From contig NZ_WUMK01000002.1 in the NCBI RefSeq assembly GCF_009827055.1, positions 558,001 to 622,000 of the forward strand: DNA of 64,000 nucleotides, in the 5' to 3' direction. The translations under genes and the position numbers were made by a program. The stretch is from Shinella kummerowiae (lineage in GTDB: Bacteria > Pseudomonadota > Alphaproteobacteria > Rhizobiales > Rhizobiaceae). Position 1 is the stretch's first letter; each line of letters starts with the position of its first letter. Shown piece by piece: positions 1 through 64,000 of the stretch. The notes below the pieces were generated by a model. It did not search any database. It was given only the letters and a program-made list of their open reading frames with translations, and was not told the DNA's origin.

Positions 1-174
1 GGGCGCCATGCGCGCATCGTCGAGGATTTTTGCCCGGTCGAGTTCGACGGCAAGCTGTTCTGCGGCATGCGGATCGCGCGCGGCCAGCATGTCGGCAAGG
101 TTCGACAGGCGGGCATGTTCGGAACGGGCGATGGTGATGGCAGGCCGGCGGCTGCCCTTGGTCTTGCTGGTCAT
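1..174 (-). CDS. rnk: Rnk-like nucleoside diphosphate kinase regulator (partial, cut by window start)
   Basis: The 58 visible N-terminal residues (MTSKTKGSRRPAIT...) give a basic start followed by a charged helix (ARLSNLADMLAARDPHA), ending in LDDARMAP. This is the layout of the Rnk family: a short N-terminal helical hairpin before a GreA/GreB C-terminal-like domain that would lie outside the window. Rnk proteins bind near the RNA polymerase secondary channel and affect nucleoside diphosphate kinase levels. The ATG at 172-174 is the only good start. The FKBP-like domain cannot be seen, so the family call rests on the N-terminus alone; another GreA-like protein is the alternative. Confidence 0.6.
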   Translation of the reverse strand, partial: MTSKTKGSRRPAITIARSEHARLSNLADMLAARDPHAAEQLAVELDRAKILDDARMAP

Positions 175-501
175 GGAAACCTCACGACACGGTGTCTCGC
201 GGCCCGGGGGCACACGAACATGAAAAAAACGGGAATGGTGTGTCGCGCTGGTCTGGCACGGTTTCCAAATGACGGAACCGCATTTGCCCCACGGCTGGGG
301 CACGACGCGACCAAGCCGAGGGGCTAGTGTCCTGCGAGAGGAAACAGCCGTTTCAGAAACCGGGCAAGGGATGGCATCGTGTTCATGGTCCTATGATGGG
401 ATGAGCGGGATGGCAAAGTCAAGCCGGCGCGCCGGAACGTCGCGCTTGCGGCGCGCGCCGTTCCGGCGCCAGATGGGCGGGTGGGCAATGCGGAGGCTCA
501 G
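175..501. other. Intergenic stretch between rnk and DUF488 gene
   Basis: This 327-base stretch has no convincing gene; the reading frames that cross it have unrelated composition and no ribosome site. It must hold the rnk promoter (reading left) and that of the DUF488 gene (reading right). The only clear structure is a GC-rich hairpin with arms GCCGGAACG (431-439) and CGTTCCGGC (459-467), about 35 bases before the DUF488 start. It has no T-run, so I do not call it a terminator. Confidence 0.5.
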
Positions 502-846
502 ATGCCGATACGGATCAAGCGTGTTTACGACGAGGCCGAAGCACGGGACGGTGTGCGCATTCTCGTCGACCGGCTCTGGCCACGCGGCATGTCGAAGGAC
601 AAGGCCGCCTTTGCCGAATGGATGAAGGAGCTCGCGCCGACAACGGCGCTTCGCCAATGGTTCGATCACAAGCCGGAGCGCTGGACGGAATTCCAGGCAC
701 GCTACCGGGAGGAGCTGCGGGAAAATCCGCTGATCGCTCCGCTGCGCCAGCGCGCCGCAGCGGAGACGGTCACTCTGCTCTACGGATCCCGCAATCGGGA
801 CTTCAACCATGCCAGGGTGCTGGCTGATTATCTGCTGGAGACATAG
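502..846 (+). CDS. DUF488 family protein (YeaO-like)
   Basis: A 114-residue protein with the YeaO/DUF488 signature: an N-terminal IKRVYDEAEARDGVRILVD stretch running into RLWPRGMSKDKA, a central W-rich helix (LRQWFDHKPERWTEF) and a C-terminal LLYGSRNRDFNHA. Family members are about 110-120 residues, so it is complete. Biochemical function is unknown for the family. I chose the ATG at 502 over an in-frame GTG at 481 because a GGAGG lies just upstream (492-496). The next gene starts about 70 bases later on the same strand, so the two may be co-transcribed. Confidence 0.82.
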   Translation: MPIRIKRVYDEAEARDGVRILVDRLWPRGMSKDKAAFAEWMKELAPTTALRQWFDHKPERWTEFQARYREELRENPLIAPLRQRAAAETVTLLYGSRNRDFNHARVLADYLLET

Positions 847-919
847 CAAGAGGATTTCATTTGCCAGGTAAGGAAAAAGGCGCGATCCTCGAACTCCCCG
901 CGCCGCAGAGGCCGACATC

Positions 920-1618
920 ATGGATGACGACGAGAAACCAGCTACATTCGCCTCGCCGGCCTGTTTCCTGCATGAGGTCGATCCGGCCTATTCCGGCCTG
1001 GCGGGGCCGTTCGATCTGCAAGCCTGGACGGATGTCAATCGCTGGCGCAAGAGCGAGCGCGAGCGCCTGATCGCCGCGCGTCTCGCCGTTCCGGCCGAGA
1101 CACGGGCGCTTCATGGCGAAACGATTGCGGCCGGCGTGCTGGCGGAAATCGGCGACCTCACGGACCGCATCGTCAGCGCCTACTGGCCGTTTCGCGGCGA
1201 ACCGGATCTGCGGCCGTTCCTGCAAACCGTGGCGGAACGCGGCGGGCGCACGGCCCTGCCGGTCGTGGTCGAGAAGGGGCGGCCGCTGGAATTTCATCTC
1301 TGGCAGGCGGGCGAGGCCCTGTCGCGCGGTGTGTGGAACATTCCGGTTCCGGCCGCGCAGCGGCCCTGCCTGCCCGATATCGTCATCGCGCCTGTCGTCG
1401 GCTATGACCCGACCTGCTACCGGCTGGGTTATGGCGGCGGCTTCTTCGACAGGACCCTGGCGGCCATGCCGAGGAAACCGCGTGTCATCGGGGTCGGCTA
1501 CAGCGCCGCACGGCTTGCGACGATCTATCCGCAGCCACACGACATTGCGATGGGCGTCATCGTCACGGAGGCCGGCACTATCCGGCCCTATGTCTCCACC
1601 GTGCGCGCATTGACATAG
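920..1618 (+). CDS. ygfA: 5-formyltetrahydrofolate cyclo-ligase
   Basis: A 232-residue member of the 5-FTHF cyclo-ligase family (ATP-dependent conversion of 5-formyl-THF to 5,10-methenyl-THF, a cytosolic folate salvage step). The key features are the basic N-terminal WRKSERERLIAAR helix and the C-terminal nucleotide/substrate motif YGGGFFDRTL near residues 172-181, preceded by DIVIAPVVGYD. The protein is about 30 residues longer at the N-terminus than the shortest homologues (MDDDEKPATF...), which is common in rhizobia. An AGAGG precedes the ATG. Its 3' end overlaps the convergent MFS gene by 31 bases. Confidence 0.9.
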   Translation: MDDDEKPATFASPACFLHEVDPAYSGLAGPFDLQAWTDVNRWRKSERERLIAARLAVPAETRALHGETIAAGVLAEIGDLTDRIVSAYWPFRGEPDLRPFLQTVAERGGRTALPVVVEKGRPLEFHLWQAGEALSRGVWNIPVPAAQRPCLPDIVIAPVVGYDPTCYRLGYGGGFFDRTLAAMPRKPRVIGVGYSAARLATIYPQPHDIAMGVIVTEAGTIRPYVSTVRALT

Positions 1619-2853
1619 AGCGCCCGGCCGGCGAACCAGCCGTTGACCGCGGCGCCAAGGCCAAGCAGCACGAAGAGCACAGCGCTCCAGGCGAAACTGC
1701 CCGTCCAGCCGCGGATGAGGCCGACGACCAGCGGGCCGATGGCTGCCAGCAGGTAGCCGACGCATTGCGCCATGCCGGACAGGTGCGCGGCCACATGCGG
1801 ATCGCGCGTGCGCAACACGATGACCGTCATCGCCACCGCGATCAGTCCGCCCTGGCCGATGCCCTGCAGCACGGCCCAGATCCAGACGGACCAGAGCGGC
1901 GCGAAGAGCAGCCCCAAAAGCGCCACGACGGCGAATCCGCAGAGCACGACATTGATCAGCCGCTGGTCCTTGCCGCGCACGGCGATATGCGGCGCGACAA
2001 GGCAGGCGCCGGCCTGCACCATGACGGAGACCGATACGATCGCCCCGGCCGTCACGCCATCCAGCCCGCGTTCGCGCAGGATCGGCACCAGCCAGCCAAA
2101 CACACAATAGGCGAGCGCCGATTGCAGGCCCATGAAGAGCGTGACCTGCCAAGCAAGCCGGTCGCGCCACAGCCCTTCGACACGAAAACCCGTGCGCTTG
2201 GCCTGCAGGCGGCCACCAAGCACCTGCGGCAGCCAGAGCAACCCGACAAGAAAGGCCGGCAGCGCCCAGATCGCCAGCGCCCCATCGAGCGAGCCGCCGA
2301 CGGCATGTTCGAATGGCAATGTCAGGCCGGCGGCACTCGCGGCACCTGCGCAAAGCGCCATCGTATAGCAGCCTGTCATCAGCGCCGCCTTGTCGGGAAA
2401 GTCCCGCTTGACGAGGCCGGGCAGCAACACATTGCCGACCGCAATCGCGGCACCGGCGAGCGCCGTGCCGAGAAAGAGCAGCGGCACGGAGGACAGGCCG
2501 CGCAGTGCGGTACCGAGCGCCACCACGAGGATGACGACGAGCAGGGTTCGCTCCGTGCCGATGCGTTGGGCAAGGCGCGGGGCGAGCGGCGAGAACAGGC
2601 CGAGGCAAACGACGGGCAGCGTCGTCAGCAGGCTGGCGCCGGTGGCGGAGAGACCGAGCACATCGCGTATCTCCGGCAGCAGCGCCGACGCGCTGGAAAA
2701 GACCGGCCGCAGATTGAAGGCAATGAGCACGAGGCTGGCGCCGAGCAGCACGCGCGCCAGCGTGCTCGTCGGCCGATGCGCTTCGGGCGCCGGTACGCTG
2801 TCGGCTTCGGCGTCGATCAGGTCGATGGCGCCGGGATCATTGAGAACCGTCAT
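1588..2853 (-). CDS. MFS transporter, CynX/NimT (YeaN) family
   Basis: A 421-residue membrane protein with about 12 hydrophobic segments and the CynX/NimT signature after helix 1 (LVLIAFNLRPVFSSASALLPEI), as in cyanate/2-nitroimidazole transporters. The rest looks like a standard MFS fold: a short acidic cytoplasmic N-terminus, a mid-protein loop with RLQAKRTGFRVEGLWRD, and glycine-rich helix 10-12 segments. The substrate cannot be read from sequence. Its start overlaps the stop of the upstream GntR-family regulator by four bases (ATGA), so the two form one operon and the regulator very likely controls this transporter. The 3' end overlaps ygfA tail to tail. Confidence 0.85.
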   Translation of the reverse strand: MTVLNDPGAIDLIDAEADSVPAPEAHRPTSTLARVLLGASLVLIAFNLRPVFSSASALLPEIRDVLGLSATGASLLTTLPVVCLGLFSPLAPRLAQRIGTERTLLVVILVVALGTALRGLSSVPLLFLGTALAGAAIAVGNVLLPGLVKRDFPDKAALMTGCYTMALCAGAASAAGLTLPFEHAVGGSLDGALAIWALPAFLVGLLWLPQVLGGRLQAKRTGFRVEGLWRDRLAWQVTLFMGLQSALAYCVFGWLVPILRERGLDGVTAGAIVSVSVMVQAGACLVAPHIAVRGKDQRLINVVLCGFAVVALLGLLFAPLWSVWIWAVLQGIGQGGLIAVAMTVIVLRTRDPHVAAHLSGMAQCVGYLLAAIGPLVVGLIRGWTGSFAWSAVLFVLLGLGAAVNGWFAGRALYVNARTVET

Positions 2854-3527
2854 GACAGCAGCAACCGGTCGAGAGCCGACAACATGGGCGCCATGAAACG
2901 GCGCACCGCGGCATCGGCCGCCGCCGGATCGCCGCTCTCGATGGCATCGACAATCGCCGCATGGGCGGCCATGTCCGGTTCCGGAAGCTCTTCGCCCAGC
3001 GTCGCCTCGATGGTTTCGGAAATCAGCGTGGAAAAGAACTCGTACATGCAGATGAGCACGCTGTTCTGCGAGGCGGCGATCACCGCCTGATGGAAGGCGA
3101 AGTCGCGGATGACGAAGCCCGCCTTGTCGCCATCCTCGTGGTTGCCGCGCTCGGCAAGCAGCGTGCGCAGCCCGGCGATCACGGCTGGTGTCTGGCGCAG
3201 CGCCGCAAGCCGTGCCGCCTCCGCATCCAGCGCAAGGCGTGCCTCGAACTGGTCGCGCAGGCCCGCCCGACGCGCCATGGTGAGCGGGCGGCTGCTATCG
3301 GCCGCCGAAAGCACATAGGTGCCGGAGCCCTGCCGCGTTTCGAGATAGCCCTGCGAGGCGAGCACGCGCACCGCCTCGCGCACCGTGCCGCGGCTGACGG
3401 ACAGCATGGCGGACAAGGTCGCCTCGTTCGGCAATTTTTCCCCCACCGCCCAGCGGCGGTTGAGGATTTCGTCGCGGATCGCCTCGACGGCGGTATCGGC
3501 GAGATTGGTCTTGCTGAGGGAAAACAT
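2850..3527 (-). CDS. FadR-subfamily GntR transcriptional regulator
   Basis: A 225-residue regulator with an N-terminal winged helix (recognition helix within SRGTVREAVRVLASQG, residues about 45-60; wing ETRQGSGTYVL) and a C-terminal all-helical FCD ligand-binding domain with the expected His positions (RDFAFHQAVIAASQN, AAHAAIVDAIESGD). FCD-GntR proteins usually bind a small carboxylate or amino acid. It is the first gene of a two-gene operon with the MFS transporter, and a perfect 29-base palindrome sits directly before its start codon. Autorepression with induction by the transporter's substrate is the simplest reading (inference). Confidence 0.88.
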   Translation of the reverse strand: MFSLSKTNLADTAVEAIRDEILNRRWAVGEKLPNEATLSAMLSVSRGTVREAVRVLASQGYLETRQGSGTYVLSAADSSRPLTMARRAGLRDQFEARLALDAEAARLAALRQTPAVIAGLRTLLAERGNHEDGDKAGFVIRDFAFHQAVIAASQNSVLICMYEFFSTLISETIEATLGEELPEPDMAAHAAIVDAIESGDPAAADAAVRRFMAPMLSALDRLLLS

Positions 3528-3533
3528 GGTGAA

Positions 3534-3562
3534 CTCATAAAGTCATCTGATGACTTTATGAG
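3534..3562. promoter_or_regulatory. Perfect palindromic operator before the GntR-MFS operon
   Basis: Arms CTCATAAAGTCATC (3534-3547) and GATGACTTTATGAG (3549-3562) are exact inverse complements around a single central T. The left end is seven bases from the regulator's ATG, where bound protein would block transcription or initiation. The symmetry and place fit an autoregulatory GntR operator. Confidence 0.75.
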
Positions 3563-3631
3563 TAGCGGTCTCACTCACTCGCGTCAAGGACGGACCGGCG
3601 CCTGAGCGCCGGGCCATCGGGAAATACTGAC

Positions 3632-4663
3632 TTACTGCTTACGCGGCCACGTATCGGCCAAGCGGTAGCCGGAGGGCCATGGATCGGCGGGGTCGAGCAT
3701 GACCTGGCTGGTGCCGGTGATCCAGGCGCGGCCGGAGATTTCCGGCACGATGGCCGGGCGGCCGCCGACGGTCGTTTCGCCGACGATGCGGCAGTCGAAG
3801 CGCGAATCGAGGATCGAATAGCCGGAGAAGGACTGGCCGACCTTGATCTGGCCGCGGGCATGCAGCACCGCCATGCGGGCCGAGCAACCGGTGCCGGTCG
3901 GCGAGCGGTCGAGCTTTGCCGGCTGGATGACGACGGTGTTGCGGCCATGCAGCGCGCCGTCGCGCTGCTCGACCGGCAGCGTCAACTGGCAGAAGGAGAT
4001 GTGGTTCCATTCCGGGTTTTCCGGATGGGTGAAGCCGAGCTGCTCGTTGGCGGCCCTGGTGATGCGGATGCCGGTTTCGGCAAGTTCGCGCGCCTCGTCC
4101 GGCGTGACCGAGAAGCCGAGGGCGCGGGCATCGGCAAACACAAAACTGTCGCCGCCATAGGCGGTGTCGACGGTGAGCGTGCCGAGGCCTTCGACTTCCA
4201 GCCTGGCATCCAGCCTGTCGGCGAAGGAGGGCACGTTGGTGACGGTGATGCGCTCGGCCTTGCCGTTGCGGCAGGTGGCAACGACGTTGACCAGTCCGCC
4301 CGGCGCTTCCAGCACCATGTGGGTTTCCGGCTCGACCATCGGCACGATGCCGCTGTCGAGCAGCACGGTGGAGACGCAGATCGAGTTGGAGCCGGACATC
4401 GGCGGCGTGTCCTCGGGCTCCATGATGATGAAGCCCATCGTGGCGCGCGGATCCTTCGGCGGCACGAGAAGATTGATGTGGCGGAACACGCCGCCGCGCG
4501 GTTCGTTCAGCACGAAATTGCGCAACGCCTTGTCCTGGGCGATGAAATTGCGCTGCTCCCACAGCGTAGCGCCCGGCGGGGGCGCGACGCCGCCGACGAT
4601 GACATCACCCACCTCGCCCTCGGCGTGGCAGGAGACGATATGAATGACCTTGCTGCTGCGCAT
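3632..4663 (-). CDS. Proline racemase superfamily enzyme: hydroxyproline epimerase or trans-3-hydroxyproline dehydratase (Ser/Cys type)
   Basis: 343 residues, normal for the proline racemase superfamily. The first catalytic site, usually MCGHGTI, reads MSGSNSI here (Ser90 in place of Cys, Asn in place of His), while the second is intact (DRSPTGTGC, Cys260). Cys/Cys members are racemases or 4-hydroxyproline 2-epimerases; replacement of one Cys is found in trans-3-hydroxy-L-proline dehydratases and in some epimerases. The neighbours (DHDPS-like deaminase, KGSA dehydrogenase, pyrroline-carboxylate reductase, D-amino-acid oxidase, AcnX) place it in hydroxyproline breakdown, but residues alone do not decide between epimerase and dehydratase. 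It is divergent from the GntR gene at 4844. Confidence 0.82.
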
Positions 4664-4736
4664 GGCTTTCTCCGATGTCCTGATTTTCGCGGCGATGCCG
4701 GCATCGGCCCAACGCGGATGACCCCTTATAGAAAAA

Positions 4737-4760
4737 TTGGATCCAATATACAATATACAA
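4737..4760. promoter_or_regulatory. Divergent operator/promoter between racemase-family gene and GntR regulator
   Basis: An AT-rich island in a GC-rich region holds the palindrome TTGGATCCAA (4737-4746) followed by two tandem copies of ATATACAA (4746-4753 and 4753-4760). The half-site resembles the GTATACAA arm of the palindrome at 8957-8977 in the same cluster, so one regulator may read both. The island lies between two divergent starts (4663 and 4844). Confidence 0.55.
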
Positions 4761-4843
4761 TATTCATTCTCGAGGCGTCGTTTGTTGCTCCGCCTCCGGT
4801 TTCCGCCTATGACCATAGGCGCGATTTTCAGGGGTTGGGCGTG

Positions 4844-5509
4844 ATGAAATTTGCTGCCGTCGATGTCAGGCAGGCCGCTTCGGCGGCCGACCTCGTCTAT
4901 GAGGCGCTGCGCAAGGCGATCATCGAAGGCAAGATCGCCGTGGGCGACAATCTGCGCCAGGAAGAGATAGCGCAGATGTTCAACACCAGCCGCATTCCCG
5001 TGCGCGAGGCGCTGTCGCGGCTGGAACAGCACGGCCTCATCACCACCCAGCGCTACAAGGGCGCGGTCGTCGCGGGCCTCTCCATCGGGGAGATCGACGA
5101 GATCTTCGAGTTCCGTGCGCTGATCGAGGCCGAAGTCATGCGCCTTGCCGTGCCCAATCTCGACCGCGCGACGCTGGACAAGGCGCGCGGCTATTGCGAC
5201 GCCTTCGACCGGGAAACCGACCCGCACCGCTGGGGCGAGATCAACCGCCAGTTCCACACCACGCTCTACGAAGCCTCCGGCCGCGCCTATTATCTGCAGA
5301 ACGTGCAATCCTCGCTCGACCGCATCGACCGTTATCTGCGTGCACAACTGACCTTCACCAATGGCGTGCCGCGTGCCGGCCGCGAGCACGAGGCGATCCT
5401 GGCCGCCTGCGAAAAGGGCGACGCCGACCTCGCCTCTCGCCTGACGCGCGATCACATCCTCGACGCCGGCCGCTCGCTGATGACGTTTTTGCGCGACCAG
5501 CGCGGCTGA
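4844..5509 (+). CDS. FCD-type GntR transcriptional regulator (hydroxyproline cluster, first)
   Basis: A 221-residue GntR regulator. The winged helix spans about residues 15-75 with recognition helix [18 protein letters not shown]. The FCD domain follows with metal-binding-type His residues in [13 protein letters not shown] and [13 protein letters not shown]. The ATG at 4844 is preceded by an overlapping GTG (4841) in another frame; ATG gives the usual N-terminus. It is divergent from the racemase-family gene and shares its AT-rich control region, the normal place for the cluster's substrate-sensing regulator. Its ligand is unknown; a hydroxyproline or pyrroline carboxylate is an inference from context. 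Confidence 0.87.
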
Positions 5510-5542
5510 TCGTCCCGACGCTTTTTTTGACGGAACGCAGGT

Positions 5543-5570
5543 CGGGAAAAATCCCGCCCTTTTCGTTTTC
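5543..5570 (+). terminator. Weak Rho-independent terminator after GntR gene
   Basis: A short stem CGGGA (5543-5547) / TCCCG (5552-5556) with loop AAAA is followed by CCCTTTTCGTTTTC. The stem is only five base pairs, so it is a modest terminator. Confidence 0.4.
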
Positions 5571-5672
5571 TGCCGGCAAAGCACTGGATTTGCGGAAATC
5601 GCAGCTTCCGGACACTTGACGCGGCTTTCGGCAAAAGGCCCTCTTAAAACGATTGATAGCGCGGGCAGAGAA

Positions 5673-5693
5673 TTGTATTTCTTTTGTCGACAA
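5673..5693. promoter_or_regulatory. Operator copy 1: TTGTATTT...TTGTCGACAA
   Basis: TTGTATTT at 5673-5680 followed by the perfect 10-base palindrome TTGTCGACAA at 5684-5693, eleven bases before the start of the second FCD-GntR gene. The same 21-base block, with two changes in its middle, recurs before the deaminase gene (6421-6441). This is a likely autoregulatory site. Confidence 0.7.
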
Positions 5694-5704
5694 GAGGACT
5701 TTTC

Positions 5705-6403
5705 ATGACTGAAACCGATTCCCTGCCGGAGCGCAAACGCGGCTCCGGCGTCAAGATGGTCTACGACCTGCTGCGCGACGAGATTCTCGACCTGAAGATC
5801 GCGCCCGGCAGCCCCATCGACGAAGTGCAACTGGCCGAGCGGTTCAAGATGTCGCGCACACCGATCCGCGAGGCGCTGGTGCGGCTGGCCGGCGAAGGGC
5901 TGATCGAGACGCTGCCGAACCGCTCGACCATGGTGTCGAACATCGACTTCATGAACCTGCATACCTTCTTCGACGCGCTGGTGCTGATGTACCGCGTGAC
6001 GACGCGGCTCGCCGCGCAGAGCCACCGGCCGGAAGACCTCGCCGTCATCAGGGGGTTCCACGAGGACTATGCAGCAGCGCTCTCCGCACGCAACCATATT
6101 GCGATGATCGCCACCAACGCCGCCTTCCACGCCGCGATCGCCGAGGCGGGCCGCAACCCCTATTTCACCGGCCTCTTCCGCCGGCTGCTCGACGAAGGGC
6201 GGCGCATCCTGCAGCTCTACTACCAGTCCTATGACGAACACTTTCCGCAGCGCTTCGTCGACGAGCACGCCGCGATCATCGCGGCCATCGAGGCGCGGGA
6301 CATCGAAGAGGCCGACCGGCTCGGCAAGGCCCATGCGGAGGCGATCGTCGCCCAGGTGCAGAAGCTTTTCAGCCGCAACGACAGGCTCGATATCGCCCTG
6401 TAG
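5705..6403 (+). CDS. FCD-type GntR transcriptional regulator (hydroxyproline cluster, second)
   Basis: A 232-residue regulator with winged helix (recognition helix [18 protein letters not shown], wing [12 protein letters not shown]) and an FCD domain carrying [14 protein letters not shown] and [14 protein letters not shown]. It is distinct from the regulator at 4844 in both the recognition helix and the operator before it. I place the start at the ATG at 5705, with AAGAGGA upstream; an in-frame GTG lies within the operator at 5684. The duplicated operator suggests it controls itself and the DHDPS-like gene that follows 132 bases downstream. Confidence 0.87.
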
Positions 6404-6420
6404 AACGATCGCGCCCGGCG

Positions 6421-6441
6421 TTGTATTTTTCTTGTCGACAA
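6421..6441. promoter_or_regulatory. Operator copy 2: TTGTATTT...TTGTCGACAA before the deaminase gene
   Basis: TTGTATTT (6421-6428) plus the palindrome TTGTCGACAA (6432-6441), matching the block at 5673-5693 at 19 of 21 positions. It lies 94 bases upstream of the DHDPS-like gene, whose leader (6442-6535) contains an AT-rich AATAAAATGC segment and a GGAGA near the start. Confidence 0.7.
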
Positions 6442-6535
6442 ATAAAATGCAAGATGCTACACCCGCAATCAGAGAGGGGGAGGCTGAGGCATCGTGCCGG
6501 CTGACCACCCGACGAACCGCCCATAGGAGACCGAG

Positions 6536-7498
6536 ATGAAGGCCAAGATTTTTTCCGGCGTGATCCCCGCCCTGATGACGCCCTGCAAGGACGACCGCAC
6601 GCCCGACTTCGACGCGCTGGTGCGCAAGGGCAAGGACCTCATCGCAAAAGGCATGTCCGCCGTCGTCTATTGCGGCTCGATGGGTGACTGGCCGCTGCTC
6701 TCCGACGAACAACGCATGGAAGGCGTCGAGCGCCTGGTGAAGGCCGGTATTCCGGTCATCGTCGGCACGGGTGCCGTCAACACCGCCTCGGCCGTGGCGC
6801 ATGCCGCGCACGCCCAGAAGGTCGGCGCGCAGGGCCTCATGGTCATCCCGCGCGTGCTCTCCCGCGGCACCGTCGTCGCCGCCCAGAAGAACCACTTCAA
6901 GGCGATCCTGTCGGCCGCTCCGGACCTGCCGGCGGTCATCTACAACAGCCCCTACTACGGCTTCGCGACCCGCGCCGACCTGTTCTTCGCGCTGCGCCAG
7001 GACCACAAGAACCTCGTCGGCTTCAAGGAATTCGGCGGCGCTGCAGACATGCGTTATGCGGCCGAAAACATCACCAGCCGTGACGATGACGTCTCGCTGA
7101 TGATCGGCGTCGACACCTGCGTCTTCACCGGCTTCGTCGATTGCGGCGCCGTAGGCGCGATCACCGGCATCGGCTGCGTTCTGCCGAAGGAAGTGCTGCA
7201 CATGTGCGCGCTTGCACAGGCTGCCGCCAAGGGCGACCCGGATGCCCGCGCCCGCGCGCTGGAGCTGGAATCGGCGCTTGCCGTGCTCTCCTCCTTCGAC
7301 GAAGGCCCGGACCTCGTTCTCTACTTCAAGCACATGATGGTGCTGAAGGGCGACAAGGAATACACGCTGCACTTCAACGAGACCGACGCGCTCTCCGACA
7401 GCCAGCGCGGCTATGTCGAGAGCCAACTGAAGCTGTTCGACACCTGGTATGCCGCATGGAGCAAGCTGCCGGGCGCGGTGCAGACCTACAAGGCGTAA
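6536..7498 (+). CDS. DHDPS/NAL family lyase, probable 1-pyrroline-4-hydroxy-2-carboxylate deaminase (HypD-like)
   Basis: A 320-residue TIM-barrel enzyme of the dihydrodipicolinate synthase family. The Schiff-base lysine is Lys164 in LVGFKEFGG and the tyrosine is Tyr136 in VIYNSPYYG. The usual GTTGE loop reads [11 protein letters not shown], so it is not a true DapA. In hydroxyproline pathways a DHDPS homologue deaminates and dehydrates 1-pyrroline-4-hydroxy-2-carboxylate to 2-oxoglutarate semialdehyde; the adjacent KGSA dehydrogenase supports that role. Transcription runs from the operator at 6421 to a strong terminator at 7524. Another pyruvate- or keto-acid lyase cannot be excluded. Confidence 0.83.
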
Positions 7499-7523
7499 GG
7501 TTTTACGCTTCCATCCGACGAGA

Positions 7524-7551
7524 AAGGCCCTCCGCAAGGAGGGCCTTTTTT
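7524..7551 (+). terminator. Rho-independent terminator after deaminase gene
   Basis: A perfect 10-base-pair stem AAGGCCCTCC (7524-7533) / GGAGGGCCTT (7538-7547) with GCAA tetraloop, running into six Ts (7546-7551). It sits 26 bases after the stop codon. Confidence 0.92.
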
Positions 7552-7656
7552 GGTTTGGCAATTGGTTCGAAGGGGGAAGGTGCGGCACGCGACGGTCTGT
7601 CCGGTTCCGCTCAGCCCAGTCCAGTATCACTTCGTGTCGGACACCACCTCTCCTCT

Positions 7657-7741
7657 GTCATCCTCCGGCTCGACCCGAGGATCCATGCCGCAAGCACGGC
7701 GGTGGGGATGTGTGGATCCTCGGGTCTAGCCCGAGGATGAC
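7657..7741. repeat. Rhizobial interspersed palindromic element
   Basis: Two 29-base arms, at 7657-7685 and 7713-7741, are inverse complements at 27 of 29 positions. Each arm is itself partly palindromic, built on GTCATCCTC and CCCGAGGATCCA. Elements of this kind, with GAGGATGAC ends and a CTCGGG core, are scattered in intergenic regions of Rhizobiaceae. It would fold into a long hairpin if transcribed. Confidence 0.75.
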
Positions 7742-7869
7742 GGTAGTGGGTGGGATTGCCGTCTTGCTTGACCGCGGGCGGGCGGTGATGGGCGGGGATG
7801 CCGTGTTGTCCAAAACGGCGACACGGCACCCCAATTGACCGTTCGCCGGCTAATGAACCAGCAGCGCAA

Positions 7870-8907
7870 TCACGCGACCGCGTCGAGGCCCAGCGCCAGC
7901 AGGCGATCGAGCTGTTCCGTCTCGGCGGCCGTCAGCGTGACTCCGTCGGTTTCGGAGACCTTGCGGGCGACGAAGCGGCGCTGCGAGGGCAGGCGCGCGC
8001 CCTGGCCGACGATGGCCTCGAACAGCACCTCGGCGCGGGCGAAGGGATCGCCGGGGCGGCCCTTGGCGAAGGCTTCCGGGGACAGGGCGATAATCAGTTC
8101 GCCGTGGAAGGGCGCGAGCGTCGTCGTGCCGAGATAATCGAGCACTTCCGGGCTCGTCAGGTCGCCGATCATGATGCCGGCGAGCAGTTCGATCATCGTG
8201 CCGATGGCCGAGCCCTTATGGCCGCCGAAGGGCAGCATGGCGCCGGCGAGCGCCGCTTCCGGATCGGTCGTCGGGTTGCCCTCGGCATCGATCGCCCAGC
8301 CTTCCGGCAATTGTTTGCCGGCACGGCGGTGCAGCTCGATTTCGCCGCGCGCGGCAACCGAGGTGGCGAAGTCGAAGACGTAGGGCGACCCATTCGGGCG
8401 CGGCCAGCCGAAGGCGAAGGGGTTGGTGCCGAGCAGCGGCTTGTTGCCGCCGGTCGGTGCGACCGTCGCATAGCTCGGGCACATGACGAGCCCGGCGAGG
8501 CCTTCGTTCGTCACCGCTTCCACTTCCGGCCACAGCGCGGAGAAATGCGTGCAGTCGTTGATAACCAGTGCGGCGATACCGAGCTTGCGGGCGCGCTCGG
8601 CCAATGCCGGCACGCCGAGCTCGAAGGCCGGGTTGGCGAAGCCGCCATTGGCATTGACCTTGACGATGGCCGAGCCCTCGTTGCGGTCCAGCTCCGGCAC
8701 CGCGTCCGGCTTGACCTTGCCGGCCTTGACCGTGCGCAGCGCCCCTTCGATGCGGAACACGCCGTGCGACTTGCAGGCATCGCGCTCGCCCGCGACGATG
8801 ACGCGGGCGAGCGCGCCGGCCTGCACCGCATTGAGGCCGGCTTTGCGGAAGATGGCTTCGACACGCTCGAAAAGGGCGGCAATCGTCAAGGTGGTGGTTT
8901 GCGTCAT
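7870..8907 (-). CDS. Ldh_2/MDH-family reductase, probable 1-pyrroline-2-carboxylate reductase
   Basis: A 345-residue protein of the NAD(P)-dependent malate/L-lactate dehydrogenase (Ldh_2) superfamily. Visible features are the catalytic SHG (residues 47-49, in DACKSHGVFRIEG), the glycine-rich GNKPLLGTNPFAFGWP and the C-terminal GGHKGSAIGTMIELLAG. Members near hydroxyproline genes reduce 1-pyrroline-2-carboxylate to L-proline, the second step after 3-hydroxyproline dehydration by the racemase-family or AcnX enzyme. I chose the ATG at 8905-8907 (MTQTTT), preceded by GAAGAGA; an upstream in-frame TTG at 8994 would add 29 unconvincing residues and cover the operator. It is divergent from the KGSA dehydrogenase. 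Confidence 0.83.
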   Translation of the reverse strand: MTQTTTLTIAALFERVEAIFRKAGLNAVQAGALARVIVAGERDACKSHGVFRIEGALRTVKAGKVKPDAVPELDRNEGSAIVKVNANGGFANPAFELGVPALAERARKLGIAALVINDCTHFSALWPEVEAVTNEGLAGLVMCPSYATVAPTGGNKPLLGTNPFAFGWPRPNGSPYVFDFATSVAARGEIELHRRAGKQLPEGWAIDAEGNPTTDPEAALAGAMLPFGGHKGSAIGTMIELLAGIMIGDLTSPEVLDYLGTTTLAPFHGELIIALSPEAFAKGRPGDPFARAEVLFEAIVGQGARLPSQRRFVARKVSETDGVTLTAAETEQLDRLLALGLDAVA

Positions 8908-8956
8908 CGTTGGTCTCTTCAGGCTGGGCCGACCGCGGCGGTTGGCGGTTGAGTAT

Positions 8957-8977
8957 TTGCATACATAGAGTATACAA
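8957..8977. promoter_or_regulatory. Divergent operator between reductase and KGSA dehydrogenase genes
   Basis: Inverted arms TTGCATAC (8957-8964) and GTATACAA (8970-8977), matching at 7 of 8 positions, with five bases between. It lies 50 bases before the reductase start and 78 bases before the dehydrogenase start, so one bound regulator could control both. Related sites occur at 4737-4760 and 10633-10653. Confidence 0.65.
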
Positions 8978-9054
8978 GATTTCGACAAGTGCAATTCGTC
9001 CCGTCAGATCCTATGTCAGGGCCGAATCCCTCTTCCGCCAGAAAGGTACGTCAA

Positions 9055-10572
9055 ATGGCTTTCACTCCCAACGGTAAACACCTCGTCGCCGGGCAATGGC
9101 TCGATGGAAACGGCACGTTCGCCTCGTCGCCGGCGCATGGCCCGTCGCACGACTTCGCCGTCGGCACGGTCGATCTGGTGAACCGCGCCGCGGAAGCCGC
9201 CGAAGAGGCCTTCCTGAGCTACGGTTATTCCTCGCGTGCGACACGCGCCGCGTTTCTGCGCGCCATCGCCGACGAGATCGAGGCGCGCGCCGATGCCATC
9301 ACCGAGATCGGCACGCAGGAAACCGGCCTGCCCGTCGCCCGCCTGCAGGGCGAGCGCGGCCGCACCACCGGCCAGTTGCGCCTCTTCGCCGACCACATCG
9401 AGAAGGGCGACTATCTCGACCGCCGCCTCGACGCCGCCCAGCCCGACCGCCAGCCGCTGCCGCGCACCGAAATCCGCCTGATCCAGCGGCCGATCGGCCC
9501 CGTCGCGGTGTTCGGCGCCTCCAACTTCCCGCTCGCCTTCTCGACGGCCGGCGGCGACACCGCCGCAGCGCTGGCCGCCGGTTGCCCCGTCGTCGTCAAG
9601 GGACACTCCGCCCATCCGGGCACCGGCGAAATCATCGCCGAGGCGGTTCTCGCCGCCATCCAGAAGACCGGCGTGCATCCCGGCGTCTTCTCGCTGATCC
9701 AGGGCGGCAACCGCCAGGTCGGCGAGGCCGTCGTGCAGCATCCGCTGATCAAGGCGGTCGGCTTCACCGGCTCGCTTGCCGGCGGCCGCGCGCTGTTCAA
9801 CCTGTGCGCCGCGCGCCCGGAACCCATTCCGTTCTTCGGCGAACTCGGCTCGGTCAACCCGATGTTCCTGCTGCCGGAAGCGCTGAAGGCCCGCGCCGAA
9901 TCGCTCGGCCAGGGCTGGGCAGGCTCGCTCACCATGGGCGCCGGCCAGTTCTGCACCAATCCGGGCATCGCCATCGTGGCTGATGGCGCGGATGCCGACC
10001 GCTTCACCACCGCCGCCGTCGAGGCGCTCGGCAAGGTCGGTCCGCAGACCATGCTGACCGATGGCATCGCCAAGGCCTATCAGGACGGCCAGGCGCGTTT
10101 CGAAAGCCGCAACACGGTGAAGCCGCTGCTGACGACCGAATCCTCCGGCCGCAATGCCCTGCCGAACCTGTTCGAGATCTCCGGCGAACAGTTCCTCGCC
10201 GACCACGCGCTCTCCGAAGAAGTCTTCGGTCCGCTCGGCCTCGTCGTGCGTGTCGGTTCGGTCGACGAGATGGAAGCGCTTGCCCGCAAATTCGAAGGCC
10301 AGCTGACGGCAACGATCCACATGGATGCCGGCGATCTCGACGACGCCCGCAAGCTCCGCCCGGTCCTCGAGCGCAAGGCCGGCCGCGTGCTGGTCAACGG
10401 TTTCCCGACCGGCGTGGAAGTGGTGGATTCCATGGTGCATGGCGGCCCCTACCCGGCCTCGACGAATTTCGGCGCGACGAGCGTCGGCACGATGTCGATC
10501 CGCCGTTTCCTGCGGCCGGTTTCCTACCAGAACATGCCGGAAGGCCTGCTGCCGGACGATTTCCTGAACTAA
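9055..10572 (+). CDS. 2-oxoglutarate semialdehyde (KGSA) dehydrogenase
   Basis: A 505-residue aldehyde dehydrogenase of the KGSA/2,5-dioxopentanoate dehydrogenase type. Visible are PVAVFGASNFPLAF (149-162), the glycine-rich FTGSLAGGRALF (237-248), catalytic Glu263 in FGELGSVNP and nucleophile Cys300 in GAGQFCTNPG. The GELGSVNPM and TMGAGQFCTNPG text is typical of KGSA dehydrogenases from hydroxyproline and sugar-acid pathways; here it would oxidise the deaminase's product to 2-oxoglutarate. The start at ATG 9055 (MAFTPNGKHLVAG) has GAAAGG upstream and the usual N-terminus; an earlier ATG at 9013 is possible. A terminator follows. Confidence 0.9.
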   Translation: MAFTPNGKHLVAGQWLDGNGTFASSPAHGPSHDFAVGTVDLVNRAAEAAEEAFLSYGYSSRATRAAFLRAIADEIEARADAITEIGTQETGLPVARLQGERGRTTGQLRLFADHIEKGDYLDRRLDAAQPDRQPLPRTEIRLIQRPIGPVAVFGASNFPLAFSTAGGDTAAALAAGCPVVVKGHSAHPGTGEIIAEAVLAAIQKTGVHPGVFSLIQGGNRQVGEAVVQHPLIKAVGFTGSLAGGRALFNLCAARPEPIPFFGELGSVNPMFLLPEALKARAESLGQGWAGSLTMGAGQFCTNPGIAIVADGADADRFTTAAVEALGKVGPQTMLTDGIAKAYQDGQARFESRNTVKPLLTTESSGRNALPNLFEISGEQFLADHALSEEVFGPLGLVVRVGSVDEMEALARKFEGQLTATIHMDAGDLDDARKLRPVLERKAGRVLVNGFPTGVEVVDSMVHGGPYPASTNFGATSVGTMSIRRFLRPVSYQNMPEGLLPDDFLN

Positions 10573-10595
10573 TTCAAGCCTAAAGCCGACCCAGA

Positions 10596-10633
10596 GCCGG
10601 GCTTTCTAGACGGAGAGCCCGGCTTCATTTTTT
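10596..10633 (+). terminator. Rho-independent terminator after KGSA dehydrogenase
   Basis: An 11-base-pair stem with one G-T pair, GCCGGGCTTTC (10596-10606) / GAGAGCCCGGC (10613-10623), followed by TTCATTTTTT. It separates the dehydrogenase from the importer operon. Confidence 0.85.
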
Positions 10634-10653
10634 CGCATACGAGCTATATACTT
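10633..10653. promoter_or_regulatory. Probable GntR-type operator before the importer operon
   Basis: TCGCATAC (10633-10640), five bases, then ATATACTT (10646-10653). This has the same layout as the palindrome at 8957-8977 but is degenerate (6 of 8 and 5 of 8 positions kept). The surrounding 10634-10676 is strongly AT-rich and likely holds the promoter of the ABC-oxidase-AcnX operon. Confidence 0.45.
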
Positions 10654-10748
10654 TTTGCATATTATTTGTATTTTAGAGCCGGTTTACATTTTCGGCGCAG
10701 GACGGACCTCGCCCGTGTGAATCACCAGACCAATTCAGGGAGAGAGTA

Positions 10749-11558
10749 ATGAAGAAGACCTCGGTCCTCGCCTTCGGCCTCATCGCCGCCACCGCCCTCA
10801 CCAGCCCGGCCAAGGCCGACAAGCTGGACGACATCATCTCGTCCGGCACGCTGCGCTGCGCCGTCGTTCTCGACTTCCCGCCGATGGGCGCGCGCGACGA
10901 GAGCAACAACCCGATCGGTTTCGACGTCGACTATTGCAACGATCTCGCCAAGGCGCTCGGTGTCACCGCCGAAATCGTTGAAACGCCCTTCCCGGAGCGC
11001 ATCCCGGCCCTGATGTCCGGCCGCGTCGATGTCGGCGTCGCCTCGACCTCCGACACGCTGGAACGCGCCAAGACGGTCGGCATGACCGTTCCCTACTTCG
11101 CCTTCCAGATGGCCGTCACGGCCAACGACAAGTCGGGCGTAAAATCCTTCGAAGACATGAAGGGCAAGGTCGTCGGCGCCACTGCCGGCACGTTCGAAGC
11201 CATCGCGCTGGAAAAGTCGGTCAAGGAATGGGGCGCTGGCGAATTCCGTCCGTACCAGACCCAGGCTGACGTCTTCCTCGCGCTCAGCCAGGGCCAGATC
11301 GACGCCACGGTCTCGACCTCGACGGTCGCCCAGTCCAACGTCAAGAGCGGCAAGTTCGCCGGCATCTCCGTCGTCGGCAACGCGCCCTACGACATCGACT
11401 ATGTCGCGCTCTTCACCAACCGCGAAGAATACGGCCTGATCAACTACCTGAACCTCTTCATCAACCAGCAGGTTCGCACCGGCCGTTACAACGAACTCTA
11501 CGAAAAGTGGGTCGGCGGCGAAGTGCCGTCCCTTTCGATCAACGGCGTTTATCGCTAA
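10749..11558 (+). CDS. Polar amino-acid ABC transporter, periplasmic binding protein
   Basis: A 269-residue family 3 (His/Glu/Gln-type) solute-binding protein. A signal peptide of about 23 residues (MKKTSVLAFGLIAATALTSPAKA) precedes the mature start DKLDDIISSGTLRCAV. The hallmark IGFDVDYCNDLAKALG and DVGVASTSDT segments match amino-acid binders. It begins an operon of SBP, two permeases and ATPase followed by catabolic genes, the organisation of rhizobial hydroxyproline importers (HypMNPQ in Sinorhizobium). Hydroxyproline as ligand is inferred from context. GGGAGAGAG is a strong ribosome site. Confidence 0.88.
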   Translation: MKKTSVLAFGLIAATALTSPAKADKLDDIISSGTLRCAVVLDFPPMGARDESNNPIGFDVDYCNDLAKALGVTAEIVETPFPERIPALMSGRVDVGVASTSDTLERAKTVGMTVPYFAFQMAVTANDKSGVKSFEDMKGKVVGATAGTFEAIALEKSVKEWGAGEFRPYQTQADVFLALSQGQIDATVSTSTVAQSNVKSGKFAGISVVGNAPYDIDYVALFTNREEYGLINYLNLFINQQVRTGRYNELYEKWVGGEVPSLSINGVYR

Positions 11559-11627
11559 TCTGCCGTTTTAAAGGCGGCGCGGGAGCCACTTCCGCGCCGC
11601 TGATCGTTTCCGAAGGGTGAGACGGCA

Positions 11628-12293
11628 ATGTTCAGTTACAATTTCCATTGGAACCAGGCCTTCAAGGCCCTGCCGCAGATGCTGGAGGGCGCGCTCGTCA
11701 CGCTCCAGATCGCGCTGCTGTCCATGGCCATCGGCCTTGCCGTCGCGCTCGCGCTGACGCTCTTCCGGTTGTCCGGTAACCGCATCTTGAACGGCTTCGC
11801 CACGGCCTGGGTCGAGGTCGCGCGCAACACGCCGGCCCTCTTCCAGATCTACATGGCCCATTTCGGCCTCGGCAATTTCGGCATCCACCTGAGCCCCTAT
11901 ACGGCGCTGCTCGTGGGGATCGCCTTCAACAATGCCGGCTATCTTGCAGAAAACTTCCGCGGCGCGCTGAAGGCGATCCCCGACACGCAGACGCGTGCGG
12001 GCCGCTCGCTCGGCATGACGCCGCTGCAGGCCTTCCGCTACATCGTCATGCCGCAGATGCTGCGCATCGCCTTCCTGCCGGCCACCAACCAGATGGTCTG
12101 GGCAATCCTGATGACCTCGCTCGGCGTCACCGTCGGGATGAACACGGACCTTGCCGGCGTCACCCAGGCGCTGAACGCGGTGTCCTTCCGCACCTTCGAA
12201 TTCTTCGCGCTCGCGGCGGTCATCTACTATGTGATCGCCAAGGCCGTGACGCTGGCAGCGCGCCTCGCCGCCACGCGCATGTTCCGCTACTGA
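11628..12293 (+). CDS. Polar amino-acid ABC transporter, permease 1
   Basis: A 221-residue HisM/GlnP-type inner-membrane permease. After a short amphipathic start (MFSYNFHWNQAFKALPQMLEGA) come about five membrane segments. The cytoplasmic EAA loop, which docks the ATPase, is AGYLAENFRGALKAIP...QTRAGRSLGMT. The adjacent SSB protein gene ends 69 bases upstream and the second permease begins 13 bases downstream. It should pair with that second permease as a heterodimer. Confidence 0.88.
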   Translation: MFSYNFHWNQAFKALPQMLEGALVTLQIALLSMAIGLAVALALTLFRLSGNRILNGFATAWVEVARNTPALFQIYMAHFGLGNFGIHLSPYTALLVGIAFNNAGYLAENFRGALKAIPDTQTRAGRSLGMTPLQAFRYIVMPQMLRIAFLPATNQMVWAILMTSLGVTVGMNTDLAGVTQALNAVSFRTFEFFALAAVIYYVIAKAVTLAARLAATRMFRY

Positions 12294-12306
12294 GAGAGGG
12301 TAAGCC

Positions 12307-12957
12307 ATGTTCGATACCGCTCTCACGCTCGCCGATCTCGGCTTCCTCGCCAAGGGTGCGGCGATGACGCTCGCCGTCACCGCCGTCTCGGTCCTCGCCG
12401 GCACCGTGCTCGGCGTCGTCTTCGGCGTCATCCGCAACCAGGCCGGTCCCTACTGGTCGATGCCGATCACCTTTTTGCTCGATATCTTCCGCTCCGTGCC
12501 GCTGCTCATCCAGCTCGTGCTCGGCAACGCGTTGCAATCGATCCTCAAGCTCGGCTGGGCGCCGTTCACCACCTCCTGCGTGGTGTTGTCGCTCTATACG
12601 GCGGCCTATTGCACCGAGATCGTGCGCGGCGGCATCTCCGCCGTGCCGGCCACCACGCGCCGCGCGGCCCGCTCGCTCGGCATGACCTGGTGGCAGGACA
12701 TGCGCTACATCGTGGCGCCGCTCGCCACCCGCGTCTCGCTGCCCGCCTGGATCGGCCTGACGCTCGGCGTCATGAAGGATTCGGCGCTGGTGCTCTGGCT
12801 CGGCCTGATCGAGCTCCTGCGCGCCTCGCAGATCCTCGTCACGCGCCTGCAGGAACCGCTGTTCATCCTGCTGATCTGCGGCGCCATCTACTTCATCATC
12901 AGCTTCCCCATCGCCCGGCTCGGCGGTTATCTCGAAAGACGGTGGTCCAATGATTGA
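12307..12957 (+). CDS. Polar amino-acid ABC transporter, permease 2
   Basis: A 216-residue permease of the same family as its neighbour, with the EAA loop AAYCTEIVRGGISAVPATT followed by RRAARSLGMTWWQ. About five membrane segments are visible, and the C-terminus is basic (RLGGYLERRWSND). GAGAGGGTAAGCC gives the ribosome site. Its last eight bases overlap the ATPase start, indicating translational coupling within the importer operon. Confidence 0.88.
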   Translation: MFDTALTLADLGFLAKGAAMTLAVTAVSVLAGTVLGVVFGVIRNQAGPYWSMPITFLLDIFRSVPLLIQLVLGNALQSILKLGWAPFTTSCVVLSLYTAAYCTEIVRGGISAVPATTRRAARSLGMTWWQDMRYIVAPLATRVSLPAWIGLTLGVMKDSALVLWLGLIELLRASQILVTRLQEPLFILLICGAIYFIISFPIARLGGYLERRWSND

Positions 12958-13672
12958 GATCGAAAACGTCCGCAAATCCTTCGGTTCGCTGGAAGTCCTG
13001 AAGGGGATCAACCTCACCGTCCAGAAGGGCGAAGTGCTGACCATCATCGGCGGCTCGGGCTCGGGCAAGTCGACGCTGCTGACCTGCATCAACGGGCTGG
13101 AGACGATCGACGGCGGCCGCATCGTGGTCGACGGCACCGATGTGCATGCCAAGGCGACGGACCTCAACAAGCTGCGCCGCAAGCTCGGCATCGTGTTCCA
13201 GCAGTTCAACGCCTTCCCGCACCTGACCGTGCTGGAAAACGTCATGCTGGCGCCGGTCAAGGTGCTCGGCCAGTCGAAGGCCGAAGCCGAGGCCATGGCC
13301 GTCAAGCAGCTCACCCATGTCGGCCTCGGCGACAAGCTGAAGGTCTATCCGAACCGCATGTCCGGCGGTCAGCAGCAGCGCATGGCGATTGCCCGCGCGC
13401 TTGCCATGTCGCCGGCCTACATGCTGTTCGACGAGGTGACCTCGGCGCTCGACCCGCAGCTCGTCGGCGAAGTGCTCGACACGCTGCGCATGCTCGCCTC
13501 CGAAGGCATGACGATGATCTGCGTCACGCATGAAATGAAGTTCGCCCGCGAAGTCTCCGACCGCGTCGCCTTCTTCCACAAAGGTGTGATGGCCGAGATC
13601 GCGCCGCCGGAACAGCTGTTCGGCGCGCCGAAGGATGCCGACCTGCAGACCTTCCTCGCCGCGACGCATTGA
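12950..13672 (+). CDS. Polar amino-acid ABC transporter, ATP-binding protein
   Basis: A 240-residue GlnQ/HisP-type ATPase. Walker A GGSGSGKST (near residues 34-42), Q-loop FQQFNAFPHLT, signature MSGGQQQRMAIARAL, Walker B YMLFDEVTSALDP and switch His in ICVTHEMKFA are all intact. It energises the two permeases before it. The gene starts inside the second permease gene and ends four bases before the oxidase gene, so uptake and first oxidation are one transcription unit. Confidence 0.93.
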   Translation: MIEIENVRKSFGSLEVLKGINLTVQKGEVLTIIGGSGSGKSTLLTCINGLETIDGGRIVVDGTDVHAKATDLNKLRRKLGIVFQQFNAFPHLTVLENVMLAPVKVLGQSKAEAEAMAVKQLTHVGLGDKLKVYPNRMSGGQQQRMAIARALAMSPAYMLFDEVTSALDPQLVGEVLDTLRMLASEGMTMICVTHEMKFAREVSDRVAFFHKGVMAEIAPPEQLFGAPKDADLQTFLAATH

Positions 13673-13676
13673 GGCC

Positions 13677-14930
13677 ATGATGAACACTGGAATCCAGCCC
13701 GGCGTCGTCGTCATCGGCGCCGGCGTGGTCGGGCTTTCCGCGGCCATCGCCGCGCAGGCCCGCGGCCTCTCCGTCACCGTGCTGGAACGCGAGGCGCCCG
13801 CCGCCGGTGCTTCTGCCGGCAATGCCGGTGCCTTCGCCTTCACCGACATCCTGCCGCTCGCCTCGCCGGGCATCCTGAAGAAAGCGCCGAAATGGCTGCT
13901 CGATCCGCTCGGGCCGCTCAGCGTGCCGCCGTCCTACGCGTTCCAGATCGCACCGTGGATGTTCCGCTTCTGGCGCGCCTGTTCGGCAGGCCGCGTCGCC
14001 CATTCCACGGCGGCACAGACGGCGTTGATGGACCTGTCCAAGGCCGAGCTGGAACCGTTCCTCACGCAGACCGGCACCATCGCGATGCTGCGCAAGGAGG
14101 GTAACCTCCAGGTCTATGAGAGCCAGGCCGAGCTCAACGCCGCGCTGCCCGGCTGGAAGGCACGCGAACAGCACGGCGTCGAATTCCGCCACATGGGCGC
14201 CGCCGACATGGCGATAATCCAGCCCGGCCTCGCGCCCCGCTTCACACATGGCACGTTCACGCCCGGCTGGTACTCCATCGCCGATCCCAAACTCTATACG
14301 CTGGCGCTCGCCGAGCATTTTAGCGCGCAGGGCGGCACGATCGAACGCGCGGAGGTTTCCGGCCTGCACCCGATCGAGGGCGGCGTGGAAATTCGCACCA
14401 CCGATGGCCGGACGCTGCGGGCACAAAACGTCGTGCTGGCGGCCGGCGCCTTCTCCCATCAGGTCGCGCGCTCGCTTGGCGAAACCATCCCGCTCGAAAC
14501 CGAGCGCGGTTACAACACGACGTTGCCCATCGACGCCTTCGACCTGCGCACGCAGGTGACCTTCGGCGGTCACGGCTTCGTCGTTACCCGGCTTTCGACC
14601 GGCATCCGCGTTGGCGGCGCGGTGGAGCTTGGCGGACTGAAGCTACCGCCGAACTTCCGCCGGTCGGAAGCCATGCTGGAAAAGGCGCGCAGCTTCCTGC
14701 CCGGCCTGAAGTCGCAGGGCGGCGTGCAGTGGATGGGTTTTCGCCCGTCGCTGCCCGACAGCCTGCCGGCGATCGGCCGCGCCCGCGCGACGCCGCGGGT
14801 CGTCTATGCCTTCGGTCACGGCCATCTCGGCCTCACCCAGTCGGCGGGCACAGCACGGCTCGTCGCCGACCTGTTGACGAACGACCGCACAGCCATCGAC
14901 ATCGCCGCCTTCTCGCCGCAACGTTTCTGA
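13677..14930 (+). CDS. FAD-dependent D-amino-acid oxidase/dehydrogenase, probable cis-4-hydroxy-D-proline oxidase (HypO-like)
   Basis: A 417-residue DadA-type flavoenzyme. The Rossmann dinucleotide motif VVVIGAGVVGLSAAIAAQARG begins at about residue 10 and ends in an acidic residue (VLERE), and GASAGNAGAFAF follows as in D-amino-acid dehydrogenases. The C-terminal FAD motif is MGFRPSLPDSLPAIGR...YAFGHGHLGLTQS. In the 4-hydroxyproline route this class oxidises cis-4-hydroxy-D-proline to 1-pyrroline-4-hydroxy-2-carboxylate, the deaminase substrate. The start is ATG 13677 or the next ATG at 13680. It lies in the importer operon, before AcnX. Confidence 0.87.
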   Translation: MMNTGIQPGVVVIGAGVVGLSAAIAAQARGLSVTVLEREAPAAGASAGNAGAFAFTDILPLASPGILKKAPKWLLDPLGPLSVPPSYAFQIAPWMFRFWRACSAGRVAHSTAAQTALMDLSKAELEPFLTQTGTIAMLRKEGNLQVYESQAELNAALPGWKAREQHGVEFRHMGAADMAIIQPGLAPRFTHGTFTPGWYSIADPKLYTLALAEHFSAQGGTIERAEVSGLHPIEGGVEIRTTDGRTLRAQNVVLAAGAFSHQVARSLGETIPLETERGYNTTLPIDAFDLRTQVTFGGHGFVVTRLSTGIRVGGAVELGGLKLPPNFRRSEAMLEKARSFLPGLKSQGGVQWMGFRPSLPDSLPAIGRARATPRVVYAFGHGHLGLTQSAGTARLVADLLTNDRTAIDIAAFSPQRF

Positions 14931-14957
14931 CAGGTCCAACCGCACAGGAGCCGCCCC

Positions 14958-16640
14958 ATGACCGATCTCTCCGCCCGCAGCATCCTCGCCGGCACCGCCT
15001 CCGGCCCGATCATCGCGGCGGGAGAGGCGTTGAGTTTCTGGGGCGGCGTCGATCCGGCCACCGGCAAGGTCATCGACGTGCACCACCCGCTGCATGGCGT
15101 GACGATTACCGGCGGCATCCTGATGATGCCCTCGAGCCGCGGCTCGTGCACCGGCTCCGGCGTGCTCCTCGACCTGGCGCTGACCGGCCGCGCGCCCGCC
15201 GCCCTCATCTTCAGCGAGGCGGAGGACGTGCTCACCCTCGGTGCGCTGATCGCCGCGGAAATGTTCGGCAAGTCGCTGCCGGTGCTGCGCCTGTCACACG
15301 GCGCCTATGACGCGCTCTGTCGCGCCGGGACGGCAACCATCAGCGAGACCGAAATCGTCGCTGATGGGCTGACCATTCCCGTTGCCCCACCGGCTACATC
15401 GGCGCTCGACCTCACCGCGGATGACCGCGCCATGCTCGACGGCCGCGATGGCGTCGCGGTGCAACTTGCTCTGCGCATCACCGCCGCCATGGCTGCGCAG
15501 CAGGGCGCGACAAAGCTGATCGACGTGGTGCAGGGCCATATCGACGGCTGCATCTATGCCAGCCCCGCCAACCTGACCTTTGCGGAAAAGATGGCCGACA
15601 TGGGCGCCAGGGTGCGCGTGCCGACCACCATGAACGCCATTTCCGTCGACCGCGTCAACTGGCAACAGCAGGGCGTGCCGCAGGATTTCGGCGACCCCGC
15701 CGCCCGCCTGGCCGACGCCTATGTGCGCATGGGCTGCCGCCCGACCTTCACCTGTTCACCCTATCTGCTCGACAGCGCGCCGAAAACCGGCGAGGCGATT
15801 GCCTGGGCGGAATCCAATGCGGTGATCTTTGCCAACACGGTGCTCGGCGCCCGCACGGCAAAACATCCCGATTTCCTCGATCTCTGCATCGCCTTGACGG
15901 GTCGCGCTCCGCTGTCCGGCGTCTATCTTGACGAACACCGCAAGGCGAAGCGCATCATCGATGTCGACCTGCCCGACGCTGTCGACGACGCTTTCTGGCC
16001 GATCGTCGGCTATCTCGCCGGCCGTGTCGCGCCCGACCGTATTCCCGTGCTGCGCGGCCTTGCTGCCGCGAGCCCCACGCCGGACGACCTCAAGGCGCTG
16101 TGCGCGGCCTTCGGCACCACCTCTGCCGCGCCCATGCTGCATATCGAGGGCGTGACGCCTGAGGCAGACGGTGCCGCCGCACCGCAGGCCGATACGGCGA
16201 CGATCACCCGCGCCGACATGATCGACGTCTGGACCATGTTCAACGATGGGCCGGAGGCGGTGGAACTCGTCGCCATCGGCAGCCCGCATGCCTCGCTGTC
16301 GGAATGCCGCGCCGTGGCGGATGCGCTTGGCGCGCGCAAGCGCCACGCGGACGTGACCGTCATCGTCACCGCCGGCCGGGACGTCATGGCGGACGCCGGC
16401 GACATCATTGCCCGGCTCACGGCCAGCGGCGTACAGGTCCTGCCGGACCTTTGCTGGTGCTCGATCTCCGAACCGGTTTTCCCGACAAAGACGCGTGCCC
16501 TCATCACCAATTCCGGCAAATACGCCCATTACGGCCCGGGTCTCTCCGGCCGCACCGTCCGCTTCAGCAACCTCGCCGACTGTATCGAGGCCGCCCTGAC
16601 CGGCCGCGTGCCGCCGCGCCTGCCGGCATGGCTTGCCTGA
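14958..16640 (+). CDS. AcnX (aconitase X) fusion protein, probable cis-3-hydroxy-L-proline dehydratase
   Basis: A 560-residue protein that fuses the AcnX swivel domain (about 1-145; [11 protein letters not shown] at 58-68) to the large catalytic domain (about 150-560). Candidate metal or Fe-S ligands are Cys266 (TCSPYLL), Cys499 and Cys501 (LCWCSI), and the C-terminus has [16 protein letters not shown]. Bacterial AcnX proteins are known as cis-3-hydroxy-L-proline dehydratases, making pyrroline-2-carboxylate, which fits the reductase at 7870. In some lineages the two domains are separate subunits; here they are one chain. It is the last gene of the importer operon; AGGAG precedes its ATG. Confidence 0.88.
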
Positions 16641-16672
16641 GAACAGGCGCCCTGCCGGCCGCTTCGACGCCG

Positions 16673-16885
16673 TTACGAGGATGATTTGAGCGACGTTCGA
16701 TAGGCCTCGACGGGAAGGCCTCCGACGCCCCAATCCTCCATCGCCACCTCATCGATGACGACGAAGGTGGTGGCGGGATTCTTGTCGAGCACCCGCACGA
16801 GAAGATCGGTCACCCCCTTGATCAGTTCGGCTTTCTGCGCGGGCGTCGCGCCCTCGCGGGTGATCTTGATGTTGACATAGGGCAT
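16673..16885 (-). CDS. 4-oxalocrotonate tautomerase family protein
   Basis: A 70-residue tautomerase-superfamily protein. After removal of Met the catalytic Pro1 leads PYVNIKITREGATPAQKAELIKG, the canonical first strand and helix, and the central VVIDEVAMEDWGVGG matches the tautomerase signature. Such small enzymes interconvert enol and keto acids. It is the last gene of a three-gene minus-strand operon (GST, NTF2-like protein, tautomerase) and starts four bases after the NTF2-like stop. The physiological substrate is unknown; an aromatic or xenobiotic breakdown role is an inference from its neighbours. Confidence 0.88.
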   Translation of the reverse strand: MPYVNIKITREGATPAQKAELIKGVTDLLVRVLDKNPATTFVVIDEVAMEDWGVGGLPVEAYRTSLKSSS

Positions 16886-16889
16886 TGGG

Positions 16890-17273
16890 CTACTCCTGCG
16901 TTTGCCGCTCGATGATCTGGAAAACCTTGGCGATGATCCGCCATTGGCCGTCCGTGCGCACGAGCGTGAGAAAATCGACGAAATCCCGGCTGCCGATCGA
17001 GCAGCGCACACGCGCCACGGCGGTGTTGTCTCCGGCGATGTCGATCGCGTCGATATGGTCACGCCGGGCTTCGTTGCGCGAGGCCGGCGATTGCCGGGCG
17101 GCCACGACCGGCACGTATTCCGCCATGGTGCGGTAGAGAAGCGGCGTCTCGTCCGCCGTCGCATAGATGGCCTGCGGGTGGAAAACACGCTCCAGCGTCT
17201 CGACGTCGCAAAAATAGAGCGCGTCGAAATAATCCTGGAGAACGGCGCTGATGTCGTGGAACGCCCCGCGCAT
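16890..17273 (-). CDS. NTF2-like (SnoaL/lumazine-binding type) protein
   Basis: A 127-residue protein with the NTF2 fold pattern: helical start (ISAVLQDYFDALYFCDVETLERVFHP), a conserved AIYAT strand, then long beta strands ending in FVDFLTLVRTDGQWRIIAKVFQII. The closest type is the putative lumazine-binding group of small stand-alone NTF2 proteins, which bind or isomerise small hydrophobic ligands; no catalytic role can be assigned. Its ATG shares one base with the GST stop (TGATG), so translation is coupled. Confidence 0.78.
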   Translation of the reverse strand: MRGAFHDISAVLQDYFDALYFCDVETLERVFHPQAIYATADETPLLYRTMAEYVPVVAARQSPASRNEARRDHIDAIDIAGDNTAVARVRCSIGSRDFVDFLTLVRTDGQWRIIAKVFQIIERQTQE

Positions 17274-17899
17274 CAGGCTGCCTCGTCCTGCAGCAGGCCT
17301 TCGGCGGCGAGCGCCTTGCGCACTGCCGGTCGCGCCAGCATCCGCTTCATGAAGGCGCTGATGCGGGGCCAGCGTGCGAGATCGACGCCGATGAAATTCG
17401 TCCAGTTGAGCACGACGAACAGATAGGCGTCGGCGACGGAAAAGGTCTCACCGAGCAGGAACGAGCGACCGTCGGCAAGGCCCGTTTCCACGTCGTCGAT
17501 ACGACGGAGGAGCGTCGCCTCCACGCGTGCCTTCTCGGATGCCTCCAGGGCATGACCGTGGAAATAGGGGCTGAACGCCTTGTGCAGTTCCGCGGAGATG
17601 AAGTTCAGCCATTCCTGCAGGCGGACCCTGTCCAGCGTTCCGGCAGCGGGCGCAAGCCGGGCTTCTGGCGCGCGGTCGGCCAGATATTGCAGCACCGCCG
17701 GATTTTCCGTGATGACGACGCCGGGCTCGATCTCGAGCGCCGGCACGTAGCCCTTGGGGTTGGCGCGACGATAGTCGGCGCCGGCCTTCGTTCGACCGGC
17801 CTGCGTGTCGACCTCGACCGCCTCGAAGGGCAGGCCGAGTTCGAGGAGCACGATGCGCGACGCGAGCGAGCAGGCGGCGGGTTTGAAGTAGAGCAACAT
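17273..17899 (-). CDS. Glutathione S-transferase family protein
   Basis: A 208-residue cytosolic GST close to the bacterial beta class: N-terminal thioredoxin domain MLLYFKPAACSLASRIVLLE with the Ser/Cys position (CS at 10-11), the cis-Pro region NPKGYVPALEI and the glutathione-contacting TENPAVLQYL. The C-terminal helical domain has VADAYLFVVLNW, the N-capping box. It opens the three-gene operon and is divergent from the HxlR regulator. I chose the ATG at 17899 with AAAGG upstream; earlier in-frame starts lack a good site and would lengthen the protein beyond family size. Confidence 0.9.
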   Translation of the reverse strand: MLLYFKPAACSLASRIVLLELGLPFEAVEVDTQAGRTKAGADYRRANPKGYVPALEIEPGVVITENPAVLQYLADRAPEARLAPAAGTLDRVRLQEWLNFISAELHKAFSPYFHGHALEASEKARVEATLLRRIDDVETGLADGRSFLLGETFSVADAYLFVVLNWTNFIGVDLARWPRISAFMKRMLARPAVRKALAAEGLLQDEAA

Positions 17900-18013
17900 G
17901 GACAGACCTTTCTTTGACAATGGCGCGAAGCTAGGGGCTTCGGTTTCTATTGCCAACCAAGTTTCTATCAGTTACTTCATATCCTCGTTTCTCCGTGGTA
18001 ACCGGTCCGCATC

Positions 18014-18391
18014 ATGAGCCTCAAGATCCGAAAGAACCGCAGCACGCCCCCGCCGGAGCCCTGCCTCTTGACCGAGTGCATGACGATCATCGCCGGCGCC
18101 TGGGCGCCAAACGTCATCTGGCACCTGCGGGCCGGCCCGCGCCGGTTCAGCGAACTGCGGATCGATATTCCGCCGATCTCGGCAAAGGTGCTTTCGCAGC
18201 GCCTGCGCGAACTGGAAAGCCGCGGCGTGATCACCCGCACCATCCAGCCGACCACCCCGCCGTCCGTGGAATATGCGCTGACAGGGCTTGGACAGGAGCT
18301 GGTGCCGGCACTCAGCGCGATCGTCGATGTCGGGCACAAGCTGAAGGTCGCGCAAGCCCACGTGACATCACGGGACCCGGCTCATTTCTGA
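18014..18391 (+). CDS. HxlR-type transcriptional regulator
   Basis: A 125-residue HxlR winged-helix regulator: MTIIAGAWAPNVIWHLRAGPRRFSEL, then SAKVLSQRLRELESRGVITR, and the wing TTPPSVEYALTGLGQEL. The conserved N-terminal Cys (Cys17, PCLL) is the position that senses electrophiles in several HxlR/YodB-like proteins. It stands divergent from the GST/NTF2/tautomerase operon across 114 bases, the usual layout for a local repressor of a detoxification unit. The inducer is unknown. Confidence 0.9.
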   Translation: MSLKIRKNRSTPPPEPCLLTECMTIIAGAWAPNVIWHLRAGPRRFSELRIDIPPISAKVLSQRLRELESRGVITRTIQPTTPPSVEYALTGLGQELVPALSAIVDVGHKLKVAQAHVTSRDPAHF

Positions 18392-18426
18392 AGCCGAGCC
18401 CCGTGCATCCCCCCGGATGGCAGCGT

Positions 18427-18642
18427 CTATCGCGCGCGGCTGTAATGCATACGCGCCGAGCATTCGACGATCTTGCGAAACCGCGCCGGCTCGATCTGGC
18501 CGATCGAGTAGGTATCGATCAGGTAGCGCGCGAAGGACGACCGTGCTTCCTCACTCTTGTCGAACCATTCCTGTGCGGCGATATCGTCGAATATCAGCTT
18601 CACGGCAGATAGCTCATTGGGTTCAAGCTGTGTTGAGTGCAT
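18427..18642 (-). CDS. Small conserved-type hypothetical protein
   Basis: A 71-residue acidic-then-basic protein (MHSTQLEPNELSAVKLIFDD...) predicted largely helical, with no signal peptide or membrane segment. I do not recognise a family. It is supported as a real gene by a strong AGGAGA ribosome site ahead of its ATG and by ordinary codon use. It converges with the HxlR gene (36-base gap). One aromatic-rich helix (QEWFDKSEEARSSFARYLIDTY, about residues 24-45) and a basic tail (ARMHYSRAR) are the only notable features. Confidence 0.6.
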   Translation of the reverse strand: MHSTQLEPNELSAVKLIFDDIAAQEWFDKSEEARSSFARYLIDTYSIGQIEPARFRKIVECSARMHYSRAR

Positions 18643-18897
18643 CGAAGTCTCCTGACTTCTGGCAAGGACATCAGCGCTTTTTGTGAATGTTATGGCGCGT
18701 TTAGATGCTGCCGATATGCAGACTCTACGCTTGGTGCGGAGGTGGCGCTATTAAAATTGACGTAGGTGCTGCCACATTGACCCTGCCATATCTCCGGGAG
18801 CAATGGCGGGCGGATGGACTGGAATCGCCTCTCGACGAGGCATCAGCTTTGGCAGCCAAATCGGTTTTGGGTAGAATGCTGGCTTAGCAGGGGGTGA
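18643..18897. other. Intergenic stretch next to tRNA-Ser
   Basis: These 255 bases between the small unknown gene and the tRNA contain one short open frame (18705-18887, 60 codons) with no ribosome site and no recognisable motif. I see no integrase, no direct repeat of the tRNA 3' end and no clear terminator for the tRNA, which reads leftward into it. Confidence 0.4.
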
Positions 18898-18987
18898 TGG
18901 CGGACAGAGCGGGATTCGAACCCGCGATAGAGTCTCCCCTATACACACTTTCCAGGCGTGCGCCTTCAACCACTCGGCCACCTGTCC
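18898..18987 (-). tRNA. tRNA-Ser (anticodon GGA)
   Basis: A 90-base class II tRNA including an encoded CCA (18898-18900 read in reverse). The acceptor stem GGACAGG pairs with TCTGTCC. The D arm has GGCCGAGTGGTTGAAGGC, the anticodon loop CTGGAAA gives GGA, a long variable arm follows, and the T arm has GGTTCGAATCC. It reads serine codons UCC and UCU. Confidence 0.97.
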
Positions 18988-19223
18988 GTCCGCTCGCTGC
19001 CGTTGGTCAATCCGGCGCGGGTCGCTTTCCTGTTTCCATTCCGGCGAGACGGCGCGATATATACCGAGGTTTCACGCGGGATCAACCGCTTTCTGACAGT
19101 TTTTTGAAGGTTCTTTCGGAGAACGACGCGAAGGATTGCAGAAGTTTGGCCGTCTTCCTATTTATAGGCAGAAGGAAGCGGGGGCAAAATGGACGCTCCG
19201 GCGGCGATACCGGGAGGGGCGCG
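18988..19223. other. Intergenic stretch between tRNA-Ser and the small membrane-protein gene
   Basis: This 236-base divergent region should hold the tRNA promoter (reading left) and the promoter of the membrane-protein gene (reading right). An AT-rich patch around GATATATACCGAGG (19049-19065 region) and a TTTTTTGAAGGTTC patch (19100-19113 region) are possible promoter elements, but I cannot assign them. Confidence 0.35.
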
Positions 19224-19544
19224 ATGATACGGTTCATCCTGAAGACCATCAGCCTGATCGCATTGGTCATTGCCGTGATGGCGGGAACGATCGACGCGAT
19301 CCAGTCCGTCTCGGCCTCCGAGCCGGTGCTGACGCCGCTCGCGGTCGCCTGGAGCACGGCGAGCCCGGACACGATCGCGCTCGTTGCCGACGGCATCATG
19401 CGCAACCTGCATCCCTATGCCTGGGACCCGGCGGCCATGTGGGTGCTGTCGCAGCCGGCCTTTGCCGTGCTGCTCGCCATCTCGCTGTTCTTCTGGGTGA
19501 TCGCCTACAAGCGCCAACCGATCGCCGGCCGCTTCACCGCCTGA
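19224..19544 (+). CDS. Small two-helix membrane protein, function unknown
   Basis: A 106-residue protein with an N-terminal hydrophobic helix ([18 protein letters not shown]) and a C-terminal one ([18 protein letters not shown]), joined by about 60 mostly polar residues (QSVSASEP...[11 protein letters not shown]). The topology is most simply both termini inside with a periplasmic loop. Ribosome site GGGAGGGG precedes the ATG at 19224. I do not know a named family. The msrA gene begins 46 bases downstream on the same strand, so the two may be co-transcribed, which could hint at an envelope or oxidative-stress link (weak inference). Confidence 0.75.
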
Positions 19545-19590
19545 TATCACAACCCGCCGCGCTCGATGCGGCCCCGGCCAGGAGGCCACG

Positions 19591-20241
19591 ATGTTCCTGA
19601 TCGACATGTTCAACAAGAAGACCACCATGCCTGCGCCCGAAGCTGCCCTGCCCGGCCGCGACCAGCCCATCCCCACATCCGCCACCCATTTCGTCAATGG
19701 CCGCGCGCTTCAGGGCCCCTATCCCGAAGGGTTCAAGACCGTGCTGCTCGGCATGGGCTGCTTCTGGGGCGCCGAGCGGCTGCTCTGGAAGATCCCCGGC
19801 GTGTGGGTGACGGCGGCCGGCTATTCCGGCGGCATCACGCCCAACCCGACCTATCACGAGACCACGACGGGGCTGACCGGCCATACCGAAGTCGTGCTTG
19901 TCGTTTATGATCCCGCGGTGGTCACGCTCGAGACCCTGCTGAAGGCCTTCTTCGAGGCGCACGACCCGACGCAGGGCATGCGCCAGGGCAACGATATCGG
20001 CACGACCTACCGCTCGGCGATCTATCTCGACGACGAAGCAGACCTTGCCGTGGCGCACCGCGCCCGCGACGTCTACCAGGCGGCGCTGACAGCCGCCGGG
20101 CGCACCGACCGCATCACGACGGAAATCGCCAAGGCGGGTCCGCTGTATTTCGCCGAAGAGGTTCACCAGCAGTATCTCGCCAAGAATCCGGGCGGCTATT
20201 GCAACCTTCGCGGCACCGGCGTCAGCTGCGCGATCGGCTGA
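19591..20241 (+). CDS. msrA: Peptide methionine sulfoxide reductase MsrA
   Basis: A 216-residue MsrA, which reduces the S-epimer of methionine sulfoxide. The nucleophile Cys57 sits in MGCFWGAE, preceded by an N-terminal extension typical of the longer MsrA form ([16 protein letters not shown]). The resolving cysteines are Cys204 and Cys213 in [30 protein letters not shown] is the family's substrate-site segment. AGGAGG precedes the ATG. A strong terminator follows at 20267-20319. Confidence 0.95.
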
Positions 20242-20266
20242 CCGCCCGATAAAATTCGCTGCTTTC

Positions 20267-20319
20267 AAGCCGTTGCGAAAGAGGATCTCCCCTCTCTTCG
20301 CAACGGCTTCTATTTTTTA
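20267..20319 (+). terminator. Rho-independent terminator after msrA
   Basis: A 13-base-pair perfect stem AAGCCGTTGCGAA (20267-20279) / TTCGCAACGGCTT (20297-20309), with an inner GAGG/CCTC extension, then CTATTTTTT. It ends the msrA transcript before the nucleoside leader. Confidence 0.93.
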
Positions 20320-20348
20320 CCAACTGAAAAATTTCTGGTGAATTTTTC

Positions 20349-20470
20349 CCGGAGCCGTGCAAGGATGCCGCCAGCCTGACCCAGGGGAAAGGGTCGGTGG
20401 CTCCGGTGTGCGCTCCTGCAGGCGCTGCCCGGAAGGTCCCTATAAGATCAATAGCGAACAGGGCTGCACA
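20349..20470 (+). ncRNA. Structured 5' leader of the nucleoside binding-protein gene (candidate regulatory RNA)
   Basis: An outer stem CCGGAGCC (20349-20356) / GGCTCCGG (20399-20406) encloses an inner hairpin CTGACCC (20376-20382) / GGGTCGG (20391-20397) with loop AGGGGAAA. A third short hairpin, GCGC...GCGC, follows at 20411-20426. The leader continues to the ATG at 20471. It matches no riboswitch class that I can recall. It may instead be a protein-controlled or mRNA-stabilising leader; the boundaries are approximate. Confidence 0.4.
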
Positions 20471-21463
20471 ATGAAAAAAACCCTTCTCACCCTTCTTGCC
20501 ACGGCTGCCATGTCGGCCACTGCATTCGCCGCCGATATCAAGCCGGCAATCATCTATGACCTGGGCGGCAAGTTCGACAAGTCGTTCAACGAAGCAGCCT
20601 ACAATGGCGCGGAAAAGTTCAAGGCCGAGACCGGCATCGAATATCGCGACTTCGAAATCGCCAACGACGCGCAGCGCGAGCAGGCACTCCGCCGCTTCGC
20701 CGGCGACGGCAACAACCCGATCGTGATGGCCGGCTTCTCCTGGTCCGCGGCGCTTGAGAAGGTCGCCGTGGAATATCCGGACATCAAGTTCGCCATCATC
20801 GACATGGTCGTCGACAAGCCGAATGTGCGCTCGGTCGTCTTCAAGGAAGAAGAAGGCGGCTGGCTCGCCGGCATCCTGGCCGGCATGGCCTCCAAGACGA
20901 AGACCGTGTCCTTCGTCGGCGGCATGGACATCCCGCTGATCCACAAATTCGCCTGCGGCTATATCGGCGGCGCCAAGTCGCTCGGCCCCGACATCAAGGT
21001 GCTCGAAGCCTATACAGGCACGACGCCGGACGCCTGGAACGACCCGGTCAAGGGCGGCGAAATCGCAAAGTCCCAGTTCGACCAGGGGTCCGACGTGGTC
21101 TACCACGCGGCCGGCGGCACGGGCGTTGGCGTGCTCCAGGCGGCGGCTGACGCCGGAAAACTCGGCATCGGCGTCGATTCCAACCAGAACGGCCTGCATC
21201 CGGGCAAGGTTCTGACCTCGATGGTCAAGCGCGTCGACGTTGCCGTCTACGACGCCTTCATCACCGCCAAGAACGACACGTTCAAGCCGGGCGTCAACGT
21301 GCTCGGCCTCAAGGAAAGCGGCGTCGACGTCGCGATGGACGACAACAACGCGCCCCTCATCACGGCCGAAATGAAGGCTGCGATCGACAAGGCGCGCGCC
21401 GACATCGACAGCGGTGCCGTCAAGGTGCACGACTACATGTCGGACGAGACCTGCCCCTACTAA
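20471..21463 (+). CDS. BMP-family ABC transporter binding protein (nucleoside uptake)
   Basis: A 330-residue periplasmic binding protein of the BMP/PnrA/Med family, which bind purine or pyrimidine nucleosides. A 20-residue signal peptide (MKKTLLTLLATAAMSATAFA) is followed by ADIKPAIIYDLGGKFDKSFN, the family's opening, then EEGGWLAGILAGMASKT and GVGVLQAAADAGK. The conserved FVGGMDIP segment lines the site. It lies before the matching ATPase and permeases and salvage enzymes, which supports nucleosides as substrate. It has its own long leader and a hairpin after the stop, so it is probably expressed separately at high level. Confidence 0.92.
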   Translation: MKKTLLTLLATAAMSATAFAADIKPAIIYDLGGKFDKSFNEAAYNGAEKFKAETGIEYRDFEIANDAQREQALRRFAGDGNNPIVMAGFSWSAALEKVAVEYPDIKFAIIDMVVDKPNVRSVVFKEEEGGWLAGILAGMASKTKTVSFVGGMDIPLIHKFACGYIGGAKSLGPDIKVLEAYTGTTPDAWNDPVKGGEIAKSQFDQGSDVVYHAAGGTGVGVLQAAADAGKLGIGVDSNQNGLHPGKVLTSMVKRVDVAVYDAFITAKNDTFKPGVNVLGLKESGVDVAMDDNNAPLITAEMKAAIDKARADIDSGAVKVHDYMSDETCPY

Positions 21464-21474
21464 GCGGCATTCAC

Positions 21475-21500
21475 GGCCCGTTTGCGCAAGCAGACGGGCC
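21475..21500. terminator. Hairpin between binding-protein gene and convergent slyX
   Basis: Stem GGCCCGT (21475-21481) / ACGGGCC (21494-21500), 11 bases after the binding-protein stop. It lacks a clean T-run on either strand, so it may be a weak two-way terminator or an mRNA 3'-end stabiliser. Confidence 0.5.
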
Positions 21501-21526
21501 GATTCCGTCCTGCCCCGGCTGCGACC

Positions 21527-21748
21527 TCAATAGTGCGGCGGGCGGGTGATGGCCGGGGCTTCGAGAGACCCCTCTTCGAGTGTGAGGAACCGTTCCGTCA
21601 ACCGGTCGAGCTTCGTCCGGAGCTGATCGACCACACGCCATTGTTCGGCGAGCTGATCGGAGAGCTCCTCGATCGTTTTTGCCTGGTGGGCGGCATGCTC
21701 TTCGAGGCGGGCGATGCGCGCGGCCTGGATGTCGTCGGAAGTGGTCAT
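21527..21748 (-). CDS. slyX: SlyX family protein
   Basis: A 73-residue protein that is mainly a coiled coil (ARIARLEEHAAHQAKTIEEL, then SDQLAEQWRVVDQLRTKLDR) and ends in the SlyX hallmark PPHY. The length is normal for the family, whose function is not known. It is on the strand opposite to the transporter and sits between the binding-protein gene and the ATPase gene, so those two are unlikely to be one simple transcript. Confidence 0.93.
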   Translation of the reverse strand: MTTSDDIQAARIARLEEHAAHQAKTIEELSDQLAEQWRVVDQLRTKLDRLTERFLTLEEGSLEAPAITRPPHY

Positions 21749-21886
21749 GGCTGTCCTCGTCGGTCGAATACCGGGCGCCCGGAGCTATAGCCGCCACCGG
21801 CGTCGGCCGCAATCGGACTGGACAAGGGCGGCGGAAGCAACAAGACTAGGCCGACAGGCCCAAAATCCCCGTAAGAGTGGATCATC

Positions 21887-23422
21887 ATGAGCGAACTGGC
21901 AATCGAACTGAAGGGCATCGACAAGAGCTTCGGCCTCGTCCACGCCAACCGGAATATCAACCTGAAGGTCCGCAAGGGCACCATTCACGGTATCATCGGC
22001 GAAAACGGCGCCGGCAAATCCACCCTCATGTCGATCCTCTACGGCTTCTATCAGGCCGATCACGGCGACATCGTCATCGATGGAAAGACGATCAAGATCC
22101 GTGATCCGAATGCCGCCATCGCCGCCGGCATCGGCATGGTGCACCAGCACTTCATGCTGGTGGAAAACTTCACCGTGCTGGAAAACATCATGCTCGGCGC
22201 GGAAGAGAGCCAGATCCTCAACGCCAGCATCACCAAGGCGCGCGCCGAGCTGAAACGGCTCGAAAAAGACTATGCGCTGGAGGTCGATCCGGACGCGGTC
22301 ATCGAGGAACTGCCGGTCGGCCTGCAGCAGCGCGTGGAAATCCTGAAAGCGCTCTATCGCCGGGCCGACATCCTCATTCTCGACGAGCCGACGGGCGTGC
22401 TGACGCCGGCGGAAGCCGACCACCTGTTCCGCATCCTCGAGCAGCTGAAGGCCGAGGGCAAGACGGTGCTGCTCATCACCCACAAGCTGCGCGAGATCAT
22501 GGCGATCACCGACGAGGTCTCCGTCATGCGCCGCGGTGAGATGGTGGCGACGCGCACGACAAAGGACACGTCCGTTGAAGAACTCGCAGAGCTGATGGTC
22601 GGCCGCCGCGTTCTGCTGCGTGTCGAAAAGGGCGAGGCGAAGCCGGCCGACGTCAAGCTCTCGGTCAAGAACCTCACGGTGCGCGACAGCCGCGGCGTGA
22701 CGATGGTGGACGATGTCTCCTTCGACATTCGCGCCGGTGAGATCGTCGGCATTGCGGGCGTGGCCGGCAACGGCCAGTCGGAACTGCTGGAGGCGATCTC
22801 CGGTATCCGCCGCGCCAAATCCGGCACCGTGTCGCTCAATGGCAGCGCCATCGACGTTACCGGCCATGTCGACCCGGCCGAGCTGCGCAAGCGCGGCCTC
22901 GCCCATGTGCCGGAGGACCGCCATCATGTCGGTCTCGTGCTGAAATTCGAGGAGAGCGAGAACGCCATCCTCGGCTATCACGACGACCCGAAATACCGGA
23001 AGGGCCTGCTGCTCGACGTGGACGCGATCCGCGCCGACGCGGAGGAGAAGATCGCCGCCTATGACATCCGCCCGCCGAACCCGCGGCTGAAGACCGCCAA
23101 CTTCTCCGGCGGCAACCAGCAGAAGATCGTCTTGGCGCGCGAGATGGAGCGCGGGCCGGACGTGCTGATCATCGGCCAGCCGACGCGCGGCGTCGATGTC
23201 GGCGCCATCGAATTCATTCACAAGCGCATCATCGAGATGCGCGACCAGGGCAAGGCGGTGCTGCTCGTCTCGGTGGAGCTCGACGAGATTCGCGCGCTGT
23301 CGGACCGGATTCTGGTGATGTTTGCCGGCCGTGTCGTCGGTGAGCGCATGCCGGATGCCACCGAAGGAGAACTCGGCCTGTTGATGGCCGGTGTGGAAGG
23401 CCGGAAGGAGGCCGCGGAATGA
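21887..23422 (+). CDS. Nucleoside ABC transporter, double ATP-binding protein
   Basis: A 511-residue protein with two ABC domains, as in the RbsA/MglA and BMP-associated transporters. The first has an intact Walker A GENGAGKST (about 39-47), signature LPVGLQQRVEIL and Walker B ILILDEPTGVLTP. The second has a degenerate Walker A GVAGNGQSE, signature FSGGNQQKIVLA and a Walker B-like VLIIGQPTRGVDVG, where Gln replaces the catalytic Glu, normal for this family. Its TGA overlaps the next ATG by four bases. Its own promoter should lie in 21749-21886. Confidence 0.93.
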   Translation: MSELAIELKGIDKSFGLVHANRNINLKVRKGTIHGIIGENGAGKSTLMSILYGFYQADHGDIVIDGKTIKIRDPNAAIAAGIGMVHQHFMLVENFTVLENIMLGAEESQILNASITKARAELKRLEKDYALEVDPDAVIEELPVGLQQRVEILKALYRRADILILDEPTGVLTPAEADHLFRILEQLKAEGKTVLLITHKLREIMAITDEVSVMRRGEMVATRTTKDTSVEELAELMVGRRVLLRVEKGEAKPADVKLSVKNLTVRDSRGVTMVDDVSFDIRAGEIVGIAGVAGNGQSELLEAISGIRRAKSGTVSLNGSAIDVTGHVDPAELRKRGLAHVPEDRHHVGLVLKFEESENAILGYHDDPKYRKGLLLDVDAIRADAEEKIAAYDIRPPNPRLKTANFSGGNQQKIVLAREMERGPDVLIIGQPTRGVDVGAIEFIHKRIIEMRDQGKAVLLVSVELDEIRALSDRILVMFAGRVVGERMPDATEGELGLLMAGVEGRKEAAE

Positions 23423-24552
23423 GTGTCCCTCACGCGAAACTGCCGGCCTGGGCCGAATATGGCCTGATCCCGCTGGTCAATCTCGCCGTCGCCTTCCTGA
23501 TTTCCGGCCTCGTCGTGCTGATCGTCGGCGAAAGCCCGCTGGAGGCCGCCTATCACATGATCAACGGCGCCTTCGGGCGCGGCGAATATATCGGCTTCAC
23601 GCTCTACTATACGACGACCTTTATCTTCACCGGCCTCGCCGTTGCCGTCGCCTTCCATTGCGGCCTGTTCAACATCGGCGGCGAGGGTCAGGCCTATATC
23701 GGCGGCATCGGGGTGGCCCTTGCCTGTCTCTCCTTCGACCGCGTGCTGCCGTGGTACCTGCTCTTCCCGATCGCCGTCATCGGCGCCGCCTTCTTCGGCG
23801 CGCTCTGGGCGATGATCCCCGGCTGGCTGCAGGCCAAGCGCGGCAGCCATATCGTCATCACGACGATCATGTTCAACTTCATCGCTGCCAGCCTGATGAA
23901 CTACCTGCTCAACCGGGTGTTCAAGCCGCTCGGCTCGATGTCGCTCGAAACCCGTACCTTCGAGACCGGCGGGCAACTGCCGAAACTCGACTGGCTGATG
24001 TCGATCTTCGGCCTTTCCGTCGGCAATGCGCCCTTCAACATCTCCTTTCTGCTCGCACTTCTCGCGGCCTTCGGCGTGTGGGTGCTGATCTGGCGCACCA
24101 AGCTTGGTTATGAAATGCGCACGATGGGCCACAGCCCGGCCGCCGCGCGTTATGCCGGCATCAAGGAGGCGAAGATCATCGTCATCACCATGATGATTTC
24201 CGGCGCGCTTGCCGGCATGATGGCGCTGAACCCGATCATGGGCGAGCAGTTCCGCATGCAGCTCGATTTCGTGCAGGGCGCGGGCTTCGTCGGCATTGCC
24301 GTCGCGCTCATCGGCCGCTCGCATCCGGCGGGCATCATCCCGGCGGCGCTGCTGTTCGGCATGCTCTACCAGGGCGGGGCGGAAATCTCCTTCGAGATGC
24401 CCTCCATCTCGCGCGACATGATCGTCATCATCCAGGGTCTCGTCATCCTCTTTGCCGGCGCGCTCGAACACATGTTCCGCCCGGCCATCACGCGGATCAT
24501 CTTCGGGCTCTCGCCCAAGGGCCGCCAAGCCGCCGCCACGAAGGGAGCCTGA
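23419..24552 (+). CDS. Nucleoside ABC transporter, permease 1
   Basis: A 377-residue permease of the BPD_transp_2 (branched-chain/sugar-type) family with about nine or ten membrane segments. The conserved FNIGGEGQAYIGG and ATPase-contact segment MRTMGHSPAAARYAGIK are present, as in BmpF/YufP-type nucleoside permeases. The GRSHPAGIIPAALLFGMLYQGG region is typical of the last membrane helices. Translation is coupled to the ATPase gene (ATGA), and the second permease starts six bases downstream. Confidence 0.92.
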   Translation: MSVPHAKLPAWAEYGLIPLVNLAVAFLISGLVVLIVGESPLEAAYHMINGAFGRGEYIGFTLYYTTTFIFTGLAVAVAFHCGLFNIGGEGQAYIGGIGVALACLSFDRVLPWYLLFPIAVIGAAFFGALWAMIPGWLQAKRGSHIVITTIMFNFIAASLMNYLLNRVFKPLGSMSLETRTFETGGQLPKLDWLMSIFGLSVGNAPFNISFLLALLAAFGVWVLIWRTKLGYEMRTMGHSPAAARYAGIKEAKIIVITMMISGALAGMMALNPIMGEQFRMQLDFVQGAGFVGIAVALIGRSHPAGIIPAALLFGMLYQGGAEISFEMPSISRDMIVIIQGLVILFAGALEHMFRPAITRIIFGLSPKGRQAAATKGA

Positions 24553-24557
24553 TCGCC

Positions 24558-25529
24558 ATGGATTTCTTTCAGGTCTTCATCGAACTCGCGCAGTCGACCG
24601 TCCGCGTCTCGACGCCGCTGATCCTTGCCGCGCTTGCCGGCCTCTTTACCGAACGCGCCGGCGTCTTCGACATCGGGCTCGAGGGCAAGATGCTGGGGGC
24701 GGCCTTCGCCGCCGGCACCGTCGCCTTCCTCACGCAGTCCGTGGCGATGGGCCTCGGGGCGGCCATCCTCGTCTCCGTGCTGCTCTCGCTGGTGCATGGC
24801 TACGCCTCGATCACCCAGCGCGGCAGCCAGATCGTCTCGGGCGTCGCCATCAACTTCGTCGTCGCCGGCTCGACCGTCATTCTCGGCGAAGCCTGGTTCC
24901 GCCAGGGCGGGCGCACGCCGGCCTTGATGGAAAGCGGCCGCTTCGGCACGATCAAGCTGCCCTTTGCCGATGCGTTGCGCGAGGTGCCGATCCTCGGGCC
25001 GCTTTATTCGAACCTGCTGTCCGGCCACTCGCCGCTCACCTATCTCGCCTTCCTGATGGTGCCGGCGAGCTGGTGGATCCTCTACCGCACGCGCTTCGGG
25101 CTGCGCCTGCGCGCTGTCGGCGAAAATCCGGGTGCGGTCGATACGGCCGGTATCTCGGTCATCTGGCTGCGCTACCGCGCCGTCATCTGCTGCGGCATCC
25201 TGTGCGGCATTGCCGGCGCCTATCTGTCGCTTGCGGCCAATGCCGGCTTCACCAAGGGCATGACGGCCGGCAAGGGTTACATCGCGCTCGCCGCCCTCAT
25301 CTTCGCCAAGTGGCGGCCGAAGAACATTCTCTTCGCCTGCCTGCTCTTCGGCTTCCTCGATGCCTTCGCCATCCGCTACCAGGGTTACGCCTTCCCGCTG
25401 ATCGGCAAGGTGCCGGTACAGCTCATGCAGGCACTGCCCTATATCCTGACGGTGATCCTGCTTGCAGGCTTCATCGGCAAGGCCATTCCGCCGAAGGCCG
25501 GCGGCGTGCCCTACGTCAAGGAGCGATAA
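24558..25529 (+). CDS. Nucleoside ABC transporter, permease 2
   Basis: A 323-residue partner permease of the same family. ERAGVFDIGLEGKMLGAAF is the family motif after the first helix, RTRFGLRLRAVGENPGAVDTAG is the cytoplasmic ATPase-contact loop, and GKGYIALAALIFAKWRP lies near the end. It is the smaller of the permease pair, as in other BMP-type systems. The cytidine deaminase ATG follows after one base, so import and the first salvage enzyme are in one operon. Confidence 0.92.
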   Translation: MDFFQVFIELAQSTVRVSTPLILAALAGLFTERAGVFDIGLEGKMLGAAFAAGTVAFLTQSVAMGLGAAILVSVLLSLVHGYASITQRGSQIVSGVAINFVVAGSTVILGEAWFRQGGRTPALMESGRFGTIKLPFADALREVPILGPLYSNLLSGHSPLTYLAFLMVPASWWILYRTRFGLRLRAVGENPGAVDTAGISVIWLRYRAVICCGILCGIAGAYLSLAANAGFTKGMTAGKGYIALAALIFAKWRPKNILFACLLFGFLDAFAIRYQGYAFPLIGKVPVQLMQALPYILTVILLAGFIGKAIPPKAGGVPYVKER

Positions 25530-25530
25530 C

Positions 25531-25923
25531 ATGTCTCACGACCTCTTCGAGGCAGCGCGCGCGGCGATGGCCTTCGCGCACGCCCCCTATTCCAAGTTCC
25601 CGGTGGGGGCGGCGATCCGCGCCGAGGACGGCAAGATCTATGCCGGTGCCAATATCGAGAACCTGTCGTTTCCGCAGGGCTGGTGCGCCGAGCCGACCGC
25701 GATCAGCCATATGATCATGGCCGGCAACAAGACAATCGTCGAGATGGCGGTGATTGCCGAGAAGCTGCCGCTCTGCCCGCCCTGCGGCGGCTGCCGGCAG
25801 AAGATCGCCGAATTCGCCACCGCAAAGACGCCGATCTATCTGTGCGACGAGACCGGCGTGAAGAAGACCATGACCATGGACGAACTGCTGCCGCACAGCT
25901 TTGCGACGGATGTACTCGGATGA
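25531..25923 (+). CDS. cdd: Cytidine deaminase
   Basis: A 130-residue homotetramer-type cytidine deaminase (cytidine and deoxycytidine to uridines). Zinc ligands are Cys52 in WCAEPTAI and Cys85/Cys88 in PCGGCRQ, and catalytic Glu54 is present. The N-terminal YSKFPVGAAIRAEDGKIYAGANIEN is the nucleoside-binding segment. Small departures are Pro for Arg in CAERTA and Gly for Ala in PCGACRQ; both keep the metal site. The gene starts right after the permease and its stop overlaps the next ATG (ATGA). Confidence 0.95.
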   Translation: MSHDLFEAARAAMAFAHAPYSKFPVGAAIRAEDGKIYAGANIENLSFPQGWCAEPTAISHMIMAGNKTIVEMAVIAEKLPLCPPCGGCRQKIAEFATAKTPIYLCDETGVKKTMTMDELLPHSFATDVLG

Positions 25924-26732
25924 GTGCCTCGACGACAGAACTGCTGCGCGCCCGCCTCGGCGGCGTGCTGCCACGCACCGGCATCGTGCTCGGCTCCGGC
26001 CTCGGCTCGCTGGTGGAGGCCATGCAGAATGCGCTGCGTATCCCCTATGCCGACCTGCCGAGTTTTCCGGTCAGCTCCGTCTCCGGCCATGCCGGTGAGC
26101 TGGTCATCGGTTATCTCGGCGCCGTTCCGGTCATCATGCTTTCCGGGCGCGTGCACTACTACGAGAGCGGCGATGCCAATGCCATGCGCACGCCGATCGA
26201 GGTGCTGAAGGGGCTCGGCGTCACCTCGCTGATCCTCACCAATTCGGCGGGGTCGCTGCGCGAGGACATGCCGCCCGGCTCGGTGATGCGGATTTCCGAC
26301 CACATCAATTTCTCCGGCGCCAATCCGCTGATCGGCATCGACAGCGACGACCGCTTCGTCGGCATGACCAATGCCTATGACGCGGATCTCGCCGCCCGCA
26401 TGGAGGCTGCCGCGCAAAAGCTCGGCATCCCGCTGCCATCAGGCGTCTACATGTGGTTCTCCGGCCCGAATTTCGAAACGCCGGCGGAAGTTCGCATGGC
26501 GCGCGTGTTCGGTGCGGATGCCGTTGGCATGTCGACCGTGCCGGAGGTGCTGATTGCCCGCCATCTCGGCCTCAAGGCCGCCGCCGCCTCCGTCATCACC
26601 AATTTCGGTGCCGGCATGACGGGCGGCGAACTCAGCCACCACGAAACCAAGGACATGGCCCCGATCGGCGGGAAGCGGCTCGCCGCCATCCTCGCCGAGA
26701 TGATCGCGGGCGGAGGCAACGACCATGCATGA
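25920..26732 (+). CDS. punA: Purine-nucleoside phosphorylase (trimeric type)
   Basis: A 270-residue trimeric PNP. Phosphate-binding features are GIVLGSGLGSL and the SGRVHYYES segment. The ligand-site EVR appears in FETPAEVRMARVFGADAVGMSTVPE, which also carries the family's mid-region motif. The usual specificity Asn in the ITNFGAGM stretch is present, consistent with guanosine/inosine cleavage, though adenosine activity cannot be excluded. It overlaps cdd by four bases and deoC by eight, so the genes are translationally coupled. Confidence 0.93.
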   Translation: MSASTTELLRARLGGVLPRTGIVLGSGLGSLVEAMQNALRIPYADLPSFPVSSVSGHAGELVIGYLGAVPVIMLSGRVHYYESGDANAMRTPIEVLKGLGVTSLILTNSAGSLREDMPPGSVMRISDHINFSGANPLIGIDSDDRFVGMTNAYDADLAARMEAAAQKLGIPLPSGVYMWFSGPNFETPAEVRMARVFGADAVGMSTVPEVLIARHLGLKAAAASVITNFGAGMTGGELSHHETKDMAPIGGKRLAAILAEMIAGGGNDHA

Positions 26733-27483
26733 CACGGCAAAACGGGCACTCTCGCTGCTCGACCTGACGGATCTTACCGATGACTGCGACGCAGCCGCGA
26801 TCGAAAAGCTCTGCGCGCAAGCGCAGACGCCCTTCGGCACCACGGCCGCCATCTGCATCTGGCCGCGTTTCGTGGCGCAGGCGCGCGGCATTCTCGGCCC
26901 GGGTCATGCGGTGAAGATCGCGACCGTCGTCAACTTCCCGTCCGGCGATCTGGCGGTTGCCAATGTGCTGGCGGAAACCAAGCAGGCGATTGCCGACGGC
27001 GCCGACGAGATCGACCTCGTCATCCCCTACCGCGACTTCATTGCCGGCCACGAAGGGGCCGTGACGGACATGGTGAGTGCGGTCAAGGCCGTCTGCACGC
27101 CGCCGGTCATCCTCAAGACCATTCTGGAAACCGGCGAACTCAAGGACCCGGCATTGATCCGCGAGGCCTCCGACCTCGCCATTACCGCCGGCGCCGATTT
27201 CATCAAGACCTCGACCGGCAAGGTTTCCGTCAATGCCACCCTGCAGGCGGCCGAGATCATGCTGAATGCCATCAAGGCCAGCGGCAAGCCGGTCGGCTTC
27301 AAGCCGGCGGGGGGCGTGCGCACGGTGACGGATGCGGGCGAATATCTGGCACTGGCCGCCTCCATCCTCGGCGAAGGCTGGGCGACGCCCAAGACGTTCC
27401 GCTTCGGTGCCTCCGGCCTGCTGGGCGACATCCTGTCCGTGCTCGGCGGCCAGGCCGCGCCAGCGGCACCGGCGAGCTACTAA
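26725..27483 (+). CDS. deoC: Deoxyribose-phosphate aldolase
   Basis: A 252-residue DeoC, splitting 2-deoxyribose 5-phosphate into glyceraldehyde 3-phosphate and acetaldehyde. The Schiff-base lysine is Lys161 in DFIKTSTGK and the proton-relay lysine is Lys193 in GFKPAGGVR; the catalytic Asp97 lies in DEIDLVIPYRDF. The TIM barrel is complete. It is directly followed by deoA with no gap, giving a full deoxynucleoside breakdown set with deoB on the other strand. Confidence 0.96.
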   Translation: MHDTAKRALSLLDLTDLTDDCDAAAIEKLCAQAQTPFGTTAAICIWPRFVAQARGILGPGHAVKIATVVNFPSGDLAVANVLAETKQAIADGADEIDLVIPYRDFIAGHEGAVTDMVSAVKAVCTPPVILKTILETGELKDPALIREASDLAITAGADFIKTSTGKVSVNATLQAAEIMLNAIKASGKPVGFKPAGGVRTVTDAGEYLALAASILGEGWATPKTFRFGASGLLGDILSVLGGQAAPAAPASY

Positions 27484-28797
27484 ATGCTCCCGCAGGAGAC
27501 GATCCGCCGCAAGCGCGGCGGCGAGCCCCTCAGCCGCGAGGAGATCACCCGCTTCATTGCCGGCGTGACGGACGGCAGCGTCTCCGAGGGACAGGTGGCG
27601 GCCTTTGCCATGGCCGTCTGGTTCAAGGGCATGGCGCGCGACGAGACCGTGGCGCTGACGCTTGCCATGCGCGATTCGGGCGACGTGCTCGACTGGTCGG
27701 ACATCGACCGGCCGATCGCCGACAAACATTCGACCGGCGGCGTCGGCGACAATGTTTCGCTGATGCTGGCGCCGATCGCCGCGGCCTGCGGGCTTGCCGT
27801 GCCGATGATTTCCGGCCGCGGCCTTGGCCATACCGGCGGCACGCTGGACAAGCTGGAATCGATCCCCGGCTATACGATCATGCCGTCCGCCGATCTCTTC
27901 CGCCGCACGGTGAAGGACATCGGCTGCGCGATCATCGGCCAGACAACGGCCCTCGCGCCGGCCGACAAGCGCATCTACGCCATCCGCGACGTCACGGCGA
28001 CGGTCGATTCCGTGCCGCTGATCACCGCCTCCATTCTCTCGAAAAAACTCGCCGCCGGCCTTCAATCGCTGGTGCTCGACGTGAAGGTCGGCAATGGCGC
28101 CTTCATGACGGATGCGGCCGAAGCCGAAACGCTGGCCCGCTCGCTGGTCGAGGTGGCGAATGGCGCCGGCGTGAAAACCTCCGCCCTCATCACCGACATG
28201 AACCAGCCGCTGGCGGACGCCGCCGGCAATGCCGTCGAGATCGCCAATTGCATCGCCTTCCTGAAGGGCGAGAAGGTCGGCACGCGGCTGGAGCGCATCG
28301 TGCTCGCCTTCGCGGCGGAGATGCTGGTGTTGTCCGGGCTGGAGAACGACATGGCCGCCGCCACGGCGAAAGCGGCGCGGGCGCTTGCCAGCGGTGCGGC
28401 GGCGGAAACCTTCGGCCGCATGGTCCACGCGCTGGGCGGCCCCGCCGACCTCATGGATCGGCCGGACGCTTATCTGGCCACGGCACCGGTTGTGCGCGCC
28501 GTTGTCGCCCCTGAAGCCGGCTATCTGGTTTCCTGCGATACGCGCGGCGTCGGCCTCGCCGTCATCGAGCTTGGCGGTGGCCGCAGCCGGCCGGACGATG
28601 CGATCGACCACCGCGTCGGCTTCGATCAGCTATCGCCTCTCGGAACGAAGGTGGAGAAGGGCGACGCGATCGGCCGCGTGCACGCGGCAAACGAGGCGGA
28701 TGCGGCGCGCGGTGCGGAGCGGCTTGCCGGACTTTATGGCATCGCGCCGGAAGCGCCGATGCGCGTTTGCGATATTCTCACACGCATCAGCGTATGA
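27484..28797 (+). CDS. deoA: Thymidine phosphorylase
   Basis: A 437-residue member of the NP-II family. The phosphate/nucleoside motif KHSTGGVGDN is at 81-90, followed by MISGRGLGHTGGTLDKLESIPGY, the family signature. The C-terminal alpha/beta PYNP domain is present (DHRVGFDQLSPLGTKVEKGD). It abuts the deoC stop with no spacer. Its last 11 bases overlap the convergent aspartyl protease gene. Confidence 0.95.
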   Translation: MLPQETIRRKRGGEPLSREEITRFIAGVTDGSVSEGQVAAFAMAVWFKGMARDETVALTLAMRDSGDVLDWSDIDRPIADKHSTGGVGDNVSLMLAPIAAACGLAVPMISGRGLGHTGGTLDKLESIPGYTIMPSADLFRRTVKDIGCAIIGQTTALAPADKRIYAIRDVTATVDSVPLITASILSKKLAAGLQSLVLDVKVGNGAFMTDAAEAETLARSLVEVANGAGVKTSALITDMNQPLADAAGNAVEIANCIAFLKGEKVGTRLERIVLAFAAEMLVLSGLENDMAAATAKAARALASGAAAETFGRMVHALGGPADLMDRPDAYLATAPVVRAVVAPEAGYLVSCDTRGVGLAVIELGGGRSRPDDAIDHRVGFDQLSPLGTKVEKGDAIGRVHAANEADAARGAERLAGLYGIAPEAPMRVCDILTRISV

Positions 28798-29323
28798 GGT
28801 GCAGCTTACCGTCTTCGACCTTGTAGGACGACAGGCCCTTCAAGAAACTCATGCCGATCAGCGTGCCGGAGAGCGCCTTGTCCTCCAGCACCATGGCGCC
28901 GATATTTTCCAGGCGCACCGGGCCGATCTCGATCTTGTCGAGGCGGATATAGGCGGCCCGTGCCTTACCGTTAGCGGTATCGACGGCATAGCGGAAATCA
29001 AGCTCGGTCCTGGAAATACCAATGCGCTGTGCGGTCGAGACGTTGATGGCCACCATGCTGGCGCCGGTATCGACCATGCCCTTTTCCTTGCGGCCATTGA
29101 TGGCGAAGAGGCCGGTGAAATGGCCGTTCGGATCGGCATCGATCACCGCGCCGCGATTGCCGGTGTAGCGTGCGCTGCCCTGCCCGGTCGGAACCGCCAC
29201 GGTCTCGACCTTCGCAGCGGGCTTGTCACCCGTCGTTTCGAGATAACGCTTCGCAACGTCGGGTACGAAGGCGGCGGTGACGAGGACGGCACCGGCGACA
29301 AAGGCAAGGCTGCGGACGGACAT
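28787..29323 (-). CDS. Retropepsin-like aspartyl protease, TIGR02281 type, membrane-anchored
   Basis: A 178-residue protein with an N-terminal hydrophobic anchor (SLAFVAGAVLVTAAFV) and a single retropepsin-like domain: DTGAS at 85-89 is the catalytic motif, and the second half ends with LIGMSFLKGLSSYKVEDGKLHLIR. Such small periplasmic-facing proteases must dimerise to form the active site, because only one catalytic Asp is present. Its cellular targets in alphaproteobacteria are unknown. It is convergent with deoA and downstream of upp on the same strand, separated by a terminator. Confidence 0.87.
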   Translation of the reverse strand: MSVRSLAFVAGAVLVTAAFVPDVAKRYLETTGDKPAAKVETVAVPTGQGSARYTGNRGAVIDADPNGHFTGLFAINGRKEKGMVDTGASMVAINVSTAQRIGISRTELDFRYAVDTANGKARAAYIRLDKIEIGPVRLENIGAMVLEDKALSGTLIGMSFLKGLSSYKVEDGKLHLIR

Positions 29324-29378
29324 GGACAGGTCTCCGAAAGATCTGTCCCGAAATAACACGCGCCCGGCTAACGGACGG

Positions 29379-29404
29379 CAAAAGGGGCGCTCGACGGCGC
29401 CCCT
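29379..29404 (-). terminator. Rho-independent terminator after upp
   Basis: Read on the minus strand: stem AGGGGCGC / GCGCCCCT (29383-29404) with a six-base loop, followed by TTTTG. It is 44 bases after the upp stop. Confidence 0.85.
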
Positions 29405-29447
29405 CTCCACGATCTTCGCTTGGCTTGGTGAACGCCCGGTTAACGGC

Positions 29448-30077
29448 TCACTTGGTGCCGTACATGCGGTCGCCGGCATCGCCGAGGCCGGGCACGATGT
29501 AGCCCTTCTCGTTGAGCTGGCGGTCGATGGAGGCGGTGTAGACCGGCACGTCCGGATGGTGGGCTCGGAAACTCTTGATGCCTTCCGGCGCGGCCAGCAG
29601 GCAGAGGAAGCGGATGTTCGTCGCACCACGGCTCTTCAGCGTGTCGATGGCGGCAATCGCCGAGTTGCCGGTCGCCAGCATCGGGTCGACGACGATGACG
29701 AGGCGTTCGTCGATACTATCGGGCGCCTTGAAGAAGTATTCGACGGCTTCCAGCGTTTCATGATCACGGTAGACGCCGATATGCGAGACGCGGGCCGACG
29801 GCACCAGTTCCAGCATGCCTTCGAGCAAGCCATTGCCGGCACGCAGGATGGAGGCGAAGACCAGCTTCTTGCCTTCCAGCACCGGTGCGTCGATTTCCTC
29901 AAGCGGCGTCTGGATGCGTTCGGTGGTCAGCTCCAGGTCGCGCGTGACCTCGTAACAGAGCAGCGTGGAAATCTCGCGCAGCAGGCGACGGAAACTGCCG
30001 GTCGACGTTTCCTTCTTGCGCATGATGGTCAGCTTGTGCTGCACGAGCGGGTGATCGATGACTGTGACGCCGTCCAT
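29448..30077 (-). CDS. upp: Uracil phosphoribosyltransferase
   Basis: A 209-residue UPRT (uracil plus PRPP to UMP). The PRPP loop is [19 protein letters not shown] and the uracil-binding C-terminus is [18 protein letters not shown]. Both length and ends are canonical. It completes the salvage of uracil released by the phosphorylases. The add gene ends 105 bases upstream on the same strand (30183), so read-through from deoB-add is possible. Confidence 0.96.
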
Positions 30078-30182
30078 GGCCAACCTTCCGAAATAAAGTG
30101 AACGTTCCTTTTTCCACGGAACGGCAGAGGGCCGCAAGAGAAGAGAGCCGGCCGCAGGCAACATCCCCAGCCGGCTTGCCCC

Positions 30183-31147
30183 TCAGAGAGCCGAAAACAG
30201 CCGCTGCCGCGTCGGTTCGTCGACGAAGGCCGCCTCGATGGCGGTGCGCGTCATGCCGAGAATGTCCGCGTCGCTGAAACCCATGACGGTCGAGGCAACC
30301 TCGTATTCGCGGGCAAGCGAGGTGTGGAAGAACGGCGGGTCGTCGGAATTGAGCGTGACACGCACGCCGGCCGCATGCAGGGCCCGCAGCGGGTGGCTTT
30401 GGAAATCCGGAAAGACGCTCAGCGCGACATTCGAGCCAGGGCAGACTTCGAGCACCACGCCTTCGTCGGCCAGCCGCTTCACCAGATCCGCATCCTCGAT
30501 GGCGCGCACGCCATGGCTGATGCGCGAGGGACGCACATGGTCAAGCGCATCGCGCACGCTGAAGGCACCGGAAAGCTCGCCGGCATGGATGGTGATGCCG
30601 AGACCGGCATCGCGGGCAATGTCGAAGGCGCGGGTGAAATCGGCGACGCGATGCATCCGCTCCTCGCCGGCGAGATTGAAGCCTGATATCAGCGGATGCG
30701 GCCGGCGCGCGGCATATTCCGCCGCCTTCACCACCCGCTCCGGTCCGAAATGCCGGATGCCGACGATGAGCAGGCGCGTCTCGATGCCGGTCTTCGCTTT
30801 CGCCCGTTCGGCGCCCTCGGCGAGGCCGCGGACATAGGCATCCGCCCCGATGCCGACGGCGTCGCCCTGATCGGGCGAGACGATCAGCTCGCTGTAGATG
30901 GCGCCGGCTTCGGCGATCTCGGTGAGATAGGTTTCGGCGAGCAGCGCGTAATCCTCTTCCGTGCGGAAGAGATTGGCCGTCGCGTCGTAGCTTTGCACGA
31001 AACTCGTGAAATCCTGCCAGGCATAGGCACCATCGCGGATGAAGGCAGAGGTATCGATGCCATAGCGCGCGGCCTGCGCCAGGGCCAGGGCCGGCGGTGT
31101 CGCGCCCTCGATATGGCAGTGCAGCTCCGCCTTGGGCATGGTTTTCG

Positions 31148-31151
<4 letters not shown>
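30183..31151 (-). CDS. add: Adenosine deaminase (adenine deaminase not excluded)
   Basis: A 322-residue metal-dependent deaminase of the ADA family. The zinc site HCHIEGA is near the N-terminus, [10 protein letters not shown] supplies the central His/Glu, SRISHGVRA the next His and NSDDPPFF the catalytic Asp pair. The NSDDP form rather than NTDDP is shared with the adenine/ADAL-like branch, so substrate choice between adenosine and adenine needs assay. It starts at GTG 31149-31151 with AAGGAG seven bases upstream, overlapping the deoB stop by four bases; ATG 31139 is the alternative. Confidence 0.85.
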
Positions 31152-32377
<1,226 letters not shown>

Positions 32378-32478
32378 GGATCACCTGTCACATGTCGCCG
32401 AAACGGCGGACGGATTGCGTGACATGACACAGGCGAAGCGGCAGGTTCAAGCGAAATCGGCAAGCGCATGCGCGCGGC

Positions 32479-33084
32479 TCAGCAGCCCGAGCAAGTGATC
32501 TCCTTGCCCTTGCGCAGACCGAAGTAACTCGTCTTGGCAAGACGAAACGAGTTGAGCCTGGACGAGAGATTGGGCGCCATGAGCAATATCGTGTACGGCA
32601 CAGACAGCTCCGTGCGCACGAAGAACAGGCTCTTGGCACCCTGAATGTTGCTCGGCAGGACCACGGTCGCCCCCTTGGCATAGGGCTGTCCCTTGGCCTG
32701 ATCCCGCGACCAGGCGACGGTTGCCTTCCCATCCTTGTCGACGGCAACGCCGGTGATCTTCAGCGTATATCCCTCGGTCTGCTGGAAGGGGGCGATCACG
32801 CGCTTGGTGACCTCTTTCATGGTGTCCAGTGTGTCGGCGGTCGTTGCGGTGTCCTGCGTCAACAGGTCGGAGACCGTGCTGGCCGCGCGGCTGACCTTGC
32901 TCGACATGTTGATGCCGACGGAAATCTCGAAGGCACTGACATAGGCCATGATTAGAAGCGGTGCGACGATCGCGAATTCGATGGCGCCCGCACCGCGCCG
33001 GTCCCGCCCGAGGCGGTGTAGCAGGCTGCGTCCCTGCAGGGCCACCTTCTTGCCGGCGAGCACAGGCGAAAAGACCGTACGCAT
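32479..33084 (-). CDS. TadE-family pseudopilin, second of pair
   Basis: A 201-residue TadE-like protein. A basic leader ends RLGRDRRGAGAIEFAIVAPLLIMAYVSAF, with the Flp-type prepilin site (G|AxxxE, Glu+5 at AGAIEF) and a single hydrophobic helix. The remainder is a periplasmic domain with two cysteines at the very C-terminus (EITCSGC). The prepilin peptidase CpaA (34846) would process it. The ATG at 33084 shares one base with the upstream gene's stop. TadE/TadF pseudopilins are needed for Flp pilus assembly. Confidence 0.88.
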   Translation of the reverse strand: MRTVFSPVLAGKKVALQGRSLLHRLGRDRRGAGAIEFAIVAPLLIMAYVSAFEISVGINMSSKVSRAASTVSDLLTQDTATTADTLDTMKEVTKRVIAPFQQTEGYTLKITGVAVDKDGKATVAWSRDQAKGQPYAKGATVVLPSNIQGAKSLFFVRTELSVPYTILLMAPNLSSRLNSFRLAKTSYFGLRKGKEITCSGC

Positions 33085-33695
33085 CACGGATAGTCCTCGT
33101 TCTGGATAACGGCTGTCGAGACCATCAGGTAATTCTGCTTGCTACCGTCGGCGGATTTGACGGTCGAGAGGTAGGGACGGATGACGTCCGTGACGATGTC
33201 CCAGCGGTAGTAGGCGCGCACGATGTTGATCGACTTCTTGCCGCCCGGGGCAAACTTGAAATCGGTCGTGTTGAGGTCCTTGCCCGTCAAGGGAACCGAT
33301 TTCGGAATTTCCGCAAACGTCTTGAAGCTGCGCACATCCAGCCAGAGCTTGTTGGGCGCCGCCAGCTCCGCCGCCGAGCACTTCAGCATGATGGCGATTT
33401 CCTGGCAGAAGGCGGCGCGGAACTGCCCCGCGGTCTTGTCGGTGTCGGCCCTGCCCAAATTGTAGGTGATCTCGCCGGTGCGGATCTTGCGCGCCATGGT
33501 ATCGGTCGCATTGGCAAGAAGCTGCTCGGCGGAAAAGGCGACGAACGTTTCGATCGAGGCGAAAACGATCAGGAAGAACGGCAACGTGAGAATGGTGAAT
33601 TCGATCGCCGTCGCGCCGTCGCGGCGAGCGAAGAAGCGACCGATCAGACCCTTCATCGGCCGTCGGCGAGTTGTTGTGTCTTGATCGAGCGACAT
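33084..33695 (-). CDS. TadE-family pseudopilin, first of pair
   Basis: A 203-residue TadE-like protein: basic leader RFFARRDGATAIEFTILTLPFFLIVFA has the prepilin cleavage site (G|ATAIEF) and membrane helix; the periplasmic part holds two cysteines (FCQEIAIMLKCS). It pairs with the TadE-like gene that overlaps it. The start is set at ATG 33695; a GTG nine codons earlier (33722) has weaker support. It is the middle gene of a three-gene minus-strand operon, divergent from pilA. Confidence 0.87.
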   Translation of the reverse strand: MSLDQDTTTRRRPMKGLIGRFFARRDGATAIEFTILTLPFFLIVFASIETFVAFSAEQLLANATDTMARKIRTGEITYNLGRADTDKTAGQFRAAFCQEIAIMLKCSAAELAAPNKLWLDVRSFKTFAEIPKSVPLTGKDLNTTDFKFAPGGKKSINIVRAYYRWDIVTDVIRPYLSTVKSADGSKQNYLMVSTAVIQNEDYP

Positions 33696-33818
33696 CGCGA
33701 TCCGTTCCCAAATGCTGGACACGGCGAGAGTAGGCGGTAGACCGTTTATTTTTCGTGTGCGCGAAGCCGAATATTTGAACTGTTTCTCATATTCGGACGA
33801 TCGAGGCGAAACAGGTCG

Positions 33819-34232
33819 TCAGCCGCCGGTGTCGGCGCGCGTGGAATGTTCCTCGCAGTTCGGCGTGCAGGACAGCACGGACCTGTCCGTCTGCCGGAAG
33901 ACACGCACCGTGTTGCCTTCGTCGATCGACACCAGGATACGCTCGTCGACGATCGCGTTTCCATCGGCATCGAGAAGAACCAGATTGGTCGTTCCGAAAC
34001 TGCGGCCCGTCAGGACGATCGTGCGCGCATCGGCAACCGTTGCATCCGCGACCTTGGCATTGCCGATGATAACCTTGCTGACGGGGCGATCGAGACGCAG
34101 CACACGGGCATGATCCATGTAGACGCGCATCAGTGGCTCTTCGGCCATGGCGCCGACGGCCGTCGCACCCACCACGACTGCGGCAGTGGCAAACCTCATC
34201 GCACCCTTAACGAAGGTCCAGTCGCGTCCCAT
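33819..34232 (-). CDS. Stand-alone secretin/pilus N-terminal-domain protein (CpaC N-domain-like)
   Basis: A 137-residue exported protein. The signal peptide ends AVGAMA|EEP, and the mature part is one pilus-formation N-terminal domain: LRLDRPVSKVIIGNAKVAD, then DARTIVLTGRSFGTTNLVLLD, matching residues about 55-125 of the CpaC at 36374. It has no secretin channel domain. The tail has two cysteines (SCTPNCEEHSTRADTGG). It leads the operon of two TadE-like genes and is divergent from pilA, so a role as periplasmic helper of the Flp secretin is likely (inference). Start ATG 34232 is preceded by GGGATGAG. Confidence 0.82.
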   Translation of the reverse strand: MGRDWTFVKGAMRFATAAVVVGATAVGAMAEEPLMRVYMDHARVLRLDRPVSKVIIGNAKVADATVADARTIVLTGRSFGTTNLVLLDADGNAIVDERILVSIDEGNTVRVFRQTDRSVLSCTPNCEEHSTRADTGG

Positions 34233-34564
34233 AAACACTCATCCCGGCAAACAATCACCAACAGCATCGCCGGGAATGGTGAATGAAGCTTTAAGGCACT
34301 CGCTCACATTGCAGATTTCTCCGCGACAGCCGAAACACCCTGAATGGCCCGTTCCGTCCGGCAGCCAGGAAAGTACGCGCGAAACGCGCGCGCGTAAGGC
34401 GATTTACCTCTTGTTGACCATACATCCGGTAGGTTGGCGTTAGGGCTGCATTAACCCATTTCCTTAAGCCGATGGAAATCGACTGCCTGTAGGTTGCATT
34501 CATCCGAACAACGGAAACAGTTGGCGGACGTGCTGAACCAACATCGTGGAGCTAGGAGAATACC
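34233..34564. other. Divergent control region of the pilus genes
   Basis: These 332 bases separate the divergent secretin-N-domain gene and pilA. They hold no supported gene. The right part carries a CtrA-like box at 34440-34454 and, just before pilA, a strong AGGAG ribosome site (34554-34558). The left part is the promoter region for the minus-strand operon, with no clear motif that I can name. Confidence 0.6.
34440..34454 (+). promoter_or_regulatory. Probable CtrA-binding site upstream of pilA
   Basis: TTAG, seven bases, TTAA: one mismatch to the CtrA consensus TTAA-N7-TTAA, 110 bases before the pilA start. pilA is a direct CtrA target in Caulobacter, which supports the reading. Confidence 0.55.
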
Positions 34565-34747
34565 ATGACCAAGATTTTCGCTCGCCTTATGAAGGACGAA
34601 TCTGGCGCAACCGCCATCGAATACGGCCTGATCGCCGCCCTGATTTCCGTTGCCCTCATCAGCGGTGCAACCGCCCTCGGCAAGGGCCTGAACGCTCAGT
34701 TCAACTTCCTGAACACCAAGCTCTCGGGCTCGCAGAACCCGACGTAA
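34565..34747 (+). CDS. pilA: Flp-type major pilin
   Basis: A 60-residue Flp/Fap pilin. The short basic leader MTKIFARLMKDESG ends at the prepilin site, with mature start ATAIEYGLIAALISVALISGA (Glu+5 and Tyr+6, the Flp signature). Processing by CpaA at 34846 would give a mature pilin of about 46 residues. It equals ctpA of the Agrobacterium ctpA-I cluster. The hairpin after the stop probably raises pilA mRNA relative to the downstream genes. Confidence 0.96.
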   Translation: MTKIFARLMKDESGATAIEYGLIAALISVALISGATALGKGLNAQFNFLNTKLSGSQNPT

Positions 34748-34771
34748 GCTCAGGGACAGGATTTCCTGACA

Positions 34772-34804
34772 ATGAAGCCGCCATCCTTCGGAAGGCGGCT
34801 TCAT
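34772..34804 (+). terminator. Hairpin between pilA and cpaA (attenuator or stabiliser)
   Basis: Perfect 11-base-pair stem ATGAAGCCGCC (34772-34782) / GGCGGCTTCAT (34794-34804), with an inner CC-TTCG-GG tetraloop hairpin. No T-run follows, so partial termination or 3'-end protection of pilA mRNA is more likely than full termination. Confidence 0.6.
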
Positions 34805-34845
34805 CATTCGGGGCACCGCCAGAACAACCACCGGAGGCAATCGGC

Positions 34846-35358
34846 ATGACGCAGGCTCTGATTTTCGTGGTCTTCCCGCTGTGCCTGGCGCTCGCCGCCT
34901 TCACCGATCTGTTCACGATGACGATCCCGAACCGCGTGCCGGCGATCCTTCTCGCCGCCTTTGTCATCGTTGCCCCGCTTGCCGGCCTCAGCCTGACCGA
35001 TATCGGCCTGCATCTGGCCGCAGGCCTTCTCGTCTTCGCCGCCTGCTTTGCCCTCTTCGCCTTCAACATCATGGGCGGTGGTGATGCCAAGCTTTTGACC
35101 GCCAGCGCCGTCTGGTTCGGCCTTTCGATGTCGCTGTTCGATTTTCTCATCTGTGTTTCTTTCTTCGGCGGCATGCTGACGCTCGGCATCCTCGCGCTGC
35201 GTTCGAACGCGAACGTCATCCTCGCCTCGCGCCTGCCCGTGCCGAACCACCTGCTGGAAGGCGGGAAAGTGCCCTACGGCATCGCGATCGGCGCAGCAGC
35301 CTTCGCCACCTATGCTTCGTCTCCCCTCATGATGGCCGCTCTCGGCAAACTGGGCTGA
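34846..35358 (+). CDS. cpaA: Prepilin peptidase CpaA
   Basis: A 170-residue membrane aspartyl protease of the A24A family, lacking the methylase domain as is normal for CpaA. The two catalytic aspartates are Asp21 (AAFTDLFTMTIPN) and Asp80 in the GxGD motif (MGGGDAKLL). About six membrane helices are visible. It cleaves the leader of PilA and the TadE-like pseudopilins. CCGGAGG precedes the ATG. Confidence 0.94.
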   Translation: MTQALIFVVFPLCLALAAFTDLFTMTIPNRVPAILLAAFVIVAPLAGLSLTDIGLHLAAGLLVFAACFALFAFNIMGGGDAKLLTASAVWFGLSMSLFDFLICVSFFGGMLTLGILALRSNANVILASRLPVPNHLLEGGKVPYGIAIGAAAFATYASSPLMMAALGKLG

Positions 35359-35458
35359 ACCCAGTCACCAGCCGCTGAATTGCTCTTTTAGAACGCCCGC
35401 CGATGCGTGATCGCGTCCGGCGGCTTCCTGCGTTTCACGCGCATGGCGAAACCTGGCG

Positions 35459-35490
35459 TTAACCATGACCGTAAGGTGGTTATTAACCAT
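35459..35490 (+). promoter_or_regulatory. Paired TTAACCAT half-sites upstream of cpaB (CtrA-like)
   Basis: TTAACCAT occurs at 35459-35466 and again at 35483-35490. The second copy lies in the perfect palindrome TGGTTA-T-TAACCA (35477-35489). TTAACCAT is the extended CtrA half-site described for rhizobia. The sites lie 60-90 bases before cpaB and suggest an internal promoter. Confidence 0.5.
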
Positions 35491-35550
35491 AATTACACCA
35501 TTGCCGGTCAATGTGGGCGGATAGAAGAGTCCGCAGTCCAGGGAACCCAC

Positions 35551-36360
35551 ATGAAACCGGCGCGAATCATTATTCTGGCAGTGGCCGTCGTCTCGGCTGG
35601 CGTTGCGGGCCTGCTGGCCCTGCAGCTCGCCAGCGGTGGCCCCACGATCATCCAGTCGGATCCCGTGGTGGAGCGCGAGCCGACCATCAACGTTCTGGTT
35701 GCCAAGGAAAGCCTGCCTGTGGGCGCGCGGCTCAATCCCGATATCATGGCCTGGGCCGCCTGGCCGGAGGGCTCGGTCGTTGAAGGCTTCATCACCGACC
35801 AGAACCGGCCCGACGCCTTGGAAAGCCTCGATGGCGCGATTGCCCGCATGCCGATCTTCAACGGTGAACCAATCCGACAGGAAAAGATCGCCGATTCGAG
35901 CAACCGCATCATGTCATCGCTTCTGCCGTCCGGCAAACGTGCGGTCGCGACGGAAATCTCCGTGGCGACCGGCGCCGGCGGCTTCATCCTGCCGAACGAC
36001 CGTGTCGACGTGATCATGGTGCGCAAGAGCGAGACCAATTCCTATCTCACCGAAACCGTGCTCACCAATGTTCGCGTCTTGGCGATCGACCAGCAGATCC
36101 AGGAAAATCCGGATGGGTCCAAATCGGCCGTCGGCACCACCGCCACGCTGGAGCTGACGCCGGACCAGACCAAGGTGATCACCGTTGCACAGCAGATGGC
36201 CGAGCGGCTCTCGCTGGCGCTGCGCAGCGTCGCGGATGCACAGGAGGCCGACACAGGCGCTGCCGACTATCTGTTGAGTGGTAGCGACGGCATGCCGCTG
36301 GTCCAGGTGATCAAGACCGGCGAAATCGTTAACGGCGGCACATCCGCAGCCCAGAAGTGA
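35551..36360 (+). CDS. cpaB: Flp pilus assembly protein CpaB (RcpC)
   Basis: A 269-residue periplasmic protein with an N-terminal anchor (IIILAVAVVSAGVAGLLALQ) and the SAF/CpaB domain: EPTINVLVAKESLPVGARLNPDIMAWAAWP, then GGFILPNDRVDVIMVR, the hallmark of RcpC/CpaB. It works with the secretin CpaC in the outer-membrane channel. The gene has its own upstream region with TTAACCAT repeats, and a 13-base spacer separates it from cpaC. Confidence 0.94.
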   Translation: MKPARIIILAVAVVSAGVAGLLALQLASGGPTIIQSDPVVEREPTINVLVAKESLPVGARLNPDIMAWAAWPEGSVVEGFITDQNRPDALESLDGAIARMPIFNGEPIRQEKIADSSNRIMSSLLPSGKRAVATEISVATGAGGFILPNDRVDVIMVRKSETNSYLTETVLTNVRVLAIDQQIQENPDGSKSAVGTTATLELTPDQTKVITVAQQMAERLSLALRSVADAQEADTGAADYLLSGSDGMPLVQVIKTGEIVNGGTSAAQK

Positions 36361-36373
36361 CCAGGAGCTGACC

Positions 36374-37921
36374 GTGTTTGCAATGACCAAAACTTTTCGG
36401 GCCTCTGTCGCCGGCGGATTGAGCTTCTGCCTGGCGTTTTCGGGCATGCCCGCAACCCTCGTCGGCGGGACCGCCGTAACGCCCGCCGAAGCGGCGACAG
36501 CCTCCATCATCCGCATCGACGACAGCGGTCCGGGTGCGCGCAAGTCCGTCAAGCTCGGCCTCAACAAGGCGATCGTCGTCGACCTGCCGACCGACGCGCA
36601 CGACATCCTGGTCGCCGATCCGGGCAAGGCGGATGCCGTGACGCGGACTTCGCGGCGCATCTACCTGTTCGGCAAGGAAGTGGGCCAGACCAACATCTTC
36701 GTCTTCGGGCCGAATGGCGAGGAGATCGTCAGCATCGACCTCAATGTCGAACGCGACATCGACGGCCTGCAGGCCAATCTTCGGCGCTTCATTCCCGATT
36801 CCGATATCCAGGTCGAAATCATCTCCGACAATATCGTGCTGAACGGCACCGTGCGCACGCCGCAGGATTCCGCTCAGGCCGTGCGACTGGCGGAAATCTT
36901 CCTGAAAGGCGGTGAGGCGACGACCCGCAACATCACCGCACAGGGCAACAACGGCGATGCGGCGATCTTCGGCGAAGTGCGCCAGCGCTCACAAGTCGTC
37001 AACATGCTGAAGATCGACGGCGAAGACCAGGTCACGCTGAAGGTCACGGTCGCCGAGGTCAGCCGTCAGGTGCTGAAGCAGCTGGGCTTTAATGGCTCGG
37101 TCCGCGGGTCTGACGGGGGCATTTCGTTTCGCAACCCGACCAACCTTGGCGGTGCGGCCGACTGGTTCTCAAGCGGAAGCCTCGGTGGAGCCGTGGGCGG
37201 GTTGAACATTGCAAGCAATATGAGCGCAATGGAACAGGCCGGCGTCATGCGCACGCTTGCCGAACCAAGCCTGACGGCCATCTCCGGCGAAGAAGCCCGT
37301 TTCTATGTTGGCGGTGAATTTCGCATGCCGACGGAACAATCCATCGATGCTGACGAGGAAACCGGTCAACGGACTGTCAGCCGGACACTCACCGAAGTCG
37401 AATATGGTATCCGGCTGAATTTCCGCCCAGTCGTGCTGTCGCCCGGCCGGATCAGCCTGCGCATCGAGACGGAGGTTTCCGAGCCGACTTTCGAAGGTTC
37501 GACCGCGACGATTGCTCACAACGACATCCCCGGCCTGACCGTGCTCGGCATTCGCCGGCGTGAGGCGACGACGAGCGTCGAGCTGCCTTCGGGCGGCTCC
37601 ATCGTCATCGCCGGTCTTGTCAAGGATGACATCCGCCAGGCCATGTCCGGCCTGCCGGGCCTGTCGAAAATCCCGATCTTCGGCACGCTCTTCCGCTCGA
37701 AGGATTTCATACGCAACGAGACCGAAATGGTCATCATCGCGACACCCTATCTGGTGCGCCCGGTTGCACGTAGCGCAATTTCCCGCCCGGACGACAATTT
37801 CAACGCGACGAACGATGCCGCGAGCTTCTTCCTCGGCAAGGTCAACAAGATCTACGGCCGCAAGGAAGAGGCAATGCCCTCGGGCAACTACCACGGCTCC
37901 ATCGGCTTCATCTACAAATGA
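36374..37921 (+). CDS. cpaC: Flp pilus secretin CpaC (RcpA)
   Basis: A 515-residue outer-membrane secretin. A signal peptide ending in the PAEA|ATAS area precedes the pilus N-domain (VKLGLNKAIVVDLPTDAHDILV), then a BON-like segment (IQVEIISDNIVLNGTV) and the secretin core with EVEYGIRLNFRPVVLSPGRI, VELPSGGSIVIAGLVKDD and the terminal TEMVIIATPYLVRPV. GTG at 36374 has AGGAG at the right distance; an ATG three codons later is less well placed. The last four bases overlap a possible upstream start of cpaD. Confidence 0.94.
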   Translation: MFAMTKTFRASVAGGLSFCLAFSGMPATLVGGTAVTPAEAATASIIRIDDSGPGARKSVKLGLNKAIVVDLPTDAHDILVADPGKADAVTRTSRRIYLFGKEVGQTNIFVFGPNGEEIVSIDLNVERDIDGLQANLRRFIPDSDIQVEIISDNIVLNGTVRTPQDSAQAVRLAEIFLKGGEATTRNITAQGNNGDAAIFGEVRQRSQVVNMLKIDGEDQVTLKVTVAEVSRQVLKQLGFNGSVRGSDGGISFRNPTNLGGAADWFSSGSLGGAVGGLNIASNMSAMEQAGVMRTLAEPSLTAISGEEARFYVGGEFRMPTEQSIDADEETGQRTVSRTLTEVEYGIRLNFRPVVLSPGRISLRIETEVSEPTFEGSTATIAHNDIPGLTVLGIRRREATTSVELPSGGSIVIAGLVKDDIRQAMSGLPGLSKIPIFGTLFRSKDFIRNETEMVIIATPYLVRPVARSAISRPDDNFNATNDAASFFLGKVNKIYGRKEEAMPSGNYHGSIGFIYK

Positions 37922-37932
37922 CGGGGAGAGAG

Positions 37933-38652
37933 ATGCGCGACACGAACAGCCATATGCCCCTCCCCGCAAGGATGCGCTTCATGCACACGATCCTGCCGGC
38001 ACGCGCCACATTCGCCGCGCTGCTCGCCCTTTCCGCTGCAGCCCTTTCGGGTTGCGGCACCAATCCGGACAAGAACGCGACCGGCTCTATTCCGGACGAC
38101 TATCGCACGCGCCATCCGATCGTGCTGACGGAAACCGCCCAGACGATGGATCTTCCCATCGCCACCGGCGACCGGCAGCTGACCTTCGCGATGCGTGACA
38201 ATATCCGCGGCTTCGCCGCCGACCGCGCCGCCAAGTCGACCGGCGCCGTCCAGATCATGCTGCCGCGCGGCTCGGCCAATGCGGCAACCGCGAATTATCT
38301 GCGCAAGGACATCCGCGCGACCCTGACGGCCGCCGGCATCAAGCGCGACCGGCTGATCGAAACGAGCTATGATGCGAGCGGCTACGGCGATGCCGCGCCG
38401 GTGCGCCTCGTCTTCTTCGCCATCACGGCGAAGGCCGGTCCCTGCGGCGCCTGGCCGGAAGACCTGGTCGCGAACACCATGGAAAACCGCAACTATCACA
38501 ATTTCGGCTGCGCCACGCAGGCCAACCTTGCCGCCCAGGTGGCAAACCCGATGGACCTCGTCCAGCCGCGCGGCATGACGCCGATCGACGCGGAGCAGCG
38601 CACCGTCGTGATCCAGGACTACCGTGAGAACGGGCAGCCGCCGCTACGATGA
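37933..38652 (+). CDS. cpaD: Flp pilus lipoprotein CpaD
   Basis: A 239-residue CpaD-family outer-membrane lipoprotein. The lipobox LSGC (Cys41 from this start) follows a hydrophobic stretch (TFAALLALSAAALSGC). The core has YRTRHPIVLTETAQTMDLPI and ends with GCATQANLAAQVANPMDLVQPRG, both family hallmarks. I prefer ATG 37933, with GGGGAGAG upstream, over the overlapping ATG 37918; ATG 37981 is also plausible because it gives a shorter lipoprotein signal. Confidence 0.9.
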   Translation: MRDTNSHMPLPARMRFMHTILPARATFAALLALSAAALSGCGTNPDKNATGSIPDDYRTRHPIVLTETAQTMDLPIATGDRQLTFAMRDNIRGFAADRAAKSTGAVQIMLPRGSANAATANYLRKDIRATLTAAGIKRDRLIETSYDASGYGDAAPVRLVFFAITAKAGPCGAWPEDLVANTMENRNYHNFGCATQANLAAQVANPMDLVQPRGMTPIDAEQRTVVIQDYRENGQPPLR

Positions 38653-38704
38653 ACGACATTGAAAAGCAGCTATCCATCCGGTCCGCCGGGCACCAGCAAC
38701 GGAC

Positions 38705-39994
38705 ATGACGATGAGCACGATCAACTACACCATTGAGCGGCCCGCCGAGGACCAAATGGACGAGGCTGTGCGGCCGACCGAGCTTGAGGCCGTGCGTCCG
38801 CTGCCGCGCATCTCCGTGCATGCCTTCTGCGAAAGCGAGGCGATGCTGCGCACCATGGAACGCTGCGGCCAGGACCGCCGCATGTCCAAGGCAAGCCTTC
38901 GCATATCGAGCGCAAGCATCGCGGCTGCCGCCAACATGTTCGCCTCCGCGCCGACCCCGAACCTGCTGATCCTCGAGACCTCGACGGAGCCACACGGCAT
39001 CATGGAGGAGCTGGCCCCGCTCGCCGAGGTCTGCGATCCGAGCACCAAGGTCGTCATCGTCGGCCGTTACAACGACATCCCGCTTTACCGCGACCTCATC
39101 CGCAACGGCATCTCCGAATATATGGTCGGCCCCGTCGGCATGGCCGAGGTGCTGAACGCCATGGCCGCGATCTTCGTCGATCCGGATGCCGAGCCGCTCG
39201 GCCGCACCGTCGCCTTCATCGGCGCCAAGGGCGGTTGCGGCTCCTCGACGATCGCCCACAATTGCGCCTTCGACATTTCCAACCTGTTCCAGACCGAGGT
39301 CATCCTCGCCGATCTCGACCTGCCCTACGGCACTGCCAATATCGACTTCGACCAGGACCCGCCGCAGGGCATTTCCGAGGCGATCTATGCGCCGGATCGG
39401 CTCGACGAGGTGTTTCTCGACCGCCTGCTGACGAAGTGCTCCGATCATCTCTCGTTGCTTGCGGCGCCCTCCATGCTCGACCGGGCCTACGATCTCGAGC
39501 GCGGCTCGTTCCAGCCGATTATCGAGGTGCTGCAGCGTAGCGCGCCGGTGTCGGTGCTCGACGTGCCGCACGCCTGGTCGGAATGGACGCGCACGCTGCT
39601 GTCCGAGGTGGACGAGCTGATCATCACCGCGACGCCCGACCTCGCCAACCTGCGCAACGCGAAGAACATGCTCGACGCGCTGAAGAAGCTGCGGCCAAAC
39701 GACAAGCCGCCGCATCTGGTGCTCAACCAGGTCGGCATGCCGAAGCGGCCGGAAATCTCGCCCAACGATTTCTGCGAACCGCTCGGCATCGAGCCGGTCG
39801 CAATCATCCCCTTCGACGCGCAGCTCTTCGGCACGGCGGCCAACAGCGGCCGCATGATCGCGGAGATGGATCGCAAGTCGCCGACGGCGGAAACCTTCTC
39901 GCAGCTCGCCCATATCGTGACGGGCCGCGCGACGATCAAGAAACCCAAGAAGGCCGGCCTCGGCAAGATGCTGGGGCTGCTCGGGCGCAAGTAA
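38705..39994 (+). CDS. cpaE: Pilus assembly ATPase-like protein CpaE (TadZ)
   Basis: A 429-residue protein. The N-terminal part (about 35-160) resembles a receiver fold (PNLLILETSTEPHGIMEEL). The C-terminal part (about 165-400) is MinD/ParA-like. Its P-loop reads KGGCGSST at 175-182, so it lacks the second P-loop lysine of active Walker ATPases, as is usual in CpaE. ADLDLPYGTANIDF follows. CpaE/TadZ places the Tad machine at the cell pole. The start is ATG 38705, with a second ATG two codons later. Confidence 0.94.
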   Translation: MTMSTINYTIERPAEDQMDEAVRPTELEAVRPLPRISVHAFCESEAMLRTMERCGQDRRMSKASLRISSASIAAAANMFASAPTPNLLILETSTEPHGIMEELAPLAEVCDPSTKVVIVGRYNDIPLYRDLIRNGISEYMVGPVGMAEVLNAMAAIFVDPDAEPLGRTVAFIGAKGGCGSSTIAHNCAFDISNLFQTEVILADLDLPYGTANIDFDQDPPQGISEAIYAPDRLDEVFLDRLLTKCSDHLSLLAAPSMLDRAYDLERGSFQPIIEVLQRSAPVSVLDVPHAWSEWTRTLLSEVDELIITATPDLANLRNAKNMLDALKKLRPNDKPPHLVLNQVGMPKRPEISPNDFCEPLGIEPVAIIPFDAQLFGTAANSGRMIAEMDRKSPTAETFSQLAHIVTGRATIKKPKKAGLGKMLGLLGRK

Positions 39995-40021
39995 GCGACG
40001 CAACAGACTGGATGAAGTGGC

Positions 40022-41494
40022 ATGTTCGGCAAACGCGGCAATGAAGGTTCCGGCAAGAGCGGCATGGGTCAGGCGACCCCGGCCGTGCATGCGGCCGCCT
40101 CGACCCTGACGGCAGAACGGCCGGTCGCCAAGGCGCCCAGCGCGCAACCCGTTTTCGAGCCCGCGCCTCCGCCGGTCGCGGCACCGGCCGCCCAGGCCCG
40201 CCGGCGCACGCCCCGCACGGAAGACTATTACGACACGAAGAGCCAGGTCTTCTCCGCGCTCATCGACACGATCGACCTGTCGCAGCTCGCCAAGCTCGAT
40301 ACCGAGAGCGCGCGCGAAGAAATCCGCGATATCGTCAACGACATCATCACGATCAAGAACTTCGCGATGTCGATCTCCGAGCAGGAAGAACTGCTCGACG
40401 ACATCTGCAACGACGTTCTCGGCTACGGCCCGCTGGAGCCGCTGCTCGCCCGCGACGACATCGCCGACATCATGGTGAACGGTGCCGGCAAGACCTATAT
40501 CGAAGTGGCCGGCAAGGTGCAGGAATCGGAAATCCGCTTCCGCGACAATGCGCAGCTTCTCTCCATCTGCCAGCGCATCGTCAGCCAGGTCGGCCGCCGC
40601 GTCGACGAATCGAGCCCGATCTGCGACGCGCGCCTGCCGGACGGCTCGCGTGTCAACGTCATCGCTCCGCCGCTCGCCATCGACGGCACCGCACTCACCA
40701 TCCGTAAATTCAAGAAGGACAAGCTGACGCTCGACCAGCTGGTCCGGTTCGGCTCCATCACGCCGGAAGGCGCGGCCCTGCTGCAGATCATCGGCCGGGT
40801 GCGCTGCAACCTCGTCATTTCCGGCGGTACCGGCTCGGGCAAGACGACATTGCTCAACTGCCTGACCAACTATATCGACCGCGACGAGCGCGTCATCACC
40901 TGCGAAGACTCGGCCGAACTCCAGCTGCAGCAGCCGCATGTGGTGCGCCTCGAAACCCGCCCGCCGAACATCGAAGGCGAAGGCGAGATCACCATGCGCG
41001 ATCTCATCAAGAACTGCCTGCGTATGCGCCCCGAACGCATCATCGTCGGCGAAGTGCGCGGGCCGGAAGTGTTCGACCTGCTCCAGGCGATGAACACCGG
41101 CCATGACGGCTCGATGGGCACGATCCACGCCAACACGCCGCGCGAATGCCTGAGCCGTATGGAATCGATGATCGCCATGGGCGGCTATACGCTGCCGGCC
41201 AAGACGGTGCGCGAAATCATCGCCGGCTCCATCGACGTGATCATCCAGGCCTCGCGCCTGCGCGACGGCTCGCGCCGCATCACCCACATCACCGAAGTGG
41301 TCGGCATGGAAGGCGACGTCATCGTCACCCAGGACCTGATGCGCTTCGAAATGGAAGGCGAGGATGCCAACGGCCGCATCCTCGGCAAGCACAAGGGCAC
41401 CGGCATCGGCAAGCCGCACTTCTGGGACCGCGCGCGATATTTCAACGAGGACAAGCGCCTGGCGGCCACGCTCGACGCAATGGAAAAGCCGTAA
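40022..41494 (+). CDS. cpaF: Tad secretion ATPase CpaF (TadA)
   Basis: A 490-residue type II/IV secretion ATPase. After a Pro/Ala-rich linker (about 20-60) comes the N-terminal domain ([23 protein letters not shown]) and the RecA-like core: Walker [10 protein letters not shown] at 268-276, Walker [10 protein letters not shown] at 339-347, and the His box [19 protein letters not shown]. It powers pilus assembly with the TadB/TadC platform. The gene lies in the middle of the cpa operon, 27 bases after cpaE. Confidence 0.96.
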
Positions 41495-41512
41495 GGGGCA
41501 GGCGGGGCGCGG

Positions 41513-42523
41513 ATGTTCGGACTGGATATCACCATCGTGGCGATCTTCGCATTGGCGGCGCTCTCCACCGCGGGCCTTGCCTATGGCGTTCTGTTCTCGC
41601 GCATCGAGGCCCAGAAGAAGACGGAAAGCCGCGTGCGGCGGGTGCAGGCGGCGGAAACCGACCAGTCCAAGGCCAAGGCCGCGCGCGACCGCATGCAGGA
41701 AATGTCGAAGCGCCGCAAATCGGTGCAGGATTCGCTGAAGGATCTCGAAAAGAAGCAGCAGGACCAGACCAAGCGAGCCGCCACATCGCTGAAGGCGAAA
41801 CTCGGCCAGGCAGGCCTGTCGATCAGTGTCGGGCAATTCTACCTGTTCAGCGCCCTGTTCGGCCTGTTTACCCTCGTGCTCAGCTTTCTCGCCGGGGGCG
41901 ACATCCTCGTCTGCCTGGGCGTCGCCTTCATCGCAGCGCTTGGTTTTCCCCGCTGGGTCGTGGGCTTCCTGGTCAAGCGGCGGCTGAACAAGTTCCTGGA
42001 AGAATTCCCCAACTCGCTGGACGTGATGGTTCGCTCCATCAAGTCCGGCCTGCCACTGACGGACGCGCTGCGCCTGATCGCCGCGGAGGGCCAGGAGCCC
42101 GTGAAGACGGAGTTCCGGCGGATCGTGGAATCCCAGCAGGTCGGTCTCAGCGTGCCGGAGGCCTGCGCGCGCATGTTCACCAGCATTCCGCTGCAGGAGG
42201 TGAATTTCTTCGCCATCGTCATCGCCATCCAGAGCCAGGCGGGCGGCAACCTTTCCGAAGCGCTCGGCAACCTTTCCCGCGTGCTGCGCGAGCGGCGCAA
42301 GATGCGCGCCAAGGTCAACGCGCTGTCGATGGAAGCGAAGGCCTCGGCCGCGATCATCGGCGCGCTGCCCTTCATCGTCGCCTCCCTCGTCTACCTTACC
42401 TCGCCCGACTACATCATGATCCTGTTCACGGATTCGCGCGGCCATCTCATCCTCGGCCTGTCGGCCGTCTGGATGTCCATCGGCATCCTCGTCATGCGCA
42501 ACATGATCAACTTCGACATCTAG
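41513..42523 (+). CDS. tadB: Tad platform protein TadB
   Basis: A 336-residue inner-membrane protein with a T2SS-F domain. An N-terminal helix is followed by a charged coiled-coil stretch (about 25-90; KAKAARDRMQEMSKRRK), two central helices, and the F domain FPNSLDVMVRSIKSGLPLTDALRLI, then PVKTEFRRIVESQQVGLSV. Two C-terminal helices close the protein. TadB pairs with TadC, encoded ten bases downstream. Confidence 0.94.
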   Translation: MFGLDITIVAIFALAALSTAGLAYGVLFSRIEAQKKTESRVRRVQAAETDQSKAKAARDRMQEMSKRRKSVQDSLKDLEKKQQDQTKRAATSLKAKLGQAGLSISVGQFYLFSALFGLFTLVLSFLAGGDILVCLGVAFIAALGFPRWVVGFLVKRRLNKFLEEFPNSLDVMVRSIKSGLPLTDALRLIAAEGQEPVKTEFRRIVESQQVGLSVPEACARMFTSIPLQEVNFFAIVIAIQSQAGGNLSEALGNLSRVLRERRKMRAKVNALSMEAKASAAIIGALPFIVASLVYLTSPDYIMILFTDSRGHLILGLSAVWMSIGILVMRNMINFDI

Positions 42524-42533
42524 GGGGTCACGC

Positions 42534-43517
42534 GTGTCCGATCTCGTTGCTACGCTCACAGACCCGACCATCCTGCTGCCGGCCTTCGTGATGGTCGCGG
42601 TTCTCGCGACCTTCTACACGCTGGCCGCCCCCTATTTCGACCGCAGCGACCTCGACAAGCGCATGAAGTCCGTCTCGCTCGAACGCGAGCAGATGCGGGC
42701 GCGCGAACGGGCGCGCCTGAATGCCGAGGGCGTGCAGAGCAAGGCATCGCTGCGCGCGCAGCACAATGTCTCGGTGCGCCGCGTCGTCGACCGGCTTAAC
42801 CTGCGCGAGGCGCTGGTCGATGCCAACACGATGAACCGGTTGCGCCAGGCCGGCTATCGCTCCCAGAACGCGCTCAACGTCTTCCTTTTCGCGCGTTTCG
42901 TGCTGCCCTTCATCTTTCTCGCCGTCGGCGTCTTCTACATCTTCTATCTCGGCTTTCTCGCCGACAAACCGTTCCCGATGCGGGTTCTGGCGACGGTCGT
43001 CATCGCCTATATCGGCTTCTACGCCCCGAACATCTTCGTCTCCAACCAGGTGACCAAGCGGCAGAAATCGATCCGCCGCGCCTGGCCCGATGCGCTCGAC
43101 CTCATGCTGATCTGCGTGGAATCGGGTATTTCCATCGAAGTCGCCTTCAAGCGCGTGGCCGACGAAATCGCCATGGCGTCGCCGGAACTTGCCGAAGAAC
43201 TGGTGCTGACGACGGCGGAACTCTCCTTCCTTCAGGAGCGGCGCGCGGCCTATGAAAACCTCGGCACGCGCATCGGCCTCGACACGGTCAAATCCGTCAC
43301 CCAGGCGCTTATCCAGGCGGAACGTTATGGCACGCCGCTCGCCCAGGCGCTGCGCGTGCTCGCACAGGAATGCCGCGACCAGCGCATGAACGAGGCGGAA
43401 AAGAAGGCGGCCGCCCTGCCGCCGAAGCTCACCGTGCCGATGATCCTGTTCTTCCTGCCCGTACTGGTCGCCGTCATTCTCGGCCCGGCCGGCATCCAGG
43501 TCTCGGACCGGTTCTGA
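42534..43517 (+). CDS. tadC: Tad platform protein TadC
   Basis: A 327-residue T2SS-F membrane protein related to TadB. The F domain reads WPDALDLMLICVESGISIEVAF, then ELAEELVLTTAELSFLQERR and YGTPLAQALRVLAQECRDQRM, and ends with a hydrophobic PMILFFLPVLVAVILGPA helix. It starts at GTG (42534) after GGGGG. It is the last gene of the nine-gene pilus operon; a hairpin shared with tadD follows. Confidence 0.94.
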   Translation: MSDLVATLTDPTILLPAFVMVAVLATFYTLAAPYFDRSDLDKRMKSVSLEREQMRARERARLNAEGVQSKASLRAQHNVSVRRVVDRLNLREALVDANTMNRLRQAGYRSQNALNVFLFARFVLPFIFLAVGVFYIFYLGFLADKPFPMRVLATVVIAYIGFYAPNIFVSNQVTKRQKSIRRAWPDALDLMLICVESGISIEVAFKRVADEIAMASPELAEELVLTTAELSFLQERRAAYENLGTRIGLDTVKSVTQALIQAERYGTPLAQALRVLAQECRDQRMNEAEKKAAALPPKLTVPMILFFLPVLVAVILGPAGIQVSDRF

Positions 43518-43529
43518 TCCAACCAGCGC

Positions 43530-43569
43530 AAAAAAGAAAAAGCCCCGGTCGAAACTATCGACCGGGGCT
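43530..43569 (-). terminator. Terminator of tadD (convergent with tadC)
   Basis: Perfect 12-base-pair stem AGCCCCGGTCGA (43541-43552) / TCGACCGGGGCT (43558-43569). On the minus strand it runs into TTTTTCTTTTTTG (43530-43540), a strong terminator for tadD. On the plus strand the T-run is poor (GAGTTTGTG), but the hairpin may still end tadC mRNA. Confidence 0.9.
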
Positions 43570-43596
43570 GAGTTTGTGCTTGGGAGGCACGTTGGG

Positions 43597-44412
43597 TCAG
43601 TTCGTGTTGCCACCGTCGTCGGCGGCAAGCTTCTTCCAGGAATTCTGTTGCGTCAGCATGGAGCGCAGATAGGTAACGTTCGCCTCGGCCTGTTCGGCGG
43701 TCAGTTCCTGCCGGGCGATAGTTTCCGCCTCCTGGAAACGGCCCTGCAGGCCGACCGCAAGCGCAAGGTTCTGGCGCACGCTGCTGTCCGCGCCCGGCTG
43801 GGCTGCGGCGTTGCGCAGATAGGTCTCGGCGGTTTTCAGATCCCTGGCCAGCAGGTAGGACATGCCGAGATTGGACAGGACCGAGGATTCATTCGGATTG
43901 ATTTCGAGTGCTTCGCGGTAGCGCTGGCGGGCATCGCCGGCGCGGCCGAGCTGATCAAGGATCGCGCCTTCCGCCGATTTCAACCGCCAGTCCGGCCGGT
44001 CCGGGGTCTGGGCGCGCAGGATGGTGTTCAGCGCCTGCTCGAGCTGGCCCGCGGCCGCCTGTGCCTTGCCGTAGGCGGCAAGCACCGAGCGATCGCTCGG
44101 GTTATTGATGGCCACCTGCTGCATGACGGCGAGCGCCTGGTCGTTGCGCCCGTTCATGCGCAAGACGTTGGCATAGTTCATGCCGATCGCCCGGTCCTTC
44201 GGGTTCTTCTCGTAGGCGCGGCCCATCGTCTCCGCCGCGCCGCGCAGCTCCGTCGCATTCATAGCGTCGACCGGCTTCGACATTTTCGGAATGGAGCCGG
44301 TGGTGAGGTTGCTCTTGCCCGCACAGCCCGTCGCGGCAATGGCGATCACGACAAAGGCGGCGCCGCGCAAGAACGTCGACCGAAGCGATGAATGTGTGAC
44401 GGAAGCGGCCAT
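43597..44412 (-). CDS. tadD: Tad pilus lipoprotein TadD, TPR protein
   Basis: A 271-residue lipoprotein: signal FLRGAAFVVIAIAATGC with lipobox Cys at about 30, then TPR repeats (KDRAIGMNYANVLRMNGRND; RSVLAAYGKAQAAAGQLEQA; SSVLSNLGMSYLLARDLKTA; SSVRQNLALAVGLQGRFQEA). TadD-type lipoproteins help secretin assembly as pilotins. It converges on the cpa operon and has its own promoter, so it is regulated separately. Confidence 0.93.
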   Translation of the reverse strand: MAASVTHSSLRSTFLRGAAFVVIAIAATGCAGKSNLTTGSIPKMSKPVDAMNATELRGAAETMGRAYEKNPKDRAIGMNYANVLRMNGRNDQALAVMQQVAINNPSDRSVLAAYGKAQAAAGQLEQALNTILRAQTPDRPDWRLKSAEGAILDQLGRAGDARQRYREALEINPNESSVLSNLGMSYLLARDLKTAETYLRNAAAQPGADSSVRQNLALAVGLQGRFQEAETIARQELTAEQAEANVTYLRSMLTQQNSWKKLAADDGGNTN

Positions 44413-44570
44413 GTTGTGTCCCCGAAGCGATTTCCGCGTGCCGCGGCGGTTAAGGAATCACGCCGCAATCTCCGCTCAAGCAATAATCTGTTAACCCTAA
44501 CAGAGTGTTAATTGCCCGATTCGAGAGCATGTCCGTCGGATGTGCTCCAACGCTTGCCAAAGGTTCCGAC

Positions 44571-45962
44571 ATGGCCCCCTTCCAGTTCATCGACCGGCCC
44601 TCTCCCTTCAACACGAAGAACGGCAAGACGCTGCCGATTTTCGCCATCACGCCTGCCCATATCGAGACCGGCACGATCGATCCGATCGCACTCGACTGGG
44701 CCAAGCGGGCCGGCTTCAAGGCGGAGACCGGTGCGCTCCTGATGGTGCCCACGGCGGACGGTCATCTCGGCGGCGCCCTCTTCGGCCTTGGCAAGAACCC
44801 GTCCGACGCGCCTTTCCTGACCGGCAAGCTCGCCCGCGCGCTGCCGGCCGGCGACTGGCATATCGAGACCGCACCGCTGACGGCGAACCGTCTGTCGCTC
44901 GGCTACGGCCTCGGCAGCTACCGCTTCGAGCGCTATAAGGCCTCGACCTCGGAAGCGCCGACATTGCTCATTCCAAGCGACGCGGACGCCACCGACATCA
45001 AGCGCCAGCTCGCCGGCGTCTTCCTTGCCCGCGACCTCATCAACACCCCCACCAACGACATGGGCCCGGAAGCGATGGAAGACGTTTTCCGTGCGCTCGG
45101 CGAACACTACAAGGCCAAGGTCTCCGTCATCACCGGTGACGACCTGCTCAAACAGAACTTCCCGCTCGTCCACACGGTCGGCCGAGCCTCGGCGCAGGCG
45201 CCGCGCCTGCTCGAACTGCGCTGGGGCAAGAAGGGCCACAAGCGTGTGACGCTGGTCGGCAAGGGCGTCACCTTCGATACCGGCGGCCTCGATATCAAGC
45301 CTGCCTCCTCCATGCTGCTGATGAAGAAAGACATGGGCGGCGCGGCGAATGTCATGGGCCTCGCGCTGATGATCATGGACGCCAAGCTGAAGGTGGACCT
45401 GCGCGTGCTGGTACCGGTTGTCGAGAACTCGATCTCCGCCAACGCCTTCCGCCCCGGCGACATCTACAGGAGCCGCAAGGGCCTGACCGTGCAGATCGAC
45501 AACACCGACGCCGAAGGCCGCCTGATCCTTGCCGACGCGCTCGCCTATGCCGACGAGGAGGATGCCGACCTCATCATCGACATGGCGACGCTGACGGGAG
45601 CAGCGCGCGTGGCGCTCGGACCCGACCTGCCGCCGTTCTTCACCGACGACGACGATCTCGCCCATGATCTCACCGAGGCGAGCCTGACTGTCGACGATCC
45701 GATGTGGCGCATGCCGCTCTACATGGGCTACGACAAGGACGTCTCCGCCCGTATCGCCGACCTCACCAACGCCCCGTCCGGCGGCATGGCGGGCTCGATC
45801 ACCGCCGCCCTCTTCCTGAAGCGCTTCGTCACCCGCAACAAGCATTGGGCGCATTTCGACATCTACGGCTGGGCGCAGGCCGAGCGGCCGCATTCGCCGG
45901 TCGGCGGCGAGGCGCAGGCGATCCGCGCGCTCTACCACCATCTGCGCAAGGCGACCGCCTGA
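44571..45962 (+). CDS. Leucyl aminopeptidase family (M17) metallopeptidase
   Basis: A 463-residue M17 peptidase. The C-terminal catalytic domain has VGKGVTFDTGGLDIKPASSMLLMKKDMGGA (metal Lys and Asp) and the signature NTDAEGRLILADALAYA. The N-terminal domain is shorter and diverged from E. coli PepA. It frees N-terminal residues from peptides in the cytosol. I use ATG 44571 (MAPFQFIDRP), preceded by AAAGG, over in-frame starts up to 66 bases earlier. The upstream region is divergent from tadD. Confidence 0.9.
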   Translation: MAPFQFIDRPSPFNTKNGKTLPIFAITPAHIETGTIDPIALDWAKRAGFKAETGALLMVPTADGHLGGALFGLGKNPSDAPFLTGKLARALPAGDWHIETAPLTANRLSLGYGLGSYRFERYKASTSEAPTLLIPSDADATDIKRQLAGVFLARDLINTPTNDMGPEAMEDVFRALGEHYKAKVSVITGDDLLKQNFPLVHTVGRASAQAPRLLELRWGKKGHKRVTLVGKGVTFDTGGLDIKPASSMLLMKKDMGGAANVMGLALMIMDAKLKVDLRVLVPVVENSISANAFRPGDIYRSRKGLTVQIDNTDAEGRLILADALAYADEEDADLIIDMATLTGAARVALGPDLPPFFTDDDDLAHDLTEASLTVDDPMWRMPLYMGYDKDVSARIADLTNAPSGGMAGSITAALFLKRFVTRNKHWAHFDIYGWAQAERPHSPVGGEAQAIRALYHHLRKATA

Positions 45963-46085
45963 CACGGGCGGCTTTCCTTCGGGCAAACGATACGGTAGCG
46001 TAACGAAACGCTAACGCAAATGCGGGACAACAGGTCTGGAACGCCTTCCGGGAAGGCGGGCAGGCTTTTCAGGCCCGGAGGAGCC

Positions 46086-46436
46086 GTGCCGGTAGATCTC
46101 ACTCCATCGCAGGCGCTCGGCCTCTGGCACGAGGTGACGTCGCAGCAGGTGCAGCAGGATGGTCGCGACCTGACGCTGCGCCAGCTCGCCATCCTGCTCG
46201 AAATCTACCTCGTGCCGCCGCCGCATACCGTGCGCGGGCTTGCATCCAAACTCGGCGTCACCAAGCCGGTGATCACCCGCGCGCTCGACACGATGGGCGA
46301 CCTTGGCCTCGTCACCCGCATGCGCGACGACCGCGACCGCCGCAACGTCATCATCAAGCGCACCGTGGACGGCGCGCTTTATCTCGAACGGCTGGGGGAT
46401 CTCATCATCGCCCGGGGCCGCGCGCAGACCGCATGA
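46086..46436 (+). CDS. MarR-type winged-helix regulator
   Basis: A 116-residue MarR-like protein: LGLWHEVTSQQVQQDGRDLTLRQLAILLEIY, then the recognition helix region LASKLGVTKPVITRALDTM and wing LVTRMRDDRDRRNVIIKRT. I set the start at GTG 46086 because a near-perfect GGAGGAG sits seven bases upstream; the in-frame ATG at 46020 has no ribosome site. It is compact, with a short C-terminal helix. The next gene (NlpC/P60) follows after 22 bases, so the pair is likely one operon. Confidence 0.85.
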   Translation: MPVDLTPSQALGLWHEVTSQQVQQDGRDLTLRQLAILLEIYLVPPPHTVRGLASKLGVTKPVITRALDTMGDLGLVTRMRDDRDRRNVIIKRTVDGALYLERLGDLIIARGRAQTA

Positions 46437-46458
46437 GCCAAACCATGGAACCAGACCG

Positions 46459-47313
46459 ATGAACGCCCTGCCCGACCGCCGCCTCAACGCCTACCGTCCG
46501 GACCTCGCCGAGGAGGCCCTGCGCGGCACCGTCACGGCGGAGCGCTACGTCGCAGGTACGCCGGCGCGCGTGGTCCAGCCCGTCGCCGCCCTTCGGCCCA
46601 AGCCGGACAGCAGCGCCGGCATCGATACGGAGCTGCTGTTCGGCGAAACCGTGCGAGTGCTCGACCGGGCGAATGGCTGGGCCTGGGTCAAGTCCGATTT
46701 CGACGGCTATGTCGGCTATCTGCCGGAGGCGGCACTCGATACGGGCACCGCCGCCGCGACCCATGTCGTCGCCGTGCCCCGCACCTTCGCCTATTCCGGG
46801 CCCGACCTCAAAACGCCCGCCGCCTTTGCCCTGTCGGTCGGAAGCCGGCTAACGGCCGTTGGCGAAAGCGAAACGCGCGGCACGCGCTATCTCACGCTGG
46901 AAAGCGGCCAGTCCGTGGTGGCCGGCCATTGCCTTTCCGTCGGCGAGACGGCGGGCGACGACTATGTCGCCATTGCCGCCCGTTTTCTGGAGACACCCTA
47001 TCTCTGGGGCGGACGCTCGGGCTTCGGGCTCGATTGCTCCGCCCTCGTGCAACTGTCGATGATGATGACCGGCCGGACGGCGCCGCGCGATTCCGACATG
47101 CAGGCCGCCGGTCTCGGCACGCCGATCGAGCGCGACGCGCTCCGCCGCGGCGACCTCGTCTTCTGGAAAGGCCATGTGGCGATCATGGAGGACGAGAAGA
47201 CCATCCTCCATGCCAACGGCCACACGATGAGCGTGGCGCGCGAGGGGCTGGATGCGGCCGTCGAGCGTATCGGCTGGCTCTATCAGCAGCCGACGGGTTA
47301 CCGCCGGCCCTGA
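46459..47313 (+). CDS. NlpC/P60 family peptidoglycan endopeptidase with SH3-like domains
   Basis: A 284-residue protein with no signal peptide. The N-terminal half has two SH3-like segments (ETVRVLDRANGWAWVKSDFDGYVGYL at about 63-88; a second near 118-158). The catalytic NlpC/P60 domain has PYLWGGRSGFGLDCSALVQ (Cys193) and GDLVFWKGHVAIM (His239). Family members hydrolyse peptidoglycan stem peptides, often of imported muropeptides. It is coupled to a MarR-type regulator and close to an M17 peptidase, hinting at cell-wall peptide recycling (inference). Confidence 0.9.
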   Translation: MNALPDRRLNAYRPDLAEEALRGTVTAERYVAGTPARVVQPVAALRPKPDSSAGIDTELLFGETVRVLDRANGWAWVKSDFDGYVGYLPEAALDTGTAAATHVVAVPRTFAYSGPDLKTPAAFALSVGSRLTAVGESETRGTRYLTLESGQSVVAGHCLSVGETAGDDYVAIAARFLETPYLWGGRSGFGLDCSALVQLSMMMTGRTAPRDSDMQAAGLGTPIERDALRRGDLVFWKGHVAIMEDEKTILHANGHTMSVAREGLDAAVERIGWLYQQPTGYRRP

Positions 47314-47355
47314 ACTCCAAAACGCTCCCCTGTCATGCCGGGAGAGGAAACGGTC

Positions 47356-48312
47356 CTAGTAGCCCGCGCTGCGATCGACCAGATGCTCCAGCGGCTTGCC
47401 GCTCTCGAGCCGTTCGATCTGGCCGGCGACGTGGCGGAAGAGCGCCGCGACGTCCGAAGCGGCGGCAGCGTGCGGCGTGATGAACACCTTGTCCATCGAC
47501 CAGAGCGGGCTTTCGAGCGGCAGCGGCTCCTGCTCGAAAACATCGAGCGAGGCGCCGCGCAACGTGCCGTCATTCAGGCTGGCGACGATATCCGCCTCCA
47601 CCTGGCTGCCGCCGCGGCCGGCATTGATGAAGACCGGGGCACCGAACGGGCCCTTGCGGCTCAAGCGGCTAAAGAGGCCGGTGTTGAAGATGCCCTTGGT
47701 CTCGGGCGTCAGCGGCAGCAGACCGACGAGGATATCCGTCCGGGCGAGGAAGGCGTCGAGGCCGGCCGCATCGAAGGTCTCGAAACCATCGACCTGCTTG
47801 CGGCTGCGCGACCAGCCGATGACGTTGAAGCCCATCGCCTTCAGCTTCGCTGCCGAATCCTGCCCCAGCACGCCAAACCCCATGATGCCGACGGTGAGTT
47901 CCTTCGCCTCCGGCTGAGCGAGTTCCCGCCAGACACGCTTCTGGCGCTGTGCTTCGTAGGCCTGGTGCTGGCGCAGGTGCAGCAGGCACTGCATGACGAT
48001 CCATTCGCTCATGCGCGTCGTCAAGGTATCGTCGACGAAGCGGACGAGCGGCACGTCCGGCAGGCCGGGCAGCGTCAGCACATGGTCGACGCCGGCGCCG
48101 CCGGAGAAGACGACCTTGAGGTCCTTTGCGCGCGAAAAGAGATCGGCGCCCGGCTTCCACACCACGGCATAGTCGACGCCGGAGAGGTCGCGCTTGCGGC
48201 TTGCAGGATGCAACAGGTTGATCACCTCGCGATCGGCAAAGGCGCCCTTGAGGGCGGCCGCGACCTGCTCCTGATCGAATTTCAGATCGATGATGATCGG
48301 GCTTTTCGTCAT
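47356..48312 (-). CDS. ghrA: Glyoxylate/hydroxypyruvate reductase GhrA-type
   Basis: A 318-residue D-2-hydroxyacid dehydrogenase. It has the NAD(P) fold VGIMGFGVLGQDSAAKL, the arginine-containing WSRSRKQ after strand 2 (NADPH preference), INAGRGGSQVE, LDVFEQEPLPLESPLW and the catalytic PHAAAAS in place of the more usual PHxAA. The N-terminal FSGGAGVDHVLTLPGLPDVPLVR is typical of GhrA. It lies 25 bases downstream of yejF on the same strand, so it may be read with the yej operon. Confidence 0.9.
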   Translation of the reverse strand: MTKSPIIIDLKFDQEQVAAALKGAFADREVINLLHPASRKRDLSGVDYAVVWKPGADLFSRAKDLKVVFSGGAGVDHVLTLPGLPDVPLVRFVDDTLTTRMSEWIVMQCLLHLRQHQAYEAQRQKRVWRELAQPEAKELTVGIMGFGVLGQDSAAKLKAMGFNVIGWSRSRKQVDGFETFDAAGLDAFLARTDILVGLLPLTPETKGIFNTGLFSRLSRKGPFGAPVFINAGRGGSQVEADIVASLNDGTLRGASLDVFEQEPLPLESPLWSMDKVFITPHAAAASDVAALFRHVAGQIERLESGKPLEHLVDRSAGY

Positions 48313-48337
48313 GCTGTTTCCTGCTGCTGGCTGCGCA

Positions 48338-49978
48338 CTATTGGCTGATGGTCTCGCTGCGGACGGCTTCCAGATTGAAGGCCGCGGCCATCAGCGCCTT
48401 GGTATAGGCCTCGCTCGGCCGCTCGATGACGTCCTTCGCTGCCCCCTTCTCCACCACGCGTCCGGCGCGCATGACGATAATGTCGTTGGCCAGCGCGCGC
48501 ACGACCTTCAGGTCGTGGCTGATGAACAGATAGGCGAGATTGTGCCGGACCTGAAGATCGCGCAGCAGCTCGACGACCTGCGCCTGCACGCTCATGTCGA
48601 GTGCGGAGGTCGGCTCGTCGAGCATGACGAATTCCGGCTTCAGCACCATGGCGCGGGCAATCGCGATACGCTGGCGCTGGCCACCGGAAAATTCGTGCGG
48701 ATAGCGCCAGCGGGTCGTCGGATCGAGGCCGGTTTCCTCCAGCGCGGAGGCGACGCGGTGGTCGCGCTCGGCTTCGGAGAGCGACGGCTCGTGGACCTTC
48801 AGGCCTTCCGCGACGATATCGGCGACCGACATGCGCGGCGACAGCGAACCGAAGGGATCCTGGAAGACGATCTGCATGCGCCGCCGCAGCGGCCGCATCT
48901 CGCCGAAGGAATGGCCGGCAATGTCCTGGCCGACAAAGGCGATGCGGCCCTTCGAGGCGATGAGCCTTGTGAGCGCGAGGCCGAGCGTCGTCTTGCCCGA
49001 GCCGGATTCGCCGACAACGCCGAGCGTGTGGCCGGCGCGCAGCTTGAGATCGATGCCGTCCACGGCCTTCACATGATCCACGACGCGGCGGAGAAAACCC
49101 GCCTTGATCGGGAACCAGACCTTGACGTCTTCCGCTTCCATGATGACGGGCTGGCTGTCATCGCCCGGCCGCGGCAGGCCCTTCGGCTCAGAGGCGAGCA
49201 GGTGGCGCGTATAGGCATGTTGCGGGTTGGAAAAGATGTCTTCCACCGGGCCGGTCTCGACGATCCTGCCCTTGGTCATCACGCAGACCCGGTCGGCGAA
49301 CTTCCGGACAATACCGAGGTCGTGCGTGATGAAGAGCATGGACATGCCGTGCTCTTCCTTGAGGTTTTTCAGGAGCGCCAGGATCTGCGCCTGCACGGTG
49401 ACGTCGAGGGCCGTCGTCGGCTCGTCGGCGATCAGCAGTTCCGGTCGGTTGGCGAGCGCCATGGCGATCATGACACGCTGGCGCTGGCCGCCGGACAGCT
49501 CGTGCGGATAGGCGGCAAGGCGCTTTTCCGGCTCGCGGATGCCGACCTGGTTGAGCAGTTCGAGAATGCGGCTGCGTGCGGCGGCACCCGCGATGCCCTG
49601 GTGCAGTTCGAGGATCTCGCCGATCTGCCGCTCGATCGAATGCAGCGGGTTGAGCGAGGTCATCGGCTCCTGGAAGATCATCGTGACGTCGTTGCCGCGC
49701 ACATTGCGCAGCTCGGCGTCGGAGGCCTTGAGCAGGTCCTTGCCGTTGAAAAAGATCTCGCCGGACGGGTGGCTTGCGGCGGGATAGGGCAGGAGCCGCA
49801 GGATCGAGTTGGCGGTCACCGACTTGCCGGAGCCGGATTCGCCGACCAGCGCCACGACCTCGCCGCGCCGGATGTCGAACGAGACATGATCGACCGCGGT
49901 CGAGGTGTTGCCGCCCTGGTGGAAAGCAACCGATAGATCACGGACGGACAGGATGGTTTCGGATTTTTCAGCGCTCAC
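48338..49978 (-). CDS. yejF: Peptide ABC transporter YejF, double ATP-binding protein
   Basis: A 546-residue fused DppD-DppF-type ATPase. The first domain has Walker [10 protein letters not shown] at 46-54, [15 protein letters not shown] and [12 protein letters not shown]; the second has [26 protein letters not shown] and [12 protein letters not shown]. Each has an oligopeptide-transporter C-terminal extension ([25 protein letters not shown]). It begins at GTG 49976-49978, overlapping the yejE stop by four bases. YejABEF imports peptides and, in enterics, microcin C. Confidence 0.94.
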
Positions 49979-51114
49979 CGGAAGGTCTTCCTCGGATCGA
50001 AGGCATCGCGCGTCGCTTCGCCGACGAAGATCAGGAGCGACAGCATGATGGACATGACGGCGAAAGCGGTGAAGCCGAGCCACGGGGCCTGAAGGTTGTT
50101 CTTGCCCTGCGCGACCAGTTCGCCAAGCGACGCCGAACCCGGCGGCATGCCGAAGCCCAGGAAGTCGAGCGAGGTGAGCGTGGTGATCGAGCCGGACAGG
50201 ATGAACGGCAGGAAGGTCAGCGTCGCCACCATCGCGTTGGGCAGCAGATGCCGGTACATGATCGTGATGTTGCCGACGCCGAGCGCGCGCGCCGCCCGCA
50301 CATATTCGAAATTGCGGGCGCGCAGGAATTCCGCGCGCACCACGCCGACGAAGCCGACCCAGGAAAACAAGAGCATGATGCCGAGCAGGATCCAGAAGCC
50401 GGGCGGCAGGATCGCGGCGATGATCAGCAGGATGTAGAGCACCGGCATCGACGACCAGATCTCGATGAAGCGCTGCAGCAGCAGATCGGTCCAGCCGCCG
50501 AAATAGCCCTGTATGGCGCCGGCCGTGACCCCGACGACGGCCGATGCGACGGTGAGCGCCAGGCCGAACAGCACCGAGATGCGGAAACCATAGATGGCCC
50601 GGGCGAGCACGTCGCGCGCCTGATCGTCCGTGCCGAGCCAGTTGAGGTTGTTCCAGGTGCAGTTCGGGTCCGCCGCACCGCCCGGATACCCGGCGCAGCG
50701 CTCCGCCTCGTCCATCAGCCAGAACGGCTTGGTCGGCGCGGAATGGGGAATGTTGGAATTGGTCGTGTTGTAGGAATAGCGGATCGGCGGCCAGATCATC
50801 CAGCCGTTCGCCTTGATCTCGTCCGTGATGAAATCGGAGCGGTAGTCCGTTTCCGCGAGGAAGCCGCCGAACTTTTCTTCCGGATAGCTGATGACCACGG
50901 GGAAGAGCAGTTCGCCCTTGTAGGACGCCATGATCGGCCGGTCATTGGCAATGAACTCGGCAAACAGACTGAGGACGAAGATGACCAGGAAGATCCAGAG
51001 CGACCAGTAACCGCGGCGGTTCGCCTTGAAATTCTCCCAGCGGCGCAGGTTGGTCGGATTGAGCAGGCCCTTGCGCGGTGGTGCCATGGGTTTTGCGTCG
51101 ATGACGGCACTCAT
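49975..51114 (-). CDS. yejE: Peptide ABC transporter permease YejE
   Basis: A 379-residue DppC-type permease. A cytoplasmic N-terminus (KGLLNPTNLRRWENFKANRRGYWSLW) precedes helix 1, followed by a long periplasmic loop (about 60-165) with the YejE-typical GGFLAETDYRSD and two cysteines. The transport core has LGTDDQARDVLARAIYG and the ATPase-contact loop VRAARALGVGNITIMYRHLLPN. It shares one base with the yejB stop (TGATG). Confidence 0.94.
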   Translation of the reverse strand: MSAVIDAKPMAPPRKGLLNPTNLRRWENFKANRRGYWSLWIFLVIFVLSLFAEFIANDRPIMASYKGELLFPVVISYPEEKFGGFLAETDYRSDFITDEIKANGWMIWPPIRYSYNTTNSNIPHSAPTKPFWLMDEAERCAGYPGGAADPNCTWNNLNWLGTDDQARDVLARAIYGFRISVLFGLALTVASAVVGVTAGAIQGYFGGWTDLLLQRFIEIWSSMPVLYILLIIAAILPPGFWILLGIMLLFSWVGFVGVVRAEFLRARNFEYVRAARALGVGNITIMYRHLLPNAMVATLTFLPFILSGSITTLTSLDFLGFGMPPGSASLGELVAQGKNNLQAPWLGFTAFAVMSIMLSLLIFVGEATRDAFDPRKTFR

Positions 51115-52190
51115 CAGACATCCCTCCGCTCGAAATCGATGCGCGGATCGACCCAGGTATAGATGAGGTCGGAGATGAGGCTGACGACGAGGCCCATCAG
51201 CGAGAAGATGAAGAGCGTCGCGAAGACGATCGGATAGTCGCGCCGGACGATCGAATCGTAGCCGAGGCGGCCGAGGCCATCGAGCGAGAAGATATATTCG
51301 ATGAGCAGCGAACCCGTGAAGAAGGCCGAGATGAAGGCACCGGGGAAACCGGCGATGATGATCAGCATGGCGTTGCGGAAGACGTGGCCGTAGAGCACCT
51401 GGCTCTCGGTCAGGCCCTTGGCGCGCGCCGTGGTGACATATTGCTTCTTGATCTCGTCGATGAACGAGTTTTTCGTCAGAAGCGTCGTCGTGGCGAAGGC
51501 AGACAGCAGCAGCGTGATCAGCGGCAGCGTCATGTGCCACATATAATCGAGCGGCTTCTGCCACCAGGCGAGGCTGTCGAAATTGTCGGAGACGAAGCCG
51601 CGCAGCGGGAACCAGTCGAAGAACGAGCCGCCGGCAAAAAGCACGATCAGCAGGATGCCGAAGAGGAAGCTCGGCACGGCATAACCGACGATGATGATGC
51701 CGGAGGTCCAGACGTCGAACGCCGAGCCGTCCTTCACCGCCTTGTGGATGCCGAGCGGGATGGAGATCGCGTAGGAGAAGATGAGGATCCAGACGCCGAG
51801 CGAGATGGAGACCGGCAGTTTCTGCGCAATGAGATCGATCACGGCGGTGTTGCGGAAGAAGCTCTCGCCGAAATCGAAGCGGATATAGTCCCACATCATC
51901 GTGACGAAGCGCTCGAGCGGCGGCTTGTCGAAGCCGAATTGCTTTTCCAGCTTGGCGATGAATTCCGGATCGAGGCCGCGCGCGCCGCGATAAGCGCTGT
52001 CCTGCGAGAGTTCCTGCGACATCTCGGTTCCGCCGGAAAGGCGATCGCCGGAACTCTGGTTGGTGAGGTCCGAGATCACCTGCTCGACCGGGCCGCCCGG
52101 CGCGAACTGCACGATGGCAAAGGAGATCGCCATGATGCCGAAGATCGTCGGGATCATCAGCAGGATTCGGCGAAGGATATAGCCGCCCAT
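51114..52190 (-). CDS. yejB: Peptide ABC transporter permease YejB
   Basis: A 358-residue DppB-type permease. The canonical start [33 protein letters not shown] is followed by a YejB-specific periplasmic insert (about 38-90), the contact loop [25 protein letters not shown] and the C-terminal [16 protein letters not shown]. It forms the channel with YejE. The binding-protein gene yejA ends 153 bases upstream, perhaps with a separate 3'-end. Confidence 0.94.
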
Positions 52191-52343
52191 CAGCGATTAC
52201 CCGCCACAGCCTGTTGCCGGTCTTCTTGTTTTGGCGCAGTCCCGTCGGTCAAGCCCAACCCTTCCGTGCTGCCGCCGCTCGCCGCGGCGGTGATTCGTCG
52301 CCGCTATATGGAGCCGAGGACGCCGCACGGCGCAAGCCCCGGC

Positions 52344-54194
52344 TCATTTCGCAGCATTTTTCGACCACCAGACATCCGGAAAGCCCAGGCCGTAATAGGG
52401 CAGTTCCGCAGGGCGCACGAGGTGATTCCAGTAGGCGATACGCTGGGCCTTGGAGTAGAACAGCGGCACGACATAGTGATGCGCCAAAAGCACCCGGTCG
52501 AGAGCGCGCGTGGTCGCAATCAGCTCGTCCCGGGTCGGCGCGAAGATGATCTTGCGGATCAGTTCGTCGATTGCCGGATCGGAAATGCCCGCATAGTTCT
52601 TCGAGCCCTGCTGGTCGACAGAGGCGGAGCCCCAATAGTCGCTCTGCTCGTTGCCGGGCACCAGCGTCTGCGCCCAGATGCCGTAGATCATGTCATAGTC
52701 GAAGCTTCTGACACGATTGGTATATTGCGAGGCGTCGACGGTGCGCATGCGGGCGTCGATGCCGATTTTCTTCAGGCTCGCCACGAAAGGCGCGACCGTT
52801 CGCTCGAAGGACGGGCTGGACAGAAGGATCTCGAAAGCGAAAGGTTCGCCGGTCTTGGCATTCACCAGCTTGTTGCCCTTCAGCTCATAACCGGCCTCCC
52901 TGAAGAGCCCGATCGCCTTGCGCAGGTTGTCGCGGACCTTCTGCGGGTCGCCGTTCACGGGGTTCGTGTAGGGCGTGGTAAAGACCGCGGCAGGAACCTT
53001 ATCCTTCAGCTCTTCCAGGATCTCCTTCTCACGGCCTTCGGGCAGGCCCTTGGAGGCAAGCTCGGTGTTCCAGAAATAGCTGTCGACACGCTGGTAGGCG
53101 TTATACGCGAGGGTTTTGTTCAGGTCCTCGAAATCGAAGGCGTAGTTCATCGCCTCACGCACCTTCTGGTCCTTGAATTTTTCGCGTCGCAGGTTCGGCA
53201 CGAAGGCCTGCATGATGCCTGTGGCGCGCAGCGGGTTCTCGATCTCCTCGCGCACCACGCGGCCATCCTTCACGGCCGGAAAATCGTATCGGGTCGCCCA
53301 GTTGCTGGCACTGCCGTCGCGGTAGAAGTCGACATTGCCGCCGCGGAAGGCTTCGAACTCGACGCTCTTGTCGCCGAAGAACGTGTAGGTGATCGTGCCG
53401 AAATTGTTCTGGCCGACATTCACGTTGACGTCCTTGCCCCAATAGTCGTCGCGCAATTCGAAGCGGATCGAGCCGCCGGCCTGGAACGAGGCGATCTTGT
53501 ACGGGCCCGAGCCCATGACCGGTTCCAGCGTGCTCTTGCTGATATCGCGCTTGTTGCCCTTCGCGTCCTGGCCCTCCCACCAATGCTTCGGCACGATGGG
53601 GAACTGGCCGAGAATGTTCGGCAGTTCGCGATTGTTCTTCTCGTCGAAGCGGAAGGTGACATCGCGTTCGCCGGTCTTTTCGGCTGAGATCACATGGCGA
53701 TAGTAGTTCGAGAGAAGGGGGTTGTGCTCCTTCGACTTCTCGAAGGAGAAGATGACGTCTTCCGCCGTCACCGGCTGGCCGTCCGCCCATTTCGCTTCGG
53801 GACGCAGCCGGAATGTCGCGGAGGAAAAGTCGTCGGGATAGGAGACGCCCTCGGCGAGCAGCCCGTAGGAGGCGGTGACCTCGTCCTCGGCGGATTTCAA
53901 GAGCGTATCGAAGACGAGCGACGTGACGCCGGTCGCCGCCTCGCCCTTGGAAAGGATCGGGTTGAACGTGTCGTAGGTGCCGGTTTCGGACAGTTTCAGC
54001 TCGCCGCCCTTCGGCGCATCGGCATTGACGTAGTCAAAGCGTTCGAAGCCGTTGGGGCGTTTCAGCTCGCCGATCGTCGAGACGCCGCTGCGCCAGACCG
54101 GCTCTTTCGTCTCCTGGGCCTTCGTGCCGGTCGCGACCGCCAGCGATAAAGCCAGCGCCGCCGTGAACAAGGTTCTCCCGAAGGCTGAGTGCAT
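52344..54194 (-). CDS. yejA: Peptide ABC transporter binding protein YejA
   Basis: A 616-residue family 5 solute-binding protein. The signal peptide (MHSAFGRTLFTAALALSLAVATGTKA) is followed by RPNGFERFDYVNADAPKGGELKLSETGTYDTFNP, the YejA opening. It also has YGLLAEGVSYPDDFSSATFRL and the terminal LPYYGLGFPDVWW. It delivers peptides to YejBEF. It heads the yejABEF operon on the minus strand and is divergent from the MepA-like gene. Confidence 0.93.
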   Translation of the reverse strand: MHSAFGRTLFTAALALSLAVATGTKAQETKEPVWRSGVSTIGELKRPNGFERFDYVNADAPKGGELKLSETGTYDTFNPILSKGEAATGVTSLVFDTLLKSAEDEVTASYGLLAEGVSYPDDFSSATFRLRPEAKWADGQPVTAEDVIFSFEKSKEHNPLLSNYYRHVISAEKTGERDVTFRFDEKNNRELPNILGQFPIVPKHWWEGQDAKGNKRDISKSTLEPVMGSGPYKIASFQAGGSIRFELRDDYWGKDVNVNVGQNNFGTITYTFFGDKSVEFEAFRGGNVDFYRDGSASNWATRYDFPAVKDGRVVREEIENPLRATGIMQAFVPNLRREKFKDQKVREAMNYAFDFEDLNKTLAYNAYQRVDSYFWNTELASKGLPEGREKEILEELKDKVPAAVFTTPYTNPVNGDPQKVRDNLRKAIGLFREAGYELKGNKLVNAKTGEPFAFEILLSSPSFERTVAPFVASLKKIGIDARMRTVDASQYTNRVRSFDYDMIYGIWAQTLVPGNEQSDYWGSASVDQQGSKNYAGISDPAIDELIRKIIFAPTRDELIATTRALDRVLLAHHYVVPLFYSKAQRIAYWNHLVRPAELPYYGLGFPDVWWSKNAAK

Positions 54195-54380
54195 GCCAAT
54201 TCCCTTTCAGTCATTTTGCCGGAGCTTGCAGCAGAGAATAGGCAAAATCCGGGCAAATGACAGGCCTGCCATCAAAGCGGCGGTTTTTGTCGCGCCTATT
54301 CGGGCCATCGATTCACTTCCGCGAAAGGATGATCCTTTAACCTTTCGCAACGATTGCGCCACCAAGACCGGATACTGCCC

Positions 54381-55445
54381 GTGCATCCCCTGATTTCCCG
54401 CCTGACCACCTGCCTGATCGCCGCCGGCCTTGCGCTGACGGCGCTTGCCCAGCCACTGGCTGCCGAGGAGCGACCCGCCAAGGAGCTTTTCGGGGCGAAA
54501 CGGCTGCCGGCCAAGATGGCGACGGCCTCCTATGGCTCCTATGCCAAGGGCTGTATTGCGGGTGCGGTGGCGATCCCGACGGACGGCCCGGCCTGGCAGG
54601 CGATGCGGCTGTCGCGCAACCGGCGCTGGGGTCATCCGCAGATGATCGCGCTTCTGGAGGAGTTTTCCCAGGACGCGCAGAAACTGGGCTGGCCGGGGCT
54701 GTTGCTCGGCGATATCTCGCAGCCGCGCGGCGGACCTATGCTGTCGGGCCACGCCTCGCATCAGGTTGGCCTCGATGCCGACATCTGGTTCACGCCGATG
54801 CCCGACCGCCGGCTTTCCGCCCAGGAACGCGACGAACTGCCCTTCACGTCCATGCTCGACAAGAGCAAGTTCCTGACGGTCGATTCGCGCCGCTGGACCT
54901 CCACCCACGCCCGTCTCGTCATGAAGGCGGCGAGCTATCCGCAGGTCGAGCGCGTCTTCGTCAATCCGGCGATCAAGAGGAAGCTCTGCGACACCTGGCA
55001 GGGCGACCGCTCGCTGCTCGGCAAGGTGCGGCCGATCTATGGCCATGACGAACACTTCCACATCCGCATCAAGTGCCCGGAAGGCGCGGCCGGCTGCAAG
55101 CCGCAGGCGAAGGTGGCGGCCGGCGACGGCTGCGACGCCTCGCTCGACTGGTGGTTCACCAAGGAACCATGGGCGAAGCCCAAGCCGAAGAAGGATGCCA
55201 AGCCGGTCAAGCCCTGGTACCTCACGCTCGCGAACCTGCCGAAGGCGTGCAGCGCGGTGCTTGCCGGCCCCTCGCCGGCCTCCGAGCAGGAAGTGACCTA
55301 CCAGGGCAATGGCGGCACCTCGACGGCGCTCGCCTTTTCCAGCGGCGGCGGCGAGAGCGCAGGCCGCACGATCGAATCGGTCATCGCGGCCGACACCGCG
55401 CTGCCGGCCATCGTGCCGATCCCGATTCCGCGTCCGTTTCAGTAA
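54381..55445 (+). CDS. mepA: MepA-like penicillin-insensitive murein endopeptidase (M74)
   Basis: A 354-residue exported LAS metallopeptidase that cleaves peptidoglycan cross-links. The signal peptide is ISRLTTCLIAAGLALTALAQPLAA. Zinc-site motifs are GHASHQVGLDADIWF and YGHDEHFHIRIKCP, and GDISQPRGG is MepA-like. The C-terminal tail (about 255-354), rich in Lys/Pro and then Gly/Ser, is longer than in E. coli. GTG 54381 gives the best signal peptide; a TTG nine codons earlier is possible, and neither has a strong ribosome site. Confidence 0.88.
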   Translation: MHPLISRLTTCLIAAGLALTALAQPLAAEERPAKELFGAKRLPAKMATASYGSYAKGCIAGAVAIPTDGPAWQAMRLSRNRRWGHPQMIALLEEFSQDAQKLGWPGLLLGDISQPRGGPMLSGHASHQVGLDADIWFTPMPDRRLSAQERDELPFTSMLDKSKFLTVDSRRWTSTHARLVMKAASYPQVERVFVNPAIKRKLCDTWQGDRSLLGKVRPIYGHDEHFHIRIKCPEGAAGCKPQAKVAAGDGCDASLDWWFTKEPWAKPKPKKDAKPVKPWYLTLANLPKACSAVLAGPSPASEQEVTYQGNGGTSTALAFSSGGGESAGRTIESVIAADTALPAIVPIPIPRPFQ

Positions 55446-55451
55446 GCCATC

Positions 55452-55486
55452 CGGCGGCGGGGCTTTTCAAGGCTCCGCCGCTTTTG
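55452..55486 (+). terminator. Terminator after mepA
   Basis: GC-rich stem around CGGCGGGGC (55453-55463 region) and GGCTCCGCCG (55471-55480), loop TTTTCAA, followed by CTTTTG. The T-run is short but the stem is strong. Confidence 0.7.
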
Positions 55487-55529
55487 TATAAGGCGTTCAA
55501 ATCGATTTAAAAATCATCGGGAACCGCCT

Positions 55530-55910
55530 ATGTCGCGCCAGAAATGCATCGCGCTCATCGCGCATGACGAGAAGAAGGACGACATGGCGGCCTTCGCGCT
55601 GCAGAACGAGGCGGTTCTGGCGCAGGCGAAGATCTTTGCCACCGGCACGACCGGCGGAAGGGTGCTGGAGGCCTGCCCCAGCCTCGACGTGACCCGGCTG
55701 AAAAGCGGCCCGCTCGGCGGCGACCAGCAGATCGGCGCGCTGATCGCGACCGGCGAGGTCGATCTCCTGATCTTCTTCGTCGATCCGCTCACCCCCATGC
55801 CGCACGATGTGGACGTCAAGGCGCTGATGCGGCTGGCCATCGTCTATGACATTCCGATGGCGCTGAACCGGGCAACGGCCGAACACCTGCTCGACTTTGC
55901 CGGCGATTGA
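55530..55910 (+). CDS. mgsA: Methylglyoxal synthase
   Basis: A 126-residue MgsA (dihydroxyacetone phosphate to methylglyoxal and phosphate). The start [14 protein letters not shown], the phosphate loop [24 protein letters not shown] with the catalytic Asp, and [20 protein letters not shown] are canonical. It stands 63 bases before glk, so glucose phosphorylation and this glycolytic bypass are probably co-expressed. Confidence 0.96.
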
Positions 55911-55973
55911 CGGCAACCTCTGCCGCAGATAGGCGAAAAGCAGCACATCCACGCGAAAGAACGGGACAGCTTG

Positions 55974-56999
55974 ATGGCACGACCGGGCGACAACGAAACG
56001 AACCTCCCCTTCCCCATCCTCGTCGGCGATATCGGCGGCACCAATGCGCGCTTCGCGCTGCTGGTCGATGTCTTTGCCGAGCCGAAACAGTTCCCGATCG
56101 TCCAGACCGCCGATTTTGCCAATATCGACGACGCGCTCCAGCAGTGCATTCTCGACAAAAGCTCGGTCCAGCCGCGCTCGGCGATCCTGGCGCTGGCCGG
56201 CCCGATCGAGGGCGACGAGGTGCCCTTGACCAATTGCCCCTGGGTGGTGCGGCCGCGCGACATGATCGCCAATCTCGGCTTCGAGGACGTGCTCTTGGTC
56301 AACGACTTCGAGGCGCAGGCGCTTGCCACCGCCTCGCTCGACGAGAGCGACCGGGAAAAGATCGGCCCCGGCATCGAGCGCAGCGCCGCCTCGCGCGCCG
56401 TGCTCGGCCCCGGCACCGGGCTTGGCGTCGCCGGCCTCGTGCATGCCCGCCACACCTGGTTTCCGGTTCCCGGCGAAGGCGGCCATGTGGATGTCGGCCC
56501 GCGCAGCGAGCGTGACTACCAGATCTGGCCGTTCCTCGAGCCGATCGAGGGCCGCATCTCCGCCGAACAGCTGCTGTGCGGCCGCGGCATCATGAACATC
56601 TACCATGCCGTCTCGGCAGCCGATGGCATCGATGCGCCATTGGAAACCCCCGCCGACGTGACCGCGAAGGCCTTAGCGCAGGCGGACCGCGCGGCGATCG
56701 AGACCGTCTCGCTGTTTTCGACCTATCTCGGCCGCGTGGCCGGCGACATGGCGATGATCTTCATGGCGAAAGGCGGCGTGTTCCTTGCCGGTGGCATCTC
56801 GCAGAAAATCCTGCCCGCGCTGCGCGGACCGGAGTTCCGCGCCGCCTTCGAGGACAAGGCGCCGCACAGCGCGCTGTTGAAATCGATCCCGACCTATGTG
56901 GTCACGCACCCGGTCGCGGCACTCGCCGGCCTTGCCGCCTTCGCGCGCATGCCGGACCGTTTTGGTGTTGCAACCGAGGGACGCCACTGGAAAAGGTGA
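55974..56999 (+). CDS. glk: Glucokinase
   Basis: A 341-residue glucokinase of the ROK-independent (Glk, Pfam PF02685) type. ATP motif [16 protein letters not shown], glucose-site [35 protein letters not shown] and C-terminal [16 protein letters not shown] are present. The length fits the family. ATG 55974 is used; a TTG one codon earlier is not needed. The downstream exporter begins 114 bases later. Confidence 0.95.
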
Positions 57000-57113
57000 G
57001 GCGCCGGACGGCGCTTCACGGCGCCACGGACTCGCCAAAGGAGAACCAGCGTCCTATAGAGCGGCCAACAGACCGGCGCATGCCGGTCGAGACCGTGCAG
57101 GAAAGTCAGATTA

Positions 57114-58907
57114 TTGGCCGATAAGAGTCGCACCGAGCGCCCCCATGTCAGCTCCGACACCGTCGCCACCGTGCTCAAGCGCATCATCGCCGAAAATGGC
57201 CGCGAGCACGTCCGTGGTTATGTGATCGCCATCCTCTGCCTGGCCGTGGTTGCCGGCACGACCGGCTTTACCGCCTGGATCATGGAAGCCGTCGTCAACG
57301 AGGCATTCGCCAACAAGCGCGCCGACCTCGTCGCCATCATTTGCGTCTCGATCTTCATCGCCTTCGTGCTGCGCGGCTTCGCGACCTATTACCAGGCCGT
57401 CATCCTGTCGAAGATCGGCAACAACATCGTCGCGCGTTACCAGCGCCGGCTTTTCTCGCACCTGATGGCGCTCAGCGTGGGCTTCTTCAACGAGGCGCGC
57501 TCGGCCTATCTCGCCGCGCAGATCAGCCAGAACGTCACGGGCATCCGCGACGTGCTCAACATGACGGTGACCTCCGTTGCCCGCGACTTCCTAACGCTTG
57601 TCGCCCTCATCGGCGTGATGATCTCCAAGGACTGGCTGCTGACGCTGATCGTCTTCGTCATCGCCCCGCCGCTGATCATCGGCCTGCGTTACGTCTCCAG
57701 GCGCCTGCGCAGCGCGACGCGCGAATCCGTGGAGCTGAACAGCCACGTTCTCGGCGCCATGCAGGAGACCATCCAGGGCATCGCCATCGTCAAGGCCTTC
57801 ACAATGGAGGGCCAGCTCAAGACCAAGGTCGAGGACATTATCGGCCGGGCCGAGAGCCGCTCCAACCGCATCGCGCGGCTGACCGAACGCACTGCGCCGA
57901 TGACGGAAACCTTCGCCGGCTTTGCCATTTCCGGCGTGCTCGCCTACGCGGCCTATCGTTCGATCTATGGCGGCGTGCTGCCGGGCGCCTTCTTCTCCTT
58001 CGTCACGGCCCTGCTGATGGCCTATGACCCGGCCAAGCGCCTTGCCCGCCTGCAGGTCTCGATGGAGCGCGCCGTCGTGAACGCGCGGATGATCTACGAG
58101 ATCCTCGACCTGCAGCCGCGCCAGGCCGACCGTGCCGATGCCAAGCCACTCGCCATCTCCGATGCGACGGTCGCCTTCCAGAATGTGCGCTTCGGCTACT
58201 CGGAAACCGAGACGATCCTGAAGGGCGTGAGCTTCACCGCCGAGGGCGGCAAGACGACGGCGCTGGTCGGCCCGTCCGGCGCCGGCAAGTCGACGGTGAT
58301 CAATCTCATTCCGCGCTTCTATGATCCGGTAGAGGGCGAGATCCTGATCGACGGGCAGGACATCGCCCATGTCACCAAGCAATCGCTGCGCAATGCCATC
58401 GCCTATGTATCGCAGCAGCCCTATCTGTTCGAGGGCACGATCCGCGACAATATCCGCTATGGACGCCCGGATGCGACGGACGCCGACATCGAGGAGGCCG
58501 CGCGCCACGCCTATGCGCACGACTTCATCCTTGCCCAGCCGCTCGGTTATGACACGCCCGTCGGCGAAAACGGCGTGACGCTCTCCGGCGGCCAGCGCCA
58601 GCGGCTGTCGATCGCCCGCGCGCTGGTGCGCAATGCGCCGATCCTGCTGCTCGACGAAGCGACATCCGCGCTCGACACCGAATCGGAGCAGGCCGTGCAG
58701 AAGGCGCTGGACGAAGCGATGAGCGGGCGCACCGTCGTCGTCATCGCGCACCGGCTGTCGACCGTCGTGCGCGCCGACAAGATCATCGTGATGCAGGACG
58801 GCCAGGTCGCCGAAGAGGGCACGCATGAGGCGCTTGCAGGCCGCGATAACGGCCTTTACGCTCGCCTCAACAGCCTCCAGGCGCCGGCCGGCAGCACGGA
58901 CAAATAG
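57114..58907 (+). CDS. MsbA-like ABC exporter (permease-ATPase fusion)
   Basis: A 597-residue half-transporter: six membrane helices (about 35-320), then one ABC domain with Walker [10 protein letters not shown] (about 387-395), Q-loop [12 protein letters not shown], signature [15 protein letters not shown], Walker [13 protein letters not shown] and switch His in [10 protein letters not shown]. It acts as a homodimer exporting a lipid or drug; the substrate cannot be read. The open frame has a TTG start at 57114 with AGGAAA ten bases upstream; no ATG is well placed, so the TTG is tentative. Confidence 0.88.
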
Positions 58908-58924
58908 ACAGTAGGGACGGGACA

Positions 58925-59743
58925 ATGAGCGGCAACGCAATGAAGCTGGTCGTCGTGGGGGCTGCGGGCCGCATGGGCCAGACGCTGATCCGGACGATCC
59001 ACGCCATCGAGGGCGCGGAGGTCTTTGCGGCGATCGAACGCGAGGGCTCGCCCTTTGTCGGCCGCGATGCCGGCGAACTTGCCGGCCTTGGCCCGATCGG
59101 CGTCAAGATCACCGACAAGCCGCTCGAAGCCTTCGTCGCGGCGGAAGGCGTGCTCGACTTCACCGCGCCGGCAGCCTCCATCGAATTTTCCGGCCTCGCC
59201 GCGCAGGCGCGTATCGTGCATGTGATCGGCACCACCGGCTGCTCGGCGGCGGACGACGAGAAGATCAAGGCTGCCGCGCGCCATGCCCGCATCGTCAAGT
59301 CCGGCAATATGAGCCTCGGCGTCAACCTGCTCGGCGTGCTGACGGAAACCGCCGCGCGGGCGCTCGGCCCTGATAACTGGGACATCGAGGTGCTGGAAAT
59401 GCACCACAAGCACAAGGTCGACGCCCCCTCCGGCACCGCGCTGCTGCTCGGCAATGCCGCCGCCAAGGGCCGTGGGATCTCGCTTGCGGAAAACTCCGTG
59501 CGCGTGCGCGACGGCCATACCGGCCCGCGCCCCGCCGGGACGATCGGCTTTGCCACGCTGCGCGGCGGCTCGGTCATCGGCGACCACTCGGTGATGCTTG
59601 CCGGCGAAGGCGAAATGGTGACGCTGTCGCACAGCGCGACCGACCGATCGATCTTCGCACGCGGCGCAGTGCAGGCGGCACTGTGGGCACGCGACAAGAA
59701 GCCCGGCCTCTATTCCATGCTCGACGTGCTCGGGCTCAACTGA
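58925..59743 (+). CDS. dapB: 4-hydroxy-tetrahydrodipicolinate reductase
   Basis: A 272-residue DapB of the lysine/diaminopimelate pathway. The NAD(P) motif [16 protein letters not shown] is followed by [13 protein letters not shown], the catalytic [19 protein letters not shown] (His pair and Lys) and the C-terminal [17 protein letters not shown]-like region ([17 protein letters not shown]). It begins 17 bases after the exporter gene and is followed 25 bases later by gpmA. Confidence 0.97.
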
Positions 59744-59768
59744 AATTCACCACTGGGAGACAGACCAT

Positions 59769-60404
59769 ATGAGCGGAACCCTCGTCCTTGTTCGCCACGG
59801 CCAGAGCGAATGGAACCTGAAGAACCTTTTCACCGGCTGGCGTGACCCGGACCTGACGGCGCTCGGTGTCGAGGAAGCCAAGACCGGCGGCAAGGCGATC
59901 GCCGAGACCGGCATCAAGTTCGACATCGCCTTCACGTCGGACCTCTCCCGCGCCCAGAAGACACTGACGCTCATTCTCGACGAGATCGGCCAGCAGGGCC
60001 TCGAGACGATCCGCGACCAGGCGCTGAACGAGCGCGACTACGGCGACCTTTCCGGCCTCAACAAGGACGATGCCCGCGAAAAATGGGGCGAGGAGCAGGT
60101 CCATATCTGGCGCCGTTCCTACGACATTCCCCCGCCGGGCGGCGAGAGCCTGCGCGACACGGGCGCCCGCGTCTGGCCGTACTACCTGACGGAAATCCTG
60201 CCGCGCGTGTTGCGCGGCGAGAAGGTGCTGGTCGCTGCGCACGGCAATTCGCTGCGCTCGCTCGTCATGGTGCTCGACAAGCTGTCGAAGGAAGAGATCC
60301 TGAAGCTCAACCTCGCGACCGGCGTGCCGATGGTCTACACGCTGAACGCCGATTCCACCGTCGCGTCGAAGGACGTGCTCGGCGACATGTCGGGCGCGCA
60401 CTAA
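59769..60404 (+). CDS. gpmA: 2,3-bisphosphoglycerate-dependent phosphoglycerate mutase
   Basis: A 211-residue dPGM. The catalytic His is in [10 protein letters not shown], and [25 protein letters not shown] and [16 protein letters not shown] are all present. It is shorter than the 250-residue E. coli enzyme, as usual in alphaproteobacteria, lacking the C-terminal tail. It converts 3- and 2-phosphoglycerate in glycolysis. It converges with the HAD gene (24-base gap). Confidence 0.95.
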
Positions 60405-60428
60405 CCCTCGAAACGCGCGCGCCGTGGC

Positions 60429-61106
60429 TCAGCCTGCGGCGCGCAGCAGCTTCAGCGTGCCGTCGGCCTGTTGCTCGACACTCACGCCGTCATAGTTCTT
60501 CAGAAGCGGATGGCCCGTTTCGATCGGGTGATGATGCGTCGCTGTCATGACGACGACATGGGCGCCCGCGCCCTCGCCGGCCAGAATACCGGCCGGGACG
60601 TCTTCGAAAACCAGGCAATCGGCCGAATCAAACCCGAGCCTCTGCGCACCCAGCCGGTAGCCATCCGGCGCGGGCTTGCCCTTGGTCACGTCATCGGCCG
60701 TCACGATCACCTCGGGCAGCGGGATGCCGGTTGCCGCGAGGCGGCGACGGGCGAGCGCCACGGGCGCGGAGGTGACGATGCCCCAGCGGCCGGCCGGAAG
60801 CGACTTCAGAAAATCGATCGCGCCGGAAATCGGCACGATGCCTTCGACATCGTCCATCTCCTGCTGTTCGACCTCCTTTGCCTCCGCCACCGGGTCGACG
60901 CCCGGCAGGCCAAGCCGCGTGATCGTGTCGATGCCGCGCACGCCGTGCATGGTCGGCAGGAAGGTCGCGACGTCGAGGCCGTGCTTCAGCGCCCAATTGG
61001 TCCACACCCGTTCCGTCGCCGGAATGGAGTTGATGATCGTGCCGTCCATGTCGAAGAGGAAGGCGGAGAAGGAGCGGTCGAAGACGGGACGAGCGGAAGA
61101 AGACAA
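60429..61106 (-). CDS. HAD-superfamily sugar phosphatase-like hydrolase
   Basis: A 225-residue HAD hydrolase. Motif I FLFDMDGTIINS supplies the nucleophile Asp, motif II is GIVTSAP, motif III is KGKPAPDGY and motif IV is LVFEDVPAGILAGEGAGA. An all-helical cap (type C1) sits between I and II. This matches the YfbT/GPP-like sugar-phosphatase branch; the substrate is unknown. The start is taken at TTG 61106 (MSSSARPVFD); no in-frame ATG precedes motif I, so the exact start is unsure. Confidence 0.85.
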   Translation of the reverse strand: MSSSARPVFDRSFSAFLFDMDGTIINSIPATERVWTNWALKHGLDVATFLPTMHGVRGIDTITRLGLPGVDPVAEAKEVEQQEMDDVEGIVPISGAIDFLKSLPAGRWGIVTSAPVALARRRLAATGIPLPEVIVTADDVTKGKPAPDGYRLGAQRLGFDSADCLVFEDVPAGILAGEGAGAHVVVMTATHHHPIETGHPLLKNYDGVSVEQQADGTLKLLRAAG

Positions 61107-61355
61107 GGCAAGGACCTGCGGGCTTGAAGGGGAGGATGCGGAACGCGCTGGCGGGCCTTTCGATTACCCCCTCCCGGCCGCACAGGCAACCGCTCTCACG
61201 CCATCGTGTCTGCCGAACGGCATTTGCCTTCGCCCTGCACAACCCCCATCTATGCGGGACGCGGCCTCAACGGGTTGCCGCATCTTTCTGTTGTTGCCCG
61301 ATTTATGCGCCGGCGGTGATTCCCCTTGGCGGAAAAATGCTCTAGCTCTGGCCCC

Positions 61356-62480
61356 ATGCCGCACAAGGTTTCGCTCTCCCGCCTCAAGCTCACGGATTTC
61401 CGCAACTATGCGGGCCTGTCGCTGCCGCTCGACGGCCGGCACGTCGTGCTGACCGGACAGAATGGTGCGGGCAAGACGAACCTGATGGAAGCGGTCTCGC
61501 TGCTCTCGCCCGGCCGTGGCCTGCGCCGCGCCGCCTATGGCGACGTCGTGCGCGCCGGCGCCGAAGCCGGCTTCACCATCTTCGCGACGGTCGACGGCAT
61601 GATGGACGAGGTCGATATCGGCACCGGCACGGAAGGCGGCGACGAGGGTCAGGCGCGAAAACTGCGGCTGAACGGCACGCCGGCCCGCACCGTCGACGAG
61701 TTGCTCGATCACCTGCGCGTCGTGTGGCTGACACCCTCCATGGACGGCCTGTTCACCGGTCCCTCCGCCGATCGCCGCCGTTTCCTCGACCGGCTCGTGC
61801 TGTCGCTCGATCCCGAACACGGCCGGCGCGCGGCGGATTTCGAGAAAGCGATGCGCGGCCGCAACCGGCTGCTTTCCGAACCACGGCCGGATCCCGCCTG
61901 GCTGACGGCGCTGGAAAAGCAGATGGCCGAACTGGGCATCGCCATGGCGCATGCCCGCCATGAACTCGTCGGCCTCATTTCTGGTTTGGTGGAAGCGGCA
62001 CGCGATGACGGACCGTTCCCCTCCGCCACCATGCGGCTGTCCGGCTTTCTCGACGAGGAATGGCAGCGGCCGGCCTACGAGATCGAGGACATCTATCTCG
62101 ACATGCTGCAGAGCGGGCGCTACCGCGACGCGGCGGCCGGCCGCACGCTGGACGGTCCGCACCGCGCCGACCTGCTCATTCGCCACCGCGAGAAGGACAT
62201 GGAGGCGGAGCGCTGCTCCACGGGCGAGCAGAAGGCGCTGCTCGTCGGTCTTATCCTCGCCCATGCCGGCCTCGTCGGCGGCATGACGGGCCATGCGCCG
62301 GTGCTGCTGCTCGACGAGATCGCCGCCCATCTCGACGAGGGCCGGCGCGCCGCCCTGTTCGACCGGGTCGACGCGCTCGGCGGCCAGGCCTTCATGACCG
62401 GCACCGACCGGTCGATGTTCGACGCGCTCGGCGAGCGCGCGCAGTTTCTCACCGTCTCGAACGGAGGCATTGTGACATGA
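61356..62480 (+). CDS. recF: DNA replication and repair protein RecF
   Basis: A 374-residue RecF. Walker A GQNGAGKTN is at 34-42, preceded by LKLTDFRNYAGLSL. The signature CSTGEQKALLVGLILAHA and Walker B VLLLDEIAAHLD follow. RecF loads RecA at single-strand gaps with RecOR. It is not next to dnaN or gyrB here, the usual state in Rhizobiales. The start is ATG 61356; the upstream 249 bases hold its promoter. Its stop overlaps the moeB start by four bases. Confidence 0.94.
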   Translation: MPHKVSLSRLKLTDFRNYAGLSLPLDGRHVVLTGQNGAGKTNLMEAVSLLSPGRGLRRAAYGDVVRAGAEAGFTIFATVDGMMDEVDIGTGTEGGDEGQARKLRLNGTPARTVDELLDHLRVVWLTPSMDGLFTGPSADRRRFLDRLVLSLDPEHGRRAADFEKAMRGRNRLLSEPRPDPAWLTALEKQMAELGIAMAHARHELVGLISGLVEAARDDGPFPSATMRLSGFLDEEWQRPAYEIEDIYLDMLQSGRYRDAAAGRTLDGPHRADLLIRHREKDMEAERCSTGEQKALLVGLILAHAGLVGGMTGHAPVLLLDEIAAHLDEGRRAALFDRVDALGGQAFMTGTDRSMFDALGERAQFLTVSNGGIVT

Positions 62481-63235
62481 CCGATCCCCTCAGCGCCGAC
62501 GAAATCGACCGCTACCGCCGCCATATCGTGCTTGCCGAAATCGGCGGTGCAGGCCAGCAGAAGCTCAAGCAGGCGAACGTGCTGGTGATCGGCGCCGGTG
62601 GCCTCGGCGCCCCCGTCATCCAGTATCTCGCCGCCGCCGGCATCGGCCATCTCGGCGTTACCGACGACGACACGGTGTCGCTGTCCAATCTCCAGCGCCA
62701 GATCATCCACGACACGGCCGGCATCGGCATGGCGAAGATCGCCAGCGCCGAGACCGCTGTCACCCGCCTCAACCCGCATGTGCGTTTCTCCGGCATCGCG
62801 GAACGGCTGACGGCGGAGAACGCGGCGTCATTGCTTGCCGGATACGATCTGCTCGTCGACGGTTCTGACAATTTCGACACGCGCTATCTCTCCGCCGATG
62901 CCGCAGAAACCGCGCGCATTCCGCTCGTCACCGGCGCCGTCGGCCGGTTCGATGGCTCGCTGACCGTGCTGAAGCCCTACGAGGCCGGCGCGGATGGCGC
63001 CCTCAATCCCGGCTACCGCGACCTCTTCCCCTCCGCCCCGCCCCCGGGCGTCGTACCGGCCTGCGCGGAAGCCGGCATCGTCGGCGCGCTGACCGGCGTC
63101 ATCGGCACCTTGATGGCGATGGAGGTCATCAAGCTCGTCACCGGCGCCGGAGAGCCACTGGTGGGCCGCCTGATGCTGTATGACGGCCTCGCCGCACGGT
63201 TCGAGACGCTGAAGTACCGGCGGCGGAAGGGTTAG
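62477..63235 (+). CDS. moeB: MoeB/ThiF-family adenylyltransferase
   Basis: A 252-residue E1-like enzyme. It has the nucleotide motif VLVIGAGGLGAPVIQYLAAAG, YRRHIVLAEIGGAGQQKL, the DDDTVSLSNLQRQIIH segment and the catalytic-Asp-region VDGSDNFDTRY. It adenylates the C-terminus of MoaD or ThiS for sulfur transfer. The two Zn-binding CxxC pairs of E. coli MoeB are missing: only a single Cys remains at PACAEAG, and the C-terminus ends at FETLKYRRRKG. It is translationally coupled to recF. Confidence 0.9.
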   Translation: MTDPLSADEIDRYRRHIVLAEIGGAGQQKLKQANVLVIGAGGLGAPVIQYLAAAGIGHLGVTDDDTVSLSNLQRQIIHDTAGIGMAKIASAETAVTRLNPHVRFSGIAERLTAENAASLLAGYDLLVDGSDNFDTRYLSADAAETARIPLVTGAVGRFDGSLTVLKPYEAGADGALNPGYRDLFPSAPPPGVVPACAEAGIVGALTGVIGTLMAMEVIKLVTGAGEPLVGRLMLYDGLAARFETLKYRRRKG

Positions 63236-63254
63236 TTCTTACGACGAGACGGTC

Positions 63255-63395
63255 CTTCCTGCCCCTTCCCCCCCGCGGGGAGAAGGTCGCGGCAGCGGGA
63301 TGAGGGGGATATCGCAGGCATATCGGCTTGCTTGGCGCGCCACCCCCTCATCCGACCCTTCGGGCCACCTTCTCCCCGTGGGGGAGAAGGGAGTT
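63255..63395. repeat. Rhizobial intergenic inverted repeat between moeB and the dehydrogenase gene
   Basis: Two mirror-image blocks flank a short centre: on the left CCGCGGGGAGAAGG followed by GGGATGAGGGGG, on the right CCCCCTCATCCGACCC followed by CCACCTTCTCCCC. The right block has its own CCCTTCGGG hairpin. Such CCTTCTCCCC/GATGAGGGG elements are repeated in rhizobial genomes. It may end both convergent transcripts. Confidence 0.65.
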
Positions 63396-63416
63396 GCGTC
63401 CCATGCAAACGTCTCG

Positions 63417-64000
63417 CTAGACCCGGCTCGGCAGCACGCGATCCGGCGGGCGGTGGCCGTCGAAGAAGGTGCGGATGTTGATCACCACCTTCTCGCCCAT
63501 GTCGACGCGGCCTTCGAGCGTCGCCGAGCTCATATGCGGCAGCAGCACGACCTTGCCCTCGGCGGCGAGTTTCAGGAGCTTGGGATTGACCGCCGGCTCG
63601 TTCTCGAACACGTCGAGGCCGGCGCCAGCGATCTTGCCTTCGCGCAGGCACTTGATCAGCGCCGTCTCGTCGATGATACCGCCGCGCGCCGTGTTGACGA
63701 TATAGCTCGACGGCTGCATCAGCTCGAGCCGACGGGCCGAGAGCAGGTGGTAGGTCGCCGGCGTCGAGGGGCAGTTGACCGAGACGATGTCGACGCGGGC
63801 GAGCATCTGGTCGAGGCTGTCCCAATAGGTCGCTTCCAGCGCGTCTTCGGTGTCCGGGCGCACGCGGTGGCGATTGTGGTAATGGATGGAGAGGCCGAAG
63901 GCCTTGGCGCGCTTGGCGACGGCGGTACCGATGCGGCCCATGCCGACGATGCCGAGGCGCTTGCCCCAGATGCGCCGGCCAAGCATCCAGGTCGGCGACC
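63417..64000 (-). CDS. D-2-hydroxyacid dehydrogenase (glyoxylate reductase GyaR-like), partial
   Basis: The C-terminal 194 codons of a D-2-hydroxyacid dehydrogenase, cut by the window end; the reading frame stays open through position 64000 (SPTW before MLGRRIWGK). The NAD(P) motif LGIVGMGRIGTAVAKR, the arginine-containing HNRHRV (NADPH preference), VNTARGGIIDE, the catalytic Glu/His region LDVFENEPAVNP and LLPHMSSAT are present. This best fits glyoxylate or 2-ketogluconate reductases. The N-terminal substrate-binding half is outside the window. Confidence 0.9.
   Translation of the reverse strand, partial: SPTWMLGRRIWGKRLGIVGMGRIGTAVAKRAKAFGLSIHYHNRHRVRPDTEDALEATYWDSLDQMLARVDIVSVNCPSTPATYHLLSARRLELMQPSSYIVNTARGGIIDETALIKCLREGKIAGAGLDVFENEPAVNPKLLKLAAEGKVVLLPHMSSATLEGRVDMGEKVVINIRTFFDGHRPPDRVLPSRV

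Follow-up and report, generated by a model that had tools for sequence, protein, structure and literature searches.

A conserved, covarying two-hairpin leader and a predicted promoter upstream of bmpA, a gene for a probable nucleoside-binding protein, in Shinella kummerowiae

Comparative evidence from aligned leaders demonstrates that two adjacent hairpins, P1 and P2, make up a conserved and covarying leader RNA ahead of bmpA in Shinella kummerowiae and other Rhizobiaceae. By the same kind of evidence, the DNA upstream of the leader (20326-20366) appears to behave as promoter DNA. Comparative data thus told promoter DNA apart from leader RNA and corrected a plausible riboswitch call, and they define a family of leaders, described by a covariance model and represented in 20 genera, for a rhizobial binding protein of the nucleoside type. 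All coordinates are those of the window, the whole 64,000-nucleotide stretch of DNA that was analyzed.

bmpA (20471-21463, + strand) starts with the ATG at 20471 and, judged from its translation, encodes a PnrA-like ABC substrate-binding protein of 330 aa. The product matches PF02608 (Bmp; E 7.8e-58), and related solved structures include 2fqw and 4pev. Upstream lies msrA (19591-20241; TIGR00401 match). Directly after bmpA comes slyX (21527-21748; PF04102) on the opposite strand, beyond which the + strand carries genes for an ABC ATPase, two permeases and a cytidine deaminase, followed by deoC and deoA. The protein family and these neighboring genes make a nucleoside the probable ligand of the bmpA product. 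Between bmpA and the ATPase and permease genes, the interval 21464-21886 holds slyX and a strong hairpin (21474-21501); because a gene on the other strand and this hairpin split bmpA from the transporter genes, bmpA is probably monocistronic and transcribed alone. The complete msrA terminator described in the original prediction is indeed there, as a hairpin containing a single bulged base and then T6, at 20267-20318 (+ strand; fold -29.1 kcal/mol). Its arms differ in genus relatives, where the inverted repeat and T run are still visible by eye in the alignment; a consensus terminator scan called no terminator at 20267-20318. When the whole window was searched against Rfam at gathering cut-offs, the only match was a tRNA gene at 18901-18987 on the - strand (RF00005, 56.4 bits).

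The region is present in 21 of 21 genomes of the window's genus, and bmpA was found in 132 of 151 family genomes (protein search, E up to 1e-100). Eighty upstream regions were taken from the loci of that protein search; further leaders came from genus loci, one Sinorhizobium plasmid locus, 30 covariance-model loci and 55 more regions.

The leader RNA would run for about 98 nt, from about 20373 to the bmpA start. P1, its 5'-proximal hairpin (20374-20401, + strand), holds the 7-bp hairpin 20376-20382/20391-20397 with the loop AGGGGAAA that had been proposed as an inner stem. P2 (20402-20433, + strand), seen in the fold from the predicted start, corresponds to the third hairpin of that proposal. 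Folding energy was no better than chance either for 20349-20470 (z -1.07; 28 of 200 shuffles as good) or from the predicted start, 20373-20470 (z +0.47; 127 of 200 shuffles). Alignment A2 (MAFFT) contained 26 of the 36 group sequences (25 relatives plus the window), and the two-hairpin structure scored on it was derived from the window's fold together with inspection. Paired cells amounted to 75.4% versus 70.5% in shuffles, two-sided cells numbered 33 versus 18.2, and the covariation score was 0.226 versus 0.158, each of the three values being reached by 0 of 500 shuffles; pairs with a two-sided change, 10 versus 8.5, were not above chance (130 of 500).

Two-sided change was also found in 18 of 20 pairs across 87 distinct leaders (89 matches, a selection of loci in hand rather than every genus member). 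There were 218 two-sided cells versus 75.9 (sd 7.9) after shuffling and a covariation score of 0.346 versus 0.172 (sd 0.009), reached by none of 500 shuffles, in an alignment that was fitted to the covariance model and leans towards the modelled structure; sliding the partners by 1 to 3 columns gave scores of at most 0.107. Two-sided changes occurred in all 11 modelled pairs of P1, the outermost of which, at 20370-20373, coincide with or precede the predicted start, and in 7 of the 9 modelled pairs of P2. The inner and third hairpins of the original prediction are therefore both present and conserved, with compensatory changes in each. Single-sequence folds from the predicted start formed the 5'-proximal hairpin in 92 of 101 leaders, with the first paired base at a median of +2, and the CCG/CGG helix of P2 in only 69 of 101. 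Run unaided on A2, RNAalifold predicted P2 and a further helix, P3, missed P1 and gave a minimal covariation term (-0.28); it yielded almost nothing useful on the first mixed alignment and on 24 distant leaders. A mutual-information scan of 101 sequences (effective number 41), run with no structure supplied, was noisy: a few of its top pairs came from P1 or P2, and many were non-complementary.

Of 394 family genomes, 93 contained a match to covariance model R1 (95 matches in total); they belong to 20 of 109 genera. Two of the 95 were judged to be chance matches and were excluded from the set of 87 distinct leaders (L189, inside another reading frame, and L193, beside a different binding protein); the weak matches L190-L192, which have the promoter motif and a bmpA-like start, were retained. 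An order-wide sample yielded matches in 3 of 199 genomes, all three of the same family. Twenty-six genomes had both a model match and a bmpA protein match, and in each of them the leader match stops at most a few bases from the bmpA start. There is in essence a single R1 site per genome, located before bmpA; the only matches elsewhere are the two chance ones. Compensatory changes and a fixed position before one gene, the marks of a structured cis-acting leader, were thus both observed, with RNAalifold alone giving P2 and not P1. Together with the PF02608 match, the covariation of P1 and P2 supports the earlier proposal of a structured leader RNA before a nucleoside-type binding protein. The accompanying view that the leader lies outside the known RNA classes also held: it matches no Rfam 15 family, a search of 20235-20520 at E up to 10 gave four matches, all far below cut-offs and none meaningful looking, and we found no report of it in the open-licence literature searched.

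A different leader accompanies the common promoter core in 24 more distant sequences (among L045-L097, ending GACAGGGTGTGGATCAC). A 5'-end hairpin, AGCGGG..CCYGCCATG, is visible by eye in these despite the differing sequence; its stem covaries by eye, without statistical support, and the ribosome-binding region is long and invariant.

Upstream of the leader, 165 distinct sequences aligned on the RTGC[AC]A motif show the fixed layout TGA-17-nt spacer-TGC-NANNNT. A TGA -35, a 17-nt spacer and TG-N-NANNNT constitute the layout of an extended -10 promoter. The conserved combination of TG-N-NANNNT placed 17 nt from a TTGA-like -35, as in extended -10 sigma-70 promoters, is thus found across the 165 sequences, the motif being partly search-imposed. 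In the window, the putative -35-like element GTGAAT lies at 20338-20343 and the putative extended -10 (TG, C, AAGGAT) at 20358-20366, both on the + strand and separated by the 17-nt spacer. At the TGA positions, T is found in 95%, G in 99% and A in 80% of the 165 sequences. Most of RTG[CT][AC]A was fixed by the search itself, which also favored a GTGAATT-like -35 when there were several candidates; neither rule imposed the final T of the -10 (96%) or the preceding C at 20356 (98%). Conservation within the spacer is confined to the first three bases (T) and the last bases, the middle being variable, with low information over most of its length. Of the 102 first leaders, 97 carry the RTGC[AC]A core 70-190 nt upstream of the start codon; the -10 motif is missing from L040 and L100 even when one letter is relaxed, and L099 and L101 match the -35 poorly. 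The -10 motif also lies just upstream of all 90 model matches retained (92 minus two chance matches), and by eye the retained matches lead into a start codon and a coding sequence that begins like bmpA. In L035, L036, L090, L093 and L101, the promoter motif is about 170 nt before the start codon, compared with about 115 nt, and the leader is apparently about 60 nt longer (L101 being doubtful).

A promoter consensus scan found no promoter here, GTGAAT included, and the elements are therefore weak by the standard of the textbook consensus. Transcription is predicted to start at about A20373 (A20373 or G20374, + strand), 7-8 nt after the -10, and columns 20373-20374 are richer in purines than the five columns before them in the 165-sequence alignment. 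This predicted start falls upstream of 20406; a start downstream of that position had been named as evidence against the original structure. An upstream mini-ORF, with an ATG frame at 20365, was also considered; by eye its frame differs in the few relatives inspected.

Conserved sequence is also found outside the helices. AGGG, the Shine-Dalgarno sequence at 20460-20463 (+ strand), occurs within the last 18 nt of all 101 distinct leaders. Of 81 distinct leaders from outside the window's genus, 56 have CGCAGAC as the P2 bulge and 65 have GGGAGGA after P2; the corresponding counts within the genus are 0 and 2 (L020 and L021) of 20. The possible P3 proposed by RNAalifold (20435-20465, + strand) would pair GG-n-CCC (20435-20440) with GGGCT (20461-20465) across the Shine-Dalgarno sequence. 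Each of its pairs is formed in 77-85 of the 87 sequences, without any two-sided change; its mean pairing probability is 0.12 (85 leaders), and the GGnCCC pattern is missing in 16 of 101. Accessibility of the Shine-Dalgarno sequence averaged 0.32 versus 0.28 in shuffled-leader controls. Neither the consensus scan nor inspection found a terminator in the leader.

Several other explanations could account for parts of these data, two of which concern the DNA around the promoter. The original prediction closed the fold with an 8-bp outer stem, 20349-20356/20399-20406, which would form in the RNA if transcription started upstream of 20349. All eight pairs are complementary in the window, the 5' end given above is a prediction and the consensus scan sees no promoter, yet we regard an upstream start as highly improbable. 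Of 37 sequences, only the window has the complete outer stem (a count in which the 3' arm of L106 is possibly misplaced). Among 18 distinct genus sequences, the stem averaged 5.83 of 8 pairs versus 5.82 for re-dealt arms, which equaled or exceeded the observed value in 306 of 500 trials; the more distant genus members L020 and L021 stood outside this test and show 6 and 4 pairs in the 37-sequence count. The minimum-energy fold of 20349-20470 does not form the stem as drawn. A terminator lies just upstream, and the fixed spacing, variable spacer and TG-N-NANNNT fit a promoter, in which the 5' arm of the stem occupies the spacer between the predicted -35 and -10. We rejected the outer stem as an RNA helix because it is complete in a single sequence, does not covary and has its 5' arm in the predicted promoter. 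Covariation thus upheld the inner stem and not the outer one, for which pairing equals that of re-dealt arms, and lack of conservation affects the outer stem only, the inner and third hairpins being conserved. A dyad, GAAAAATT-N7-AATTTTTC (20326-20348, unstranded), covers the -35 element, and a transcription factor bound there might control bmpA, leaving the leader as a passive 5'-UTR. The two sides of one arm pair of the dyad change in concert between groups (complementary in 105 of 166, versus a shuffled mean of 67.5 and maximum of 85), and the AT-rich block is conserved across the family. This account is nevertheless improbable as a whole: one further arm pair is barely above shuffles (143 versus a maximum of 142) and the remaining pairs are not, the A-tract and T-tract could equally be an UP-like element, the genome holds no second copy at up to 3 mismatches, the regulator is only hypothetical, and the covariation of P1 and P2 is left unexplained. 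The dyad is best described from these alignments as a candidate operator only.

Other explanations concern the leader RNA itself. The gene context of nucleoside-type transport, the absence of the leader from Rfam, the CGCAGAC and GGGAGGA motifs of other genera and the RNAalifold proposal of P3 over the Shine-Dalgarno sequence would all suit a nucleoside or nucleobase riboswitch, with P1-P2 as aptamer and a weak P3 as translational switch. However, within the genus the bulge motif is absent from 20 of 20 distinct leaders and GGGAGGA from 18 of 20, P3 shows no two-sided change and has a low pairing probability, Shine-Dalgarno accessibility is close to the shuffled control, and there is essentially one site per genome, with none elsewhere save two chance matches. 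A riboswitch is accordingly improbable here, although the leader may have a ligand-binding core other than the bulge; no switch over the Shine-Dalgarno sequence is evident, the comparisons did not show what would be expected of a riboswitch, and the suggestion of nucleoside or nucleobase sensing did not gain support. Small RNAs offer another reading of the same purine-rich sequences, in which the leader is a target of the anti-Shine-Dalgarno RNAs AbcR1/2 (ar15) or ar14 (NfeR1 type), repressors of rhizobial binding-protein mRNAs. According to PMC8844928, AbcR1/2 carry CUCCUCCC and UUCCCCUC and silence transport mRNAs. The genome has four ar15 and four ar14 matches over the cut-off, and each family has two of its matches near one another on a single contig (L195 and L197 on contig C33; L199 and L201 on contig C1). 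GGGAGGA occurs in 65 of the 81 leaders from other genera. GGGAA is found in the P1 loop of 19 of 20 genus leaders versus 9 of 81 outside, and in the window this loop reads AGGGGAA, every base of which is complementary to the ar15 sequence UUCCCCU. Even so, when duplexes were scored by energy only, with no accessibility term, the 18 genus leaders did no better than their shuffles (mean z +0.28, +0.55 and -0.46), and the other leaders, L020 and L021 included, did only slightly better (mean z -0.86, +0.14 and -0.72). By these energies, the better-than-chance pairing expected of an AbcR or ar14 target was absent, and the complementary sites are well upstream of the start codon, so that we consider small-RNA targeting unlikely. 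On a more general view, P1-P2-(P3) would be a new Rhizobiaceae cis-regulatory RNA: P3 over the bmpA Shine-Dalgarno sequence would open or close when P2, with its CGCAGAC bulge, and the GGGAGGACCC strand after it bind a small RNA, a protein or a small ligand, and the window's genus would have kept the helices and altered the binding part. We hold this to be quite unlikely; if a small RNA, protein or ligand did explain the conservation beyond the helices, the leader would be a new regulatory element.

We judge it about an even proposition that 20326-20470 as a whole is a bmpA control region, combining a promoter with a folded leader that acts in mRNA stability or translation, with regulation, if any, at the dyad. 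A sigma-70-type promoter, with a weak -35 within the dyad, a 17-nt spacer and an extended -10, would start the mRNA at about 20373. The leader would then fold P1 within its first few bases, followed by P2 and by a linker carrying the Shine-Dalgarno sequence. On the assumption that the bmpA product is an abundant periplasmic protein, the leader may mainly protect the 5' end of the message and set the context for ribosome binding. Any regulation would be exerted by a transcription factor at the dyad rather than by a ligand-binding RNA. For the leader itself, a role in mRNA stability and translation built on a 5'-proximal hairpin seems the most likely function. Counting against this role, conservation outside the helices in other genera (CGCAGAC, GGGAGGACCC and the linker) exceeds what a plain stability hairpin needs.

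The bmpA leader can be set beside several known systems. Like the NMT1 and xanthine-class purine riboswitches (PMC7373994), it is a Proteobacteria leader of a purine- or nucleoside-related transport gene, with no terminator recognized and the ribosome-binding site downstream; unlike those riboswitches, it has no Rfam match, precedes essentially one gene and lacks the bulge in the window's genus. With the AbcR1/2 and NfeR1 targets (PMC8844928), it shares a periplasmic binding-protein mRNA in Rhizobiaceae and purine-rich stretches complementary to anti-Shine-Dalgarno motifs, and it differs from them in that its complementarity is no better than in shuffles near the window and lies upstream of the translation start region. 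An alphaproteobacterial sigma-70 promoter consensus of CTTGAC-N17-CTATAT is quoted in PMC8844928, and PMC3616915 describes the -10 region of S. meliloti sigma-70 promoters as poorly conserved. The 17-nt spacing and the TGA core in the -35 are common to the predicted bmpA promoter and this consensus. Unlike these promoters, the one proposed here has TG before the -10, a dyad over the -35 and a low match to the consensus. ompA-type 5'-UTRs are structured and have a protective hairpin at the 5' terminus. The bmpA leader resembles them in its hairpin within a few bases of the predicted start, followed by a single-stranded ribosome-binding region, and differs in that P2 is a further covarying hairpin and that sequence is conserved between it and the start codon.
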